NCBI GenBank assembly: GCA_031279085.1
Contig: JAITJD010000002.1
Coordinates: 1-54,817, forward strand
Reading direction: 5' to 3'
Origin: Rickettsiales bacterium
GTDB lineage: Bacteria; Pseudomonadota; Alphaproteobacteria; Rs-D84
DNA length: 54,817 nucleotides
In this document: one piece after another, positions 1 through 54,817 of the stretch
Layout of the letters: the number at the start of each line of letters is the position of its first letter
Position numbering within the stretch: position 1 is the first letter of the stretch
Made by a program: the position numbers and the translations under genes
The notes under the pieces: model-generated
What the model was told of the DNA's origin: nothing
Seen by the model: the letters and a program-made list of their open reading frames with translations, nothing else
Database searches by the model: none

Positions 1-115
1 TTTCGCAATTAGGAAAACTTGCTTAGATTTTTCGATTGAATTATATATCTGCTTCAATCATAATTAGAATATTGTCCTAGGAATAATAATTCAATAAGAC
101 AAAGGAGAGAGAAAA

Positions 116-352
116 ATGACACACCAATCAATATGGGAGGCCATAGAAGGCTTTGCGGCCGCGCACAAAATGTCTTGTTCCAGGCTGGCCAGGAGCAGCG
201 GACTGGATCCGACAACATTCAACAAAAGCAAAAGATGGTCGAAAGAAGGCCAGCCCAGATGGCCGTCTACATTGAGCATTTCGAAAATATTGTCTTCGAC
301 AGGTTCGAATATAGAAGATTTTGCGAAATTCATCATGGGCGGCAGGAATTAA
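116..352 (+). CDS. Small HTH (Cro/C1-type) DNA-binding protein
   Basis: This 78-residue protein starts at an ATG preceded by an AGGAGA Shine-Dalgarno about 8 nt upstream. The segment around residues 10-60 (AFA-type helix, then SCSRLARSSGLDPTTF) has the helix-turn-helix pattern seen at the N terminus of alphaproteobacterial S24/C1-like repressors: a conserved small-residue turn, the GLDPTTF recognition helix and an S-K-R-W tail. No C-terminal peptidase domain follows, so this is the DNA-binding half standing alone. It could be a naturally short regulator or the remnant of a longer LexA/C1-like repressor. The stop is followed by a terminator shared with the convergent typA gene. The HTH call is reasonably firm; target and role are unknown. 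Confidence 0.7.
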   Translation: MTHQSIWEAIEGFAAAHKMSCSRLARSSGLDPTTFNKSKRWSKEGQPRWPSTLSISKILSSTGSNIEDFAKFIMGGRN

Positions 353-380
353 CCGCGCGATGACGATGATTGGGGACACT

Positions 381-431
381 AAAAAGGAAAGCGCAAACTA
401 AGGCTTAGTCCTGAATGCGCTTTGCCTTTTT
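381..431. terminator. Bidirectional terminator between HTH gene and typA
   Basis: AAAAAGG-AAAGCGCA at 381-395 pairs with TGCGCTTT-CCTTTTT at 416-431 with a one-base bulge, giving an A-run on one side and a T-run on the other. It overlaps the last codons of typA and lies 30 nt past the HTH stop, so it could end transcripts from both sides. Confidence 0.6.
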
Positions 432-2237
432 GCGGGAATTGCTATCCAGTTCTTTCTTGCGCAGGCGGATTGTGTTCGGCGTCACCTCCACCAGCTCGTC
501 ATCTTGGATGTAAGACAAAGCTTCTTCCAATGATATTTTGCGCGGCGGCGACAAGAACAATTTCTCGTCCGCTGTGACAGACCGCATGTTTGTCAGCTCC
601 TTTCCCTTTATAGGATTGACTTCCAGGTCGTTTTCCTTGGTATGCTCGCCTATAATCATTCCGCTGTATACCTGCGTCTGCGGTTCTATGAACAAAGTTC
701 CGCGCGGTTGCAGATTAAACAGGGCGTATGTTGCCGCCGCGCCGTTTTCCATGGATACCAGAACGCCCGGACGATAGCCGGATATTGGCCCGCGGTAAGA
801 ATCATATTTGGAAAATATACGGTTCATGATTCCGGTGCCGCGCGTGTCGGTGCGGAATTCGGATAAATAGCCGATAAGACCGCGCGACGGAGCGCTGAAA
901 ACAATGCGCGATTTGCCGATTCCCGACGGTTTCATTTCTGTTATCGTCGCCTTGCGCTTGGTCATCTTTTCAATCACGACGCCGCTGAATTCGTCGTCCA
1001 CATCGATGACGACATCCTCGATAGGCTCCAAGCTTTCGCCATTCCCGCCGTTTTGCATGACGACGCGCGGGCGGGACACGGACAGTTCGAACCCTTCGCG
1101 GCGCATTGTTTCGATCAGAATTCCCAATTGCAGCTCGCCGCGTCCAGACACTTCAAAGGCTTCGTTGTTTTCGGACTGCGTGACTTTCAGGGCGATGTTT
1201 GTTTCCGCTTCTTTGAACAGACGTTCGCCTATCATGCGCGATGTCAGCTTTTTGCCGCCGCTGCGCCCCGCCAATGGCGAGGTGTTCACAAAGAATGTCA
1301 TAGTCAGGGTCGGCGGGTCAATCGGCAGCGCGGGAATCGGTTCGACGACATTCAAATCGCACAGAGTGTCCGCGACGGTCGCCTTGGAAAAGCCCGCGAT
1401 AACAACGATGTCGCCGGCGTTTGCCGATTCCAAAGAAATTTTCTCTATGCCGCGATGCTCTATTATTTTTGTTATTTTTGCCTGCTCGATAGTTTCGCCT
1501 TTCATGTTTATGGCTTTTACAGGCTGGCCGACTTTGACTGCGCCGGATTCGATTTTTCCGGTCAGGATTCTGCCGACATACGGATCGGCTTCCAATGTGG
1601 TGGCCAGCATTTTGAACGGAGCGTCCAATGCGCAGCGCGTTCCGCCGCAGTCCGGTGCCGGAACATGGTCGACGATCAGCTGGAACAACGGAGTCAAATC
1701 CTTGCGTTCGTCATTAAGATTACGCACGGCCCACCCGTCGCGCCCCACGGAGTAAAGATATGGAAAATCCAGCTGAGAATCCGTCGCGCCCAGCTTGTCG
1801 AACAAGTCGAAAGTTTCAGACAATACCTCGTCCGGACGCGCGTCGGCGCGGTCGATTTTGTTTATGCATACAATCGGCCGCATGCCCAGCTTTAACGCTT
1901 TGGACAAAACGAACTTGGTTTGTGGCAGGGGGCCTTCGGCGCTGTCCACCAGCAGAATGACGCCGTCCACCATGGACAGAATACGCTCAACCTCGCCGCC
2001 AAAGTCCGCGTGTCCGGGGGTGTCCACGATATTTATTTTATATTCGCCCCATTGGATTGAGGTGGGTTTTGCAGAGATTGTGATTCCGCGCTCGCGCTCT
2101 AAATCGCCGCTGTCCATGACGCGTTCTTCAACGCGCTCGTTCTCGCGGAATGTTCCGGCCTGCTTCAGCATGTTGTCAACTAATGTGGTTTTGCCATGGT
2201 CGACGTGAGCAATAATTGCTATGTTTCTTATTTTCAA
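405..2237 (-). CDS. typA: Translational GTPase TypA/BipA
   Basis: This is a 610-residue ribosome-associated GTPase of the EF-G/LepA superfamily, involved in ribosome assembly and stress adaptation. The G domain is at the N terminus: P-loop AHVDHGKTT (residues 10-18), a RGITI switch, DTPGH (about 74-78) and NKID (about 128-131). EF-Tu-like domain II, two EF-G-like domains (including SGRGELQLGILIE) and the TypA-specific C-terminal domain (HTKENDLEVNP) follow. Length matches the family. The start appears to be TTG at 2237, with GGGGAA about 8 nt upstream; there is no in-frame ATG nearby that keeps the conserved MKIRNIAIIAHVDHGKT start. It is monocistronic and divergent from the PAP2 gene. Confidence 0.97.
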   Translation of the reverse strand: MKIRNIAIIAHVDHGKTTLVDNMLKQAGTFRENERVEERVMDSGDLERERGITISAKPTSIQWGEYKINIVDTPGHADFGGEVERILSMVDGVILLVDSAEGPLPQTKFVLSKALKLGMRPIVCINKIDRADARPDEVLSETFDLFDKLGATDSQLDFPYLYSVGRDGWAVRNLNDERKDLTPLFQLIVDHVPAPDCGGTRCALDAPFKMLATTLEADPYVGRILTGKIESGAVKVGQPVKAINMKGETIEQAKITKIIEHRGIEKISLESANAGDIVVIAGFSKATVADTLCDLNVVEPIPALPIDPPTLTMTFFVNTSPLAGRSGGKKLTSRMIGERLFKEAETNIALKVTQSENNEAFEVSGRGELQLGILIETMRREGFELSVSRPRVVMQNGGNGESLEPIEDVVIDVDDEFSGVVIEKMTKRKATITEMKPSGIGKSRIVFSAPSRGLIGYLSEFRTDTRGTGIMNRIFSKYDSYRGPISGYRPGVLVSMENGAAATYALFNLQPRGTLFIEPQTQVYSGMIIGEHTKENDLEVNPIKGKELTNMRSVTADEKLFLSPPRKISLEEALSYIQDDELVEVTPNTIRLRKKELDSNSRKKAKRIQD

Positions 2238-2345
2238 TTTAATTCCCCAAATTTTGATTTGTTCGTGGATTATAAGACATAAAGTTCATATTTCAATTGA
2301 AATTATCTGAATTATGTAATATAAAAAATAGAAAGGTTGTTTTAT

Positions 2346-2912
2346 ATGAGCGGATATTGCGCTATTTTTAAAAAATATGATGATTTTGTTAAGAAAGTGT
2401 TTTTGATTTTCTTGGCAGCGGCTCTTTTTCCCCTGGATTCTTATTCGAAGTCTTATATCGAATCGATTGGCGATAATATGCAGGTTTTGATTCCCGCGTA
2501 CGCGCTGGGGCTGAGCATGGCGGAAGAAGATTGGAACGGCGCCATACAATTGGCGCAGACATTGATAGCATCGCAGCTGACCGTGGAAAGCTTGAAGTAT
2601 ATTGTTCGCGAAGAACGTCCAAATAAATCCAATAACAGGTCTTTCCCGTCCGGACATACCGCGGGCGCTTTTTCCGGCGCGACATTCATACATAAAAGAT
2701 ACGGAATAAGGCGCGCGATAATCCCGTATGCCATGGCCGGTTTTGTCGGATATTCGCGCGTCAGGTCAAAAATGCATTATGCGCATGATGTGGCGGCCGG
2801 CGCGGTTATTTCCATTGCATTCACATGGCTGCTGGTCGGGGAGTATGATGGAAAGCTTTCCATAGAATCCGACGGCACCGGCGCAAAATTAAATTTCAGA
2901 ACCCAGTTTTAA
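2346..2912 (+). CDS. PAP2-family phosphatase, probably exported
   Basis: A 188-residue type 2 phosphatidic acid phosphatase-like protein. All three motifs are present: KYIVREERP (K-x6-RP), FPSGHTAG (PSGH) and SRVRSKMHYAHD (SR-x5-H-x3-D). It should dephosphorylate a lipid or other phosphate ester at the membrane or in the periplasm. The N terminus (KKVFLIFLAAALFPLDSYS) resembles a signal peptide, and the body is less hydrophobic than typical integral PAP2 enzymes, so a periplasmic or outer-membrane phosphatase is possible. I chose ATG 2346 over the upstream TTG at 2337 because an AAAGG sits 9 nt before it. Substrate (lipid A, undecaprenyl pyrophosphate or other) cannot be told. Confidence 0.85.
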   Translation: MSGYCAIFKKYDDFVKKVFLIFLAAALFPLDSYSKSYIESIGDNMQVLIPAYALGLSMAEEDWNGAIQLAQTLIASQLTVESLKYIVREERPNKSNNRSFPSGHTAGAFSGATFIHKRYGIRRAIIPYAMAGFVGYSRVRSKMHYAHDVAAGAVISIAFTWLLVGEYDGKLSIESDGTGAKLNFRTQF

Positions 2913-2913
2913 T

Positions 2914-2943
2914 AAAGAATCCGTCCGGACGGACGGATTCTTT
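2914..2943. terminator. Strong bidirectional terminator
   Basis: A perfect 13-bp stem (AAAGAATCCGTCC / GGACGGATTCTTT) with a GGAC loop lies between the convergent PAP2 gene and serS. It has an A-run 5' and T-run 3', so it can work for both strands. Confidence 0.85.
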
Positions 2944-2956
2944 GCAGCCGGCGGAT

Positions 2957-4237
2957 TCAATGGTGTCCGCCGATTTTCTTGCGGCCGCCCATCAGTGGTT
3001 GCAGCTTCTTTGGAATATTAACGCCGCCATCGACATCTTGGTGGTTTTCAATCACGGCGGCCAAGCTGCGCGGCAGAGCCATCGCCGTGTTGTTCAATGT
3101 CGCGACGAATTTTACTTCATTCGTTCCATTCTCGCGATACCTTGTGTTAGTGCGCCGCGCTTGGAATTCGCCGATGGACGAGCAGCTGCCAAGCTCCACA
3201 TACTTTGATTGTCCCGGCATATAAGCTTCTATATCATGCTGCTTTACTTTGTTAAAGCCCATGTCGCCCGTGGAAATGCTGAGCGTGCGGTACGGCATTT
3301 CCAAATCTTCCATAATTTCTTCCAGTATGTCCAGCAGCAGTTGGTGCATTTCTTCGGATTGTTCGGGTTTGCAGAATATGAACTGCTCCACCTTGTGAAA
3401 TTGGTGTATGCGAATCAGCCCGCGCGTGTCGCGCCCGGCCGCGCCGGCCTCTTTGCGAAAGCATGGCGACCAGCCCGCATATTTTATCGGCAGTTCGCTC
3501 TCTGCAAGGATTTCGTTGTTGTGCAGAGAGTTTAATACAATCTCGCCAGTACCGGACAGGCATCGGTCGGTGTCTTCCAGCATAAACACATCGTTGTTCA
3601 TAACAGACAGGTCGCTGCCTTTGAAGTGTCCGGCGTCAAACACGGACTGCGGCTTGGTAATGCTGGGCACTTGAATAAAAGCGAATCCGCGCGCAATCAG
3701 CTTTTGAATCACGAATGTCTGAATCGCCAAATCCAATTCCGCTATTTCGCCTTTCAGACAATATGTGCGCGACCCGCATACTTCCGCGATTTTCTCCGGC
3801 GCCCACCAGTTGTTGATGTCCAGGATATCCCAATGCGCGCGCGGCGTGAAATCAAAATCCCGCGGCTTTCCCGCGCGCTTGACCTCCACATTAAAGCTGT
3901 CATCTGGCCCTATGGGCGAATCAGCCGCCGGCACATTCGGGACATGGTGCAGCAGCTCGTTCAATTCTGCTTCCAGATTCGCCAGGTTTTCTAGGTCCGC
4001 AGCAATTTCCTCGCCGATTTTTTTTGATTCGGCTATCAGCTGCGCCTTGTCCGTGGCGGTCGGAATTTCTTTTGAGATTTTATTTTTTTCGGCGGTTTTC
4101 GCCTGGGTGCTTGTTTTTAGCTCGCGCACGCGCGCGTCCAGCGCAAGAATGGCGTCCGTGTGGTCTGGGAAACCTTTGACTTGGCACGCATTCTTAACCT
4201 TGTCGGGATTTTCGCGAATATATTTGATGTCCAGCAT
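2957..4237 (-). CDS. serS: Seryl-tRNA synthetase
   Basis: This 426-residue class II aminoacyl-tRNA synthetase charges tRNA-Ser (and tRNA-Sec where present). The N-terminal about 100 residues form the tRNA-binding coiled-coil arm, rich in K/E/A. The catalytic core holds motif 2 (FRKEAGAAGRDTRGLIRIHQF) and motif 3 (ALPRSLAAVIENHQ), and the serine-binding segment GTGEIVLNSLH is in the expected place. Length is normal. AAAGG precedes the ATG by about 9 nt. The gene stands alone on the minus strand and ends at the bidirectional hairpin at 2914-2943. Confidence 0.97.
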   Translation of the reverse strand: MLDIKYIRENPDKVKNACQVKGFPDHTDAILALDARVRELKTSTQAKTAEKNKISKEIPTATDKAQLIAESKKIGEEIAADLENLANLEAELNELLHHVPNVPAADSPIGPDDSFNVEVKRAGKPRDFDFTPRAHWDILDINNWWAPEKIAEVCGSRTYCLKGEIAELDLAIQTFVIQKLIARGFAFIQVPSITKPQSVFDAGHFKGSDLSVMNNDVFMLEDTDRCLSGTGEIVLNSLHNNEILAESELPIKYAGWSPCFRKEAGAAGRDTRGLIRIHQFHKVEQFIFCKPEQSEEMHQLLLDILEEIMEDLEMPYRTLSISTGDMGFNKVKQHDIEAYMPGQSKYVELGSCSSIGEFQARRTNTRYRENGTNEVKFVATLNNTAMALPRSLAAVIENHQDVDGGVNIPKKLQPLMGGRKKIGGHH

Positions 4238-4455
4238 TTTTATAAGCCTTTTTATTATTTAAATTAGTCTGATTTGATTATAAGGTCGCGCGATGCGAAT
4301 CGCAAATGAAAACTATTCCCCCAACGGGGATGAAGACAAAGATGAGAAAGATAAAATCACAAACTTCATTTGAATAAATAATAGTTTATGTTCCGATATT
4401 TTTCAAGCAATTTTTGTCTTGCCACAAATTTGATGTTTTGATAGACTTATAGTTG

Positions 4456-4618
4456 ATGCCTAGGCATTGAGGCGTAAGAACCTCGTCTAAATGCGTCTGG
4501 TTTGACGATAAAAGCCCCCTGCAAAAAGACAGGAGGGCTGGGGAATATTTAGAATACCCGCGCTGTTTCATTTAGACACAGTTCTTAACCTCCTGCCACC
4601 AAAAACTGGTGGTTTTTT
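4456..4618 (+). ncRNA. Structured leader RNA, copy 1 (putative switch)
   Basis: This leader precedes the secreted protein at 4635. In order: 5' hairpin ATGC/GCAT (4456-4467); hairpin GAGG/CCTC (4469-4484) with loop CGTAAGAA; stem P2 CGTC/GACG (4484-4507); stem P3 AGCCCCCTG / CAGGAGGGCT (4513-4539); stem P4 GGG/CCC (4541-4559) around AATATTTAGAATA; hairpin P5 CTGT/ACAG (4563-4581); TTCTTA (4582-4587), which pairs with TAAGAA of the first loop; CCTCCTG (4589-4595), which can replace the P3 5' strand on CAGGAGG; and an intrinsic terminator CCACCA-AAAAC-TGGTGG-TTTTTT (4596-4618). The same layout recurs upstream of 15381(-), 32074(+) and 48373(-). A candidate -10 box TTATAGT is at 4447-4453. Ligand unknown. 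Confidence 0.75.
4596..4618 (+). terminator. Intrinsic terminator inside leader 1 (attenuator)
   Basis: A 6-bp GC-containing stem (CCACCA/TGGTGG), a 5-nt loop and six T residues end only 16 nt before the ATG at 4635. A canonical terminator this close to a start codon implies conditional read-through. Confidence 0.85.
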
Positions 4619-4634
4619 GATACAAGGGAAAGAT

Positions 4635-5534
4635 ATGATTTGCCATAATGGGCCCGGTCAAAGGTTGTTGCTCGCATGCGCGTGGATTTTAATCTTTGAA
4701 TCGCTCGCGCCAGCCGCTACCATTCTGCATTATGGTGCATACAGCAGCACCCTGACTGAGGATAAAAAGACAACGCCTTCGCTGAATGTCTCTTTTAGCG
4801 GCAAGACATATTTCGGCGCGTTGGGGATAGCGTCCGGCGGTAGGTCTGGGCTCAATTTATCGTATGGAAGCAATCAATATGTGCTGGGAGAATACTGCGC
4901 CGAGGGGACATATTCTGCAAATGGCGTCTCGCCATGTGCGGATTGCGCCGCCGGGCATTACTGCATGGGCGGCATCCACCGCGCGCCGTGCGATTACGGA
5001 ATATTTTCATGCCCGGGGGCAAACCATGCGCATAATCCATCATTGCCGGCAGGAGCGGTCGGGAAAACAAACAGAATTTTGACATTAGCAGAAGTGAATA
5101 CCGCCGGAATCCCGGCAACCGATATCAGCCAATGGGGGATGGTGAGTTGTTGTGCTGAACGTTCTTCCGACGAGGAGTATCCAAACACCGACTTTGTAAA
5201 TGTTCTTCCCGGATGCGCGGAAGGGGGCATCGGGCCGGGTGTTTATTTGTTTTTCGACAGAACCGGAAATTTTTGCTACGGAAGTACAGATTTATTTTCG
5301 AATCAGGCAAACATGGCATCCAGTGTGTACATTGCTATATTCGATCGCGCCGTGTCATATCGCACCATGCATGTCCCCAATTATTTTAATAATTGGCTCG
5401 ACTTGGATCACGACGTATTTACAGATTGGGATATAAAAGTGCCGGAAAACTTTTGTAAAAATGATAATCAAACTAACATATCCAATCTGGGCACTGTACC
5501 TCAACGCAATATTTGTGTGTATCGGCTGAAATAA
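4635..5534 (+). CDS. Secreted cysteine-rich protein with GCC2/GCC3-like segment
   Basis: A 299-residue exported protein from ATG 4635. The signal peptide spans about residues 1-28 (RLLLACAWILIFESLAPA-A, cleavage after APA). The in-frame TTG at 4617 lies inside the terminator, so it is rejected as a start. Residues about 85-135 are cysteine-rich with the spacing C-x3-G-x-Y...PC-x2-C-x2-G-x-YC (EYCAEGTYSANG, CADCAAGHYC, HRAPC), resembling the eukaryote-like GCC2/GCC3 (ephrin-receptor-like) repeat. The rest is unfamiliar, with further Cys pairs that suggest disulfides. It is the first gene after leader RNA copy 1. Function unknown; a surface or secreted role is inferred from the signal peptide and Cys content. 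Confidence 0.7.
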   Translation: MICHNGPGQRLLLACAWILIFESLAPAATILHYGAYSSTLTEDKKTTPSLNVSFSGKTYFGALGIASGGRSGLNLSYGSNQYVLGEYCAEGTYSANGVSPCADCAAGHYCMGGIHRAPCDYGIFSCPGANHAHNPSLPAGAVGKTNRILTLAEVNTAGIPATDISQWGMVSCCAERSSDEEYPNTDFVNVLPGCAEGGIGPGVYLFFDRTGNFCYGSTDLFSNQANMASSVYIAIFDRAVSYRTMHVPNYFNNWLDLDHDVFTDWDIKVPENFCKNDNQTNISNLGTVPQRNICVYRLK

Positions 5535-5775
5535 GAATCGCCGTGCACGCGACGGGAAAATTTCTGGATAGCATACGTATGTTGAATTTTATGAAAAACA
5601 AAAAATAATCTTCTCCTGTTTATCAGGAGGTATATTCCCAAGTTTGCTCTTTATCCCCCTTGATAAAATAAGGGTGGCAAAACAGTCGGGGAAAATAGTG
5701 AAAGGTGATAAGTTAAGAGTTGTCGGTGGTGAATCGCTGAAAATTTGCATTGACACAGTGCGGAAAACCGGGCAT
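5535..5775. other. Non-coding stretch with hairpin and degenerate repeat-like sequence
   Basis: There is a hairpin CTCCTG-TTTAT-CAGGAG at about 5613-5629 without a T-run, then CCCCCTTGATAAAATAAGGGTGGCAA-type sequence (5655-5682). That resembles the inverted-repeat motifs at the end of this window (54758-54814). The overlapping short ORFs look like chance reading of this repeat. No gene is supported here. Confidence 0.45.
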
Positions 5776-5777
5776 AA
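5749..5777 (+). promoter_or_regulatory. Sigma70-type promoter for 5859 gene
   Basis: TTGACA (about 5750) and CATAAT (about 5773) are separated by a 17-bp spacer. The predicted transcript starts about 75 nt before the GTG of the small secreted protein. A CCGAC/GTCGG hairpin (about 5815-5829) lies in the leader. Confidence 0.7.
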
Positions 5778-5858
5778 TTGCCCCATAGCTGCGCGTTCGT
5801 CGCCAGGTACAATTCCGACTTTCGGTCGGAGCTATTCAACTAACGAAAGGATATCCGC

Positions 5859-6110
5859 GTGAAAAAGTCATTAACAGCATTCCTACTAATTTCCATGATT
5901 TCTTTTGTTGCAAAGGCTGATGTCATAGTGGTGGATGACCCGTCTCATTGCCCATCGGGTTATGTAGGGATTGAAAGATTCATAGTCACAACAACTTGTC
6001 CGTCGGGCTATACATCCGAATCAGTTGGTAATGTTTATCATTACACCAGCAGCACCGATAGCGTCGCGAATCAAGACGAAACCGGCACATACCTCTACTG
6101 CGCGGTTTGA
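5859..6110 (+). CDS. Small secreted protein with CPSGY motifs
   Basis: This 83-residue protein has a clear signal peptide (KKSLTAFLLISMISFVAKA-D). The mature part carries two CPSGY motifs (about residues 31-35 and 47-51) and a C-terminal Cys (LYCAV), three Cys in all. The start is GTG at 5859, preceded by GAAAGGA 8 nt upstream; no ATG fits. It follows the cysteine-rich gene at 4635 but has its own sigma70 promoter. No family recognised. The export signal and CPSGY pattern, shared in style with the other secreted Cys proteins here, suggest a small envelope or extracellular protein. Confidence 0.65.
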   Translation: MKKSLTAFLLISMISFVAKADVIVVDDPSHCPSGYVGIERFIVTTTCPSGYTSESVGNVYHYTSSTDSVANQDETGTYLYCAV

Positions 6111-6123
6111 AGACTTGCAGAAA

Positions 6124-6663
6124 TCACATTGCGACGGTTTTCTTTTCTTCGATCGCCATTTCGTCTTGGAACAATGCAGGCTGTGATGCAACCCGCTCAA
6201 AGCTCTTTACAAACAAGTAATCGCTGAGCCTGTTCAGATATTGAATAACCGGCGCCAAATTCATTCCGTATCTTTCGATTTCCGGCAGCTTTCTTTCAGC
6301 CTCCATCAATTCTACCACGCGTCGCTCGGCCCGCCTGCAAACCGCGCGCGCCAAAGACACATAGCCGCGCGGATTCACAAAGAAAGGCGGAATCGAATTA
6401 TTGTGCGTCGTTATATAGTCTTCCAGCTGCCAGATTTGCTGGGATAGACGACGTTCGTCCGCATTCTTGTAATAGAAATAGCCCATCAGTTCCGACAGAA
6501 ATGTCTGGACTCCGTCGAATTTGTCTTCGGCCAGGCCCAAGGCACAGCTCAGCTCGTCCAAGGCGCCCATTATTTCAATAACGGGATGAGTCTTGCTGGC
6601 AATCCTGTTGGGATTCAGCTGGGTCATTCCTGTGTCGCCCGATTTTGTCGTGACTTGTGCCAT
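6124..6663 (-). CDS. Cob(I)alamin adenosyltransferase, PduO type
   Basis: This 179-residue protein transfers the adenosyl group of ATP to cob(I)alamin, making adenosylcobalamin. The N-terminal ATP loop reads TKSGDTGMTQL, the PduO pattern TKxGDxGxT. The family helix ARAVCRRAERRVVEL carries the conserved RxxCRRAER residues, followed by YLNRLSDYLFV. Length is normal for PduO/MMAB-type enzymes. It lies 15 bp downstream of the B12-dependent ribonucleotide reductase on the same strand, with AAAGG 7 nt before its ATG. The two probably form an operon in which this enzyme supplies the reductase cofactor (inference). No cobalamin riboswitch was recognised upstream. Confidence 0.92.
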   Translation of the reverse strand: MAQVTTKSGDTGMTQLNPNRIASKTHPVIEIMGALDELSCALGLAEDKFDGVQTFLSELMGYFYYKNADERRLSQQIWQLEDYITTHNNSIPPFFVNPRGYVSLARAVCRRAERRVVELMEAERKLPEIERYGMNLAPVIQYLNRLSDYLFVKSFERVASQPALFQDEMAIEEKKTVAM

Positions 6664-6678
6664 TTTAAAAGCCTTTTT

Positions 6679-8544
6679 TTATATCAATTCGCATCCGTTG
6701 GCGCTGCATGCAGCTTCGGCCCCGAAATTGACGAAATTTTTCTCTTCTTCGATTCTTTCTAAATGAAGTTCCTGCACATTTGCGATGAAGGTCTTGTACA
6801 CTTCCTCATTCGTATCTTCAAACGGCGCCTGGGTATAGCTGGAATCAGAATAGGGCAGCAGCGATATTCCGGTGTACATCTCGCGGTTTGCCCACATCCA
6901 TTCGCGCACTTCGTCCCATTCGTGGTTCTTCACATTGCAGGTGCATGAAACATTGTTATAGTTTTCGCCTTTTATATGTCCCGGCTTTATCCAGTTTTCA
7001 AATAGGTATTTCACGCGCTCCAAAAATTCAATCGCGGTTTCGTTGCGGCGGGTGACCGCGCCGTCAGGGGCCTTGATGGCCATGGATATGACGCCGTTCT
7101 TGTTCGGATTCATTTCCTCATCTTCAATCATATCCGGAAAGTTTTCAAGCATATAGCCATATAATGGCTCTAATTTATTCACGCGCAGCCTGCGGATATA
7201 GTGCTTGGCGTGCCAGGGGTGTATCCCGCTGCTGGTTCCCAGTACCAGACTTCCCGTGCCGTCCGGCTTTATCGTGGTCTGGCGGTCGGCGGTTTTGATT
7301 CCAATGGCCTTTGCGATTTCCTCGTTCGCCTGCCGCACGGCCGCTGCGGCTTTATGAAAATCCAGCTTGGTCAGATCGTGATGGGACGCTATGCCCGTCA
7401 GCGACACGCCGATCAGCGCCATGTCTTCCGCAGTTTCCTTCCATTTTGGGTCAATATAATGAAAATCGGTGTATGCGGCCTGCAAAGTGCCTAGAACTGA
7501 TGCGTAGTAAGCGCGCTCGTCAAAATCTTCCTGTGATTCGACATTACCCAGATTCACGGACGTCAAATTGCAGAATCCGTTCGACGGCATGGATATCTCG
7601 CAACACGGATTCACCAGCCAGTCGTTTGCGTTTGTCCAAGTAAAACCTGGTTCGCCGCAGCCTGACTTCTCGCATTGCGTGAATATTTTATCAAATTCTT
7701 CCCTTGTTGTGTCGCCGCGGTCAAATTGAACAGAATTATTTGACAGGGCGCGTTGGGGATTTTTCTCCCACCAGTTTCCCTCCTTGGCGTGCAGCATTAA
7801 TTCATCGTCTTTGTCAAACAGGCAGATCATTGAACTGCGGCGCACGCCGCCGGCCAAAACCGCTTCGGAAATAAAGCAGCATATATCATAGCAATCCAAA
7901 GATGTAAGATTGTCTTGGCTGTTCTTGACTTTTTCATCAAGCAACTTTTTCAAATTTTCCAGGGTCTTTTGCAAAGGCCCCGGCCCGGGTGCCGCGCACA
8001 TGCTGGAATGAATCAAAGCGCCCTTTGGCCGTATTGACGTCAAATCAAACTCAATATCATCGCCGGTGATGAAATAAGCTTTAAACAACTCACGCGTGCA
8101 ATCCGCCCAGCCTTCAATCGAATCTTCCGGCTTGAACACTGTTGTTTTTCCCGTGCGGGCGACAAACTTTGGCAGCTTTTCAATAAAGTTGCGGCGGACG
8201 GAAAAGCCCACGCCGCATCCGCAAAGCAATAAATAAAACAAGTCCGAAAAGGCGGATATTTTATCAATCCCGACAGCCGAGCAATTATACATGCGCGCAT
8301 TGTTGCGGAAAATTCCGTCGCCGCCGAACTGCATGCTGCGCATGCTGGGTAGAATCTTTTTATCCATGACCAGCTGATATGCGCGCTCAATTTTGTCAGC
8401 AACCTGGGGGAATTTTACCAAATGCATATTCTTGTTTCGCTGAATGGTTTCTTCCCAGGTTTCGCGGCGCTTTTTATCCGGCATGTATTTGGAATACTTC
8501 ATATAATAAGTCAAATCAGATAAAAGCTTTAAAGATTCGTTCAT
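6679..8544 (-). CDS. nrdJ: Class II (adenosylcobalamin-dependent) ribonucleotide reductase
   Basis: A 621-residue monomeric reductase resembling the Lactobacillus-type class II ribonucleoside-triphosphate reductase. It reduces ribonucleotides to deoxyribonucleotides with adenosylcobalamin as radical generator. Visible landmarks are the substrate-site stretch MRSMQFGGDGIFRNNARMYNC, SEAVLAGGVRRSSM, the active-site NPCCEISMPSNGFCNLTSVNL (Asn, radical Cys, Glu), and a C-terminal redox pair C-x4-C (ACSANGCELI), which would be re-reduced by thioredoxin. It is shorter than the about 740-residue Lactobacillus enzyme. It heads an operon with the PduO-type adenosyltransferase and is divergent from thioredoxin reductase. 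An NrdR-like box is upstream at 8691-8706. Confidence 0.93.
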   Translation of the reverse strand: MNESLKLLSDLTYYMKYSKYMPDKKRRETWEETIQRNKNMHLVKFPQVADKIERAYQLVMDKKILPSMRSMQFGGDGIFRNNARMYNCSAVGIDKISAFSDLFYLLLCGCGVGFSVRRNFIEKLPKFVARTGKTTVFKPEDSIEGWADCTRELFKAYFITGDDIEFDLTSIRPKGALIHSSMCAAPGPGPLQKTLENLKKLLDEKVKNSQDNLTSLDCYDICCFISEAVLAGGVRRSSMICLFDKDDELMLHAKEGNWWEKNPQRALSNNSVQFDRGDTTREEFDKIFTQCEKSGCGEPGFTWTNANDWLVNPCCEISMPSNGFCNLTSVNLGNVESQEDFDERAYYASVLGTLQAAYTDFHYIDPKWKETAEDMALIGVSLTGIASHHDLTKLDFHKAAAAVRQANEEIAKAIGIKTADRQTTIKPDGTGSLVLGTSSGIHPWHAKHYIRRLRVNKLEPLYGYMLENFPDMIEDEEMNPNKNGVISMAIKAPDGAVTRRNETAIEFLERVKYLFENWIKPGHIKGENYNNVSCTCNVKNHEWDEVREWMWANREMYTGISLLPYSDSSYTQAPFEDTNEEVYKTFIANVQELHLERIEEEKNFVNFGAEAACSANGCELI

Positions 8545-8960
8545 TGCGGGAGCCTTTGTAGTTTACTTAACGATTCTCAGATAGTTTCTGCGAATCATAA
8601 CTTGTTGCTAGTTCCTTGTTATTCCTGTTTTTTTACGCTCCCTCTCCCCGATACATAAAATCAACAGGTAGTAGATTTTTGTTTGTCATGACACAATATA
8701 TAGTATTTTTTATAGTTTTGGAAATTTTTTTTTAATTATTTTTGATAATTTGTACTTGACTTGAAGATATCTTCATTTTCTGGGCGATTTATTCGGCAGC
8801 GAATCATAAATACTGATACATAAATTATATTTGTGCGCATAATATGCGGTTTGTGATTCGCATTGGCGGAAAATTTTGTTTGGCAAACTATAAATTTGCT
8901 TTGAGCATGTGCTTTTTATATGTTATGTTATTCAAACAAAAAAGAATGGAGCTTATCAAT
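8545..8960. other. Divergent AT-rich regulatory region nrdJ/trxB
   Basis: This 416-bp intergenic stretch is more AT-rich than its surroundings. It must hold both promoters and contains one NrdR-like box (8691-8706). I see no convincing coding sequence in it; the ORF running upstream of trxB from 8844 lacks homology-like content before residue MYDII. Confidence 0.6.
8691..8706. promoter_or_regulatory. NrdR box
   Basis: ACACAATATATAGTAT matches the NrdR consensus ACACwATATATwGTGT at nearly every position. NrdR boxes usually occur as a tandem pair about 31 bp apart; I could not find a convincing second one. Its position upstream of a ribonucleotide reductase fits ATP/dATP-sensing repression by NrdR. 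Confidence 0.65.
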
Positions 8961-9860
8961 ATGTATGACATTATAATTCTTGGTTCGGGTCCCGCCGGTT
9001 TGACAGCCGCGCTTTATTGCGCCCGCGCCGGAAAGAAAACCTGTGTGCTGGGCGGCGAAACCTTGGGCGGTCAGACGGCCGGAATCGCCGTGTTGGAGAA
9101 CTATCCCGGATGGGCGGGCAGCGGGCTGGAATTGGCTGAATTTATGAAAAAGCAGGCCGAGAGTTTCGGCGCCGAACTGATTTTTGCATCCGCCAAATCT
9201 ATTTCCGGCGATGCGGATGCCGGCTTTTCTGTCGAAACATCTGACGGAGGAAAATACAAATCAAAGGCTGTAATAATTTCAACCGGCGCCAGCCCCCGCA
9301 AATTGGAAATAGAAGGCGCGAGGGAATTGGCGGGCAAGGGCGTTTCCTATTGCGCGACCTGCGACGGATTTTTTTACAGCGGCAAGGATTTGATTGTGAT
9401 TGGCGGCGGAAATTCCGCATTGAGCGACGCCTTGTATCTGGCAGACCTGGCAAAAACGGTGAAGATTGTTTATCGCAAGGCTTCATTCACGCGCGCAGAG
9501 CAAGTACTGATAGACCGCGTTAATGAAAAAGCGAATATAGAATGTCTGTTCAATACTGAAATAAAAAGCATAAAGCCAAAATCTGATAGCGATGACAATG
9601 AATTAATCGCTACAACTATAAACGGCGATGAAGTTGTTTGTCATGGCGTGTTTGTGGCCATAGGGCATGAAGCGAATACCGATTATCTTAGCGATGATAT
9701 CAAGCGCGACAATATGGGAAGACTGGTTTCTGCGGAAATGCCGGTCGGAATGTTTGTCGCGGGCGATGTTCAGTCGGGTCTGAAAATGCAAATCGCGACC
9801 GCGGTGGGCACAGGCTGCGCGGCCGCGATGGATGCGATAGGGTTTATAAACAGTCGATAG
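8961..9860 (+). CDS. trxB: Thioredoxin reductase
   Basis: A 299-residue FAD/NADPH disulfide reductase. The FAD-binding motif GSGPAGLTAA is at residues about 8-17, the redox-active CATC-DG at about 133-138, the NADPH-binding GGGNSALSDA at about 152-161, and a C-terminal GDV FAD motif is present. ATG 8961 is chosen because TGGAG lies 9 nt upstream and the protein then begins directly with MYDIIILGSG as family members do; the longer frame adds 39 unrelated residues. It is divergent from nrdJ, and the two are linked biochemically because reduced thioredoxin re-reduces the RNR C-terminal cysteines. A thioredoxin gene is at 50390-50710. Confidence 0.96.
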   Translation: MYDIIILGSGPAGLTAALYCARAGKKTCVLGGETLGGQTAGIAVLENYPGWAGSGLELAEFMKKQAESFGAELIFASAKSISGDADAGFSVETSDGGKYKSKAVIISTGASPRKLEIEGARELAGKGVSYCATCDGFFYSGKDLIVIGGGNSALSDALYLADLAKTVKIVYRKASFTRAEQVLIDRVNEKANIECLFNTEIKSIKPKSDSDDNELIATTINGDEVVCHGVFVAIGHEANTDYLSDDIKRDNMGRLVSAEMPVGMFVAGDVQSGLKMQIATAVGTGCAAAMDAIGFINSR

Positions 9861-9875
9861 TTGTCCAAAGACTAA

Positions 9876-10373
9876 TTACTTTGGGCTGAAATGCTTTTTC
9901 AAGGCGGTATATGCGGCGCTGATTTTTGCAAATTCAGCCATCGCGTTCTTTTTGTTTTTTGCGGTATCGGGATGATAAAGCTTGGCCAGTGTGCGGTATC
10001 TTGCCCCGATTTCGCGCCATTCGGCGGAAATTGGCAAATCGAATGTCTTGAATGCGGCGGCTATATCCGGCGGCAGCGACCGCCGCGCTTTGATGCGGTC
10101 GAATTTGTCGCGCCCGGTCAGAAAATCATTGATGAATTTCACATAATCGGCATTTTCCGTGCCCGCTTGTTTTTTCGACGAGCTTCCAAAAGTTTGCCTT
10201 TCCCAATCCGCCTCGATTTCTTCTGGCGTCATATTGGCGTAAAAATTCCAATTCTTATTGTATTCCGCGGCGTGTTCCTTGCAGAAATACCAGTATTCGC
10301 GCAGGTCGCGCGTTTTTGGCGCGCGGCATGTTCCGGCTTTCGTGCAGCCAGCATAATCGCACTTTTTTATCAT
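9876..10373 (-). CDS. DnaJ-domain protein with N-terminal Cys/His cluster
   Basis: A 165-residue co-chaperone-like protein. The J domain is at the C terminus (about residues 108-165) with the diagnostic HPD in LAKLYHPDTAKNKK, which would stimulate a DnaK ATPase. The N terminus holds CDYAGCTKAGTC...WYFCKEHAAEY, a Cys/His set that could bind zinc. This architecture (zinc-like head, C-terminal J domain) occurs in a conserved alphaproteobacterial family of unknown client. The ATG directly abuts the TAG stop of xerD, so the two are co-translated in the lptG-xerD operon. Confidence 0.85.
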   Translation of the reverse strand: MIKKCDYAGCTKAGTCRAPKTRDLREYWYFCKEHAAEYNKNWNFYANMTPEEIEADWERQTFGSSSKKQAGTENADYVKFINDFLTGRDKFDRIKARRSLPPDIAAAFKTFDLPISAEWREIGARYRTLAKLYHPDTAKNKKNAMAEFAKISAAYTALKKHFSPK

Positions 10374-11267
10374 CTAGCAGTCGCGTTTTTTTGACAGCGG
10401 GTGATGCTGTTCCAATGTATCCCGCAGTTTTGACGGCAGGACATGGGTGTAAATTTGGGTTGTTGAAATATCTTCATGTCCCAGCATCGTTTGAATCGCG
10501 CGCAGATTCGCACCGCCCGCCAGCAGATGCGACGCGAACGAATGCCGCAGCACATGCGGACTGACGCGCTTGGGGTCTATGCCGGCCAGCACGGCGCATT
10601 TTTTCAATATCTTAAAAAAACCGTCGCGCGTTATATGGCCCGTCTTGCCGTTTGAAGGAAACACATACCTTGAACTCGCAGAGCGCGCATGAGTTGTTTT
10701 GTTGTCTTTCTCTTCACAATCTTTTATTTCAAGCCATTTGTTCAATGCGTCTATCGCATTCTGATGCATTGGTACGATTCGTTCTTTCGCGCCTTTGCCG
10801 TGGATCAGCAGCTTGTCGCCCAGAATGGCCGTGCGCGGCAGCCCGCAAAGCTCCGACACGCGCAGTCCCGACGCATACAGCAGCTCCATCATAGCGCGCA
10901 GGCGTATGGAATTCCCGACATCACCGGCGGAAGATATCAGCAGTTCGATTTCTTCGGCGGACAGGAATTTAGGCAAAACTTTGTTGCGTTTAGGCAATTC
11001 CAGCGCGGCCGCCGGATTTTTCGTCATGATTTTTTCCAGGCATAGGAACTTATAGAATCCGCGCAGGCTGCTTGCCTTTCGCGCGATGGAGGACGGGCCG
11101 GCCGGCAATCCGGACAGATAAGACTGCAATTGCCGGGCGCTTACTTTGGTCAGGTCGCCCAATGCATTCGCAGCCTGGGCAAGATCGTTGCCATAAGATT
11201 CCAATGTCTTTTGGCTGCGGCCTTTTTCGGCGGACAGAGCTTCTAAAAATATTTCTATATGATTCAT
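10374..11267 (-). CDS. xerD: Site-specific tyrosine recombinase XerD
   Basis: This 297-residue recombinase acts at dif with XerC to resolve chromosome dimers. The N-terminal SAM-like DNA-binding domain spans about residues 1-90. The catalytic residues are visible: Arg in YASGLRVSELCG, HVLRHSFASHLL (H-x2-R), GHEDISTTQIYTHV (second His and nucleophile Tyr). The LLxGGANLRAIQTMLGH wording is closer to XerD than XerC. ATG 11267 starts MNHIEIFLEAL and overlaps the TGA of the 43-aa upstream peptide (ATGA); the longer frame to 11351 reads through that peptide in another frame and is rejected. FtsK, its activator, is at 20819. Confidence 0.94.
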   Translation of the reverse strand: MNHIEIFLEALSAEKGRSQKTLESYGNDLAQAANALGDLTKVSARQLQSYLSGLPAGPSSIARKASSLRGFYKFLCLEKIMTKNPAAALELPKRNKVLPKFLSAEEIELLISSAGDVGNSIRLRAMMELLYASGLRVSELCGLPRTAILGDKLLIHGKGAKERIVPMHQNAIDALNKWLEIKDCEEKDNKTTHARSASSRYVFPSNGKTGHITRDGFFKILKKCAVLAGIDPKRVSPHVLRHSFASHLLAGGANLRAIQTMLGHEDISTTQIYTHVLPSKLRDTLEQHHPLSKKRDC

Positions 11268-11395
11268 GAAAATAGCACGATTTCTGTTAGATTCTGCGCA
11301 GGCGGGAATGATATTGTCGCCAATATTATAAGAACAGCCAGAATTATCCATACGATGATTTTGTTGCGTGCGGTGTTTTTTTTCTTCAGCGGCAT
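11264..11395 (-). CDS. 43-residue membrane peptide between lptG and xerD
   Basis: A short ORF, MPLKKKNTARNKIIVWIILA..., with a basic N terminus and one hydrophobic helix (about residues 13-31, IIVWIILAVLIILATISF). It has a very good Shine-Dalgarno (GGGAGGA 4 nt before ATG 11395), starts 12 nt after the lptG stop, and its TGA overlaps the xerD ATG. The tight fit between two operon genes and the strong ribosome site support real translation. No family is recognised; topology would be a single-pass inner-membrane protein with a cytoplasmic N terminus. Confidence 0.65.
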   Translation of the reverse strand: MPLKKKNTARNKIIVWIILAVLIILATISFPPAQNLTEIVLFS

Positions 11396-11407
11396 TTTAT
11401 CCTCCCG

Positions 11408-12469
11408 TTATGCGATGTCAAAGCTTTTGATAAAAACGCCGGCGCCCGCAATGATTATCAGCGGCGGCGCGATTACGGACAAAACCGGCGACAGCGCGCC
11501 GGTCGCGCCCAGCGCATTGAACATATTCGTCAGAAAATACAATCCAAAGCAAGTTATGATGCCCATGCCGAATTTTATCCCGAAACTGTAATTGCGCCTT
11601 TGGCGCGTCTGGGAAAAGGCAACGCCCAGCGCGGCCATCGCGATCATTGTCATAGGCAGAAACAACAGCGTCCAAAACTGCACCAGATGCCCGCGCACAG
11701 GGGCGCCTATCATGCTCATTTTCTTTATGAATGCCGGCATTTTCCAAAAAGATATCTGGTTGGGCTGAAGATATCTGTCCAGCACTGTTTTCGGGTTCAG
11801 CAATGTGTCGATATGCCAGGCCGCTGTTTTTTGAACGCCGCCGCTGTCCCATATTTTGGCGCGGTCGGCGCTCAGGCCGCTGTCCGACAGTTTGACGGCG
11901 TCGGATTCCACGCGCTTGCTTATCTTGAAATCTGGCGTTTGAAGGAATATTGTAACGTGTCTGAAAACCAGCTCGTTATCTTTCATCTGCACATTTTCAG
12001 AACGCAGGGTTATTGTTCCTCTTTCCGATGATTCGCGCATCCATACGGCATTGTCCACCAGCTTCAAGTTTTCTTCCGTTATGTTTTTGGCGCTTAGGCT
12101 TACGGAATAAGGGTTAACGACAGCGGCGGCGAAAATGCCGATCAGCGCCGCGCCGAACAAGAAAGGCCGCGCCGCCTGATAAGGAGAAAGACCGGCGCTG
12201 GACACGATTATGCTCTCAGTTGATTTTGTCAGCTTGTAAGAGGCGAACAGTGTGCCCATGAATACCGACAGCGGCAGAAACAGCGGAACATATTCCAAAA
12301 GCCTGACAAAGCCTTCCATCAAAGCCGCGCCTATGGTCGGATTGGACGGCAGCCGCTCTACGAATGTGATTGCGAAAATAACGCCGCATACGACCAGCAT
12401 GACAATGCCGACGCCGGAAAAGAAGCGGCTCATTAAAAACCTGTTCAGGATTTTTGGCTTTATTATCAT
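11408..12469 (-). CDS. lptG: LPS export permease LptG (YjgP/YjgQ family)
   Basis: A 353-residue inner-membrane permease that, with LptF and the LptB ATPase, extracts lipopolysaccharide from the inner membrane. There are three hydrophobic helices at the N terminus (about 12-32, 55-80, 97-118), a periplasmic jellyroll-like beta region (about 130-260), and three C-terminal helices (about 270-345). The sentence QISFWKMPAFIKKM before the C-terminal helices resembles LptG more than LptF, so I choose LptG at moderate certainty. It is the first gene of the operon with the 43-aa peptide, xerD and the J-domain gene. A TATAGT box on the minus strand lies only about 9 nt before the ATG. Confidence 0.85.
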   Translation of the reverse strand: MIIKPKILNRFLMSRFFSGVGIVMLVVCGVIFAITFVERLPSNPTIGAALMEGFVRLLEYVPLFLPLSVFMGTLFASYKLTKSTESIIVSSAGLSPYQAARPFLFGAALIGIFAAAVVNPYSVSLSAKNITEENLKLVDNAVWMRESSERGTITLRSENVQMKDNELVFRHVTIFLQTPDFKISKRVESDAVKLSDSGLSADRAKIWDSGGVQKTAAWHIDTLLNPKTVLDRYLQPNQISFWKMPAFIKKMSMIGAPVRGHLVQFWTLLFLPMTMIAMAALGVAFSQTRQRRNYSFGIKFGMGIITCFGLYFLTNMFNALGATGALSPVLSVIAPPLIIIAGAGVFIKSFDIA

Positions 12470-12480
12470 AATTTTTATAC

Positions 12481-12486
12481 TATAAT
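12481..12486 (+). promoter_or_regulatory. -10 box for greA, overlapping the divergent lptG promoter
   Basis: TATAAT on the plus strand lies 20 nt before the greA ATG. On the complementary strand the overlapping TATAGT (12484-12479) faces lptG. The two divergent promoters occupy the same few bases, so occupancy of one may exclude the other. Confidence 0.5.
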
Positions 12487-12506
12487 CTTCATAAAAGGAA
12501 AATACA

Positions 12507-12974
12507 ATGGAAAAAAAGCCGATTTCTCGTTATGGGTTTGACTCTTTGGTGAAAGAGCTTAAAAATTTGAAAGAAGTCGAAAGACCCGAGATACTGTCTG
12601 TCGTGCAATGGGCAAGGTCTTTGGGCGATTTGTCCGAAAACGCCGATTACAGCGCCGCCAAGGAAAAACAGCGAATCATCGACAAGCGCATCCGATTTAT
12701 AGAAGAAACGATCGCGAACGCGTCCGTCATTGATGTGGACAGCCTGCGCGGCGACCGCGTGGTTTTCGGCGCGCGCGTTGTCGTTGAGGACGAAAATGGC
12801 AACAAGATGCAATGCCGAATTTTGTCGGATGTGGAGTCCGACGGAAAGCAGGTGATTTCCTGCACTTCGCCGGTCGGCCGCGCGCTGATTGGAAAGTGCG
12901 TCGGCGACACCTGCATTGTGCGGCTGCCGTCCGGCGAAAAGGAATATGAGATTCTGGAAATAAAGTTCAAATAA
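12507..12974 (+). CDS. greA: Transcription elongation factor GreA
   Basis: This 155-residue factor rescues backtracked RNA polymerase by stimulating transcript cleavage. The N-terminal coiled coil includes the acidic tip and the signature GDLSENADYSAAKEKQ (about residues 40-55). The C-terminal FKBP-like domain carries the conserved SPVGRALIGKCVGD segment. Length is as in the family. AAAGGA precedes the ATG. mutL follows after 36 bp, so they may be co-transcribed. Confidence 0.96.
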   Translation: MEKKPISRYGFDSLVKELKNLKEVERPEILSVVQWARSLGDLSENADYSAAKEKQRIIDKRIRFIEETIANASVIDVDSLRGDRVVFGARVVVEDENGNKMQCRILSDVESDGKQVISCTSPVGRALIGKCVGDTCIVRLPSGEKEYEILEIKFK

Positions 12975-13010
12975 AAACGCCGGCGCAAGCCGCTGCGCCC
13001 AGGAGCAAGA

Positions 13011-14753
13011 ATGAACATACGGATTTTGCCTGAAAATCTAATAGACCAAATCGCCGCCGGCGAAGTGGTCGAACGCCCCGCCAATGTAGTCAAGGAGTTG
13101 GTTGAAAATGCGCTAGATGCCGGCGGCGACCAGATTGTCATAGATGTCGCGGACGGCGGGCGCACAATGATAAATGTGACCGACAACGGATGCGGAATGT
13201 CGCGCGCGGATCTGGTGAAAAGCATATTGCGCCACGCGACGTCAAAGCTGCCGGACGACGATCTTTTGAATATAAATTTCATGGGTTTCAGGGGCGAGGC
13301 GTTGCCTTCAATTTCTTCGGTGTCCGATATGACGGTCGACACTTGCAACGGCATGGAAGGCAACGGCTGGACATTGGATTGCAACACGGGCGAGACAAAG
13401 CCCAGCCCGTGGGAATCTGGAACGCGAATCCGGGTCGCCAACTTGTTTGCAAAGACGCCGGCAAGGCTGAAATTCTTGCGCACGGATCGCGCCGAAATGA
13501 TGTCCGTAGTAGAGGTTGTAAAGCGGCTTGCCATGGCGCGGCCGGATGCCGGCTTCATCTTGAACAACCGCTGGCGTTTTCCAAAAGGGCAGTCGCTGGA
13601 AGAGCGAATCATTTCAGTAATGGGCGAGGATGTCCGCGGAAGAATGCTGCGTGTGGAATATGAGACCGCGCGCGTCGCGCAACAGTTCGGATTGAGTTTG
13701 CACGGCTTTGTTTCAGAGCCGACCCTGCGCCGCGCGTCGTCCGTCGACCAGTATCTGTTTGTGAACGGCAGGCCTGTAAAGGACAAAGTTTTGGTCGGCG
13801 CGCTGCGCGCCGCATACATGGATGTGATGAATTCGCGCGAATTCCCGCTTTGCGCGCTTTATTTGAAATTGGATTCTTCCGCCGTTGATGTCAATGTATC
13901 GCCCGCCAAAACAGAAGTGCATTTCTTAGAGCCCGCCAAAGTCCGTGGATTCATCATCAGCGCAATCCGCAGGGTTCTGTCGACTACAATAGGGCAAAGG
14001 GCGCCGGGGCAAGACGAATGGGCGGAAAGGGCTGTTCATTCCTTTGCGGATAGGGATTTCTGGGCGGTGCGGAGCAGGGCGGCGGAATCCATCGAATACA
14101 AAAGAAATGACGAATTGGGTATACGTGTTGATAAACCGGCAGAAATGCAAAACCATTATGATACCGGTTTGTCCTTTGAACCTTCTGACTGTCCGCCGCT
14201 GGGGCGCGTCATCGGTCAGATTGGCAGCAAGTATATTCTGGCTGAAAACGGGCGGGGATTGGTGATAATCGACCAGCATGCCGCGCATGAAAGAATCGTG
14301 TACGAGCAGCTGCGCGCCCATTCCGTCAAGGTGCAGCCGCTGCTGGCGCCGATGGTAATAAACCTGAATCCTGAAAGTGTCGCCGCGATCTTGGAAATTA
14401 AGGACGAGCTGAAAAAATGCGGACTGACCTGCGATCAGTTCGGCGAAGATTCCATAGCCATATTTGAAAAGCCGGCCGACTGGGAAATGGATTGGGCCGC
14501 GCTTTTGCGCGATATTTCAGATGAGGTATCCGTTCACGGGCATTCGTCCATACTGCACGAAAAACTGCACTTAAAGCTTGCGAACCACGCCTGTCATCAT
14601 TCCGTGCGCGCCGGTCAGAAGCTGAATTTTGCACAGATGGACGCCTTGCTGCGCGATATAGAGAACACAGAGCGCGCCGGTCAGTGCAACCACGGCCGTC
14701 CCGTCTATAAAATCATAAAAATGTCCGAACTGGACGGCTGGTTCGAAAGATAA
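13011..14753 (+). CDS. mutL: DNA mismatch repair protein MutL
   Basis: A 580-residue GHKL ATPase that links MutS recognition to strand excision. N-terminal ATPase motifs are ELVENALDAGG (motif I), VTDNGCGM (motif II) and FRGEALPSISSV (motif III). The transducer domain ends near SPAKTEVHFLEP. The C-terminal dimerisation domain contains IDQHAAHERIVYEQL and ends in QCNHGRPVYKII. No DQHAx2Ex4E endonuclease motif beyond the DQHAAHERIVYE sequence is certain: that sequence is close to the D-Q-H-A-x2-E-x4-E pattern, so an endonuclease activity, as in many bacteria without MutH, is plausible. AGGAG is 6 nt before the ATG. Confidence 0.96.
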   Translation: MNIRILPENLIDQIAAGEVVERPANVVKELVENALDAGGDQIVIDVADGGRTMINVTDNGCGMSRADLVKSILRHATSKLPDDDLLNINFMGFRGEALPSISSVSDMTVDTCNGMEGNGWTLDCNTGETKPSPWESGTRIRVANLFAKTPARLKFLRTDRAEMMSVVEVVKRLAMARPDAGFILNNRWRFPKGQSLEERIISVMGEDVRGRMLRVEYETARVAQQFGLSLHGFVSEPTLRRASSVDQYLFVNGRPVKDKVLVGALRAAYMDVMNSREFPLCALYLKLDSSAVDVNVSPAKTEVHFLEPAKVRGFIISAIRRVLSTTIGQRAPGQDEWAERAVHSFADRDFWAVRSRAAESIEYKRNDELGIRVDKPAEMQNHYDTGLSFEPSDCPPLGRVIGQIGSKYILAENGRGLVIIDQHAAHERIVYEQLRAHSVKVQPLLAPMVINLNPESVAAILEIKDELKKCGLTCDQFGEDSIAIFEKPADWEMDWAALLRDISDEVSVHGHSSILHEKLHLKLANHACHHSVRAGQKLNFAQMDALLRDIENTERAGQCNHGRPVYKIIKMSELDGWFER

Positions 14754-14778
14754 ATTAATAATCGGCAATCCGCTGAAC

Positions 14779-15381
14779 CTATAACACAAGCCCCGGGTCA
14801 GTAATTATGGGATTCTCGTTAAACGATGATGTATAATAGCAAGTTTGCATAAATTGCCAATTTCCTGAATAATCGCTGCCATTAGGCGGCGAGGCATAGC
14901 ATTTGCTTATTGTGGTATTATCTCCTGCGACGCTGGTTCCGCCTATCGGGCAAATCGTGCAGCCGGAAGTTCCATTAGTGCTGGTGCCGTAATACCCCGC
15001 TGCACAGCGATAGGTGGTTGAAGAGTTGCAAGTATTGCAGCTGCACGATTTGGTTGTCTTTTTCTGGTATCCTGTCCCGTATGCGCTCCAATCAGCATCG
15101 CTGGTGCAATTCGCGCAGCCGGTGCAATTCGACTGGCAATAATAGTAATCATAATCGCAGGTTCCCGCGCTTTGCGTCCCGCCGTTTGTTCTGGTGTATC
15201 CGGAATTGCAGGTGGCGCACGAACAGTATGAACCATTACCATAATAGTAATAGGATTGGCATGAGAGTATATAGCAAGGATTCTCAGTAGAGGGAGCTAC
15301 GTTAACACAAAACGCCGCCCAGGCCCCTTGGCAGCAAAGGGCCACTGTCAGAATAGTTAAGGGTATTCTTAATTTTCTCAT
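14779..15381 (-). CDS. Secreted very cysteine-rich protein, GCC2/GCC3-like
   Basis: A 200-residue exported protein with signal peptide RIPLTILTVALCCQGAWA-A. The mature part contains more than twenty Cys arranged in short loops (YCSCATCNSGYTRTNG, SNCTGCANCTSDAD, SCSCNTCNSS) and ends with CAAGYYGTSTNG, CTICPIGGTS, CYASPPNG, the C-x2-GYYG ... C-x2-CP-x-G-x-S pattern of GCC2/GCC3 (ephrin-receptor-like) repeats. It resembles the product of 4635 in this respect. The SD is AGAGG followed by TTGGA and ATG. It lies behind leader RNA copy 2. A disulfide-stabilised surface or secreted protein is inferred; function unknown. Confidence 0.75.
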   Translation of the reverse strand: MRKLRIPLTILTVALCCQGAWAAFCVNVAPSTENPCYILSCQSYYYYGNGSYCSCATCNSGYTRTNGGTQSAGTCDYDYYYCQSNCTGCANCTSDADWSAYGTGYQKKTTKSCSCNTCNSSTTYRCAAGYYGTSTNGTSGCTICPIGGTSVAGDNTTISKCYASPPNGSDYSGNWQFMQTCYYTSSFNENPIITDPGLVL

Positions 15382-15405
15382 TCCAACCTCTTTTTTTACA
15401 AATGC

Positions 15406-15573
15406 AAAACCGCCGGAAAAAAGGCGGTTGGAGGTTAGCGACTATCCAATAAATAGCGGCGGTATTCTACATATTTCCGCACCCTCCAACCCAAGGTTGG
15501 AGCAGCGCATGCATAACGCGGCATGCTCGTGTATTGGAGAGGTCGCTAAACCTCGTCGCGGGAACACCCCGCG
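15406..15573 (-). ncRNA. Structured leader RNA, copy 2 (putative switch)
   Basis: Read on the minus strand: 5' hairpin CGCGGG/CCCGCG (15573-15557); hairpin GAGG/CCTC with loop TTTAGCGA (15554-15539); a GCATGC/GCATGC stem in the P2 position; P3 CTCCAACC/GGTTGGAG (15502-15484); P4 GCGG/CCGC (15480-15459) enclosing AATATGTAGAATA; P5 CTAT/ATAG (15456-15442); CGCTAA (15440-15435), complementary to TTAGCG in the first loop; CCTCCAACC (15434-15426), a second copy of the P3 5' strand; and a terminator-like hairpin AACCGCC/GGCGGTT-TT (15429-15406). Here the start region GAGGTTGGA-ATG also repeats the P3 3' strand, so the CCTCCAACC strand could mask the ribosome site. Confidence 0.75.
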
Positions 15574-15581
15574 GCAATTGA

Positions 15582-15610
15582 ATTATATCCAGAATAAGGC
15601 GGCGGAGCAA
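15582..15610 (-). promoter_or_regulatory. Promoter of leader 2 / cysteine-rich gene
   Basis: On the minus strand, TTGCTC (15610-15605) and TATAAT (15587-15582) are 17 bp apart. The predicted start falls at the first hairpin of leader copy 2. Confidence 0.65.
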
Positions 15611-15693
15611 GAAGTAATTTGCAATTGTCAAATTGCGCTTTACACCATTGTTTTTTTTTACTATTCTTATCCCCATAATCAAAGGAGATTTTT

Positions 15694-16008
15694 ATGAATA
15701 CAGAAATTGCGCAGGATGTTGGTAATGCTGCGGCAGCCGCGCCGAAAAACGATGTCATGACCTTGATCTTGTGCGCAGTGGTGCTTGTGGTGATTTATTT
15801 CCTGATAATACGTCCGAATAAAAAGCGCATGGACGAGTATAAGAAAATGATCGATTCTTTAAAATTAGGAAACCGCGTCATGGCGGCCGGAATCTATGGA
15901 ACCATAAAAAAGATAAATAAAGACTCAATAGAACTGGAAGTGGCGAAAAATGTGGTTATAGAAGTGAACAAAAACGCGGTCGCGGGTCTGGACAAGCAGC
16001 AAGACTAA
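15694..16008 (+). CDS. yajC: Sec translocon accessory protein YajC
   Basis: A 104-residue single-pass protein that associates with SecDF and the holotranslocon. An Ala-rich N-terminal segment is followed by one hydrophobic helix (about residues 25-46, LILCAVVLVVIYFLIIRP) and the family motif RPNKKRMDEYKKMIDSLKLGNRVM. AAAGGAG precedes the ATG. It is the first gene of the yajC-secD-secF operon. Confidence 0.94.
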   Translation: MNTEIAQDVGNAAAAAPKNDVMTLILCAVVLVVIYFLIIRPNKKRMDEYKKMIDSLKLGNRVMAAGIYGTIKKINKDSIELEVAKNVVIEVNKNAVAGLDKQQD

Positions 16009-16039
16009 TATTTATCTTGCCAAATAAAAAGGTTGTTTT

Positions 16040-17593
16040 ATGTTGAAAAAACTGTTGATTATTTTTACTGCCGTATTTAGCGTGCTGCTGGTCGCGCCGA
16101 CAATGTTTCAGGATTCGGCGAAATATTTTCCTAGCTGGATTCAGCCGATACCGCTGGGGCTGGATTTAAAGGGCGGCGCGCAGCTGCTGCTGGAAGTGGA
16201 CACTGATGTTATGCTGGCGGAAAAAGGCACGCAGCTTTACGACAGCGTCCGATCCGCGCTGTTAAACCGCGACAAGGGCGTAATAAGATTTTCGAGTCTG
16301 CGCAATTCGTCCGACGTGATATCAATGACTATTCGCGACGACTCTGAGGTGTCGCGCGCAAAAGGCCGCCTGAAAAAAGAACTGGGATCTGGCATAGACA
16401 TCAAGTCTGACGGCAACAATATAACCGTTTCGTATTCCGATGACAGCAAATTGGAAATGTCCCGCGATGCATTGACGCGCAGCATAGAGATTATCCGCCG
16501 CCGCATTGACGCTTTGGGGACCAAGGAGCCTTCGATTCAATCGCAGGGCGGCAAATATATATTGGTGCAGCTTCCCGGCGTGGATAATCCGGAAAGAATC
16601 AAAGATTTGATAGGCCAGACCGCAAAAATGACATTCCATCTGGTAAATGAAAACATCACCCAAGAGCAAATCGCGAGCTCGCGCGCGCCAGCCGGCACGG
16701 AATTTCTGCCGGTGATGAACGCGCCTTGGCAGCTGATACCGGTCTATTCGCATGTGGAGGTGTCCGGCGAAAGCCTGAAAGATTCCCAAGCCGACTTTGA
16801 TCAGAATAACATGCCGGTCGTGACGACGGTTTTTGACGCATCGGGCGCGCGTCGTTTTGCAAAGCTAACCACTGAGCATGTGAATGAAAGATTCGCAATC
16901 GTTCTTGATGGCAAAGTTTTGTCAGACCCGGTGATCCGAGAGCCGATACCGGGCGGCCGCGGCCAGATTTCCGGCGGATTCACATTGCAAAGCGCAAAGG
17001 ATTTGGCGGTGCTGCTGCGCTCTGGCGCGCTGCCGGCGCCGTTGTCCGTCATTGAAGAGCGCACCGTGGGCGCCGGCCTGGGCGCTGATACCATTGCGGC
17101 GGGCAAGCTGGGCTCCGCTGTCGCCGTATTGTTCATAATGATATTCATGCTGACGTATTACCGCGGATTTGGAATGATAGCAAATATCGTCCTGCTGGTG
17201 AACCTGGCGATGATTATCGGTATTTCCGCTTTGTTTGGCGCGACTCTGACATTGCCGGGCATCGCTGGCATCGCGCTGACGCTTGCGATGGCGGTGGATG
17301 CGAACATACTGCCGTTTGAAAGAATTCGCGACGAAGTAAAGGCCGGCAGCCCCACACTGCGCGCGGTCGAGGCGGGATTTCACCGTTCTCTTAAAACCGT
17401 GTTGGACGGAAATCTGACGAACCTGATATGCTCGCTGATATTATTCCAGTTCGGCGCGGGACCGATTCGCGGATTCGCCGTTACTCTGTCGATTGGCGTC
17501 ATAACGACTTTGTTCACCTGCCTGGCTTTGTCCAAGCTGATCATCGACTGGCACATGGGCGGCAGAAATAAGAAAATCGGGTTTATAAAATGA
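16040..17593 (+). CDS. secD: Protein translocase subunit SecD
   Basis: A 517-residue RND-family membrane protein that uses the proton gradient to pull exported proteins across. There is one N-terminal helix, the P1 head with IPLGLDLKGGAQLLLEVD, a periplasmic region, then five C-terminal helices starting about residue 350. Conserved transmembrane wording AMAVDANILPFERIRDE and LTNLICSLILFQFGAGPIRGFAVTL matches SecD. AAAGG lies before the ATG. It sits 31 bp after yajC and 21 bp before secF. Confidence 0.96.
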   Translation: MLKKLLIIFTAVFSVLLVAPTMFQDSAKYFPSWIQPIPLGLDLKGGAQLLLEVDTDVMLAEKGTQLYDSVRSALLNRDKGVIRFSSLRNSSDVISMTIRDDSEVSRAKGRLKKELGSGIDIKSDGNNITVSYSDDSKLEMSRDALTRSIEIIRRRIDALGTKEPSIQSQGGKYILVQLPGVDNPERIKDLIGQTAKMTFHLVNENITQEQIASSRAPAGTEFLPVMNAPWQLIPVYSHVEVSGESLKDSQADFDQNNMPVVTTVFDASGARRFAKLTTEHVNERFAIVLDGKVLSDPVIREPIPGGRGQISGGFTLQSAKDLAVLLRSGALPAPLSVIEERTVGAGLGADTIAAGKLGSAVAVLFIMIFMLTYYRGFGMIANIVLLVNLAMIIGISALFGATLTLPGIAGIALTLAMAVDANILPFERIRDEVKAGSPTLRAVEAGFHRSLKTVLDGNLTNLICSLILFQFGAGPIRGFAVTLSIGVITTLFTCLALSKLIIDWHMGGRNKKIGFIK

Positions 17594-17614
17594 TTTAGGA
17601 AAAAGGGTTGGATT

Positions 17615-18478
17615 ATGAAATTAAGTTTTATGAAATATAGAAAGCTCTCGTACTGGATTTCCGGAATACTGGTGGCTTTGTCGATTTTATCTTTTTCGGT
17701 GCGCGGGCTGAATTACGGCATCGATTTCGCCGGCGGCATATCTATGGAAGTGACGCCGGTATCGGCTGAATACACCATTGATAAAATGCGCGGAGACCTG
17801 GCGGCATTCGGGCCGGAGCTTCAGTCCGTTGACAACAAGTCTATCCTGGTCCGCGTAGGTCTGCCAAAAGGCGCCACGGACGAGCAACAGAATCAGCGCG
17901 TGCGCGAAATAAAAGGCATGCTGGGTGAAAAAGTAAGCTATTCCCAGGTTCAGATAGTCGGCCCTAAAATCGGCGGAGAGCTGGTTCGCGGCGGAATACT
18001 GGCGATTTTGGTTTCGTTTATGCTGATGTCCGTTTATATCTGGATAAGGTACAAAGGCGGTTATGCGGTGGGCTCGTTTGTTTCGCTGGTATTGGATTTT
18101 GTTTTGATGTTCGGATTCTTTTCCATCACCGGATTGGAATTCAACCAGACCTCGATAGCGGTCATTCTGATGGGCATCGGATATTCTATAAACGATAAAG
18201 TCGTCAATTATGATCGGATTGACGAGAATATAAAAAAATATCATAAAATGCCGATGAGCGCCCTGATAGACTTGTCAATCAACGAAATGATGCGCAGAAC
18301 GATAATGACCAGCGCGTCGACAATCGTCGCAATGATAGGGCTGTATTTGTTCGGCGGCGGAATGCTGCGCGATTTTTCCGTCGCGATGACATTTGCGGTG
18401 ATCATGGGGACGGCGACCAGCATTTACATATCGAATGTGGTCTTGTATCATTTCAATCTGCGCGAAACGGATTACTGA
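17615..18478 (+). CDS. secF: Protein translocase subunit SecF
   Basis: This 287-residue partner of SecD completes the SecDF complex. The N-terminal helix is followed by GLNYGIDFAGGISMEV, and the C-terminal half has five helices with GYSINDKVVNYDRIDEN and NEMMRRTIMTSASTIVAM, the SecF signatures. Spacing in the operon is tight. The next gene (18509) follows after about 30 bp. Confidence 0.96.
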   Translation: MKLSFMKYRKLSYWISGILVALSILSFSVRGLNYGIDFAGGISMEVTPVSAEYTIDKMRGDLAAFGPELQSVDNKSILVRVGLPKGATDEQQNQRVREIKGMLGEKVSYSQVQIVGPKIGGELVRGGILAILVSFMLMSVYIWIRYKGGYAVGSFVSLVLDFVLMFGFFSITGLEFNQTSIAVILMGIGYSINDKVVNYDRIDENIKKYHKMPMSALIDLSINEMMRRTIMTSASTIVAMIGLYLFGGGMLRDFSVAMTFAVIMGTATSIYISNVVLYHFNLRETDY

Positions 18479-18508
18479 TATGGGCGAATGAATAAAGAGG
18501 CAGGGCAG

Positions 18509-20062
18509 ATGGAGAATAAAAAAATCTTTTCATCACGCATGGGAAATTTTGCGCGTATGGCATTATTCCTTTTATTCGCATGCCCGTTTGCTAATTTGTC
18601 CGTCTGTTCTGCCGCAGAGCTATTCAATGCGGACGAGCCCGTGCAGGACGGCTTGAATGTGTTTGAAATGTCCGATATGTTTGCCGACATTTATGAAAAG
18701 CTGGATAGTGTGAAATGGGGCGGAAAGAACGTCAAGGTCGCGATTGAAAGCCTGGAAACCATCAGCCCGAACGCGCATATAGGCATGACTGACGACAGAG
18801 TTGTCCTGGTATGGCGTGATTCGATTGTCGCAAATTACCCGCGGCCGGCCGCTGGCGACTGGAACGGATTCGGACAAATTACGACCGCATTGGCTTTAAA
18901 GCTGCGCGCCTTGATTCCGGACTTTGGAAGCAAAAGCGAAAGCGCTGTGTATAAGATTGTTGTGGATGCCCTTATGCGCGGCATAGACGAGAACGGAAGG
19001 TATGTCTATTCCAAATCCGCCGAAGTTTTAGAGGACGGCCGCCTGCTTACAAATGTCGGCTTGGAAGGCGTCCGCGACGAACGTGGAAACTTTCGCGTTC
19101 GCGGTATTTACAAAGGGTCGCCGGCAGATATGGGCGGAATAAAATCCGGCGATTTGATAACGAGAATCAACGGAGTGCGGATTTCTGAAATGCCGGATCA
19201 AGATATCGCCGCATTGTTTTCCGGTTTTAATTCCGGAACATTGAAAATGTCGGTTTTGAATTCTTTCGGAGAACGGCAGGTAGTGCTACGCCGCGCCACA
19301 ATGGTGCTGGCCGACAGCGACATAATACACCGCGACGGCCAGGGCGGCGACGGAGGCTTTCTGGAAATAGTCGTGCATCGTTTGACTGATGGCGCCGTTT
19401 CGATAATAAATGAAGCCCTGGCAAATTATCCGAATGTGTCCGGCATTGTTTTGGATCTACGCGGCGCTTCGGGTGATGACGAAAGGTCGGCGGCAAAGCT
19501 GGCCGGCCTGTTCATGGGACAGGTTCCGGTAATGAGGATAATTGAAACGGCAAAAAAAGAAGTGGAAATTATACCCGGGGGACAGGCCGCGACGGCCGCG
19601 CCTGTGGTGGCGCTGGTTTCAAATGCGACAAAAGGCACGGCCGAAGCCATTGCGGCCGCGTTTTATGAAAATGGCCGCGGTGTCTTGGTGGGGACGCCCA
19701 CCGCCGGCAATGCGCGCATAGCAACATTAATAGACTTAAAAAACGGCGGTTCTCTGGAATTGATGAACAAAGCTCTCAAAACCGGCCGCGGAGGCAATAT
19801 AGACGGCCGCGGAGTATTCCCGCTGGTGTGTCTGTCTAATATAAGAAGCTCAGAGCAGCAGGGGGCTTTCTTTCTGAACGTCATAAACGGCGACTTTCGC
19901 GCCAAGGATTTTAATAAGGAAACCGGTGTTTCAGGAGATACAATCCGCAAAGGATGTCCGGTAATCACCAGCGGCGCAGATGAAGATGCTTTGTCCGCAG
20001 CCGTTTCAGTAAAAATACTGACCGATAAGAAAATATATGACAAATTAATGGCAGAACTGTAA
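18509..20062 (+). CDS. S41/CTP-like PDZ protein lacking the catalytic dyad
   Basis: A 517-residue exported protein (signal peptide ARMALFLLFACPFANLSVCSA) with the layout of carboxy-terminal processing peptidases: N-terminal helical part, PDZ domain (about 170-250, GSPADMGGIKSGDLITRINGV) and an S41 core (SGIVLDLRGASGDD, PVVALVSNATKGTAEAI, GVLVGTPTAGNARIATLIDL). In active CTPs the core has N-x2-SASASE and TxxFGKG. Here the nucleophile Ser position is Gly (KGTAE) and the general-base Lys is Asn (AGNAR), so it is probably inactive and may act as a binding or scaffold protein. ATG 18509 is preferred over 18488 because GAGG is 8 nt upstream. It lies directly behind secDF. Confidence 0.8.
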   Translation: MENKKIFSSRMGNFARMALFLLFACPFANLSVCSAAELFNADEPVQDGLNVFEMSDMFADIYEKLDSVKWGGKNVKVAIESLETISPNAHIGMTDDRVVLVWRDSIVANYPRPAAGDWNGFGQITTALALKLRALIPDFGSKSESAVYKIVVDALMRGIDENGRYVYSKSAEVLEDGRLLTNVGLEGVRDERGNFRVRGIYKGSPADMGGIKSGDLITRINGVRISEMPDQDIAALFSGFNSGTLKMSVLNSFGERQVVLRRATMVLADSDIIHRDGQGGDGGFLEIVVHRLTDGAVSIINEALANYPNVSGIVLDLRGASGDDERSAAKLAGLFMGQVPVMRIIETAKKEVEIIPGGQAATAAPVVALVSNATKGTAEAIAAAFYENGRGVLVGTPTAGNARIATLIDLKNGGSLELMNKALKTGRGGNIDGRGVFPLVCLSNIRSSEQQGAFFLNVINGDFRAKDFNKETGVSGDTIRKGCPVITSGADEDALSAAVSVKILTDKKIYDKLMAEL

Positions 20063-20074
20063 AGCGAGGCGCAA

Positions 20075-20761
20075 ATGTTTCTAGCAAAAGACAATTCTAT
20101 AAAATGGAAGCGAGTCGCGTGGGCTTTCGCGCTAACAGCTGTTTTGTGTCTTGTCGGAATATTGTGGCTGGACAAGCCGCTGTACATTTTTTTCCGCGAA
20201 TTTGATTGGTATGGCTGGGTTATTTTTGATATGATTTTCAGTCATGAAATCTGGCTTTTTACATCGGGCGTCATTTTTGTAATACTTTTAGTTAAAAAAT
20301 ATTTAAAAACAATAAATAAAACAAATAAAAAGACAATTAAGTTTAATATATGGAAAATAATTGGTAGTTTTATAGAAAAATCAAAAACTAATTATGGTTT
20401 CTTGATATTTTGCTCTATTTTATTGTCCGGTGTTTTCACTGGTATTTTAAAGTTTGTTTTGGGGCGCGCCAGACCGGTATTTTTTGAGGCCTTGGGGCAA
20501 ACCGGATTTTACCCATGGACAAAAGGATGGGCGTTTAATTCCATGCCGTCTGGACATGCGTCGGCTTCATTTGCCGGGCTGGTTATGATAGGAATGTTGT
20601 TTCCCAGAATAAAATGGGCGACATGGACGTTGGCCGTAGTCATAGGGATATCGCGGATATGTTATGGCGCGCATTTTCCGTCGGATGTGCTGCTGGGCGC
20701 ATTTATAGGAATGCTGTCGGCCGATATTATCAAAAGCTTTTTTAGGGTCGATAAAAAATAA
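20075..20761 (+). CDS. PAP2-family integral membrane phosphatase
   Basis: A 228-residue protein with about six hydrophobic helices. The PAP2 motifs are complete: KFVLGRARP, SMPSGHASAS and SRICYGAHFPSD. This is the topology of membrane lipid phosphatases (undecaprenyl pyrophosphate, phosphatidylglycerophosphate or lipid A phosphatases); the substrate cannot be told. The stretch at 20280-20400 is clearly AT-richer (Lys/Asn/Ile-rich cytoplasmic loop NKTNKKTIKFN) than its neighbours. GAGG precedes the ATG, 13 bp after the previous stop. Confidence 0.88.
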   Translation: MFLAKDNSIKWKRVAWAFALTAVLCLVGILWLDKPLYIFFREFDWYGWVIFDMIFSHEIWLFTSGVIFVILLVKKYLKTINKTNKKTIKFNIWKIIGSFIEKSKTNYGFLIFCSILLSGVFTGILKFVLGRARPVFFEALGQTGFYPWTKGWAFNSMPSGHASASFAGLVMIGMLFPRIKWATWTLAVVIGISRICYGAHFPSDVLLGAFIGMLSADIIKSFFRVDKK

Positions 20762-20765
20762 CTCG

Positions 20766-20792
20766 CCAGGTCTTTTGAGGGGCTTTTTTTTA
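20766..20792 (+). terminator. Possible terminator after the PAP2 gene
   Basis: A weak GCC...GGC stem with a TTTT loop is followed by a run of T residues (20783-20790). The stem is imperfect; the T-run is the main evidence. Confidence 0.4.
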
Positions 20793-20801
20793 CCTTGATT
20801 T

Positions 20802-20812
20802 TGTGATAAAAT
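20802..20812 (+). promoter_or_regulatory. Extended -10 promoter of ftsK, probably leaderless
   Basis: TGTGATAAAAT is an extended -10 element; TAAAAT ends 6 nt before the ftsK ATG at 20819. The usual +1 distance places the transcript start on the initiation codon, and no Shine-Dalgarno exists in between. Confidence 0.5.
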
Positions 20813-20818
20813 ACATTC

Positions 20819-23047
20819 ATGGCTAATAATTCAAAATTTTTGCCGGAACGCGTGTCCGGCGCGCTGAGAAGTCTTATTTTCCGTAGTTTGGGCGCTGTGC
20901 TGCTGCTATTGGGCGCCTGGCTTTCCGTCGCGTTGATTTTTCATGACCCCTACTTGGACGGCTTTGCGGCCAGCAGCGGATTCGGAGCGCAGAACGTAAT
21001 GGATTATATTATAGGCTTCATTCGTTTCGGGGTCGGTTTTATACCGGCTTTGTTCCTGTTTCTGTATATTGCGAGAACGGGCTTGTCTTTTGTTATGAAC
21101 TGGGAATCGCCCTCGTCGCCGGAATACAACGCGGTTATGGTATTCATCGCGATTTGCGCTGGTGCGGCCGGCCTTGGGGCGATGGCGCCGCGCCTGACTT
21201 TTGGCGGAATGGCCGGCCATGTCGCCGCATTTGACATGGTTTCTTTATTCGGCCGGTGGACTTTTGTCTTCGGCATTTTGTTTTTTGTTTTGTTTCTGGT
21301 AATGGCCGGCAAGATGCTTAACATAAAACTCAAAGACCTGAATACTCTGCTGCGCGCCGTCGGCAAGCTTGTCGTCTGGCTGCTGTCCATTTTCCATATT
21401 ATAAAGCCGCTGGCTGCGGAAAAAGATACCGGGGACCGCAATGAAGACGAGAAAGGCGAATATATGCAGGCGAAAGCCTTAAAACCGTCCGCCCGCAAAA
21501 AATCCGCCCGCAAAAAACTATCGGGGAACAAAGCGCAGTCGGCAGGATTGGATTATGAATTGCCGGATCCGGAATTTCTGGAAAAATCTGTTTTCGGAAA
21601 AAATGTCATAACTCCGGAGTTAAAAAGAAACGGGCTGGCATTGGAAGCGCATTTTGAAGAATTCGGCGTCTATGGCAAAGTTGTCGGAATAAGGCCGGGC
21701 CCGATAGTCACGTTGTATGAATTCGAGCCTGACAGCGGCGTTCGCATAGCGAAAATAACCGAGACTGTAAAAGACATGACGCGCGCCATGGCCACCGAAA
21801 ACATCCGCATAGCCCATATTCCGCGCACTAATTATATCGGCGTTGAGATGGTTAATATAAACAGGCAGACCGTGCGCCTGCAATCGCTGATAACAAATGC
21901 CGCATTTTTGAATTCAAAATACAAAATACCTTTGGCTCTGGGCGTGGATATAGGCGGAAACCCGATGTATTTTGATCTTTACAAGATGCCTCATGTGCTG
22001 ATTGCCGGGCGCACGGGCTCTGGAAAATCAGTGTTTGTGCAATCCATAATAATGTCTGTTTTGTATCATTTCACGCCGGACAAATGCAAATTATTGATAG
22101 TTGATCCCAAAGGCGTGGATTTTACCTTGTGGGACAACATACCGCATCTTGTCGCGCCTGTTCTGACCGATGCAAGCTCTGCGGTGAATGCTTTGAAATG
22201 GTCCGTGCGCGAAATGGAGGAAAGATATAAGAAGTTAAAAGACCTGGGGGTTCAGAACATAGAGGGATATAATGATGCCGCCGCCAGACTGCGGGCGGCC
22301 GGAAAAACAATAACAAAACAGGTTGCCGTAGGAACGGACCCTGAAACAGGGGCTTTGGAATTCGAAGAGCAAGAGGTTGATTTGTCGGACATGCCGTACA
22401 TGGTCGTCGTAATCGATGAGGTTGCAGACCTGATGTCTGTCGCCCGCAAAGAGGTTGAGGCCTGCGTCCAAAGGCTGGCGCAGAAGGCGCGCGCGGCCGG
22501 CATACACTTGGTCGCCGCGACTCAGCGGCCCGATACGACCGTCATAACCGGCGTAATAAAAGCAAACTTTCCGACCCGAATTTCCTTTCAGGCAAGAAGC
22601 AGCATCGACAGCGGCACCACATTGGGCGAAAAGGGCGCGGAGCAGCTGCTGGCGTTCGGCGACATGCTGTTCTCGGAAGCAGGGCGCGTTCCGGTGCGAA
22701 TACACGGCGCGCTGATAGAAAATCATGAAATAAACAAAGTCGCGGATTTCCTGCGCGCTCAGGGCGAGCCGGAGTACGCGACCGGCGTGACAGACAGCGA
22801 TGATTCCGGCGGTCTGGACGGCGCTTTGTCCGCGATTCCCGGAATTCCGCCATCCAAGGACGCTAAAGATGCGGATTTGTACGAACAGGCAAAGGAATAT
22901 GTGATTCGCGACCGCAAGCCGACAATTTCCTACATACAGCGGAGATTGGGCGTCGGATACAACAAGGCGGCGGGCTTTATGGAAAGAATGGAAGCCGAAG
23001 GCATAGTCAGCACGGCGGACGCGAATAACAAAAGGCATGTTTTATAA
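20819..23047 (+). CDS. ftsK: DNA translocase FtsK
   Basis: A 742-residue septal DNA pump that moves chromosome termini and activates XerCD. Four N-terminal transmembrane helices (about 22-45, 58-80, 100-120, 135-160) are followed by a Lys-rich linker and the RecA-like motor: Walker A AGRTGSGKSVFVQ, Walker B VVVIDEVADLM, and TQRPDTTVITGVIKANFPTRISF. The C-terminal winged-helix gamma domain (about 680-742, PTISYIQRRLGVGYNKAAGFMERME) recognises KOPS sites. The linker is short compared with E. coli FtsK, as in many bacteria. Its partner xerD is at 10374. Confidence 0.96.
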   Translation: MANNSKFLPERVSGALRSLIFRSLGAVLLLLGAWLSVALIFHDPYLDGFAASSGFGAQNVMDYIIGFIRFGVGFIPALFLFLYIARTGLSFVMNWESPSSPEYNAVMVFIAICAGAAGLGAMAPRLTFGGMAGHVAAFDMVSLFGRWTFVFGILFFVLFLVMAGKMLNIKLKDLNTLLRAVGKLVVWLLSIFHIIKPLAAEKDTGDRNEDEKGEYMQAKALKPSARKKSARKKLSGNKAQSAGLDYELPDPEFLEKSVFGKNVITPELKRNGLALEAHFEEFGVYGKVVGIRPGPIVTLYEFEPDSGVRIAKITETVKDMTRAMATENIRIAHIPRTNYIGVEMVNINRQTVRLQSLITNAAFLNSKYKIPLALGVDIGGNPMYFDLYKMPHVLIAGRTGSGKSVFVQSIIMSVLYHFTPDKCKLLIVDPKGVDFTLWDNIPHLVAPVLTDASSAVNALKWSVREMEERYKKLKDLGVQNIEGYNDAAARLRAAGKTITKQVAVGTDPETGALEFEEQEVDLSDMPYMVVVIDEVADLMSVARKEVEACVQRLAQKARAAGIHLVAATQRPDTTVITGVIKANFPTRISFQARSSIDSGTTLGEKGAEQLLAFGDMLFSEAGRVPVRIHGALIENHEINKVADFLRAQGEPEYATGVTDSDDSGGLDGALSAIPGIPPSKDAKDADLYEQAKEYVIRDRKPTISYIQRRLGVGYNKAAGFMERMEAEGIVSTADANNKRHVL

Positions 23048-23072
23048 ATGCGCTTTGCAGATTATGCGTTTT

Positions 23073-23083
23073 TGTGATATAAT
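23073..23083 (+). promoter_or_regulatory. Extended -10 promoter of the 23106 barrel gene
   Basis: TGTGATATAAT is a full extended -10 (TGnTATAAT) located 22 nt before ATG 23106; the AAAGGAG ribosome site follows at 23091. The same string occurs at 31871-31881. Confidence 0.65.
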
Positions 23084-23105
23084 TCCAAGCAAAGGAGTTT
23101 TTACG

Positions 23106-24302
23106 ATGAAGAAGCAAATGTCTTTATTTATCTGGGCGGTCGCCGTTTTCGGAATGTCCAATGTCTGGGCCGCGACCAATTCCGGAATGAGGGGCGCATC
23201 CAGCGCCGATTTAACCGGCGCGCCGGGCGTTCGTTCGCGCACGTCTGTCGATTATGAGAAATATGAAACGCGCAGCTCGACGAAAACTTATTCTTCAAAG
23301 GATGGAAAAAATATTTATTATGCAGAGCCGTCCAAAAGAAGCGAATTGTATAAGGAGCATTCCAGCGAGTCGTCGTCTTCGTCAAAGCGCGTGAGCAGAT
23401 CTGAAAACACGCGCAGCGAAACAAAGCGCAAATATTACCTGGCGCACCCGTTCTTTCAGCCTTTGAAAGGAAAATTCGGTTCTGTTACGGAATTAGCTTA
23501 CAATAAGAGTTCCTATGGCTTTAAAATAAATCCGATATCGTCGGTGTCGCTTAGCGATTTGGACGCCAAATGGGGCGTGTCTCAGTTTGCTATCAAGGAA
23601 GACCTGAGTTTCGGCATCAGCGACCGCTTGGCGGTTCAGGGCATGGCGATCTATGATTCGACAAAATACAAAGCGGATTGGAATGTTGCGCCGGACGATG
23701 AAATAAAAGATTCCGGCGTGAATCTGTACGGCCTGGGTCTGCAATGGCGCTTTGTGGATAATTCGGAATGGATCGCGACATTGTCCGGATATTATCAAAG
23801 GCAAGTTGATGTATCGAACATATTCATAGCCGATTTGAAAGCCGGTTATAAAATAGAAACATCCACAATATACGGATTGGCGCGCGGCTGGATGGCGAAT
23901 TTTGACGGAAATGCGCACGGCGACGGAATAATGACGGATAATTCGGCGTTTTTGATCGCCTATAAGACGAATGACAAAAGCGCATCTTACTTTGAAGGCG
24001 GCTTTGGAATATTCAGCGTCTTGGACGAGGACTGGACTTTGAATCTTGAAGCGGTGTTCGGCAATTACGAATGGCATAACCAGGGCTCTGTCAAAGCGGC
24101 GTTCGGCTGGCAGCCGGGAAATTCATTCGCGGTAAATCTTTATGCGAAAACTTCCATATATGACAGCGCGAATGGCAAAGAGCTTGAATTCTGGTGGTAT
24201 GAGCCCGCAACCAGCTATACCAGCTTTACCAATGTCGGAACCGCGAAGATTGACGATTATTCGGAAACATCAATCGGGCTGCAAGCAGTATTGTATTTCT
24301 AA
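23106..24302 (+). CDS. Exported outer-membrane beta-barrel-like protein
   Basis: A 398-residue protein with signal peptide MSLFIWAVAVFGMSNVWA-A, a Ser/Lys/Arg-rich low-complexity segment (about 40-115, with runs such as SSESSSSSKRVSRSE), and a C-terminal region of alternating amphipathic strands ending in LQAVLYF with terminal Phe, as in outer-membrane barrels. The segment EDLSFGISDRLAVQGMAIYD resembles KVSYGFSDRFSLSADIKYQ in the next gene, so the two are probably paralogues. ATG 23106 is chosen for AAAGGAG 8 nt upstream; the frame from 23037 is longer but has no ribosome site. Specific function unknown. Confidence 0.7.
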   Translation: MKKQMSLFIWAVAVFGMSNVWAATNSGMRGASSADLTGAPGVRSRTSVDYEKYETRSSTKTYSSKDGKNIYYAEPSKRSELYKEHSSESSSSSKRVSRSENTRSETKRKYYLAHPFFQPLKGKFGSVTELAYNKSSYGFKINPISSVSLSDLDAKWGVSQFAIKEDLSFGISDRLAVQGMAIYDSTKYKADWNVAPDDEIKDSGVNLYGLGLQWRFVDNSEWIATLSGYYQRQVDVSNIFIADLKAGYKIETSTIYGLARGWMANFDGNAHGDGIMTDNSAFLIAYKTNDKSASYFEGGFGIFSVLDEDWTLNLEAVFGNYEWHNQGSVKAAFGWQPGNSFAVNLYAKTSIYDSANGKELEFWWYEPATSYTSFTNVGTAKIDDYSETSIGLQAVLYF

Positions 24303-24338
24303 ATATGCGGCGCGATAAAATGAAAGCGCGCGCGATGT

Positions 24339-25079
24339 GTGAAAGGCATGGTTAATAAATTGTCTGATTTTTTGCAAAAATGCTTGGCGGGCGCACTGGG
24401 CTCCGCACTATGCGTCTATGCGCATGCGGCTGCTTCCGTGCATGATACGGCCGACCCGATGTATTTGGAAAGCATGGGCGATTTCTTATCTGAAAGCGGC
24501 ATGTCGTTCGGAAACGACATGCTGCGCGTTTCGCAAAAAGTTTCGTACGGATTCAGCGACAGGTTTTCATTGTCGGCAGACATAAAGTATCAGCAGAACT
24601 TCAACGGCGTCGAAGACGGTTTTTCAAATATCGGGCTCGGCGGGATTTATCGGCTGTCCGGCGGCGACGAATCTTCCAAAGTTGTATCCGATATTCTTGC
24701 GGGAATAAATTTCGGCGGAAACGGGCGGGTGCGATCTCCCGATTTTGCCGACACCATATATTATGCGGGAATGCGGATCGGGCGCGTTTGGTCCAGATTC
24801 ACTCTGGCCGGAACTGTGAAAACCAGCTGGATCTTCGACGAAATCCGCGGCATGGCTTACATTGATTTTATTCCGGAAATATATGCGAGAATAACAGAGG
24901 ATTGGAAAGCCGGACTCGGATTTAATCTGCGCAAATCGACCAATCCGGATTTTGATCGGGAATGGGCGGATTTTCGCCTGGTGCGCCAATACGGCCGCAC
25001 CCAGTATATCGGATATGTTGACTATGAGTTTGAATTTGACGAGTGCCGTGTCGGCGCAAGGCTTAACATATTATTTTGA
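24339..25079 (+). CDS. Second exported beta-barrel-like protein
   Basis: A 246-residue protein with a hydrophobic signal-like segment (CLAGALGSALCVYAHA-A) and strand-rich remainder ending ARLNILF with terminal Phe, suggesting insertion in the outer membrane. Phrases such as VSYGFSDRFSLSADIKYQ and WKAGLGFNLRKS are typical of barrel proteins scored as transporter- or phenol-degradation-type barrels, but no specific family is assured. The start is uncertain: GTG at 24339 or ATG at 24348, neither with an ideal ribosome site. It lies 36 bp after the first barrel gene, so the two are likely one transcript. Confidence 0.65.
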   Translation: MKGMVNKLSDFLQKCLAGALGSALCVYAHAAASVHDTADPMYLESMGDFLSESGMSFGNDMLRVSQKVSYGFSDRFSLSADIKYQQNFNGVEDGFSNIGLGGIYRLSGGDESSKVVSDILAGINFGGNGRVRSPDFADTIYYAGMRIGRVWSRFTLAGTVKTSWIFDEIRGMAYIDFIPEIYARITEDWKAGLGFNLRKSTNPDFDREWADFRLVRQYGRTQYIGYVDYEFEFDECRVGARLNILF

Positions 25080-25210
25080 ATAATTAAGGGAACCTGTCAT
25101 ATTTTTTGCCTTTACATAAATAGTGTTTTTTTGTAAGTTAGCGAGAGAGAAAGTATATAAACTAATTTATGCGCGATGCGCTTTCTCAATAATTTGGAGA
25201 TAAGGAATAA

Positions 25211-25945
25211 ATGCGAAAATTCGAATGTGTCGCTTGCGTGCCATATTCCTTGCAAAGGGGAAAAATAAGCCTTTGCAGGTTTGGAGTATTTTTCGCTTTT
25301 GCTGCTGCGGCTTTGTTCGTGCCGTCTCTTTCTCATTCGGAAATAGCGGCCAAGTCTTATGTTGAAAATATCGTGATGGGCATCAAGCAGCCGGTTCAGC
25401 CCGACTGGAATCAAACAGATACGGCAAAGCTGGATTATATAAAAAACAAGCCGGTGATTCCCGACATATCCGGCAAAGCGGACACGGCCAGTTTGGCGAC
25501 GGTCGCTTTCTCAGGCAACTATAAAGACTTGCAGAATGTGCCGGAATTTGGCGCCGGTTATTATGTGTTGTCGAATTTTATTCAGAATGCGGCCAGCGGG
25601 ACCAGCTTTATGGTGAATATGGACGGATACGTTTTCATAGCAACTAAGCAAAGCACGACAAACTATTGGAGTTTGCGCATACGAAACAATACGGGCGGGC
25701 AGGTTGTGCTTGGAACAAGAAGCTCTCAATTGTACGCAACCGGCGGCAATCAGACGACTGCAAAGGAAACGACGCTTGGGAACGGGTCGGATATGAATCC
25801 CGATACTGAAAGCGGCGACATCGGTTATGGCAAGGAAGATGTTTTCATAGTCAGAATGTTTGACACGACAAACATGCATTTGTACAGAGTGACCCTGGCC
25901 GTTTATGTTGGCAAGGCGATTCTGACGGTGGAAAGGCTGGCTTAG
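25211..25945 (+). CDS. Secreted fibre-like surface protein
   Basis: A 244-residue protein with a long signal region (hydrophobic core FGVFFAFAAAALFVPSLSHS). It carries PDWNQTDTAKLDYIKNKP and ATVAFSGNYKDLQNVP, two short motifs common in phage tail-fibre and bacterial adhesin stalks, and opens with the SEIAAKSYVENIV segment, similar in style to AKIASVKYIHDTI of the protein at 47198. The C-terminal half is strand-rich. Function is probably adhesive or structural (inference from motifs). The leader contains a GAGAAAG/CTTTCTC inverted repeat (about 25146-25187) but not the structured leader seen elsewhere. It ends 2 bp from the convergent rarA. Confidence 0.6.
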   Translation: MRKFECVACVPYSLQRGKISLCRFGVFFAFAAAALFVPSLSHSEIAAKSYVENIVMGIKQPVQPDWNQTDTAKLDYIKNKPVIPDISGKADTASLATVAFSGNYKDLQNVPEFGAGYYVLSNFIQNAASGTSFMVNMDGYVFIATKQSTTNYWSLRIRNNTGGQVVLGTRSSQLYATGGNQTTAKETTLGNGSDMNPDTESGDIGYGKEDVFIVRMFDTTNMHLYRVTLAVYVGKAILTVERLA

Positions 25946-25947
25946 AA

Positions 25948-27243
25948 TTATTTTCTGCGCAGGCTTTCCCAATAATCCAATCTCTTTTTTATCTCGCGCT
26001 CAAATCCGCGCTCAATCGGTTTGTAGAATTGTTGGCGCTGCATGCTTTCGGGAAAACAGTTCTGACCCGAGAATCCCGATTTCGTATCCGGTTCGTAAAC
26101 ATATCCCGCGCCGTATCCCATATTTTTCATCATCTTGGTCGGCGCGTTCAGAATATTTTTCGGCGGCATCAGGCTGCCTGTGCTTTCAGCTGTCGCATAC
26201 GCCGATTTCTGCGCTTTGTAATTAGCGGTGCTTTTCGGAGCCGTGCCCAGGTAAATCACCAGCTCGGTCAAAGCCAGATCCCCTTCGGGGCTGCCCATTC
26301 TTTCATAAATCTGCCACGCGGCCAGCGCGATTTGCATCGCCGCCGGATCGGCCAGCCCGATATCTTCCATTGCAAAACGTGTCAGGCGGCGGAACAAATA
26401 CATCGGGTCTTGCCCGGATGTCATCATCCGCGCAGTCCAGTATAATGCCGCATCCGTGTCGCTGGCGCGCAATGATTTGTGAACGGCGGAAATCAGATTA
26501 TAATGCTCGTCTCCGCTTTTGTCCGACAATGGCGCGCGCTTTTGTATGGCCGCATCCAATTCTTCCGGAGACAGGTCGCGGTCGAATTTTGCGGACATCA
26601 GGTATTCGATGTTATTCAGAAGAAATCGCGCGTCCCCGTCAGCCATTTGCGCAAGGTGTGTCCTTGCATCGTTTTGCAGCGGCAGTTTCCTATGCTTTTT
26701 CGCCGGCGCGCCGTCATTCAAGAATTTTTCCGCTCTGTCGGCCAATTCCAGCAAATTTTCCGTAGACAGAGGGCTTAATACGCCGATATGGCATCGGCTG
26801 AGCAGCGCGTTGTTCAAATTAAAGCTTGGGTTTTCGGTAGTCGCGCCGATGAAGACGACCGTCCCGTCCTCCAAATATGGCAGCAGGGTGTCCTGCTGGG
26901 TCTTGTTGAATCTGTGGATTTCATCGATGAACAGCAGGGTTCCGCGACCTATCGCGCGGTTCATTTTCGCGGTTTCCATCGCTTTTTTTATATCGGCCGT
27001 TCCGGAAAAAACCGCGGACATCGGCACGAATTCCATGTCCACAGAATTTGCCAGCGCGCGCGCGATCGTGGTTTTGCCGCATCCGGGCGGCCCCCATAAA
27101 ATAAGATTTGACAGCCGTCCGTTATCCGCCATGCGGCGCACCAGCCCGCTTTCGCCCAGCAGCGACGTCTGGCCCAAAACCTCGTCTATCGTGGACGGGC
27201 GCATCAAATCTGCCAAAGGCCTGCCGCCGGATGATGTTGTCAT
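25948..27243 (-). CDS. rarA: Replication-associated recombination ATPase RarA
   Basis: A 431-residue AAA+ ATPase of the clamp-loader clade, acting at stalled replication forks. Walker A is GPPGCGKTTIARALA, Walker B is LLFIDEIHRFNKTQQD, and sensor ATTENPSFNLNNALLSR follows. The C-terminal tetramerisation region includes SLRASDTDAALYWTARMM and AFPESMQ-like FPESMQRQQFY. ATG 27243 gives a conserved start MTTSSGGRPLADLMRP; GTG 27252 is a possible alternative. Confidence 0.95.
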   Translation of the reverse strand: MTTSSGGRPLADLMRPSTIDEVLGQTSLLGESGLVRRMADNGRLSNLILWGPPGCGKTTIARALANSVDMEFVPMSAVFSGTADIKKAMETAKMNRAIGRGTLLFIDEIHRFNKTQQDTLLPYLEDGTVVFIGATTENPSFNLNNALLSRCHIGVLSPLSTENLLELADRAEKFLNDGAPAKKHRKLPLQNDARTHLAQMADGDARFLLNNIEYLMSAKFDRDLSPEELDAAIQKRAPLSDKSGDEHYNLISAVHKSLRASDTDAALYWTARMMTSGQDPMYLFRRLTRFAMEDIGLADPAAMQIALAAWQIYERMGSPEGDLALTELVIYLGTAPKSTANYKAQKSAYATAESTGSLMPPKNILNAPTKMMKNMGYGAGYVYEPDTKSGFSGQNCFPESMQRQQFYKPIERGFEREIKKRLDYWESLRRK

Positions 27244-27283
27244 TTTATTCACTGTTTTACTTTTATTTTACTTTGGTTTTATT

Positions 27284-27294
27284 TGTGGTATAAT
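27284..27294 (+). promoter_or_regulatory. Extended -10 promoter of the mucR-like gene
   Basis: TGTGGTATAAT (TATAAT at 27289-27294) lies 78 nt before the ATG at 27372, and is of the same TGTGrTATAAT type found at several other genes in this window. Confidence 0.6.
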
Positions 27295-27371
27295 AATTCT
27301 AATATAAAAAAAATAAAAACAAAAGCGAAATAAGACCATGCGTGCGGCAAGGTAAAGCGGAGGATTTTTAA

Positions 27372-27737
27372 ATGGGCGCGAATCAATCGGCGAATAACGA
27401 ATTTACTCTGGCTGCGGCGAATCTGGCCGCCGCGGCCATTGCAGCCAATCCAAAATTAACGATGGCGGATGCCGTCAGGCAGGCGACCGATTCTCTGCGC
27501 GGCGCGGCGCTGACTGAAAAGCAGATAAAAAATTCGGTGCGTCCAGATGGCATTCAATGCCTGGAAGACGGCACTTGGCATGTAATGCTGAAACGATATG
27601 TTAGACGAAGATTTAATTTGACTCCGGCAGCTTACCGCGCAAAATGGGGACTGGCGGACGATTATCCGTTCGTGGCGCCGAATTATGCCAAGACGCGTTC
27701 CAAAATTGCTAAAAAAACCGGCCTGGGGAGGAAATGA
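27372..27737 (+). CDS. Ros/MucR-family regulator without the zinc His ligands
   Basis: A 121-residue transcriptional regulator. The C-terminal two thirds match MucR: SVRPDGIQCLEDG, LTPAAYRAKWGL, DYPFVAPNYAKTRSKIAKK-GLG. The prokaryotic zinc finger normally has CLEDG...LKRHLxxHH; here the His positions read LKRYVRRRF, so the Cys and Asp remain but both His ligands are replaced by Tyr and Arg/Phe. Metal-free Ros-type proteins are known in Mesorhizobium, so the domain may still fold and bind AT-rich DNA. Family members act as global silencers of surface and virulence genes. GCGGAGGA precedes the ATG. Confidence 0.9.
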   Translation: MGANQSANNEFTLAAANLAAAAIAANPKLTMADAVRQATDSLRGAALTEKQIKNSVRPDGIQCLEDGTWHVMLKRYVRRRFNLTPAAYRAKWGLADDYPFVAPNYAKTRSKIAKKTGLGRK

Positions 27738-27740
27738 AAA

Positions 27741-29753
27741 ATGGCTATAAAAAAACAACCACCCAAAACGAAAGGCGATGATTTTCGCGAATGGGTCAGC
27801 GACCATAGTGTAATACTGTTAAAAAAACAACGCAAATCCGCCGCCGCCAAGTTTAAAGAATTGAAACTGCGACGCAAATTTATCAAAGATAAAAAAGAAG
27901 CTTTTGTTGAAAATGACGCGCATTGGGGCCAGTGGTGGCGGCTTTACGAGGAATATGGCGACATTCGGCCCAAAGACCGCAAGGAAGAGCTGAAATTTCG
28001 CCGCGCGTACATTAAGGATAACGAAACATTTTTTCTTGAAGATGACGCGCAATGGGGCGTTTGGTGGGTCGATTATAAGAAATATCACGGCATTCGGCCC
28101 AAAGACCGCAAAGAGGAAATGAAACTTCGCCGCGCGCGCGTTTCCGCCGCCGCTGTGAAAGCGCCTTGGTTTGCATTGTGGCAGATGATTTCCTGGCTGG
28201 CGACGCATGCGACCATGAATAACTTCGTTATAAAGGGAATGGAAAAGAAATTCGCCGGCATGAAAAAGCCGTCAAGAGGCAAAAACTTTCTGCACACGGC
28301 CTTAAAAGTGCCGAAAGCATTGGCAAAGAAATTTCCGTCCGCAAATGCTTATTTTTATTATTATATTCTGTGGCTGGCCAGCCTGGCATCGTACGATAAT
28401 AATGTCTTTGGGGTAAAAGACAAAACTATTCAAGGCGTCGAATGGGTTTGGAATAAAATCGGATGGGGCGAAGAAGACGGCAAGACTACGCCCGGCATTA
28501 AGGAAATCTTGGAATTTAACAAAGATGCATTTAATGCCCAGGCCGAGAAATTAAAAGATGTTGTTCTGATTCCGATTGTAAACGGCGAATTTTACAGGTC
28601 TGTTCCGAAAGTGCAGCCCGGAGAAAATGTCTGGACGCATGGTTATGGAATGACTTGGAGCCGCGATAAAAACGGAAACATGAAGATTCGCGATTATGCG
28701 GATACTCAAGCCAATAGAAAAAGAGGATACGTTCCGCACAAGCCGAAGACGGGCAACACAAAACAGCAGGATTTGGAAGAATCTCAGAATTTTATAAAAA
28801 CGCATGTCAATCCTGAAATAAGAAGATCGATGGCTCGCGCAATGAGCGATATCGAATATCTGGCGGTGGTTCGGGCCGGCTATCAGCTGGAAGGTCATAT
28901 CACGGAAATCTGCAAAAACCTCTCCGAGGCGAAAAACAGCCAGCAAATAGCCGACGCTTTCATTACAAAAGGGTTTGAAAGATATGGCGGAACGCCCAAA
29001 GTGCGCTGGCTGTGCGGCGCGCTGGCGGCCGGCTTGATAACCGTTGAAGATATTGCGAACATGGATTTAGACGCGATTTACAAAATAGACGATTATACTC
29101 TTTGCGAAAAAAACAAGGATGAAAAGATTTTAAGCTTCATAATCGGTAAGCAAACAATTGATTATGTTTTGCAAAAAACGGCCGGCAAAGGCACTAGGAA
29201 TGAGCTGAACCAATCACAACTTGGCCGGAAGGCGCTGGAAAATATCAAAAAGATCGGCGCGGCCGGGCCGCATTCCGAAGAGATAGGGTCAATGCCGCTG
29301 CGATTCCAAGATGTCGCTTTGAATTTGCTGGTTCGCGGAAATATCGAATATAAAAACAAAAATTACGCGGCGGCAGAAGATTTTTTCAAACAGGCCGTCG
29401 CGCAGGACCCCAAAAATCCGGACGCATATAACGATTTGGCCATAACCTTGATACGACTTGGAAAATATCAGGAAGCCATCGAGGCATGCAAGAAAGTTCT
29501 TGAAATAGGCGACAGGGAAAAATACTCGCCCGCGAACTTTAATGCCGGAATCGCGTATGAGAAGCTGGGCAATTTAGAGCGGGCGGCGCTGAACTATAAA
29601 GCCGCCGTAGATAATAACAGTGATGTGGAGGCATATAAAAATGCCCTCGACCGCGTTAATGCACAAATAAAAAAACAAAAGTTTGAGAACGGCAAGTTAA
29701 AAGTGAAAGTTAGACAAAACACTCAAATAAATAAAAACAACGGCGGCAGGTAG
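27741..29753 (+). CDS. Large protein: WGxWW repeats, lysozyme-like core, TPR tail
   Basis: A 670-residue protein with no obvious signal peptide. Residues about 40-82 and 83-125 are two copies of a 43-residue unit (LRR-x-FIKD...DDAxWGxWWxxYxxYxxIRPKDRKEE). A hydrophobic stretch follows (about 195-215). The middle (about 265-480) has HGYGMTW and MSDIEYLAVVRAGYQL, faintly like phage-type (GH24) lysozymes, but I cannot place all catalytic residues. Residues about 550-650 are clear TPRs (AAAEDFFKQAVAQDPKNPDAYNDLAI; KYQEAIEACKKVLEIG). It begins 4 bp after the MucR-like stop, using a GGGGAGG within that gene, and ends 2 bp before the YbeY-Lnt fusion. Cell-wall hydrolysis is only a guess. Confidence 0.55.
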   Translation: MAIKKQPPKTKGDDFREWVSDHSVILLKKQRKSAAAKFKELKLRRKFIKDKKEAFVENDAHWGQWWRLYEEYGDIRPKDRKEELKFRRAYIKDNETFFLEDDAQWGVWWVDYKKYHGIRPKDRKEEMKLRRARVSAAAVKAPWFALWQMISWLATHATMNNFVIKGMEKKFAGMKKPSRGKNFLHTALKVPKALAKKFPSANAYFYYYILWLASLASYDNNVFGVKDKTIQGVEWVWNKIGWGEEDGKTTPGIKEILEFNKDAFNAQAEKLKDVVLIPIVNGEFYRSVPKVQPGENVWTHGYGMTWSRDKNGNMKIRDYADTQANRKRGYVPHKPKTGNTKQQDLEESQNFIKTHVNPEIRRSMARAMSDIEYLAVVRAGYQLEGHITEICKNLSEAKNSQQIADAFITKGFERYGGTPKVRWLCGALAAGLITVEDIANMDLDAIYKIDDYTLCEKNKDEKILSFIIGKQTIDYVLQKTAGKGTRNELNQSQLGRKALENIKKIGAAGPHSEEIGSMPLRFQDVALNLLVRGNIEYKNKNYAAAEDFFKQAVAQDPKNPDAYNDLAITLIRLGKYQEAIEACKKVLEIGDREKYSPANFNAGIAYEKLGNLERAALNYKAAVDNNSDVEAYKNALDRVNAQIKKQKFENGKLKVKVRQNTQINKNNGGR

Positions 29754-29755
29754 AC

Positions 29756-31846
29756 ATGTTGAAAATTTTTGCAAATTATGATGATTCTCGCTGGAAGAGA
29801 TATAAAATCGATTTCGCAGGAATAGTCAACTGCGCCATGCGGCTTGCGCGGCGGCATGATAAGACTTCGGAAATTATGAGGAAATCAGACAGAATTCTTT
29901 TCCCTTGGATGCATAACGTACGTCTGAGCGGCGCGTTCGGAGAAATTGATAGGGAAATCTCGATCATTCTGACCAATGACAGGGAAATCAGGAAGTTGAA
30001 CAAAAAGCACCGCGGAATTGACAAGCCGACAAATGTCTTGTCTTTTGAGACGGGCGATTCGGAATTGCTGGGCGACATATTCATATCTTTTGACACGGTT
30101 CGGCGCCAGGCGGAATCGGAAAATAAAAGATTTGAAGACCATGCGGCGCACATGGTCGTGCACGGCGTTTTGCATTTGCTGGGTCATGACCACCTGAATG
30201 ACGGGGACGCCGGCAAAATGGAGTCGCTGGAAATTGCAATCTTGAAAAGACTGGGGGTTGAAAACCCTTATGGACAGTCGCAAGAGAGCAAAGACCCAAG
30301 CGCGGATAAAAGCGCGTCTCACAAACGCGTGCAAGGCATTCTCTATGCTCTGTTATCTATGCTCTGCGGCGGGGTCGCCTCGTTGGGATTCGCCCCGTTT
30401 TATTTATGGTGGGCGACTGTTCTTGGAATTGGCGGAATGTATTATCTGATCGCGGTCAAAAGTTCGGGCGGCAACTCGCGAGGCATGCCCTGCGTTCTGT
30501 TGAGTTCGCTCTGCTTTGGGTTTGGTTATGCGATTGCTAATTTCTGGTGGGTCACGAACTCGATTTATGTTGTGCCGGAACTGGCCGCGCAATTTGCGGT
30601 ATGGACTGCGCCCGCGCTGGTCGGAATCGGCATCTGCGGGGGAATCGTGTTCGCGGCGCCGTTTGCCGCAATCGGCTGTATGCGGCTGTCGAATGCACAT
30701 AGGCCGTTTTTATTCGCGGCTGCATGGACTGTCGTTTTATGGCTGCGCGAATGGCTGATGACCGGATTTCCATGGAATCCGATTGCAAATATAACAATGC
30801 CGTTTCCCGCGCTGGCCAATTCCATGTCGCTGTGGGGCGCGCTGGGCCTGACATTCGTCATAATCGGGCTGATTGCGTCCGGCGCCGAATTAATAAAGCG
30901 CAATGCGGCGGGCGCAAAGCGCGATTATTTTCCGTTCATGATTTTCTCAGTGCTTTTAGTTGTCGGAATCGCCTCCGGATACGGAAATATTAAAAAATCA
31001 GAGATTCGCGATTATGAATCCGAAGTTGTCGTGCGAATCGTCCAGCCCGCCAAAAGCGCCGCGGACAAGGCGTCGCATTCGAGAGAGCAGGCGCTGGCCA
31101 ACGCGGAAAAGAACATCGCGCGCCTGGCGGAGCTGGCGCGGCAAAGCGCCGGCCGTATTGATTTGCTTGTATTTCCGGAAACATCTTATCCGTATATGAT
31201 AGCCGGCGACGAAGTCCCGTTTGTGAAAGAACTGGCGGTCAAAACCATTATCGGCGCGAATTCTTACAAAGACGGCGGATTTTATAATTCGCTGCTGGTT
31301 GTCGATGCGGGCGGGACAATTGAAAAGATTTACAGCAAATCGCATCTTGTCCCGTTTGGCGAATACCGGCCTTTTGGCGACATAATACCAACCCCGGGCA
31401 AGCTGGCGCGCGGCCTTGGGCCAGAGGTAATAAAGCTGAACCTGGGAATGCGGGAATACTATTTTGCGCCGGCAATATGCTATGAAATCATTTTTTCCGA
31501 TTCGCTGATACCGCGCGGCGCGGCAGATCCTCAGGTCATAATCAACATAACGAACGACACTTGGTTTGGAAAAACGCCGGGAACATACCAGCATCTGGAC
31601 ATGGTGCGCCGGTATGCCATCGAATCGGGGCTGCCGGTTGTCAGGGCGAATTATTCGGGCATCAGCGCGTTTATCGCGGCTGACGGCCGCGTCGATGCGC
31701 AGCTGCCCGTGGGCGGATCGGGCTTTTTGGACGGCACGGCGGGCGGCAGCCATATCACGGCTTATCGCATAATCGGGCGCGACTGGTTGATGATTATGAT
31801 TTTGATGTTTTCAATATCATGTGTGTTTGCCGCGCGCAGAAAATAA
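29756..31846 (+). CDS. Fusion: YbeY endoribonuclease + apolipoprotein N-acyltransferase Lnt
   Basis: A single 696-residue frame joins two normally separate proteins. Residues 1-170 are YbeY (16S rRNA maturation and quality-control RNase), with NVLSFETGD and the metal site HGVLHLLGHDH (His 136, 140, 146). A charged linker (about 170-190) leads to Lnt (190-696), which adds the third acyl chain to lipoproteins in the inner membrane: several helices, then the nitrilase-like domain with FPETS (Glu475), KSHLVPFGEY (Lys528) and CYEIIF (Cys575), the complete catalytic triad. In many alphaproteobacteria ybeY, a corC-type gene and lnt are neighbours, so loss of the middle gene and fusion is a reasonable origin. 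Confidence 0.93.
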   Translation: MLKIFANYDDSRWKRYKIDFAGIVNCAMRLARRHDKTSEIMRKSDRILFPWMHNVRLSGAFGEIDREISIILTNDREIRKLNKKHRGIDKPTNVLSFETGDSELLGDIFISFDTVRRQAESENKRFEDHAAHMVVHGVLHLLGHDHLNDGDAGKMESLEIAILKRLGVENPYGQSQESKDPSADKSASHKRVQGILYALLSMLCGGVASLGFAPFYLWWATVLGIGGMYYLIAVKSSGGNSRGMPCVLLSSLCFGFGYAIANFWWVTNSIYVVPELAAQFAVWTAPALVGIGICGGIVFAAPFAAIGCMRLSNAHRPFLFAAAWTVVLWLREWLMTGFPWNPIANITMPFPALANSMSLWGALGLTFVIIGLIASGAELIKRNAAGAKRDYFPFMIFSVLLVVGIASGYGNIKKSEIRDYESEVVVRIVQPAKSAADKASHSREQALANAEKNIARLAELARQSAGRIDLLVFPETSYPYMIAGDEVPFVKELAVKTIIGANSYKDGGFYNSLLVVDAGGTIEKIYSKSHLVPFGEYRPFGDIIPTPGKLARGLGPEVIKLNLGMREYYFAPAICYEIIFSDSLIPRGAADPQVIINITNDTWFGKTPGTYQHLDMVRRYAIESGLPVVRANYSGISAFIAADGRVDAQLPVGGSGFLDGTAGGSHITAYRIIGRDWLMIMILMFSISCVFAARRK

Positions 31847-31870
31847 TATTTCAATATAAATTTCTAAAAA

Positions 31871-31881
31871 TGTGATATAAT
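31871..31881 (+). promoter_or_regulatory. Extended -10 promoter of leader 3
   Basis: TGTGATATAAT, with TATAAT at 31876-31881, places the start of transcription at about 31887-31888, at the first hairpin of leader copy 3. Confidence 0.65.
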
Positions 31882-31886
31882 GGAAA

Positions 31887-32056
31887 CGGCGCCGAATGTT
31901 TCAGCGCCGGGGTGTGATTGCCCTTTTGCATGCGTCCGATGGGACGAAAAACTCCAACTCTGTGGGTTGGAGGGACCGCGTGATATACCGAAAGCGCGGC
32001 ACAATTTCATGTAAATTGCAATCAACCTCCAACCACCTGATTATCAGGTGGCCTTT
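31887..32056 (+). ncRNA. Structured leader RNA, copy 3 (putative switch)
   Basis: In order: 5' hairpin CGGCGC/GCGCCG (31887-31909); hairpin GGG/CCC (31910-31923) with loop TGTGATTG; P2 CGTCC-GATG-GGACG (31933-31946); P3 CTCCAAC/GTTGGAG (31952-31972); P4 CCGCG/CGCGG (31976-31999) enclosing GATATACCGAAA; P5 CAATTT/AAATTG (32002-32018); CAATCA (32019-32024), which pairs with TGATTG of the first loop; CCTCCAACC (32026-32034), repeating the P3 5' strand; and hairpin CCACCTGA-TTA-TCAGGTGG followed by CCTTT (32033-32056). The ATG of the protease gene follows at 32074. This copy has the most divergent P4 internal motif. Confidence 0.75.
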
Positions 32057-32073
32057 AAGGCGGGGAAAATTAA

Positions 32074-34188
32074 ATGAAGATTCTAGCTTTGTTGGCCTTT
32101 GCAATATTTTTATACATTCCGGCGCATGCGGGCACCGGAAGCATTGACAAGCGCGTCTATGTCGATGATTGGAGCCAGCCGCCTTATAATCAAATAGTGC
32201 TATTTCTGTCCTCAAAAGGCCAATGCACAGCGCAATATGTGGCAAAAGATATAATTCTTACTGCAATGCACTGTTTGAATCATCAACAAAAAATATACAG
32301 GTTCCAACGAGCGGATGGTTCTTACGGTCAGGCGGAGCTTTTAAAGCATGGAACCAAAAATAATGAAATATATGATGATTATGCCTTGCTGCGAGTTATT
32401 GATAGCAATGCTTATTCGACTGTTTGGTTTGATATGGCGGAACAAGCGGCTGTTGGGAAAGTTATCAATGCGGGATTTGGCTGGATGCGAATATTAAATG
32501 ATGATGAAGTAAAAAAGGCAAGAGAAATCTTCGGCGAGGTTATCAGAGAACAGAGCCCGCCAGTTTTTTTCAAAGAAGTGTACAAAAGCATCAAGCTGGA
32601 CTTGGAAATAGCCGGAATAAAACCATTTAGAGAGGAATTCCCCAAGCTGAAAGCGGATACAAGCTGCGAGATAAAAGCACTAAAAAATCTAAAAACTGTT
32701 TTTGGAACGGGGTCGCAAAAACACGGGAAAAAAGTAATCCGGCATACGATTGATGGTTGTTTTTCTTCTAGTTATTATCCTAACAAGAATCAGAGGGAGG
32801 ATGCTGGTATTTTAGATTCTAGTGATTTATATAATAAAACTGATGCTTTTATAAAACAAAACAATCCGGAAAAGGGGTATGATGTCCTTATCAATATTAA
32901 TTGGAGAGAAACAGTGTGTAATAGTAGTCTGTTTAAAACGATATCATATATAACCTCCACCGGCGAACATGAGTTCATATTTGATGTTATTTGTCCTAAA
33001 CAATGTGATGAGATTTATAAGAATGATAGGTATGAAGGAGATGAATACAAATGGATGTTTTCTTCGGATCATCAATTTAGTATGAACTGCCTTGCAGTTA
33101 GTGGAAATTCCGGTGGGCCGATATGGTTCGATAATCAGCTACTCGGAATCGTGTCGGCCGGAGATAATAGTTTTTTAAAGCTTGATTACAAAGAGAATGA
33201 ATATGATGGCGAGATTGGTATAGACGTTCGGATAATAAAACCCGTCTTGGAAGAATTGAAACTTTTGTCAGAGGAACCAAGGATTGAGCCGGGACTAACG
33301 CTTGATGAGCCGGACAAAATAGATGAACGAATTGATGATGTTGAAAAAGATTTGGATAGGGATTTTTCTGAACCTGATCCGGGACTGATGCCTGATGAAC
33401 TGGACAAAATAGGTGAACGAATTGATGATGTTGAAAAAGATTTGGATAGGGATTTTTCTGAACCTGAGCCAGGACTGATGCCTGATGAACTGGACGAATT
33501 AGAGGGTCGAATTGATGCTGTTGAAAAAGATTTGGATATAAATATTTTGAAAGTAACTGATATGAACGATGTGGAGTTTTTCAAATTCCTGAACAAGATG
33601 ACATATTTGCAAGTTTTGCAGGAAAACTACGAGAAAGCAAAAGCGCGGGAAAATTCAACGGCAAACAAGCTGCTGGGGGCGGCGGCCATGGGGGCCGGGG
33701 GCATCGGCGGAATGATGCTGATGCAAGGTATGGCCGAGCAGGCCGCGGATGAAGCCGCAGAAGCGGACATGAAGGCTTATCTGGCTACTTTCAAATGCGA
33801 CTACGGACAAGGTCAGAATATCAGGGGCGGCGAAAAAGAAATAACCCTGCCAGCTGAAAACTTGATATCTTTGCGAAGCGAGTACACTACCTTGGCAAAA
33901 GAATTAAAAAAGACCAAGGAATTATTAGGTCTGGCGCCCGGGATTGAATCAGAGGTAATATTAGACAAGGCAAGTTCCGGACTTTATGACAATGGTTCGA
34001 CAGGCAAGACAGAAGGTGTGTATACGAGCGTATCCAAAGCCCTGTCTGATCCGCAGGGCAAGGACGGGGAAGAATGGGAATCTCAAAAGTCCGAATCTGC
34101 GAGCGGCGCCAAGACCGGCGGCATAGTTGCCGGCGCCGGCGTGCTGGGCGGCGCTGTCGGAAATCTCATCATTAATAAAGGCGATTGA
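32074..34188 (+). CDS. Secreted trypsin-like serine protease with acidic repeats
   Basis: A 704-residue exported protein (signal peptide LALLAFAIFLYIPAHA-G). The chymotrypsin-fold triad is visible: His in LTAMHC, Asp in DDYALL, Ser in SGNSGGPIW, with insertions of about 200 residues between Asp and Ser. Three 30-residue acidic repeats follow (33280-33549). After them come a long predicted helix, two glycine-zipper-like hydrophobic segments (GAAAMGAGGIGGMMLMQGM and GGIVAGAGVLGGAVGNLI) and a Lys-Gly-Asp end. The hydrophobic Gly-rich tail suggests envelope anchoring. Codon use is AT-richer than nearby core genes. It lies behind leader RNA copy 3. Substrate unknown. Confidence 0.8.
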   Translation: MKILALLAFAIFLYIPAHAGTGSIDKRVYVDDWSQPPYNQIVLFLSSKGQCTAQYVAKDIILTAMHCLNHQQKIYRFQRADGSYGQAELLKHGTKNNEIYDDYALLRVIDSNAYSTVWFDMAEQAAVGKVINAGFGWMRILNDDEVKKAREIFGEVIREQSPPVFFKEVYKSIKLDLEIAGIKPFREEFPKLKADTSCEIKALKNLKTVFGTGSQKHGKKVIRHTIDGCFSSSYYPNKNQREDAGILDSSDLYNKTDAFIKQNNPEKGYDVLININWRETVCNSSLFKTISYITSTGEHEFIFDVICPKQCDEIYKNDRYEGDEYKWMFSSDHQFSMNCLAVSGNSGGPIWFDNQLLGIVSAGDNSFLKLDYKENEYDGEIGIDVRIIKPVLEELKLLSEEPRIEPGLTLDEPDKIDERIDDVEKDLDRDFSEPDPGLMPDELDKIGERIDDVEKDLDRDFSEPEPGLMPDELDELEGRIDAVEKDLDINILKVTDMNDVEFFKFLNKMTYLQVLQENYEKAKARENSTANKLLGAAAMGAGGIGGMMLMQGMAEQAADEAAEADMKAYLATFKCDYGQGQNIRGGEKEITLPAENLISLRSEYTTLAKELKKTKELLGLAPGIESEVILDKASSGLYDNGSTGKTEGVYTSVSKALSDPQGKDGEEWESQKSESASGAKTGGIVAGAGVLGGAVGNLIINKGD
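33280..33549 (+). repeat. Three 90-bp in-frame tandem repeats
   Basis: Units start at about 33280, 33370 and 33460. Each encodes EPxPGLxxDExDxIxxRIDDVEKDLDRDFS-type sequence; the last two share long near-identical DNA. They are in frame within the protease gene, so copy number could change without breaking the frame. Confidence 0.85.
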
Positions 34189-34200
34189 TAAATGTCATAT

Positions 34201-34407
34201 TTACAATGTCGTCAATCTGCGCAAAATCCATATTCGTATTTCGGAAGAAAGATTGGAATCGGGCCCGCGCTTTGCGTCAATCCCGCTTATAATGGCGGAA
34301 ACGGAAGTCCGGTCGTCTTTTGCCATCTTTTTCAGAGCCTGCACGAATTCTTCCTCCAACGAAATGCTGGTCTGATGACCCGACAAAGATACCGATAATT
34401 TTTTCAC
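34201..34407 (-). CDS. Ribbon-helix-helix (RHH_4-type) protein
   Basis: A 68-residue protein of the small alphaproteobacterial RHH family (pattern SVSLSGHQTSISLEEEFVQALKKMA...IDAKRG...NLSSEIRIWIL). It is a putative dimeric DNA-binding regulator. I chose GTG 34407 because it overlaps the TGA of the upstream gene (GTGA) and gives MKKLSVSLSGHQTSISLE, the usual start of the family; the longer frame to 34446 adds 13 unrelated residues inside the neighbouring gene. It is the last gene of the minus-strand operon 36259-34201 and may regulate it, though that is a guess. Confidence 0.8.
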   Translation of the reverse strand: MKKLSVSLSGHQTSISLEEEFVQALKKMAKDDRTSVSAIISGIDAKRGPDSNLSSEIRIWILRRLTTL

Positions 34408-34844
34408 ATTTTGCCTATTATCAGACAATCGGTCAAAGCTTTCCACGGATCGTCGTATCTGCGCATAGAATTCAAGGTCAGATTATCCAGCATAAAACAG
34501 GTGCCGAATGCGTCGAACGCGAACCAAAACAAGTCGTTGCGACCGAATACAGTCTTGCCGCGCATCTGGGAAATCGCCGAGATTTCATGATTTATCCGGA
34601 CAATTGACGGAACAGGAAATTTTTGCGCGACATTTATTTCTTTCGGGCCAAAGACATACGCGTCCCCCAGCATGATTCCGCCCGCGGTTTTATAAAGCTC
34701 TATCATGAACAATGGAAGAATGGCCGCGCGCATGGCTTGCAGGCTGTTGCTGGCGGTTATGATGGCGCGTTCGTCATTGGCGGGCGCAAAAATTGCTCCG
34801 CTGGATTTCATGGACGCTAAAAATTCGTCTTTTATCACGTTCAT
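34404..34844 (-). CDS. SMI1/KNR4 (SUKH)-like protein
   Basis: A 146-residue soluble protein from ATG 34844, which overlaps the TGA of the preceding gene (TGATG). The pattern LPLFMIELYKTAGGIMLGDAYVFGPKEI ... KTVFGRNDLFWFAFDA ... RRYDDPWKALTDCL resembles the SUKH/SMI1-KNR4 superfamily (aromatic and Gly turns, GR-x-D-x-F-x-F core, DDPxxA near the end). In bacteria many members are toxin-immunity proteins, but no toxin is recognised next to this gene, so immunity is not claimed. The family match is moderate and by eye only. Second-to-last in the four-gene operon. Confidence 0.5.
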   Translation of the reverse strand: MNVIKDEFLASMKSSGAIFAPANDERAIITASNSLQAMRAAILPLFMIELYKTAGGIMLGDAYVFGPKEINVAQKFPVPSIVRINHEISAISQMRGKTVFGRNDLFWFAFDAFGTCFMLDNLTLNSMRRYDDPWKALTDCLIIGKM

Positions 34845-35386
34845 CACCCCATGTTGTTTCCATTGGCCAGCTGAGCCGCCAGCTGGCTTAGACGGTCTTC
34901 CGTCGCGTTTCCGCCGTCCGAACTGGATATGGTATGCGCTGGAATATATATTTTTTTGGCCGGATTGGGCAGCCAGATTATACTCGGCGCCTGCATGCCG
35001 GGATTCTGCGCACCGGATCCGGAACAAGTTTGCTCTATTATAAATCTGTCCATATTGTGGCTATGCGGAAATGTCTTGCATAAAAACATGTTGGAAATTT
35101 CCAGCTTGCCGCCCCAGACAAGCGGAACGCGCAGGCGCAATGACAGATTAACTGGCATTGCGCGCCCCATTATAAGCCCCATGAATTCGTCATGGGACAG
35201 ATAAAGAAACGCAATATCTTCAATGGAATCAGTCAGCGATCTCATGAATTCGCGACGCAGATTTTTATATTTTGCGAACCAATCGGGCGCGACGGCAAAG
35301 TCCCGTATGCTCCATTCCATTACGGGCAAATCGTCCATGAATAAATCCGCCAGCCGCTTTTCAGCTGCCGATTTCTTAGAAAACAT
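34844..35386 (-). CDS. Hypothetical protein of a lineage-specific operon
   Basis: A 180-residue protein with no signal peptide or membrane segment. The middle (PVNLSLRLRVPLVWGGKLEISNMFLC) looks beta-rich, and the C terminus has a polar linker (SSSDGGNATEDRLSQLAAQLANGNNMG). I do not recognise the family. It lies 21 bp after the 36259-35408 gene and shares TGATG with the next gene, so translation is coupled. AGG is about 6 nt before its ATG. Confidence 0.55.
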   Translation of the reverse strand: MFSKKSAAEKRLADLFMDDLPVMEWSIRDFAVAPDWFAKYKNLRREFMRSLTDSIEDIAFLYLSHDEFMGLIMGRAMPVNLSLRLRVPLVWGGKLEISNMFLCKTFPHSHNMDRFIIEQTCSGSGAQNPGMQAPSIIWLPNPAKKIYIPAHTISSSDGGNATEDRLSQLAAQLANGNNMG

Positions 35387-35407
35387 GTTTGCCTATTTTT
35401 GTTAAGA

Positions 35408-36259
35408 TTACAATTTGCTAAAATAATCCAGAACTGTATCCATGTATTCTGAATAAGCTTTGAAATCTTCTTCTTCATTCTCCGCAAGAGTTCTATTTTT
35501 ATGTTCATCAACATATTCGCGCAAATTTTCGATAGAGTCAAATTTTTCTATACCCGATGATGAATCAACATCGTCGCCGGAAGCGGGGTTCAGTATGAAA
35601 ACGTTTATTGTTATGCTTAATTCGTCCAGGGTTTCTTTGAAAAGGCTTTCAAATTTTTGCACCATGTCGGCCATCTTTGAAGGTTCCATGCCAACGCCGC
35701 CAATCCATAAGACTTCATCCGCGCCGATTGCGAAAAGAGCCGCCTTCATATTTCCGAATTTTGGCGGCTTTTTTATCAGAAATCCCGCCGATTCAAATAT
35801 TTCCTCGATTTCTTTGAATGTTTCGCTTGAAACAGAATCGCTTTCCGTCCCGCTTGCGCCCAAAGGCGCCCGCGCAGGATTGCCCGAAACCTGCGGCGTT
35901 ACGGTTATTTTTGGTAGATTCAGCCTGGGCGGGCGCTGAATTTGCGCGGAAATATGATTACCTGGCGCCGGCTGGCTCGCCGCGACCGGCGCGCTGTATT
36001 CAGGTATTTTTATTTTTCTGAAACGCGGCCGAATTATTACATACAGCCCGCCGATCATTATAAAAGCGGACAGAATCATGGAAATGTAGAAAAACGGCTC
36101 AATCGCTATACGTGAAGCCTGCAACTGTCCCAAATATTCCCAATGCGCCAGAAAAAAAATATTAAATCCGTATTTCGTGTTAAACCAAAAGCTTGCCCCC
36201 AGCGCGGTTGCCAGCAGCCAAAGCAGGCCAAGTAGAAAATTGTCGATTTTTTTATTCAT
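35408..36259 (-). CDS. Hypothetical membrane protein, two N-terminal helices
   Basis: A 283-residue protein with two transmembrane helices (about 8-27 and 50-72), a Pro-rich linker (about 90-130) and an acidic soluble C-terminal domain (about 140-283, including GADEVLWIGGVGMEPSKMADMVQKFESLFKETLDEL and SITINVFILNP), which looks like an alternating helix/strand fold. No family recognised. It is the first gene of the minus-strand operon and is divergent from 36308; their promoters lie back to back in about 45 bp. Confidence 0.6.
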   Translation of the reverse strand: MNKKIDNFLLGLLWLLATALGASFWFNTKYGFNIFFLAHWEYLGQLQASRIAIEPFFYISMILSAFIMIGGLYVIIRPRFRKIKIPEYSAPVAASQPAPGNHISAQIQRPPRLNLPKITVTPQVSGNPARAPLGASGTESDSVSSETFKEIEEIFESAGFLIKKPPKFGNMKAALFAIGADEVLWIGGVGMEPSKMADMVQKFESLFKETLDELSITINVFILNPASGDDVDSSSGIEKFDSIENLREYVDEHKNRTLAENEEEDFKAYSEYMDTVLDYFSKL

Positions 36260-36274
36260 TTTAATCTTGTGTCA

Positions 36275-36285
36275 ATTATACCACA
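36275..36285 (-). promoter_or_regulatory. Extended -10 promoter of the hypothetical operon
   Basis: On the minus strand the sequence reads TGTGGTATAAT with TATAAT at 36280-36275, 16 nt before the ATG at 36259. The string is identical to that upstream of the MucR-like gene (27284-27294). Confidence 0.6.
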
Positions 36286-36307
36286 TTTGTGTTAGAGTAA
36301 AAAGGAA

Positions 36308-36985
36308 ATGATAGACAAAGAATGTCTTTTTAATGAAATAAAAAACAGCCTGGCATTGAAATGCCGCGCGTATAATGACGCCACTGACCTTATTAATATG
36401 GCTGAAACGGTTGTTCTTGAAAAAATACCTGTCATATCGGCGCCGCCGGAGTCAATCGGATCCCTGTGGGCTTGGCTGGAAAAAGAGCCGGTGAAAATCT
36501 GGGGCGTATTTTGTTTGGAAATGCCGAAAGAATCAGAACGGGAGCAGGTAATGTCAAACTTGTCGTCAGATATAAACCAATCTTTTAAAAAGGGCGCCGA
36601 CGGCGCGCAGATTTTTATCAAGTATTCGGAATTGGAATCTTTTGTTTCCGAGCTATTGCCAATCCGCGAAGACCTTTTTTTTAACAAAGGCTTATGCATA
36701 GGGCTGAATCTTGATGAAATTGCCCCATCGGAATGGACAAATGTATTTCTGCAACTGAAAATAATAAGGGCGGACGCTTTAATGCTGGGTTTGTCCGGCA
36801 ACAAGAAGAATAATGCCGGATTCGTGGGGCATATATATGGCCTGATGGAACATTTTGACCCCGATTTTGGCGGAGAATTGCATTTCTCTTTTGGAAACGA
36901 CTATGTAAAAATAGAACAAGCTTGGCGGCTGGCCGAGAAAATGCGTCCGGAACTTGCCAAAAGACTAAAATTCTTTTTGGCATAA
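36308..36985 (+). CDS. Hypothetical soluble protein, divergent from the operon
   Basis: A 225-residue protein without signal or membrane segment. Alternating hydrophobic strands and amphipathic helices (VKIWGVFCLEM, GAQIFIKYSELESFVSEL, GLCIGLNLDEI, RADALMLGLSG, GELHFSFGNDYVKIEQAWRLAEKM) suggest an alpha/beta, possibly TIM-barrel-like, fold; this is impression only. AAAGGA lies close to the ATG. It faces away from the 36259-34201 operon across a short divergent promoter region, which hints at a shared function, but no name can be given. Confidence 0.6.
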   Translation: MIDKECLFNEIKNSLALKCRAYNDATDLINMAETVVLEKIPVISAPPESIGSLWAWLEKEPVKIWGVFCLEMPKESEREQVMSNLSSDINQSFKKGADGAQIFIKYSELESFVSELLPIREDLFFNKGLCIGLNLDEIAPSEWTNVFLQLKIIRADALMLGLSGNKKNNAGFVGHIYGLMEHFDPDFGGELHFSFGNDYVKIEQAWRLAEKMRPELAKRLKFFLA

Positions 36986-37039
36986 ATATATATTCATTTT
37001 TCCATTTTTTCCTATTTGCCTTAGTGTTTTGACAAAAAA

Positions 37040-37050
37040 TGTGATACTAT
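37040..37050 (+). promoter_or_regulatory. Extended -10 promoter of the autotransporter
   Basis: TGTGATACTAT, with TACTAT at 37045-37050, lies 45 nt before the ATG at 37095. A TTGACA at 37029-37034 is too close (10 bp) to act as the -35 for this -10. Confidence 0.5.
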
Positions 37051-37094
37051 TATGTTATCAATAAGGCAAGAAATAAGAACGCGGTTCGCAAAAA

Positions 37095-39893
37095 ATGATC
37101 ATATTGAAAAAAGCATGTTTTCTAGGAATTTTGGCGTCAGCCGCAGTTTTAGCGCGGCCGGCATTGGGCGATGCGCCCAGTATGAACGATGGCAATGTGC
37201 AGGGCGACTTTACTATGAACGGCGGCGTCAGTTCTTCATCCATCGTCGTGTCTGCGGGAAATTCGCTGAATATTAATAATAACGGCGCTCCGGTCAACAA
37301 TGTTAAATTCAATATTACGAACAGCATTACACTTTCGGGCGACTTGATGCATAACGCGGGATTGGCGGGCCCCGGCAGCGGCAGCTTTTCTATTCTGGAC
37401 AACGGCCAGACAGAAATAATCGCCGGCGGAGACATCATGGTCAGCGGAAAAATCATTGCCGGCGGCGGCGACTTGATTTTGACCGGCGCCAGCGTTCAAG
37501 CCAAAGAACTGAATGCGAATTCCGGCAGCAATCTTGTCTTGAATACGGATGTCATTTCCCTGACGGACACCGCAGTTTTTGCTGCGGGCGGCAATACTAC
37601 GATAAATTCTGATTTCTCAAACAATCCGTCTTTGACGGCCGGCGTCAGCATTTCAATCGGCGGCGGGCTGTATATGGGCGATTCAGCCGACGCGTCTGAT
37701 GCGGTTCAAATCGCGTCGGCATCCGATGATAATGTGTATAAGTTCGAAACGGCCGGGACGTTTGTCTTAGACGGAAATCTTGAAGCCGAAAAGGGAAAAA
37801 TTATTGTGGAGGCTGGTTTGGCTAATATTTCAAAAAATGTTCTCGGAAACATTGATTTCGATGCGGGCGATTTGTCTTTGGGCGGCGCATCCCTGAACGC
37901 CAATCCGGACTGGCAGCTAAGGCTTGATCATACAAGCGACGGCTCCGGCGGATACATAGGAAATCTCTTTGCGGACGGGACAATCAATTCCGACGGGGAT
38001 ATTCTGATAGGCGGAAGTGTCAACGGGGACCTTTACATCACAAGCAACAGCGATATGTGGGTCGGCCAGGATTTGCTGGGGTATTGGGAAATTGATGTTG
38101 AAAACCTGTATGTGTTGGGCAGTGTTAGCGGCGGCGGCAATATTACCGCGGATACAATCAATATCGGCGGCGACTTGTCGGGAAATATAATCATTGACGC
38201 CGATAGTCTGAATGTGGAAAAAGATGTTCTGGGCGGGACGGTTTTCCGGCCCAATATGCCGGACGGGCCGGACGGATTCCATTTAAATCCCGATACGGGC
38301 GATGCCGGCCCTTTCAAGAAAATAAATACATCCATCAGCGGGATATATTATTTTGACGATGATTCTTATCTTCAGCTGGTCTTGAATTCCGATGTGCTTC
38401 AAACAGATGGAAGTCCCCCATACGACCCGTATTCGGACGACGCCTTGCTGAAAGTCGGCGGGCTGGACGCATCAGGGCTGACTAAAATCCCAAATCTGTC
38501 TGACATGAATTCCACGCCGAATATAGAAATCCTGGTTGACAATATATCGGAAATGATTCGCAAGATAAGACTGATAGAGGTCGCGCCCGGCGGCATGATT
38601 GATTTGGGCAGATTGGATTTCGCGGGCGTGTGGTTCTATTGGGACGACGACAGCGATAATGTGAACGACAGACGCTTGTTCCAAGAAGCTCATCTGGTGG
38701 CCGAAGGCGACAACATATATGCGATACTGGCGACAATGAATTCAATAGAGAAAATAACAAAATTATCGCCCGACGCCAGCGGAAACGACATTCAGATTGC
38801 CGCCGCCGTCGATGACCTGATTCTGGCCAGACTGCGAAATTACATCGGATATTCCGGCGACGATCTGGGCGAATACTACACCGCGGTGATGCGCATGCTT
38901 TTCCTCGAAGGCGACACATATCATAAACTGATGCTGCAAGGCGACAACTATGCGGACGCGCTGGATGTAATGGTATCCGAATCGCCCGCGTTGGGATTGG
39001 ATTTCGCGCGCGGCCTGGGATTGAATGACGCGGCCGCCATCGGCGCGCGGCTGGCCGTATCGGGACGCATATCCAGAAACGTCGTGGCCGACCAGCTGAT
39101 TGATGATTTTACATGGAAGCGGTATTATGACAAAAACATCGGCTGGGTTCGCGTCGGATTCGGCGACGATGTGGTTTCGTTCAACTTCGGCGCCGACGCC
39201 AGAATCAGGAAATTTATCGCCGGATTCAGCTTTGGATACAACAGGTTTGACTTTGGCATGCTGGACGGAACCACCATGAACCTGGGGCTTTACGGAACCT
39301 ATGAGATGAATGATTGGGCGCGGCTTTATGCCAACGCCAATCTGGCGATGCATTCTGCAAACGCCAAGACTGACAATTTGATAGCCGGAGAGCTGGAATC
39401 AGGATTATCCGCCGCAGACACGACAATTGATGTCGGCGTCATGCATAAAATATTTGACAATTACGCGACAGGGCGGGGCTATCTGACATTCGGATTGCTG
39501 GGCGGATACAAATTGGCGCAGCAAAATTATGGCAGAGACTTTATGGACATCAGCGCGCAAAGCAGATTCATGCTGGCGCCGGGATACGAAATTTCTTTGG
39601 GAAAGGATATTTGGCTGTCGGTCGGCAGCTTTGTGCGGCCGTCGGTAAAACTGGGCGTGGAATACGATTTGCTGGGGGCGGCGGCCGCGCGCGATTTGCA
39701 GTTCAAGTTTTCTGAAAGCTCCACATGGCGCGAATGGAAATCCGGGGACGCGGATTCTTTGTGGCTGAGATACGGCGGGCAGATCGATTTTTCGTTCATA
39801 GTCGGGACAAACTTTTCTATCGGTTATGAAGTATTAAAAAATGGAGATTTTAAATCAAATCAGGTAAAATTAAGCGGAGTATACAGATTTTGA
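37095..39893 (+). CDS. Autotransporter (type Va secretion) protein
   Basis: A 932-residue protein with signal peptide (KKACFLGILASAAVLARPALG-D). The passenger (about 30-560) is built of repeated short Gly/Asn/Asp-rich strands (GNSLNINNNG, GGDLILTGASVQAKELN, INSDGDILIGGSVNGDLYI), as in a right-handed beta-helix. Residues about 670-932 form an autotransporter beta-barrel (GWVRVGFGDDVVSFNFGADARI, MNLGLYGTYEMNDWARLYANAN) ending KLSGVYRF with terminal Phe. It is probably a surface adhesin or similar; the effector role is unknown. The ribosome site is weak. The next gene starts within its stop codon. Confidence 0.85.
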   Translation: MIILKKACFLGILASAAVLARPALGDAPSMNDGNVQGDFTMNGGVSSSSIVVSAGNSLNINNNGAPVNNVKFNITNSITLSGDLMHNAGLAGPGSGSFSILDNGQTEIIAGGDIMVSGKIIAGGGDLILTGASVQAKELNANSGSNLVLNTDVISLTDTAVFAAGGNTTINSDFSNNPSLTAGVSISIGGGLYMGDSADASDAVQIASASDDNVYKFETAGTFVLDGNLEAEKGKIIVEAGLANISKNVLGNIDFDAGDLSLGGASLNANPDWQLRLDHTSDGSGGYIGNLFADGTINSDGDILIGGSVNGDLYITSNSDMWVGQDLLGYWEIDVENLYVLGSVSGGGNITADTINIGGDLSGNIIIDADSLNVEKDVLGGTVFRPNMPDGPDGFHLNPDTGDAGPFKKINTSISGIYYFDDDSYLQLVLNSDVLQTDGSPPYDPYSDDALLKVGGLDASGLTKIPNLSDMNSTPNIEILVDNISEMIRKIRLIEVAPGGMIDLGRLDFAGVWFYWDDDSDNVNDRRLFQEAHLVAEGDNIYAILATMNSIEKITKLSPDASGNDIQIAAAVDDLILARLRNYIGYSGDDLGEYYTAVMRMLFLEGDTYHKLMLQGDNYADALDVMVSESPALGLDFARGLGLNDAAAIGARLAVSGRISRNVVADQLIDDFTWKRYYDKNIGWVRVGFGDDVVSFNFGADARIRKFIAGFSFGYNRFDFGMLDGTTMNLGLYGTYEMNDWARLYANANLAMHSANAKTDNLIAGELESGLSAADTTIDVGVMHKIFDNYATGRGYLTFGLLGGYKLAQQNYGRDFMDISAQSRFMLAPGYEISLGKDIWLSVGSFVRPSVKLGVEYDLLGAAAARDLQFKFSESSTWREWKSGDADSLWLRYGGQIDFSFIVGTNFSIGYEVLKNGDFKSNQVKLSGVYRF

Positions 39894-40618
39894 TGATTTT
39901 AAAGAAAAGATTTTTGGCAGAAATCAGAATTTGCGCTGTGGCCGCTTTGTGTATTGCGCCTTGTCTTGCATACGGCAAGTCTGACAAAAGCATAGACGAC
40001 GCGTGCCGGCCGCGCTGGGACAGGTTTGTCGTCGATGAAAAAGCGACGAAATGGGACGCGTCGTCGGATGCATGCGCCGGAATTTTGGAAAAACAGGCAA
40101 AGATGTCAAAGCTTTACGGCGCTCCGAAAATTTACGGCGAATTTGAAGAAGCTATGGTCGGCCGCCGCGATGTTGGAAAATTATACGGCGCGCCCGATAA
40201 TTTTAATGCGCGGAGTCTGTACGGAAGCTATGAGCAAGCCCGGGTCGGAACCGTTCGAAAGGTTTATCTGCCGCCAACCGCGCCAACCGCGAGAACCAAG
40301 CATGCGGACAAGGCGGTCGCGGTATCGAAATCAAAGCAAAAGACGGCCCGGCCCGCGCAGTATTCGCCGAATATCGCAAAGCCGGAAAAAGAGCCGGTGC
40401 ATTATGAAAGACCGGCCACTGCGGAGAAGACGCAAAAGAAAATATATGCGCCGGCCGCTGCAGACGGCAGCGCAAGCATCATAGCAAAGACTTTGAACGA
40501 AAGGATAGACACCGATTCTTACTGTCTTCGAATCAATCCGCCGGTCTTGGGCCCCATGCCGAAAGGTTTTGTCCTGATGCCAGGACGGGAGGATATGATG
40601 AGCTGTGTGCGGCGCTAG
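39893..40618 (+). CDS. Exported proline-rich protein coupled to the autotransporter
   Basis: A 241-residue protein with a signal sequence (IRICAVAALCIAPCLAYG-K). It carries paired KLYGAP units (SKLYGAPKIYGEFEEAMVG and GKLYGAPDNFNARSLYGSYEQARVG, about residues 70-120), a Lys/Pro/Ala-rich linker, and two C-terminal Cys (DSYCLRINPP, MMSCVRR). ATG 39893 overlaps the autotransporter stop (TGATG), so the two are translationally coupled and probably work together in the envelope. No family recognised. Its stop overlaps the convergent trmB stop by 3 bp. Confidence 0.65.
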   Translation: MILKKRFLAEIRICAVAALCIAPCLAYGKSDKSIDDACRPRWDRFVVDEKATKWDASSDACAGILEKQAKMSKLYGAPKIYGEFEEAMVGRRDVGKLYGAPDNFNARSLYGSYEQARVGTVRKVYLPPTAPTARTKHADKAVAVSKSKQKTARPAQYSPNIAKPEKEPVHYERPATAEKTQKKIYAPAAADGSASIIAKTLNERIDTDSYCLRINPPVLGPMPKGFVLMPGREDMMSCVRR

Positions 40619-41292
40619 CCTGCACATAGGGCGTTTTGGCCGGCAGATAAAGCCAGATATTTTGGAGATTCTGTACGCGCCTTGTTTTTTTTCTGGTATC
40701 GCGTGATGATTGTTTCAGCTTTAATGTTAATGTATTTAAGCTTTGTCTTTTTCGCCTGTTCCAAAATCCAGTCAAAATAGCCGTAATGGTCGGTTCCGAT
40801 TACTATCTCTCCATCCGGCGCAAGGCGTTTCGCCAATAAGTTCAGAAATTCCGCGGACAACAGGCGGCGCTTTTCGTGCCGCGCCTTGGGCCAGGGATCG
40901 GGATGCAGGACATAAATTTTATCAAAAGCAAAATTCATGGTTCTCAAAAGGTCGTTATTGTTTAATAATTTCCGAACATCTTCCGGCCAGATTCTGATAT
41001 TTTGATATTCTGGCTTTATTTCATTTTTATCATCGGTCATTGCGCTCAGCAATGACGCGACGCCGTTTATGAATGGTTCCGCGCCTATAATTATTGAATC
41101 CGGATTGGCAAGCGCGAGTTCGCGCAGATGCTCGCCGGATCCGAATCCGATTTCAAGCATGGTGTTTTTACCGGCCTTTTCGTTATTTTTTGGCAAAAAA
41201 GCCGGCAATAAATTTTCAACCAGCCATTGCTGGCGCGCCGAAAGTTTCTTGCCATACCGTCGGCCGAAAGTTTTTATTTCTTGGTTTTCCAT
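40615..41292 (-). CDS. trmB: tRNA (guanine-46-N7)-methyltransferase
   Basis: A 225-residue SAM-dependent enzyme that makes m7G46 in tRNA. SAM-binding motif I is LEIGFGSGEHL (about 46-56), the acidic GAEPF follows, and the catalytic and substrate region is VLHPDPWPKARHEKRRL with GTDHYGYFDWI near the C terminus. Length is normal. A TATAAT on the minus strand (41305-41300) lies 7 nt before the ATG, so the message is likely leaderless or nearly so. It is divergent from gltX with overlapping promoters. Confidence 0.94.
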   Translation of the reverse strand: MENQEIKTFGRRYGKKLSARQQWLVENLLPAFLPKNNEKAGKNTMLEIGFGSGEHLRELALANPDSIIIGAEPFINGVASLLSAMTDDKNEIKPEYQNIRIWPEDVRKLLNNNDLLRTMNFAFDKIYVLHPDPWPKARHEKRRLLSAEFLNLLAKRLAPDGEIVIGTDHYGYFDWILEQAKKTKLKYINIKAETIITRYQKKNKARTESPKYLALSAGQNALCAG

Positions 41293-41340
41293 GTTTTTTA
41301 TTATAAAATCGTTTTTATGTTAAAACAAGGTTTAATAAGC

Positions 41341-42921
41341 ATGAGAGCAGGATTATCAAAAAATTTAATATCCCGAATATTGGGCGGAGCGCCGAAATAT
41401 ACTATCGCGGAATTGGAGGAAAAATTCCCTCCGCGCAATCTGCCTGATGGCGCAATGACAACGCGTGTTGCGCCCAGCCCAACGGGTTTTATGCATTTGG
41501 GAACTCTTTATCAGATGCTGATTGCTAAAAAGCTTGCACAGCAATCAGATGGGGTATTTTATCTGCGTATTGAAGACACGGATACAAAACGCGAAGTAAA
41601 AGGTGCCGTAGATATTATCCTGAGATGCGCCCGCGAATTCAAGTTGCAACCAAACGAAGGGCCGGAACAAGGCGGTAATTACGGACCTTATTTTCAGAGC
41701 GAGCGCAAAGAAATTTATCATTCCGTAGCGGCAGAATTGCTGGCGGACGGCAAAGCTTATCCCTGCTTTTTGACATCGGATGAAATGGATAAAATTCGCG
41801 AACAGCAAAAGGCCGCGGGCTGGGCGACCGGAATCTATGGCGAATGGGCCCGTGATCGTGATTTGACGGCTGATGAAATAATACAACGTTTAGAAAATGG
41901 AGAAATTCCGTCTGTTCGTTTGTATTCGACGGGCGATAAAGACCAAAAAATTTTCTATAACGACAAAGTTCGCGGCCGTCTGGCTTTTCCTGAAAATGAA
42001 GAGGATATTGTTTTAATCAAATCAAACGATGGCTTGCCGACATATCACTTTGCACATTTATGCGATGATCATTTTATGCGGACTACATTGGTGCAAAGGG
42101 GCGAAGAATGGCTGCCTTCGCTGAATCTGCATTTGCAGTTATTCCGAATGATGAATTGGCAAAGCCCGGATTATATCCACGTCGCGACAATCAACAAGTT
42201 GGATGATGAAACGGGCAATTCCCGCAAATTATCCAAACGCACAGACCCGGAAGCGAACACATTAAAGTATCTGGAAGCCGGCTATCCGACCGAATCGGTT
42301 CTGAATTATTTGTACAATATCGTTGCCAGCGGCTATGAGGAAGAAAAGGCAAAAAAACCAGAAACTGATATTTGGAATTATCCGCTGAAAATAAAAAAAA
42401 TCCCAACCAGTTCGGCATTATTCGGCATGAAAAAGCTGGAATGGTGGGCGCGTGAGTTTATCGCGACTCTGCCGGTTGGCGAACTGGCCGCGCGAATCGT
42501 CTCGTGGGCAAAGGAATACAGTCCGGAATGGTCGAAACGAATCGCCGAACATGAAGATTATCTGACTAAAATTCTGGCGATCGAGCGCGATAATCCCAAA
42601 CGTATCCGCAAGGATTTTATCACATGGGGGCAGACGTTGGAAGAGGTCGCATATTTCTTTGACGACTTGTTCGCGCCGAACAAGGATTTCAAATATGATA
42701 AAAACGCGCTGGATGCATTCAGCCGCGGGTTTGACGAAAATGACGACAAAGACACTTGGTGGGCCAAGATTCAAAAAATCGCCGCCGATCTGGGGCTTAA
42801 AAACGGCGATGTCGCAATGTCTCTGCGCGTCGCGCTGACCGGCCGTACCAATACTCCGGACCTGTATTCGATAATGCGGGTGATGGGCGGGGCAAGGGTG
42901 CGCGAAAGAATAGGGCGGTAG
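41341..42921 (+). CDS. gltX: Glutamyl-tRNA synthetase, clostridial-type
   Basis: A 526-residue class I synthetase charging tRNA-Glu. The HIGH-type motif is PSPTGFMHLGTLYQ, and KMSKS-type is RKLSKRTDPEA. The phrases QSDGVFYLRIEDTDTKREV, GNYGPYFQSERKEIYH, YGEWARDRDLT and LPTYHFAHLCDDHFMRTTLVQRGEEWL follow the GluRS branch I know from Clostridia rather than the usual alphaproteobacterial enzyme, and the first about 500 bp are AT-richer than neighbouring genes. Lateral acquisition is likely. ATG 41341 has AAGG 10 nt upstream; ATG 41317, 8 nt after a TAAAAT box, is an alternative leaderless start. Another GluRS or a GatCAB system may exist elsewhere. Confidence 0.92.
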   Translation: MRAGLSKNLISRILGGAPKYTIAELEEKFPPRNLPDGAMTTRVAPSPTGFMHLGTLYQMLIAKKLAQQSDGVFYLRIEDTDTKREVKGAVDIILRCAREFKLQPNEGPEQGGNYGPYFQSERKEIYHSVAAELLADGKAYPCFLTSDEMDKIREQQKAAGWATGIYGEWARDRDLTADEIIQRLENGEIPSVRLYSTGDKDQKIFYNDKVRGRLAFPENEEDIVLIKSNDGLPTYHFAHLCDDHFMRTTLVQRGEEWLPSLNLHLQLFRMMNWQSPDYIHVATINKLDDETGNSRKLSKRTDPEANTLKYLEAGYPTESVLNYLYNIVASGYEEEKAKKPETDIWNYPLKIKKIPTSSALFGMKKLEWWAREFIATLPVGELAARIVSWAKEYSPEWSKRIAEHEDYLTKILAIERDNPKRIRKDFITWGQTLEEVAYFFDDLFAPNKDFKYDKNALDAFSRGFDENDDKDTWWAKIQKIAADLGLKNGDVAMSLRVALTGRTNTPDLYSIMRVMGGARVRERIGR

Positions 42922-42937
42922 GCGAAAAGGACAATAA

Positions 42938-43027
42938 ATGGCAAAACAGAGTGATAACTCAAAGTTAAGCAAATTTATGAGAAATCTTATGAACGATATC
43001 CCGGTCAAAAGTCTGACAGCATATTAA
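42938..43027 (+). CDS. Putative 29-residue peptide after gltX
   Basis: MAKQSDNSKLSKFMRNLMND... begins 16 nt after the gltX stop, with a good AAAAGGA 7 nt upstream. It is soluble, Lys/Ser/Asn-rich, with no recognised motif. The ribosome site argues for translation; its short length leaves doubt. Confidence 0.4.
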   Translation: MAKQSDNSKLSKFMRNLMNDIPVKSLTAY

Positions 43028-43097
43028 TAGAGAATTATATTATGATAGATTATGAGTTATGTGAGTCTATGAATGCATGGAGAAAAAGGAAAGTAAA

Positions 43098-43844
43098 ATG
43101 ACAAAATCTACAAAAATCGTGAGGCAGAAATTAAAGGAAGTCAAAAAGAACGGCCGCGCGTGGGGATTGCTGAAAGTCCTGCGGGCAACCGGATTATTCC
43201 GCTGGGAGCGCGAGCCGACAAAGTCCGAATGGGTGCTGGATATCCTGACGCACGGAATCGGAATCGGACTGGCTATCGCGGGACTGACATTGCTGGTCGT
43301 GTTCGCGGTATTAAAACAAGACCCGTGGGCGGTGGTCTCGTGCGCCATATTCGGCCTGACCATGTTCACATTGTATTTCGGCAGCACAATGTGCCACGCT
43401 ATGATAGGCCAGAAATCCGAATGCTTTTTCGAAGTTTGGGATTCAGTCGCGATTTATGCCTTGATAGCCGGCACATACACGCCGTTTTGTTTGGTGAATC
43501 TGCGCGGAGGATTGGGCTGGACGGTGTTCGGAATCCTGTGGGCGATCGTGATTATCGGCGCGGTTATGAAGATTCGAAATCCAAAGCATCAGCCGAAATG
43601 GATTGTTGCGCTGTATCTGGTTATGGGCTGGATCGTGCTGTTTATTCTGCCTTGGATGGTCAAATATGTTCCGGCGCGCGGATTGTGGTTCATATTGGCG
43701 GGCGCGCTGTCTTATTCGCTGGGGGTAATATTCTATTTGTGGCGCAAGATGAAATATTCCCACATGATATGGCATCTGTTCGTCATCGGCGGCACGGTGT
43801 GCTTTTTCTTCGCCGTCTTGTTCGGCTCCATCATAGATTTTTAA
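43098..43844 (+). CDS. Hemolysin III / PAQR-family membrane protein
   Basis: A 248-residue protein with seven hydrophobic segments. The PAQR/HlyIII motifs are visible: STMCHAMIG in the second helix region (S-x3-H), D in VWDSVAIYALIAGTYTPF, and the C-terminal HMIWHLFVIGG (H-x3-H), residues that coordinate a metal in this family. Bacterial members are linked to membrane homeostasis rather than true hemolysis. ATG 43098 is chosen for AAGGA 7 nt upstream; ATG 43077 would add seven residues. The N terminus is basic and cytoplasmic. Confidence 0.9.
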   Translation: MTKSTKIVRQKLKEVKKNGRAWGLLKVLRATGLFRWEREPTKSEWVLDILTHGIGIGLAIAGLTLLVVFAVLKQDPWAVVSCAIFGLTMFTLYFGSTMCHAMIGQKSECFFEVWDSVAIYALIAGTYTPFCLVNLRGGLGWTVFGILWAIVIIGAVMKIRNPKHQPKWIVALYLVMGWIVLFILPWMVKYVPARGLWFILAGALSYSLGVIFYLWRKMKYSHMIWHLFVIGGTVCFFFAVLFGSIIDF

Positions 43845-43877
43845 CCAGTCTTGATTTTTTGTTCTTGGTGCTCTAAA

Positions 43878-44069
43878 ATGCAGGTTATGAGTAAGTCGTT
43901 AAAAGATTCTTTGTCGACGAAAGAAATATTGCGCAGCTATGTGCCGGCATTGAAATTGCTTGTTGCCTTGATGATTCTGGGCGGAATTGCTGATTTGGCA
44001 GAAGGCAAAAAACCATATGAAAATGTTATGAAGCACTTTCAAATTAAAAAGACTGAAATTAAACGATGA
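43878..44069 (+). CDS. Small single-pass membrane protein
   Basis: A 63-residue protein (from ATG 43878; ATG 43887 is equally possible) with one hydrophobic helix around LKLLVALMILGGIADLA and a basic C terminus. A TAAAAT box lies right before ATG 43878, so a leaderless message is possible. No family recognised; coding is supported by the frame being open and its position between two genes, which is modest evidence. Confidence 0.45.
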   Translation: MQVMSKSLKDSLSTKEILRSYVPALKLLVALMILGGIADLAEGKKPYENVMKHFQIKKTEIKR

Positions 44070-44101
44070 AACATTTATTTATTCTTTTCACGACCACAAC
44101 G

Positions 44102-44120
44102 ACCCCGTCGGGGGTATAAA
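44102..44120 (+). terminator. Possible hairpin terminator before thrS
   Basis: ACCCCGTCGGGGGT (CCCC/GGGG stem) is followed by ATAAATTT, only weakly T-rich. A TATAAT at 44149-44154 then serves thrS. Confidence 0.4.
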
Positions 44121-44200
44121 TTTCTATTGCGGTTTTCCGCACATCAAGTATAATCATTAATATTAAAAAAACAGTATGCTGAATACAAAAGGTTGTTGAA

Positions 44201-45943
44201 ATGTCAGACAATGAATATCCAATTGAATTATTGCGTCATTCGCTGGCGCATGTCATGGCGGCGGCTGTGCAGAAACTTTGGCCTGATGTCAAGTTCGCCG
44301 GCGGCCCGGCCATAGAAAACGGTTTTTACTATGACTTTGATTTGGAACATAAAATAACCGAAGCGGATTTTCCGACGATTGAAAAAGAAATGAAGGCGCT
44401 GATAAAATCCGACGGCAAGTTCGTCCGGCGCGAAGTGTCATTGGATGAAGCCAAAGAAATATTCAAAGACCAGCCGTATAAAATGGAGTGGCTGAACGAA
44501 TACGAGGCGTCGGGCGAAAAGCTGTCTGTGTACGATTTCCGCGGCTTTACTGATTTGTGCCGTGGGCCGCATGTGGAATCTTCCAAAGAACTTCCGCGCG
44601 ACGGATTCAAAATCCGCTCCGTTGCTGGCGCTTACTGGAAGGGCGATTCAAAGAATAAAATGTTGCAACGGATTTATGCGGACGCTTTTGCAACCTCCGC
44701 CGAATTGGAAGAATTCCTGAAAATGCAGGCCGAAGCCGCCGCGCGCGACAATCGCAAGCTGGGGCGCGATATGGACTTGTTTCACTTTGAACCGGAATAC
44801 GCCCCTGGCGCCGTATTTTGGCATGATAAAGGCTATCGCATTTATCGCCGCCTGATCGAATATGTCCGCTATCGCCAGGAAAAGGCCGGATATCAGGAAA
44901 TATCCACTCCATCGGTCATGGACAGAAGCTTGTGGGAAATTTCCGGCCACTGGGCAAAATATGGCGAGCATAATTATTCGGGCAAAACCCAAGACGGCAA
45001 GACTTTCTGCGTAAAGCCGATGTCTTGCCCGGGCGGCATGCTGGTGTATGCGCAGGGAATAAAATCTTATAAAGACCTGCCGCTGTATCTGGCCGAATTC
45101 GGCAAAGTGAACAGATATGAGGCCGCCGGCGGCCTGGCGGGGCTTATGCGGGTTCGCGAATTCACCCAGGACGACGCGCACATATTTTGCACCGAAGATC
45201 AATTAGAGGCCGAAGTTGTCAAAGTGTTGCGCTTTATCAAGGATATTTACGGCAAATTCGGATTTGATAAAATCAGCATGAAACTGGCGACCCGCAAAGA
45301 ATCGGAATTTCGAATCGGCGACGATTCAATTTGGGATAAAGCCGAGGACGCTTTGAAAAACGCCTTGGATAAAAACGGAATCGAATACGAAATCGCCGTG
45401 GGCGACGCCGCCTTTTACGGCCCCAAGATTGACAACTATCTGAAAGATTCAATGGGGCGGGTATGGCAGTGCGGAACGGTGCAGCTGGATATGAATCTGC
45501 CCGAACGATTCGATTTGTCTTATGTCGGCGAAGACGGCCAGCGCCACAGGCCGATAATGCTGCATCGCGCGATGCTGGGGTCGATAGAGCGCTTTATGGG
45601 AATCCTGCTGGAATCCACGAGCGGGAATCTGCCGCTGTGGCTGTCGCCGGAGCCGGTCGTCGTCGCGCCCATATCTAATAATTACGATGATTATGCGAAT
45701 TCGGTTGTGGACGCGCTGGCATCGGCGGGCGTTCGCGCGCGCGCGGATTTGCGCGCGGAAAAAGTGAACTATAAGATTCGTGAGCTGTCTTTGGCCAAAA
45801 CCCCGATAATTGCAGTCGTCGGCGAAAAAGAGCAGGCGGATAAAACTGTTACTCTGCGCCGTTTGGGAAATGAAAAACAGGAAACTATTTCTCTGGACGA
45901 ATTCGTCGCGCAAATGAAAGAATCGGTAAAAATGCCGGAATAA
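44201..45943 (+). CDS. thrS: Threonyl-tRNA synthetase lacking the TGS domain
   Basis: A 580-residue class II synthetase. It begins directly with the editing domain (RHSLAHVMAAAV, the HxxxH site, at residues about 12-16), so the N-terminal about 60-residue TGS domain of the usual bacterial enzyme is missing. The catalytic core has the Zn ligand Cys in KPMSCPGGM, motif 2 region MRVREFTQDDAHIFCTED, and motif 3 RPIMLHRAMLGSIERFMGIL. The anticodon-binding domain ends the protein. The start is firm: AAAGG 9 nt upstream and a TATAAT further up (44149-44154), with no open frame that could supply a TGS. Confidence 0.94.
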   Translation: MSDNEYPIELLRHSLAHVMAAAVQKLWPDVKFAGGPAIENGFYYDFDLEHKITEADFPTIEKEMKALIKSDGKFVRREVSLDEAKEIFKDQPYKMEWLNEYEASGEKLSVYDFRGFTDLCRGPHVESSKELPRDGFKIRSVAGAYWKGDSKNKMLQRIYADAFATSAELEEFLKMQAEAAARDNRKLGRDMDLFHFEPEYAPGAVFWHDKGYRIYRRLIEYVRYRQEKAGYQEISTPSVMDRSLWEISGHWAKYGEHNYSGKTQDGKTFCVKPMSCPGGMLVYAQGIKSYKDLPLYLAEFGKVNRYEAAGGLAGLMRVREFTQDDAHIFCTEDQLEAEVVKVLRFIKDIYGKFGFDKISMKLATRKESEFRIGDDSIWDKAEDALKNALDKNGIEYEIAVGDAAFYGPKIDNYLKDSMGRVWQCGTVQLDMNLPERFDLSYVGEDGQRHRPIMLHRAMLGSIERFMGILLESTSGNLPLWLSPEPVVVAPISNNYDDYANSVVDALASAGVRARADLRAEKVNYKIRELSLAKTPIIAVVGEKEQADKTVTLRRLGNEKQETISLDEFVAQMKESVKMPE

Positions 45944-45965
45944 TTATGCTAAAAAAGGATAACCC

Positions 45966-46106
45966 ATGAAGAAAATCACACTTTGCGTTTTGCTGATTGC
46001 GATTTGCGCCCTTGGCGCATGCGCCCAAAGCTGCGAGACGGAGCCGATTGTGGAGCAAAATCACAAGCTGATTGTTCCTCCGAACTTTGGAAACCAGCCG
46101 AAATAA
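45966..46106 (+). CDS. Small lipoprotein, DUF3035/BamF-like tail
   Basis: A 46-residue protein, MKKITLCVLLIAICALGAC..., with a lipobox LGAC (Cys at residue 19), so it should be acylated and anchored in the envelope. The end HKLIVPPNFGNQPK recalls the LxVPPxFxLRPP tail of DUF3035 proteins, the group that includes the alphaproteobacterial BamF lipoprotein, but it is much shorter. It lies 22 bp after thrS. Coding is supported by the classic lipoprotein signal; the BamF link is tentative. Confidence 0.65.
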   Translation: MKKITLCVLLIAICALGACAQSCETEPIVEQNHKLIVPPNFGNQPK

Positions 46107-46131
46107 ATTTGTTAATTCTTGTTTGTTATGA

Positions 46132-46137
46132 TATAAT
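46132..46137 (+). promoter_or_regulatory. Extended -10 promoter of the SPOR gene
   Basis: TGATATAAT with TATAAT at 46132-46137, 27 nt before the ATG at 46165; GGGGGAA is the ribosome site. Confidence 0.55.
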
Positions 46138-46164
46138 CATTAAAAAAGATGACGGGGGAATATC

Positions 46165-46863
46165 ATGAATAATGAAAACGACAGTTTGGATTTGCTGGAC
46201 CTTGATACTGATGAAACTTTGGATGTCTTGCCGGAAAGCAGTCCGCTGACCGCCCCGAGGGCCAGAAAGCCTTGGCTGCTGATGGTGGTCGGATTATTGG
46301 TGATTGTGCTTGCGACTTACATCATAGTTCGGACTATCGGCTCTGACAACAGCTCTTTTGTGGAAATAAATTTAGATACGCCAGAGGCTGTAAAGCTTGG
46401 CGAAACAGACGGACAAGCGGCGGAGCCCTTGATTATTCCGCCATTGCAATCAGCCCCGCCGCAAAAGGCGGAGCCTTCGCACGCGACGCCCGGCGTTCCG
46501 GTACGTGAAATCACTGACCGCAAGGAAGTCAGATTTAATCCGGATAAGCCGTCTGCAAAAACTAATAATACCATCGCAAAGCCAAAGCCGACTGTGAAAT
46601 CAAAACCGGCGGCGGCATCCGGCGGCTGGTATGTTCAATTCGGGTCGTACAGCACGCGCCATTTGGCGGAAGTCGCGCAGAAAAAAATCAAATCGCGGCA
46701 TTCAAGTCTGTTTGAAGGCAAACAATTTGTGATTTTGGCGGCGGTTTTGCCTAACGGCACCACGACATACAGATTGCGGGTCGCCTTTTCAAACTCGTCC
46801 GAAGCAAACGGATTCTGCCGCAATGCGAAATCCGACGGACTGGATTGCTATGTCGCGAGATAA
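46165..46863 (+). CDS. SPOR-domain membrane protein
   Basis: A 232-residue bitopic protein: acidic N terminus, one helix (about 34-54, PWLLMVVGLLVIVLATYIIV), a Pro/Ala-rich periplasmic linker and a C-terminal SPOR domain (about 152-232, GGWYVQFGSYSTRHLAEVAQ...TYRLRVAFSNSSEANGFC). SPOR domains bind denuded peptidoglycan at the division septum, so a role in division or wall remodelling is likely. It lies 10 bp before tatA. Confidence 0.88.
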   Translation: MNNENDSLDLLDLDTDETLDVLPESSPLTAPRARKPWLLMVVGLLVIVLATYIIVRTIGSDNSSFVEINLDTPEAVKLGETDGQAAEPLIIPPLQSAPPQKAEPSHATPGVPVREITDRKEVRFNPDKPSAKTNNTIAKPKPTVKSKPAAASGGWYVQFGSYSTRHLAEVAQKKIKSRHSSLFEGKQFVILAAVLPNGTTTYRLRVAFSNSSEANGFCRNAKSDGLDCYVAR

Positions 46864-46873
46864 GGAGTAAGAA

Positions 46874-47134
46874 ATGAGAGCGGGTTTTTGGGAAATACTT
46901 TTAATAGTTGTGCTGGTTTTAATCTTATTCGGACACTCGAAAATCCCGGATTTGATGAAGAATCTTGCCAACGGCATAAATATATTCAAGAAAGAGCTGA
47001 AAGGCGGCAATGCCAAGAAAGATGACAAAGCCGCAGCCGCAAAGCCGTCTGCCGCAGAAAAATCAGCGACCTCATCCGCAAAGCTTGCATCTGCCAAGCC
47101 CGTTAAAAAGAAGCCGGCCGCTAAGAAAAAATAG
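46874..47134 (+). CDS. tatA: Twin-arginine translocase subunit TatA
   Basis: An 86-residue protein with one N-terminal helix (FWEILLIVVLVLILFGHSKIP, the FG-x-x-KIP hinge), an amphipathic helix (DLMKNLANGINIFKKELK) and a Lys/Ala-rich tail, the TatA/TatE pattern. It forms the pore for folded proteins. AAGGAG is 6 nt before the ATG. tatB and tatC are not in this window. Confidence 0.92.
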   Translation: MRAGFWEILLIVVLVLILFGHSKIPDLMKNLANGINIFKKELKGGNAKKDDKAAAAKPSAAEKSATSSAKLASAKPVKKKPAAKKK

Positions 47135-47138
47135 GACA

Positions 47139-47154
47139 ATGGCTGCTATATGTC
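47139..47154 (+). repeat. ATGGCTGCTATATGTC repeat, copy 1
   Basis: This 16-bp sequence directly follows the tatA stop. It recurs at 48759-48774 (identical) and 49781-49796 (one mismatch). The copies bracket the two genes 47198 and 48773. Confidence 0.75.
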
Positions 47155-47197
47155 TTTTTTTTATTGCCTGAGGATAACCAAAGGACTGCTGGGCGCG

Positions 47198-48373
47198 CTA
47201 TTTCCATAATGCGGGGATATTCGCATAGTCGGATAAATTGAGGGTGTTTTTGTATATCTGTATAACATTATCTTCCGTTGCGTCGGGCCAGATATCGTAA
47301 AGGTATTGCCCGCCGATTTTCGCCGACGGCCCGGTCAGACCGGGACAGTCAGCAAATGCATAAGTGAATGCTCGGGTGGGGAGCGGATCGGATGTTTCAA
47401 TTCCATCGAATAATCCGTCGCCTATGCCGGTCAGACCGGGGCAATTCTGAAAGGTTCCATTAAAATCCCATCCTTTCAAAGAACCCTGTATACCTGAAAA
47501 TAAATTTCCCGGAATCTGGCCGGTCAAATTTTTATTTCCTTGGAAAACACGTTCCATCATGGCATATGCGGGCGGGCCTTGGAGTCCGGCAAACAGATTT
47601 TCCGGAATTTCGCCGGTGAAATCCGTGTCATAGAATATATACGCAAACATCCATTCTATCGGCGCGCCGCGCAGCCCCGCAAATAAAGTTTCGGGAATCG
47701 GTCCGCTTAAATTTGAACAAAGGGCAAAAGTTTTCATAAATCGCGGCGCACCGGCCACCGTGTTGCTCAAGATTGGGAACACTTCGCCCAAATCGCCGTA
47801 AATTCTTCGAACTTTGCTGCAATCGTCAGAAAACGAAATTGCATGGTTGCCCCAACCATAGCCAGTCGTATAACCGGTCGCCGGCCCGTTTATGGTGACC
47901 CGATAATTCCGCGCTGCTGCGTAAGTGTGCGAGTAAACATCTTCCAATGTATCGGTCTTTATCATAACTTCCTTGCTTCCGTCGCCCCAACTAATCGTAA
48001 AAGTTCCCTTGGCGGTTATCTTGAAGCTGAACGAGCCCGCATTTTCCAGCAATAGGCCGAATCCGCGGGTCTGCTTGATTAAATCTCTTATATATTCGGC
48101 TGCTTTCAAAGAATCTATTGTATTTGGCAGCGCGATGTCGGAAGACGCATAGTTCGTTGCCGTTTCGTTTAGAATTTCGTTTGCGCGATCAATTTGCAAA
48201 AGTACGTATTTGGCCGATGCAACCCTTGAATCAATTATGCCGGGTTCCAATGGCACCGCCAACCCATGGACGTCAGTGATTGTATCGTGAATGTATTTGA
48301 CCGAAGCGATTTTGGCTTGAGCGCCACAAAATGATGAAAAAATAAGTAAGAATATCGACAAAAGAGTGCGCAT
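47198..48373 (-). CDS. Secreted LRR-like surface protein
   Basis: A 391-residue protein with signal peptide (RTLLSIFLLIFSSFCGAQA-K), an AKIASVKYIHDTI segment, a beta-rich domain (FTISWGDGSKEVMIKT, with the WGDG of PKD-like or surface proteins) and a series of degenerate repeats: LSGPIPETLFAGLRG, FTGEIPENLFAGLQG, LTGQIPGNLFSGIQG, LTGIGDGLFDGI. These resemble LxGxIP-x-x-LF leucine-rich-repeat units. Two upstream start codons compete; ATG 48373 has AAGGAG 7 nt upstream, ATG 48379 only 1 nt, so 48373 is chosen. It lies behind leader RNA copy 4. Probably adhesive (inference). Confidence 0.75.
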   Translation of the reverse strand: MRTLLSIFLLIFSSFCGAQAKIASVKYIHDTITDVHGLAVPLEPGIIDSRVASAKYVLLQIDRANEILNETATNYASSDIALPNTIDSLKAAEYIRDLIKQTRGFGLLLENAGSFSFKITAKGTFTISWGDGSKEVMIKTDTLEDVYSHTYAAARNYRVTINGPATGYTTGYGWGNHAISFSDDCSKVRRIYGDLGEVFPILSNTVAGAPRFMKTFALCSNLSGPIPETLFAGLRGAPIEWMFAYIFYDTDFTGEIPENLFAGLQGPPAYAMMERVFQGNKNLTGQIPGNLFSGIQGSLKGWDFNGTFQNCPGLTGIGDGLFDGIETSDPLPTRAFTYAFADCPGLTGPSAKIGGQYLYDIWPDATEDNVIQIYKNTLNLSDYANIPALWK

Positions 48374-48395
48374 TTCCATCTCCTTGGAAATATTG

Positions 48396-48560
48396 CCCGC
48401 CCTGCCATGGGCAAGGTGGGTTGGAGGCTAGAAACAATTCTTTGTGAAATTGTGCTGCGTATTCAAAATATTAAGCAACCCTCCAACCAGACAGCTGGAG
48501 TGTTTCGTCAGAACTGACGCACAAAGAAAGGGCTTCTAGACCCTGCCGCACAACCGTGCG
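48396..48560 (-). ncRNA. Structured leader RNA, copy 4 (putative switch)
   Basis: Read on the minus strand: 5' hairpin CGCAC-GGTT-GTGCG (48560-48547); hairpin AGGG/CCCT (48544-48529) with loop TCTAGAAG; P2 CGTCA-GTTC-TGACG (48519-48506); P3 CTCCAGC/GTTGGAG (48500-48481, one G-U pair); P4 TGCT/AGCA (within 48478-48453) enclosing AATATTTTGAATA; P5 CAATT/AATTG (48452-48435); TTCTAG (48433-48428), complementary to CTAGAA of the first loop; CCTCCAACCC (48427-48418), repeating the P3 5' strand; and an 11-bp stem with one mismatch, loop CAT (48420-48396). It has no T-run, so this copy may act on translation instead. A TATAAT lies at 48574-48569. Confidence 0.72.
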
Positions 48561-48772
48561 ACCCTTGGATTATAACATAGAGCGGAAAATAATAAAAGAA
48601 AATAGTATGAAAGCGGCGGTCAATATCGTCATCAATACGAGTAATTTTTTAATTCGTCGCCGCGAATAGCCCGGGTAATAAAAAATTACCTTACTGAAAA
48701 AACAAAACCCGCAACCTAATTAGGCTTGCGGGGCATTGTTTTTAATTTGCCAATTTCTATGGCTGCTATATG
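48561..48772. other. Non-coding stretch between leader 4 and the GNAT gene
   Basis: It contains the leader 4 promoter (TATAAT on the minus strand, 48574-48569), an AT-rich segment, the GNAT terminator at 48705-48739, and repeat copy 2 at 48759-48774. No gene seen. Confidence 0.5.
48705..48739 (-). terminator. Terminator of the GNAT gene
   Basis: On the minus strand, a CCCGCAA / TTGCGGG stem (loop GCCTAATTAGG) is followed by TTTTGTTTTTT. It lies just after the 3' end of the minus-strand GNAT gene. Confidence 0.75.
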
Positions 48773-48774
48773 TC
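48759..48774 (+). repeat. ATGGCTGCTATATGTC repeat, copy 2
   Basis: Identical to copy 1; it overlaps the stop codon of the GNAT gene. With copy 3 it shares a longer match, TTTCTATGGCTrCTATATGTC. Confidence 0.75.
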
Positions 48775-49588
48775 ATTCTCTAATATTTCTCACATTATAA
48801 CTAACTATGGTTCCGACTAAATCATAGCCGATTCCAGTATAGCATTTATTCGACGGCGCATAATTAAAATCCGTGAATAGCATCGGCTTTTTTCCCATAT
48901 CAAAAATGCGTTTCGTCATAAAATGCACCAACATTTTTGCATATTGTTTTCCCCGTTCATCGGGCTTGGTAAAGACTTGCTCAATCCTGCCATATTGTTC
49001 TATTTCTTTTATCAAAGTCGTCGCAACGATTTTTCCTGCAGCGTTTCTCCACACTTGGGCCAATGGACTTGTTTTATAAAAATTTGCATCTGGCACACGG
49101 TCTGCCGATGTGGAGTATGTATTTTCTCCGGTTTCATGGTCAAATCCGGATAGCATTTCCGCAACCTCGCCAACTTCCTTTTCTTGAATATTGTCGGGAT
49201 GCCCGAGATACTCAATCTCCCTATATTTGGATTTATCATATTGGTACACGCCTAGAACCTGCGCTTCATCGGCGTATCCCCTGTTTTTAAGAAACTCGTA
49301 AAAAGGAAGTTTTGACAATATATTAAATGGATTGTTTGCGCGGAATTCTTGCCTTACAAAATCAAATAAACCGGCAAAATCAGAAAAAGAATCTTTCGTC
49401 CAAACGATCACCGGATGCCTGTCGTCGCTACAAACTATGACGCAATTCGCGCCGTCTGAAAAGCACTTTGGCGATTTATATTTTTCTTTATCCTGCAATA
49501 TAGATATCGCGATATTAAAGACAAGCGCATCTTTCATAAAATCGGTGCTTGAAAAAATTATATCGTCTCGTTCGATCTTTTTTATCAT
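48773..49588 (-). CDS. GNAT-family N-acetyltransferase
   Basis: A 271-residue protein. The C-terminal half has the GNAT core: VWRNAAGKIVATTLIKEIEQYGRIEQVFTKPDERGKQYAKMLV, where the V-x-P-x-x-R-G-x-x-Y-A pattern is the acetyl-CoA pyrophosphate loop, then LFTDFNYAPSNKCYTGIGYDLVG. The N-terminal half (about 1-130) has no clear family. Codon use and AT content differ from neighbouring core genes, and repeats flank it, suggesting acquisition. ATG 49588 overlaps the TGA of a tiny upstream ORF. Substrate unknown. Confidence 0.78.
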   Translation of the reverse strand: MIKKIERDDIIFSSTDFMKDALVFNIAISILQDKEKYKSPKCFSDGANCVIVCSDDRHPVIVWTKDSFSDFAGLFDFVRQEFRANNPFNILSKLPFYEFLKNRGYADEAQVLGVYQYDKSKYREIEYLGHPDNIQEKEVGEVAEMLSGFDHETGENTYSTSADRVPDANFYKTSPLAQVWRNAAGKIVATTLIKEIEQYGRIEQVFTKPDERGKQYAKMLVHFMTKRIFDMGKKPMLFTDFNYAPSNKCYTGIGYDLVGTIVSYNVRNIRE

Positions 49589-49695
49589 TTTTTCAACATT
49601 TCTTGTAATGATAATTCTGTTAAATACCCAATATCCTTGTTTATTTCCGTAATCTGCATTTTTATTTTCTTCTTGTCTGTATCATACAAAATCAC
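49585..49695 (-). CDS. Tiny ORF coupled to the GNAT gene
   Basis: A 36-residue ORF starting GTG 49695 (or 24 residues from ATG 49659), ending ...YLTELSLQEMLKK with its TGA overlapping the GNAT ATG. No recognised motif; it may be a leader peptide, the remnant of a longer gene, or chance. Confidence 0.3.
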   Translation of the reverse strand: MILYDTDKKKIKMQITEINKDIGYLTELSLQEMLKK

Positions 49696-49930
49696 GAACT
49701 AAAAATCCAGCGAAATTACGTGCGGACACACAGGTAAAAATTGTAAAATCTTACTTGTGTCCTATATATGTCAGATTTCTATGGCTACTATATGTCGCTT
49801 TACAATGCCCAAAGATGCCCAAATGGATACAAAAAGGAACAAAAACTGCATTATGGTAAATCGCGTCTAACCCTACCACAAGTGCCGCTGGCGCCCTGCA
49901 ATTCCCCGTAATGCACCGATTACCTAAGGT
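49696..49930. other. Non-coding stretch with partial repeat
   Basis: It holds a partial copy CTATATATGTC (49762-49772) and repeat copy 3. No gene or clear promoter is seen, and the sequence looks like accessory DNA between the GNAT gene and the conserved dksA-trxA pair. Confidence 0.4.
49781..49796 (+). repeat. ATGGCTACTATATGTC repeat, copy 3
   Basis: One base differs from copies 1 and 2. It lies upstream of the GNAT gene, so each accessory gene in this stretch has a copy on both sides. Confidence 0.7.
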
Positions 49931-49934
49931 AATA

Positions 49935-49960
49935 AAAAATCCGCCGTTCGGCGGATTTTT
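49935..49960 (-). terminator. Terminator of the dksA-like gene
   Basis: An AAAAATCCGCC-GTTC-GGCGGATTTTT palindrome overlaps the last codon of the gene; on the minus strand it ends in a T-run. Confidence 0.8.
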
Positions 49961-50387
49961 ATTCGCGTCGTTCTTCTTCCTCTTTTTCCTCTATCGTCAA
50001 TGTCGCAAGAGGACGCGCCAGCAGTCGCGAAATGCCGATTTCTTCACCCGACAATACGCTGTATCCGAAAGTGCCTTTTTCCAATCTGTCCAGCGCCGCA
50101 TCTATTTTTCTTAATATGCCGTCTCTACGTCTTGCCATTTTTAGGCTTTTTTCAGCGTCCATGCTGGCTGAAGAATTGTCAGCGTCGTCGCCGACACCAT
50201 CGGCATCGGCTTTTTCCGCCAGTCTTACCGCGTTCAAGACAGAATCCGATTCCTGTATCAGCTCTTCTTTCTGCGCGGTCAGCAGCTGGTAAAAATATGC
50301 GCGCTGCTCAACGGACATATACTCTTCGGACTTTTTAGGAATATATTTTGGATCCAACGCCAAAGTTTTGTAATTTTTGCTTGCCAT
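49959..50387 (-). CDS. dksA: DksA/TraR-like RNA polymerase-binding protein, cysteine-free
   Basis: A 142-residue protein. A coiled-coil region (about 25-100, MSVEQRAYFYQLLTAQKEELIQESD, with DxDxADxA-type tip DADGVGDDADNSSAS) is followed by the globular end GTFGYSVLSGEEIGISRLLARPLATLTIEEKEEEERRE. This matches DksA wording (GTYGYCxxTGEPIGxxRLxARPxATLxxEAQE), but every zinc-finger Cys is absent. DksA modulates transcription with ppGpp. ATG 50387 is chosen for GAGAGG 7 nt upstream; it lies 2 bp after trxA, same strand, probably one transcript. Confidence 0.88.
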   Translation of the reverse strand: MASKNYKTLALDPKYIPKKSEEYMSVEQRAYFYQLLTAQKEELIQESDSVLNAVRLAEKADADGVGDDADNSSASMDAEKSLKMARRRDGILRKIDAALDRLEKGTFGYSVLSGEEIGISRLLARPLATLTIEEKEEEERRE

Positions 50388-50389
50388 TT

Positions 50390-50710
50390 TTATGCCTCTC
50401 GTATTTCCGAAATCCAATCCTCTAATGTTTCTTGATCCATGACGCCAGTGCGGGATTCAACCAGTTCCCCGTCTTTAAAGGCGAGTATGCTTGGTATGCT
50501 TCGAATACCATATTTTGCAGGTGTGTTCTTGTTTGATTCATTAATTTCAAACTTTAAGAATTTCACATCGGCAATTTTGCCCGCAGTTGCTTCAAATATC
50601 GGCCCAAACATTTGGCACGGGCCGCACCATGATGCCCAGAAATCGACCAAAACGATGCCATTGGCGGCTTTTTCAGAAAAATTCGAATCATCAACATGTT
50701 CCAAAATCAT
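50390..50710 (-). CDS. trxA: Thioredoxin
   Basis: A 106-residue thioredoxin with active site WASWCGPCQMF (about 28-38), the cis-Pro segment RSIPSILAFKDGE and the C-terminal helix. It would carry electrons from thioredoxin reductase (8961) to the class II RNR and other targets. AAGGAG is 7 nt before the ATG. Confidence 0.96.
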   Translation of the reverse strand: MILEHVDDSNFSEKAANGIVLVDFWASWCGPCQMFGPIFEATAGKIADVKFLKFEINESNKNTPAKYGIRSIPSILAFKDGELVESRTGVMDQETLEDWISEIREA

Positions 50711-50752
50711 CTTTTTCTCCTTCTATATATTGCTATATCGGTGCGAGTGTAT

Positions 50753-50758
50753 TATAAT
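50753..50758 (+). promoter_or_regulatory. -10 box of the suf genes
   Basis: TATAAT with a strong T-rich context, 30 nt before the sufS ATG and divergent from trxA. Confidence 0.5.
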
Positions 50759-50787
50759 CATTAAAAAAATCAAGAGAAATCAGAATA

Positions 50788-51927
50788 ATGAGCAAAATTA
50801 TATACTTAGACGCAGCGGCCAGCAGTTTGAAGCCTGAATCGGTTGTCAATGCCCAAGTCGGCTTTTTAAGAAATCATTACGCCAATGCCGGCCGCGGAAT
50901 CTGCGCAAGGGCGGCGGCGGTTGACAAGATGCTGGAAAGCGCGCGCGCGGCGGCGGCAGATTTTATAAACGCAAAGCCAGAGCAGATAGTTTTCACATCC
51001 GGCACGACGGACGGCCTGAACAGAATTCCGCGAATTTTGGAAGCTTCGTCTTTTTTAAACGGCGGATTGAAAACAGTTGCCGCGACTGATTTGGATCATC
51101 ATTCGGCGCGCATGCCGTGGCAGGAATTGCAGCATGTCGGGAAAGCAAGATTAGAATTGTGCCCGCTGGACAAGGAATTCAACATTGACGCGTCCGGCGC
51201 GGGCGGAGCTGATGTATTTGTGATAACCGCCATGTCCAATGTTTTGGGCGCCGCGCAGGATGTCGGGAGAATCGTTGCCGCCGCGAAAAAGAAAAATCCG
51301 AAAGTAATAACGATTGTCGACGCGGCGCAGTATGTCGCGCACCTGCCGATAAATGTCGGGGAATGGGATTGCGATTTTTTATGTTTTTCCGGACATAAAA
51401 TCGGCGCCGATACAGGAATCGGCGTGATGTATGTGAAAGAGCCCGAAAAAATGCGGCCTGACAAATACGGCGGCGGAATGGTTGCCAAGATTTCCGGCGG
51501 ATTGGACACAAATGACGGAATATGGATTCTATCTGACGGACCGGCGAAATTTGAAGCCGGGACATTGCCGCTAACGCAGATAGCCGGGCTTCCTTTCGCT
51601 TTTTCTGAAATCGCGGAGCGCCCCGCGCAGAACGCGGATTTTATCCGGTATTTGCATTCCGAATTATCAAAAATTGCCAGAATCAAGATAATCACCAGGC
51701 CTGATGCGGCAATGCTGACTTTTGTTGTCGACGATATGCATTGCCTGGATTTTGGCGCTTTGGCCGGCGCGCGCGGCCTGTGCCTGCGCGTTGGCAACAT
51801 GTGCGCATCATGGCTTCACCGCGCGTTGGGGTTGGACGGCACGATTCGCATATCGCCCGGATTTTGGAATAGCATGGACGAAATGGAGGAAGTCGTCCGA
51901 ATAGTAAACGAGATAGTGAAAAAGTAA
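50788..51927 (+). CDS. sufS: Cysteine desulfurase SufS
   Basis: A 379-residue PLP enzyme that takes sulfur from cysteine for Fe-S clusters. Substrate loop YLDAAASSLKPESV, HSARMPW (H-S/N-A-x-x-x-W), DAAQYVAHLPI, and the PLP Lys in CFSGHKIGADTGIG are visible; the catalytic Cys is in RVGNMCASWL, where many SufS have RxGHHCAQ. It is somewhat shorter than E. coli SufS (about 406). sufT and sufE follow; sufBCD are not in this window. Confidence 0.92.
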   Translation: MSKIIYLDAAASSLKPESVVNAQVGFLRNHYANAGRGICARAAAVDKMLESARAAAADFINAKPEQIVFTSGTTDGLNRIPRILEASSFLNGGLKTVAATDLDHHSARMPWQELQHVGKARLELCPLDKEFNIDASGAGGADVFVITAMSNVLGAAQDVGRIVAAAKKKNPKVITIVDAAQYVAHLPINVGEWDCDFLCFSGHKIGADTGIGVMYVKEPEKMRPDKYGGGMVAKISGGLDTNDGIWILSDGPAKFEAGTLPLTQIAGLPFAFSEIAERPAQNADFIRYLHSELSKIARIKIITRPDAAMLTFVVDDMHCLDFGALAGARGLCLRVGNMCASWLHRALGLDGTIRISPGFWNSMDEMEEVVRIVNEIVKK

Positions 51928-51939
51928 AAGAGTGGGAAA

Positions 51940-52251
51940 GTGGTTTCAAAAGAAGATATAATCGCCGCGCTAAAAACTGTCTATGACCCTGAAATACCCG
52001 TGAATATATGGGACTTGGGGTTGGTTTATGATATCGAATTGCGGGGCGCGGAGTGCAAGTTGCGAATGACTATGACCTCGCCTACATGCCCCATGGCGGA
52101 TGAAATCGTGCAGATGGTCAAAAATGCGGTTCTTTCGTTATCTTTGGTTGATTCGGTTGATATCGAGTTGGTTTGGAACCCGCCATGGGATATATCAAGA
52201 ATGTCCGAGCAGGCAAGGTTGGAGTTAGACCTGACCAGCCAGGGCTGGTAA
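51940..52251 (+). CDS. sufT: SufT-like MIP18 (DUF59) Fe-S assembly protein
   Basis: A 103-residue protein with the DUF59 pattern VYDPEIPVNIWDLGLVYDIEL and TSPTCPMADEIV (conserved Cys), and VWNPPWDISRMSEQARLELDL at the C terminus. It is the family of SufT/MIP18, which helps Fe-S cluster delivery. The start is GTG 51940. Its TAA is directly followed by the sufE ATG (TAAATG). Confidence 0.93.
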   Translation: MVSKEDIIAALKTVYDPEIPVNIWDLGLVYDIELRGAECKLRMTMTSPTCPMADEIVQMVKNAVLSLSLVDSVDIELVWNPPWDISRMSEQARLELDLTSQGW

Positions 52252-52632
52252 ATGGCGGGATTAATACAGATGAAATACGAAGAAATAAAGCTTTTGCTGA
52301 TGTCTGTTTCCGACCCGGTGGAAAGGCTGGAAGCTGTCATGGATTTAGGCCGGCAGCTTGCCGAGGTTCCGCAGGCGGCCGTTTGCGCGGACATTTTCGG
52401 GTGCGCGTCGCGCGTGCAGATATGCCGGAACGGAAACCGCTTTTACGGCACAGCCGATTCGGCGCTGGTTCGCGGAATAGTCGCGATAATAATATCTTTG
52501 GTTGATGGAAAGACATCTGATGATATCAAGCGGCTTGATTTGCGCGCCGAGTTTGGCTCTTTGGGGCTGAATCTGGGCGCAGGTCGCATGAACGGCGTCA
52601 ATTCTATGATTAGTTTTTTGGAAAATTTATGA
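52252..52632 (+). CDS. sufE: Sulfur acceptor SufE
   Basis: A 126-residue partner of SufS that accepts persulfide sulfur. The conserved active-site region DIFGCASRVQICRNGNRFYGTADSALVRGIVAIIISL matches SufE (VxGCQSxVWL...GxSDAxIVRGLxALL), with Cys in FGCAS. It starts at the codon following sufT. Confidence 0.93.
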   Translation: MAGLIQMKYEEIKLLLMSVSDPVERLEAVMDLGRQLAEVPQAAVCADIFGCASRVQICRNGNRFYGTADSALVRGIVAIIISLVDGKTSDDIKRLDLRAEFGSLGLNLGAGRMNGVNSMISFLENL

Positions 52633-52693
52633 TAAACTGTGCAAGGACAGGTCATGTCCGCGATTTTGCGTTGACGGGGTTCGGGTGTCGGTT

Positions 52694-52981
52694 ATGAATG
52701 AAGATGAAAAAATGTTTAATTTTGGATTGGGATTCGCAATGCTGGTTTTGCTGCTGATGGCGGGCCTGCAAGTCTGTTATCGCGTCCAGGATAAAAGCCG
52801 CGCCCGCGTTCGCGGCGAGATTGTAAGAACTCAGCAGGATATAGCCGCCGCCGCTTCGAATTTCGCATCATTTGTAAGACCTGAAATTTTGCGCAATCTG
52901 GTGACCAGCGTTCATCCAAAGGCAGAGGTGATAAGCTTTAACAAATCCGTGTCCGCCGCGCAGCTGGCGCCAATGGATTAG
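52694..52981 (+). CDS. ftsL: FtsL-like cell division protein
   Basis: A 95-residue bitopic protein: short cytoplasmic tail, one helix (about 9-30, LGFAMLVLLLMAGLQVCYRV) and a periplasmic helix with coiled-coil character (VRGEIVRTQQDIAAAASNF). Sequence conservation of FtsL is low; the call rests on size, topology and its place 20 bp before ftsI, the standard order. The upstream rsmH/mraZ genes of the usual cluster are absent here. GTG 52685 is an alternative start. Confidence 0.7.
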   Translation: MNEDEKMFNFGLGFAMLVLLLMAGLQVCYRVQDKSRARVRGEIVRTQQDIAAAASNFASFVRPEILRNLVTSVHPKAEVISFNKSVSAAQLAPMD

Positions 52982-53001
52982 ACAAACCGCGCAAGGCCCG
53001 A

Positions 53002-54627
53002 ATGTTTGAAGTTGGAAAGGATATTTTAAGAAACGGTTTCAAGTCGGTAGGCGTCAATGCCGCCGGCCGCCGGCGCCTGCGAATAATCTATTATTTGTTC
53101 ATAGCGGCATTTTCGATTTTTATAATAAGAACGCTTTATCTGGGGATTCAGGGAACCGACCGCGCGCGCCGCGGCGCCGGCGCCGGCGCTGGGGATGGGT
53201 CGCGCGCGGAGATAGTCGATCGCAACGGCGAAAATATGGCCAAGAACATAATGTCAGGGCATATAGTCCTGCGCGCCCACCAAGTAAAAGACGCGGATGC
53301 GGCCGCCGCGCTGATTCATGAAGCTCTGCCGCTGGAATACACGTTCGTGGATGCTCTGGCGCTGGTAAATTCCGGACGGCGATTCGTTTATGTCAAAAAA
53401 CTGGCCTCAGAAAAACAGCGCGGCATGATAATGAATGCAAAGCTGCCGGGCTTGGATGTAGAGCAAGTGCAGACCCGCCGTTATCCAAAACGACGGCTGT
53501 TTTCGCATATCGTCGGGTTTGTCGGCAGCGACGGTCGCGGGTTAGAGGGCGCCGAAAGAGTCTATGAGAATTATCTTCGCGAAAACAAAGAGCCGCTGCG
53601 CCTTTCTCTGGATTCGCGAATCCAGTCCGTGCTTTACGAGCAATTGTCGCTGGCCATGCAGAAATATCAAGCGCGCGCCGCGATGGGAATGCTGATGAAC
53701 GCCAGAACCGGGGAAATTGTGGCGATTGTTTCGCTGCCGGATTACGACCCTGAAAATCTTGGCGCCGACCCGGCAGCCAACCGTATGTTCATGCCGATGC
53801 GCGGCGTGTTCGAAATGGGGTCGATATTCAAGATATTCAATACCGCGATGGCGCTTGAAAACGGCATAAATCATGAATACTACATTGAAAAGCCGTTCAA
53901 GATTCAAGATAAGTTCGGCCGCACTGCGGCTGTAATCAGCGATATTCGCAGCTTTAAGCCGCCGCGACCGAATCTGTCCGTGTCGGAGATAATGCTGCAT
54001 TCGTGCAACACCGGCAGCGCGCAAATCGCGCTTGATTTGCCCGAAGACGCGCAGCCGGAATTCTTTTCGCGCATAGGAATGGACAGTTCGTTGGAATTGG
54101 AATTTGGAAAGACGGAAAAACCGCTGATGCCGTTGAAATGGGGCCCCGTGGAAAAAGCGACCGTCGCTTTTGGGCACGGAATATCTATCACTCCGATGCA
54201 TACTCTGCTGGGCGTGAATGCTATGACGAACGGCGGAATATTCATTTATCCGACATTGCAAAAGCGCAGTGTCGGCGCTGTGCGCGGAACCAGGGTATTG
54301 TCGCCGGAAATATCGGGGGCGATTCGCGAGATAATGTTCAGAATAGCAGAGGAAACCAGCGCGAAGCAGGCGCGCATAGCCGGAATAAAAATCGGCGGCA
54401 AAACGGCGACTGCGGAAAAAAGAGTGAATGGAAAGATAGATAACAAGAAAAATTTGACCGCATTTGCGGGCGCGTTTCCGATTGATGCGCCGCAGTACAC
54501 CATACTGGTCGTATTGGACGAGCCGATGGGGATCAAAGAAACATTCGGACTGCGCACCGCCGCGTGGAACGCCGTGCCTACTACGGGAAGGATTCTGGAC
54601 AGCATACTGCCCATGTTGTTTGATTGA
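53002..54627 (+). CDS. ftsI: Septal peptidoglycan transpeptidase FtsI (PBP3)
   Basis: A 541-residue class B penicillin-binding protein. One N-terminal helix (about 29-48), a pedestal domain (from about 70, with RRYPKRRLFSHIVGFVG), and the transpeptidase domain with SxxK as GSIFKIF (residue about 273), SxN as HSCNTGS and the third motif as GGKTATAEK, where the usual KTG is KTA. It cross-links septal peptidoglycan with FtsW. A short Gly/Ala-rich stretch (RRGAGAGAGDG) follows the membrane helix. It lies 20 bp downstream of the FtsL-like gene. Confidence 0.93.
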   Translation: MFEVGKDILRNGFKSVGVNAAGRRRLRIIYYLFIAAFSIFIIRTLYLGIQGTDRARRGAGAGAGDGSRAEIVDRNGENMAKNIMSGHIVLRAHQVKDADAAAALIHEALPLEYTFVDALALVNSGRRFVYVKKLASEKQRGMIMNAKLPGLDVEQVQTRRYPKRRLFSHIVGFVGSDGRGLEGAERVYENYLRENKEPLRLSLDSRIQSVLYEQLSLAMQKYQARAAMGMLMNARTGEIVAIVSLPDYDPENLGADPAANRMFMPMRGVFEMGSIFKIFNTAMALENGINHEYYIEKPFKIQDKFGRTAAVISDIRSFKPPRPNLSVSEIMLHSCNTGSAQIALDLPEDAQPEFFSRIGMDSSLELEFGKTEKPLMPLKWGPVEKATVAFGHGISITPMHTLLGVNAMTNGGIFIYPTLQKRSVGAVRGTRVLSPEISGAIREIMFRIAEETSAKQARIAGIKIGGKTATAEKRVNGKIDNKKNLTAFAGAFPIDAPQYTILVVLDEPMGIKETFGLRTAAWNAVPTTGRILDSILPMLFD

Positions 54628-54639
54628 GTTTAACCCCCA

Positions 54640-54817
54640 AAAGAAATTGTTAACAGCTAGTTTCTTGTTGGATAACATCTAATAACCATCAACCACAAAT
54701 CCCCCAAGAGTTTCTAGGCTCGCTGTGCTCGCCAATAAACTCTGTCCCCCTTTACCAAGGGGGACAAATCCGAGCTTGCGGGGAGTTGTGCCCCTCTTGA
54801 TAAAGAGGGGAGGTTTT
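54640..54817. repeat. Non-coding repeat-rich end with inverted repeats
   Basis: After ftsI there is no ORF of note. GTCCCCCTTTACCAAGGGGGAC (54752-54772) is a near-perfect hairpin, and CCCCTCTTGATAAAGAGGGG (54791-54810) is another. The TTGATAAA centre recurs at 5662-5669. This resembles small non-autonomous or intergenic repeat elements of the host; the element continues beyond the window. Confidence 0.5.

Follow-up and report, generated by a model that had tools for sequence, protein, structure and literature searches.

The window (the whole stretch of DNA analysed, 54,817 nucleotides) contains genes for BipA, SerRS, ribonucleotide reductase, a tyrosine recombinase, LptF/G, MutL, SecD, FtsK, a MgsA/RarA-type ATPase, a set of aminoacyl-tRNA synthetases, and others. 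By gene content it is otherwise ordinary chromosome, and the RNA elements described here therefore do not lie within a prophage. Four copies of one element, A at 4456-4618(+), B at 15406-15573(-), C at 31887-32056(+) and D at 48396-48560(-), share a common architecture, and all are found at the positions and with the order of elements given by the initial annotation (Table 1). Simple folding yields an identical arrangement across the four copies, at -57 to -77 kcal/mol. The covariance model R1 scores them at 122.5, 97.4, 94.5 and 81.1 bits (E values of 2e-29 to 7e-19); R1 was trained on 26 copies that include these four, and independent support comes from covariation and from the many copies elsewhere.

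Each copy leads a gene. As initially proposed, the four products are predicted to be exported; their description as lineage-specific is not fully right, because the product after copy C has a trypsin-like domain. A possible fifth, decayed copy lies at 5769-5886(+) and scores 17.7 bits with R1 (E 0.0098); its P2 and P5 are recognisable and its tail is lost. Elsewhere in the window, a single open reading frame at 29756-31846(+) encodes both endoribonuclease YbeY and apolipoprotein N-acyltransferase (Lnt), whose genes are usually separate.

Table 1. Elements of the four leader copies and the genes that follow them (window coordinates)
Copy	Feature	Position	Strand	Remarks
A	-10 box TATAGT	4448..4453	+	read from sequence
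A	P1, 5' hairpin	4456..4467	+	at presumed transcript start
A	P2 hairpin	4469..4484	+	loop 4475-4480 (TAAGAA) is a1, pairs with a' 4582-4587
A	b1 strand TCTAAATG	4486..4493	+	partner b' 4569-4576, in P7 loop
A	P4 hairpin	4494..4507	+	absent from short variant
A	P5 hairpin	4515..4537	+	3' strand has P5-5' or tail as partner
A	P6 hairpin	4538..4560	+	conserved AATA..GAATA motif
A	P7 hairpin	4563..4581	+	b' in loop
A	a' (TTCTTA)	4582..4587	+	partner of a1
A	tail CCTCCTGCC	4589..4597	+	duplicate of P5-5', alternative partner of P5-3'
A	predicted intrinsic terminator CCACC..GGTGG + T6	4596..4618	+	overlaps tail
A	gene	4635..5534	+	299-aa Cys-rich protein, probably exported; no Pfam match
B	-10 box TATAAT	15582..15587	-	
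B	P1	15557..15573	-	
B	P2 hairpin	15539..15554	-	a1 15543-15547
B	b1	15532..15537	-	
B	P5 hairpin	15484..15502	-	P4, unusual, at 15507-15526
B	P6 and P7	15442..15480	-	P6 15459-15480; P7 with b' 15442-15456
B	a' and tail	within 15406..15441	-	a' 15437-15441; tail 15426-15434
B	predicted terminator AACCGCC..GGCGGTTTT	15406-15429	-	
B	gene	14779..15381	-	200-aa predicted exported Cys/Tyr-rich protein
C	-10 box TATAAT	31876..31881	+	
C	P1	31888..31908	+	
C	P2, then b1	31909-31923, 31925-31932	+	a1 31916-31920
C	P4, P5	31933-31946, 31952-31972	+	
C	P6, P7	31976-31999, 32002-32018	+	P7 with b'
C	a', tail	32019-32023, 32026-32034	+	
C	terminator-like stem	32033-32051	+	weak U-tract
C	gene	32074..34188	+	704-aa predicted exported protein, trypsin-like domain
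D	-10 box TATAAT	48569..48574	-	
D	P1	48547..48560	-	
D	P2, then b1	48529-48544, 48520-48529	-	a1 48533-48539
D	P4, P5	48506-48519, 48481-48500	-	
D	P6, P7	48455-48478, 48435-48452	-	P7 with b'
D	a', tail	48428-48434, 48419-48427	-	
D	terminator-like stem	48396-48420	-	no good U-tract
D	gene	47198..48379	-	393-aa predicted exported protein; no Pfam match

From 5' to 3', the element consists of a TATAAT box, P1, P2 with the a1 loop, the b1 strand, P4, P5, P6, P7, a' and the tail. As read from the sequence, these are followed by a terminator, whose 5' arm overlaps the tail, just ahead of the ribosome-binding site and the ATG. The TATAAT-like box mostly lies 33-34 nt 5' of P2 (139 copies), and the leader starts just past it. 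The distance from tail to start codon has a median of 47 nt and is 41-57 nt in most copies. The P2 hairpin has the consensus GGGGTGTnnnnACCYC, and its a1 loop pairs with a' directly before the tail. P5 is typically CCTCCAACC..GGTTGGAGG. The internal motif of P6 (AATAT..GAATA) is conserved while the surrounding stems vary. P7, a hairpin beyond the set initially described, carries the pseudoknot strand b' in its loop.

The initial annotation had attributed the retained pairing to selection on RNA structure, and the substitution pattern bears this out: 120 cells are changed on both sides, compared with 35.9 in shuffles, and none of 500 shuffles reaches this number. Cells are paired in 90.1% of cases in the first set (72.7% in shuffles) and in 94.1% in the distant set (60.7% in shuffles; 0 of 500 as high). 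Covariation is found in a1:a' (five of five pairs), b1:b', P4, P5, P6, P7 and the alternative helix between P5-3' and the tail. Alignments built with R1 are biased towards that model, and a structure-blind MAFFT alignment of 131 copies is free of that bias. The a1:a' helix ranks first in this blind alignment by background-corrected mutual information (z of about 25), which confirms the proposed pairing of a loop with a downstream partner; P6, P7, P2, P4, P5 and the tail helix are also recovered. Columns 5 and 161 of the same alignment form a U-A/C-G covarying pair that links the 5' strand of P2 with the base before P7. Judged from this variation, the pair is probably a tertiary contact.

The P5-3' strand has two identical partners, P5-5' and the tail, and both pairings covary. 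What had been described as a second copy of the P3 5' strand is thus real and covaries as an alternative helix. P5 and P5-3':tail share one strand, yet in the distant set 94.4% and 95.4% of their cells, respectively, are paired; both-side changes occur in seven of the eight P5-3':tail pairs. Across distant families, a tail matches its own P5-3' over 8.0 nt and swapped tails match over 5.15 nt (G-C and A-T pairs only). A stem that starts in the tail and is followed by five or more U in 9 nt is present in 117 of the 138 family copies, where shuffles give 4-7, and in 50 of the 81 distant copies, where shuffles give 1-2. By eye, some copies (L130, L133) would allow an anti-Shine-Dalgarno function of the tail (AACCTCC against GGAGG), a reading that was set aside; the tail covaries with P5-3'.

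A closed P5 and the P5-3':tail helix are mutually exclusive and lie ahead of a terminator, which is the anatomy of an attenuator. The antiterminator, the terminator and a U-tract are all present in the sequence; the terminator-like stem first reported in the window is followed by a U-tract in copies A and B and by a weak one in copies C and D. When pseudoknots are left out, energy folding of copies A and C prefers the terminator state, and formation of the antiterminator would therefore require help. Together, the covariation, the alternative helix and the terminator statistics uphold the view of a structured, selected and switch-like leader.

The element is common in related bacteria, as a covariance-model search of the kind suggested at the outset demonstrates. 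R1 finds 15 clear copies in the genome to which the window belongs. At family level (gut Alphaproteobacteria, e.g., Candidatus Enterousia), 109 of the 113 genomes sampled have copies; at order level the count is 178 of 201, and in a class-wide sample it is 19 of 385, other families among them. BLASTN with copy C finds copies in 11 of 40 genomes, including its own. The highest copy number in the family is at least 30 per genome, and the single 1.0-Mb chromosome of Candidatus Enterousia intestinigallinarum (OX097180.1) carries 24-26 copies. In a protein-independent pattern scan of GTDB contigs, the 80 matches listed are all from MAGs, named only as Alphaproteobacteria, Rickettsiales, Candidatus Enterousia or unclassified proteobacteria or bacteria, and many are from animal guts. 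A pattern scan of 2.9 million viral contigs gives only four matches, three of which are confirmed by the model; a short tail pattern run against the viral contigs was unspecific and was discarded. Two or three full copies occur in tandem, about 200-280 nt apart and with one gene behind the last, at L270 5587-6130, L245 2359-2998 and L229 755-1150.

Among 136 led proteins, the foremost Pfam matches are HTH domains (12 HTH_31 and 10 HTH_3). Single cases include outer-membrane barrels, an opacity porin, a surface antigen, PilS/bundlin pilins, Stealth and other glycosyltransferases, and Bro-N. A signal-peptide-like start is found in 14 of the 22 led proteins of OX097180.1, compared with 31% of genes (p 0.0017), by a crude home-made predictor. 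Export is predicted for 1 of 12 proteins led by a short variant without P4 and for 75 of 101 led by longer forms; many proteins led by the short variant are small HTH proteins. This variant is about 104-112 nt long and is found, mostly before genes for small HTH regulators, at L279, L202, L211, L213, L232, L236, L267 and G051 (OX097180.1) 527519-532041. One copy (L482 8460-8590) leads a 595-aa protein that is ABC-transporter-like as judged by eye, an exception to the exported or HTH rule.

The element had been proposed as a new switch class that fits nothing known. The whole window has no Rfam match at the gathering threshold, and known riboswitch classes and the T-box were rejected as candidates for lack of an Rfam match. 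Below the cut-off, however, a relationship emerges that does not support this proposal as stated: judged from sequence, the 3' half of the element is homologous to RF02221 (sRNA-Xcc1), and RF02221 members share the a1/b1 5' half. Copy A scores 27.2 bits with RF02221 against a gathering cut-off of 53, which is at chance level in the window alone, and copies from elsewhere reach 40-45 bits. Searched genome by genome, RF02221 has matches in eight of nine genomes (E 1e-5 to 1e-8), many at the 3' half of copies. The best site in the window's own genome that is shared with R1 reaches 38.8 bits (E 8.7e-6), and the best score among the alphaproteobacterial genomes tested, 52.9, does not attain the cut-off. 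In the alignment, the outer stem, P6 and P7 have the same order as in RF02221, and the helices covary. A second model, R2, built solely from alphaproteobacterial copies, recovers 14 of 33 RF02221 loci, 5' half included, and no other site in 97 kb. R1 also detects one RF02221 locus (L455, E 7.8e-4). RF02221-type copies missed by R1 occur in the window's own genome (G000:C13:3997-4087 and C21:16098-16187) and in OX097180.1 (111251-111341 and 448390-448481), and these genomes therefore hold a second branch of the family alongside the first.

Thirty RF02221 loci from across the Pseudomonadota, all above the cut-off, were examined with their flanks. An EHEC locus (L446, E. coli EDL933 1392052-1392140), where the sRNA-Xcc1 annotation overlaps the start of a Hok/Gef gene and family membership looks doubtful, was left out. 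Most of the 30 loci have a P2-like a1 hairpin and a b1 strand upstream. The longest identity between the upstream stretch and the complement of the core is 8.8 nt, compared with 5.5 nt when loci are swapped. The downstream a2/b2 match is 7.0 nt, compared with 4.9 nt swapped, and reaches at least 7 nt in 63% of loci (14% swapped). At one locus (L458, CCTCGAAAAGGAGAATAGTAGCCATG), a2 and b2 lie on either side of GGAG. Window-type copies have no a2/b2 near the start codon (5.73 compared with 5.60 swapped). The genes after RF02221 loci include Phage_pRha (Rha), Bro-N, P22 antirepressor, KilA-N and SymE, and in the phages Aaphi23 and Rac-SA53 the RNA directly precedes ant.

sRNA-Xcc1 occurs in Xanthomonas, other Pseudomonadota, phages, integrons and plasmids; in plant pathogens it has been described as a virulence-linked sRNA acting in trans. 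The Xanthomonas RNA is 88 nt long with mapped ends and gives a Northern band of about 100 nt (PMC2996969); a discrete RNA of about this size is known from that genus only. Copies are known from integron cassettes upstream of symE (PMC12444791) and are clustered in Xylella (PMC12189769). Within the freely accessible literature searched, sRNA-Xcc1 and antirepressors are nowhere mentioned together, and a full RF02221 leader that includes a1/b1 and a2/b2 appears to be new. These results suggest that the RNA modelled by Rfam is part of a larger leader, namely its 3' half, and that this leader follows a C4-like antisense logic. The fold in the window represents a new branch, expanded and rebuilt, within an RNA family that is known but poorly understood.

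The loop pairings are specific to each copy. Nearly all a1 and a' sequences differ between paralogs yet match inside each copy. The 15 copies in the window's own genome have 13 distinct a1 loops, and full cross-matches make up 5.7%; two copies score 3/5 with themselves, at least one of them through a one-base slip of the fixed register. Such self-specificity is expected under antisense control and is not required of a ligand pocket. Combined with the antirepressor context of the relatives, the hypervariable self-specific pairings favour an antisense-type attenuator over a metabolite riboswitch, with moderate confidence.

The element is thus rather likely to be a cis-acting leader, homologous to sRNA-Xcc1, that attenuates transcription through antisense-type self-recognition; in short, a probable domesticated attenuator of the C4/CI type. 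When P5 is closed, the tail would be free, the terminator would form and the gene would be off. When P5-3' pairs with the tail, the terminator would be blocked and the gene would be on. By analogy with the relatives, the core RNA of the same locus probably biases this choice in trans by pairing with a1/b1 on new transcripts, which would give each locus its own self-specific feedback, as in P1 C4 and P4 CI control. The cis part of this reading is better supported than the trans part. The family was probably acquired from mobile elements, may have lost the a2/b2 target at the start codon and gained a terminator, and would then have spread, coming to lead genes for exported proteins as well as small HTH regulators.

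A riboswitch for a metabolite or second messenger is an unlikely alternative, in which the double pseudoknot and the P6 motif would form a ligand pocket, the ligand would select terminator or antiterminator, and the many envelope-gene copies would make up one global signal regulon. The complex conserved fold with its invariant P6 motif, the clean expression platform, the coherent surface-protein theme downstream and the high copy number all agree with it. The most variable parts, however, are the self-specific pairings, the relatives precede phage antirepressors and toxins and have a2/b2 antisense targets, and the genes show no ligand theme. c-di-GMP is an unlikely ligand, since no GGDEF domain is present in five genomes of the family. 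Less probable again is recognition of the leader at the P6 motif by an RNA-binding or antitermination protein, either a small HTH protein or a dedicated factor. Conservation of this motif between variable stems and the frequency of small HTH genes among the targets would fit, but HTH/XRE proteins usually bind DNA, no candidate protein was identified, and the a/b specificity would be left without explanation.

There is very little likelihood that the element is mainly a gene for a trans-acting sRNA that ends at its own terminator and lies upstream of genes by chance. The mapped 88-nt Xanthomonas RNA (PMC2996969) and the tandem copies without an intervening gene would be consistent with this, but the tightly kept distance to the start codon is too short for a separate promoter, and the logic of P5, tail and terminator is that of a cis attenuator. 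A mobile repeat selected as DNA, such as an integron-like site or miniature element, is hardly credible despite the many copies per genome and the relatives in integrons, phages and plasmids, as covariation that includes G-U pairs, fixed spacing to promoter and start codon and an orientation in the sense of the next gene all point to a function as RNA, and viral contigs yield so few matches.

The results suggest that in Alphaproteobacteria that are host-associated and genome-reduced, many exported proteins are under the control of a large unannotated RF02221 branch. It is conceivable, as a tentative proposal, that gut Alphaproteobacteria have made a phage antirepressor-control RNA into a genome-wide set of 15 to 30+ mutually insulated, self-specific attenuators, by which individual surface proteins and small regulators would be switched separately, a new RNA-based layer of surface control; alternatively, the fold may have become a ligand-sensing riboswitch. 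The gains are a concrete, testable model of surface control in uncultured gut bacteria and a better covariance model for annotation.

Several known systems resemble the element in part. A genome may carry many c-di-GMP riboswitches (GEMM), placed on surface and pilin genes, and the window RNA shares this high copy number on surface genes; it differs from them in having no Rfam match and in the lack of GGDEF noted above. sRNA-Xcc1 shares the outer stem (equivalent to P5-3':tail), P6 with AATA..GAATA, P7, a', the tail, and the upstream a1 hairpin and b1. Unlike sRNA-Xcc1, the window RNA falls below the Rfam cut-off, has a compact P4/P5 between b1 and the core, lacks a2/b2, ends in a terminator and leads genes for exported proteins.

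C4 of phage P1 sets a'/b' against a1/b1 and a2/b2. The window RNA resembles C4 (P1/P7; RF01695, c4-2, c4-a1b1) in that the a'/b' of its core is complementary to the upstream a1/b1. RF02221 loci, like C4, also have a2/b2 at the start of the antirepressor gene, which the alphaproteobacterial form lacks. The targets in the window are predicted exported proteins rather than a phage antirepressor; some relatives precede Bro-N and HTH genes. The Rfam c4, c4-2 and isrK models do not match these loci. R2 has no match in the phage P4 immunity region examined (L480), which was rejected as a sequence homolog on this basis. P4 CI RNA is processed from the leader and pairs with upstream seqA and downstream seqC, which results in premature termination (PMC4825925). 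In both P4 CI and Salmonella IsrK, premature termination is controlled by a core strand complementary to a pair of similar sequences, of which one lies upstream and the other downstream (PMC4825925). The P5-5', P5-3' and tail strands of the window RNA resemble seqA, seqB and seqC of P4, and the window RNA has the upstream half of the C4/CI logic.
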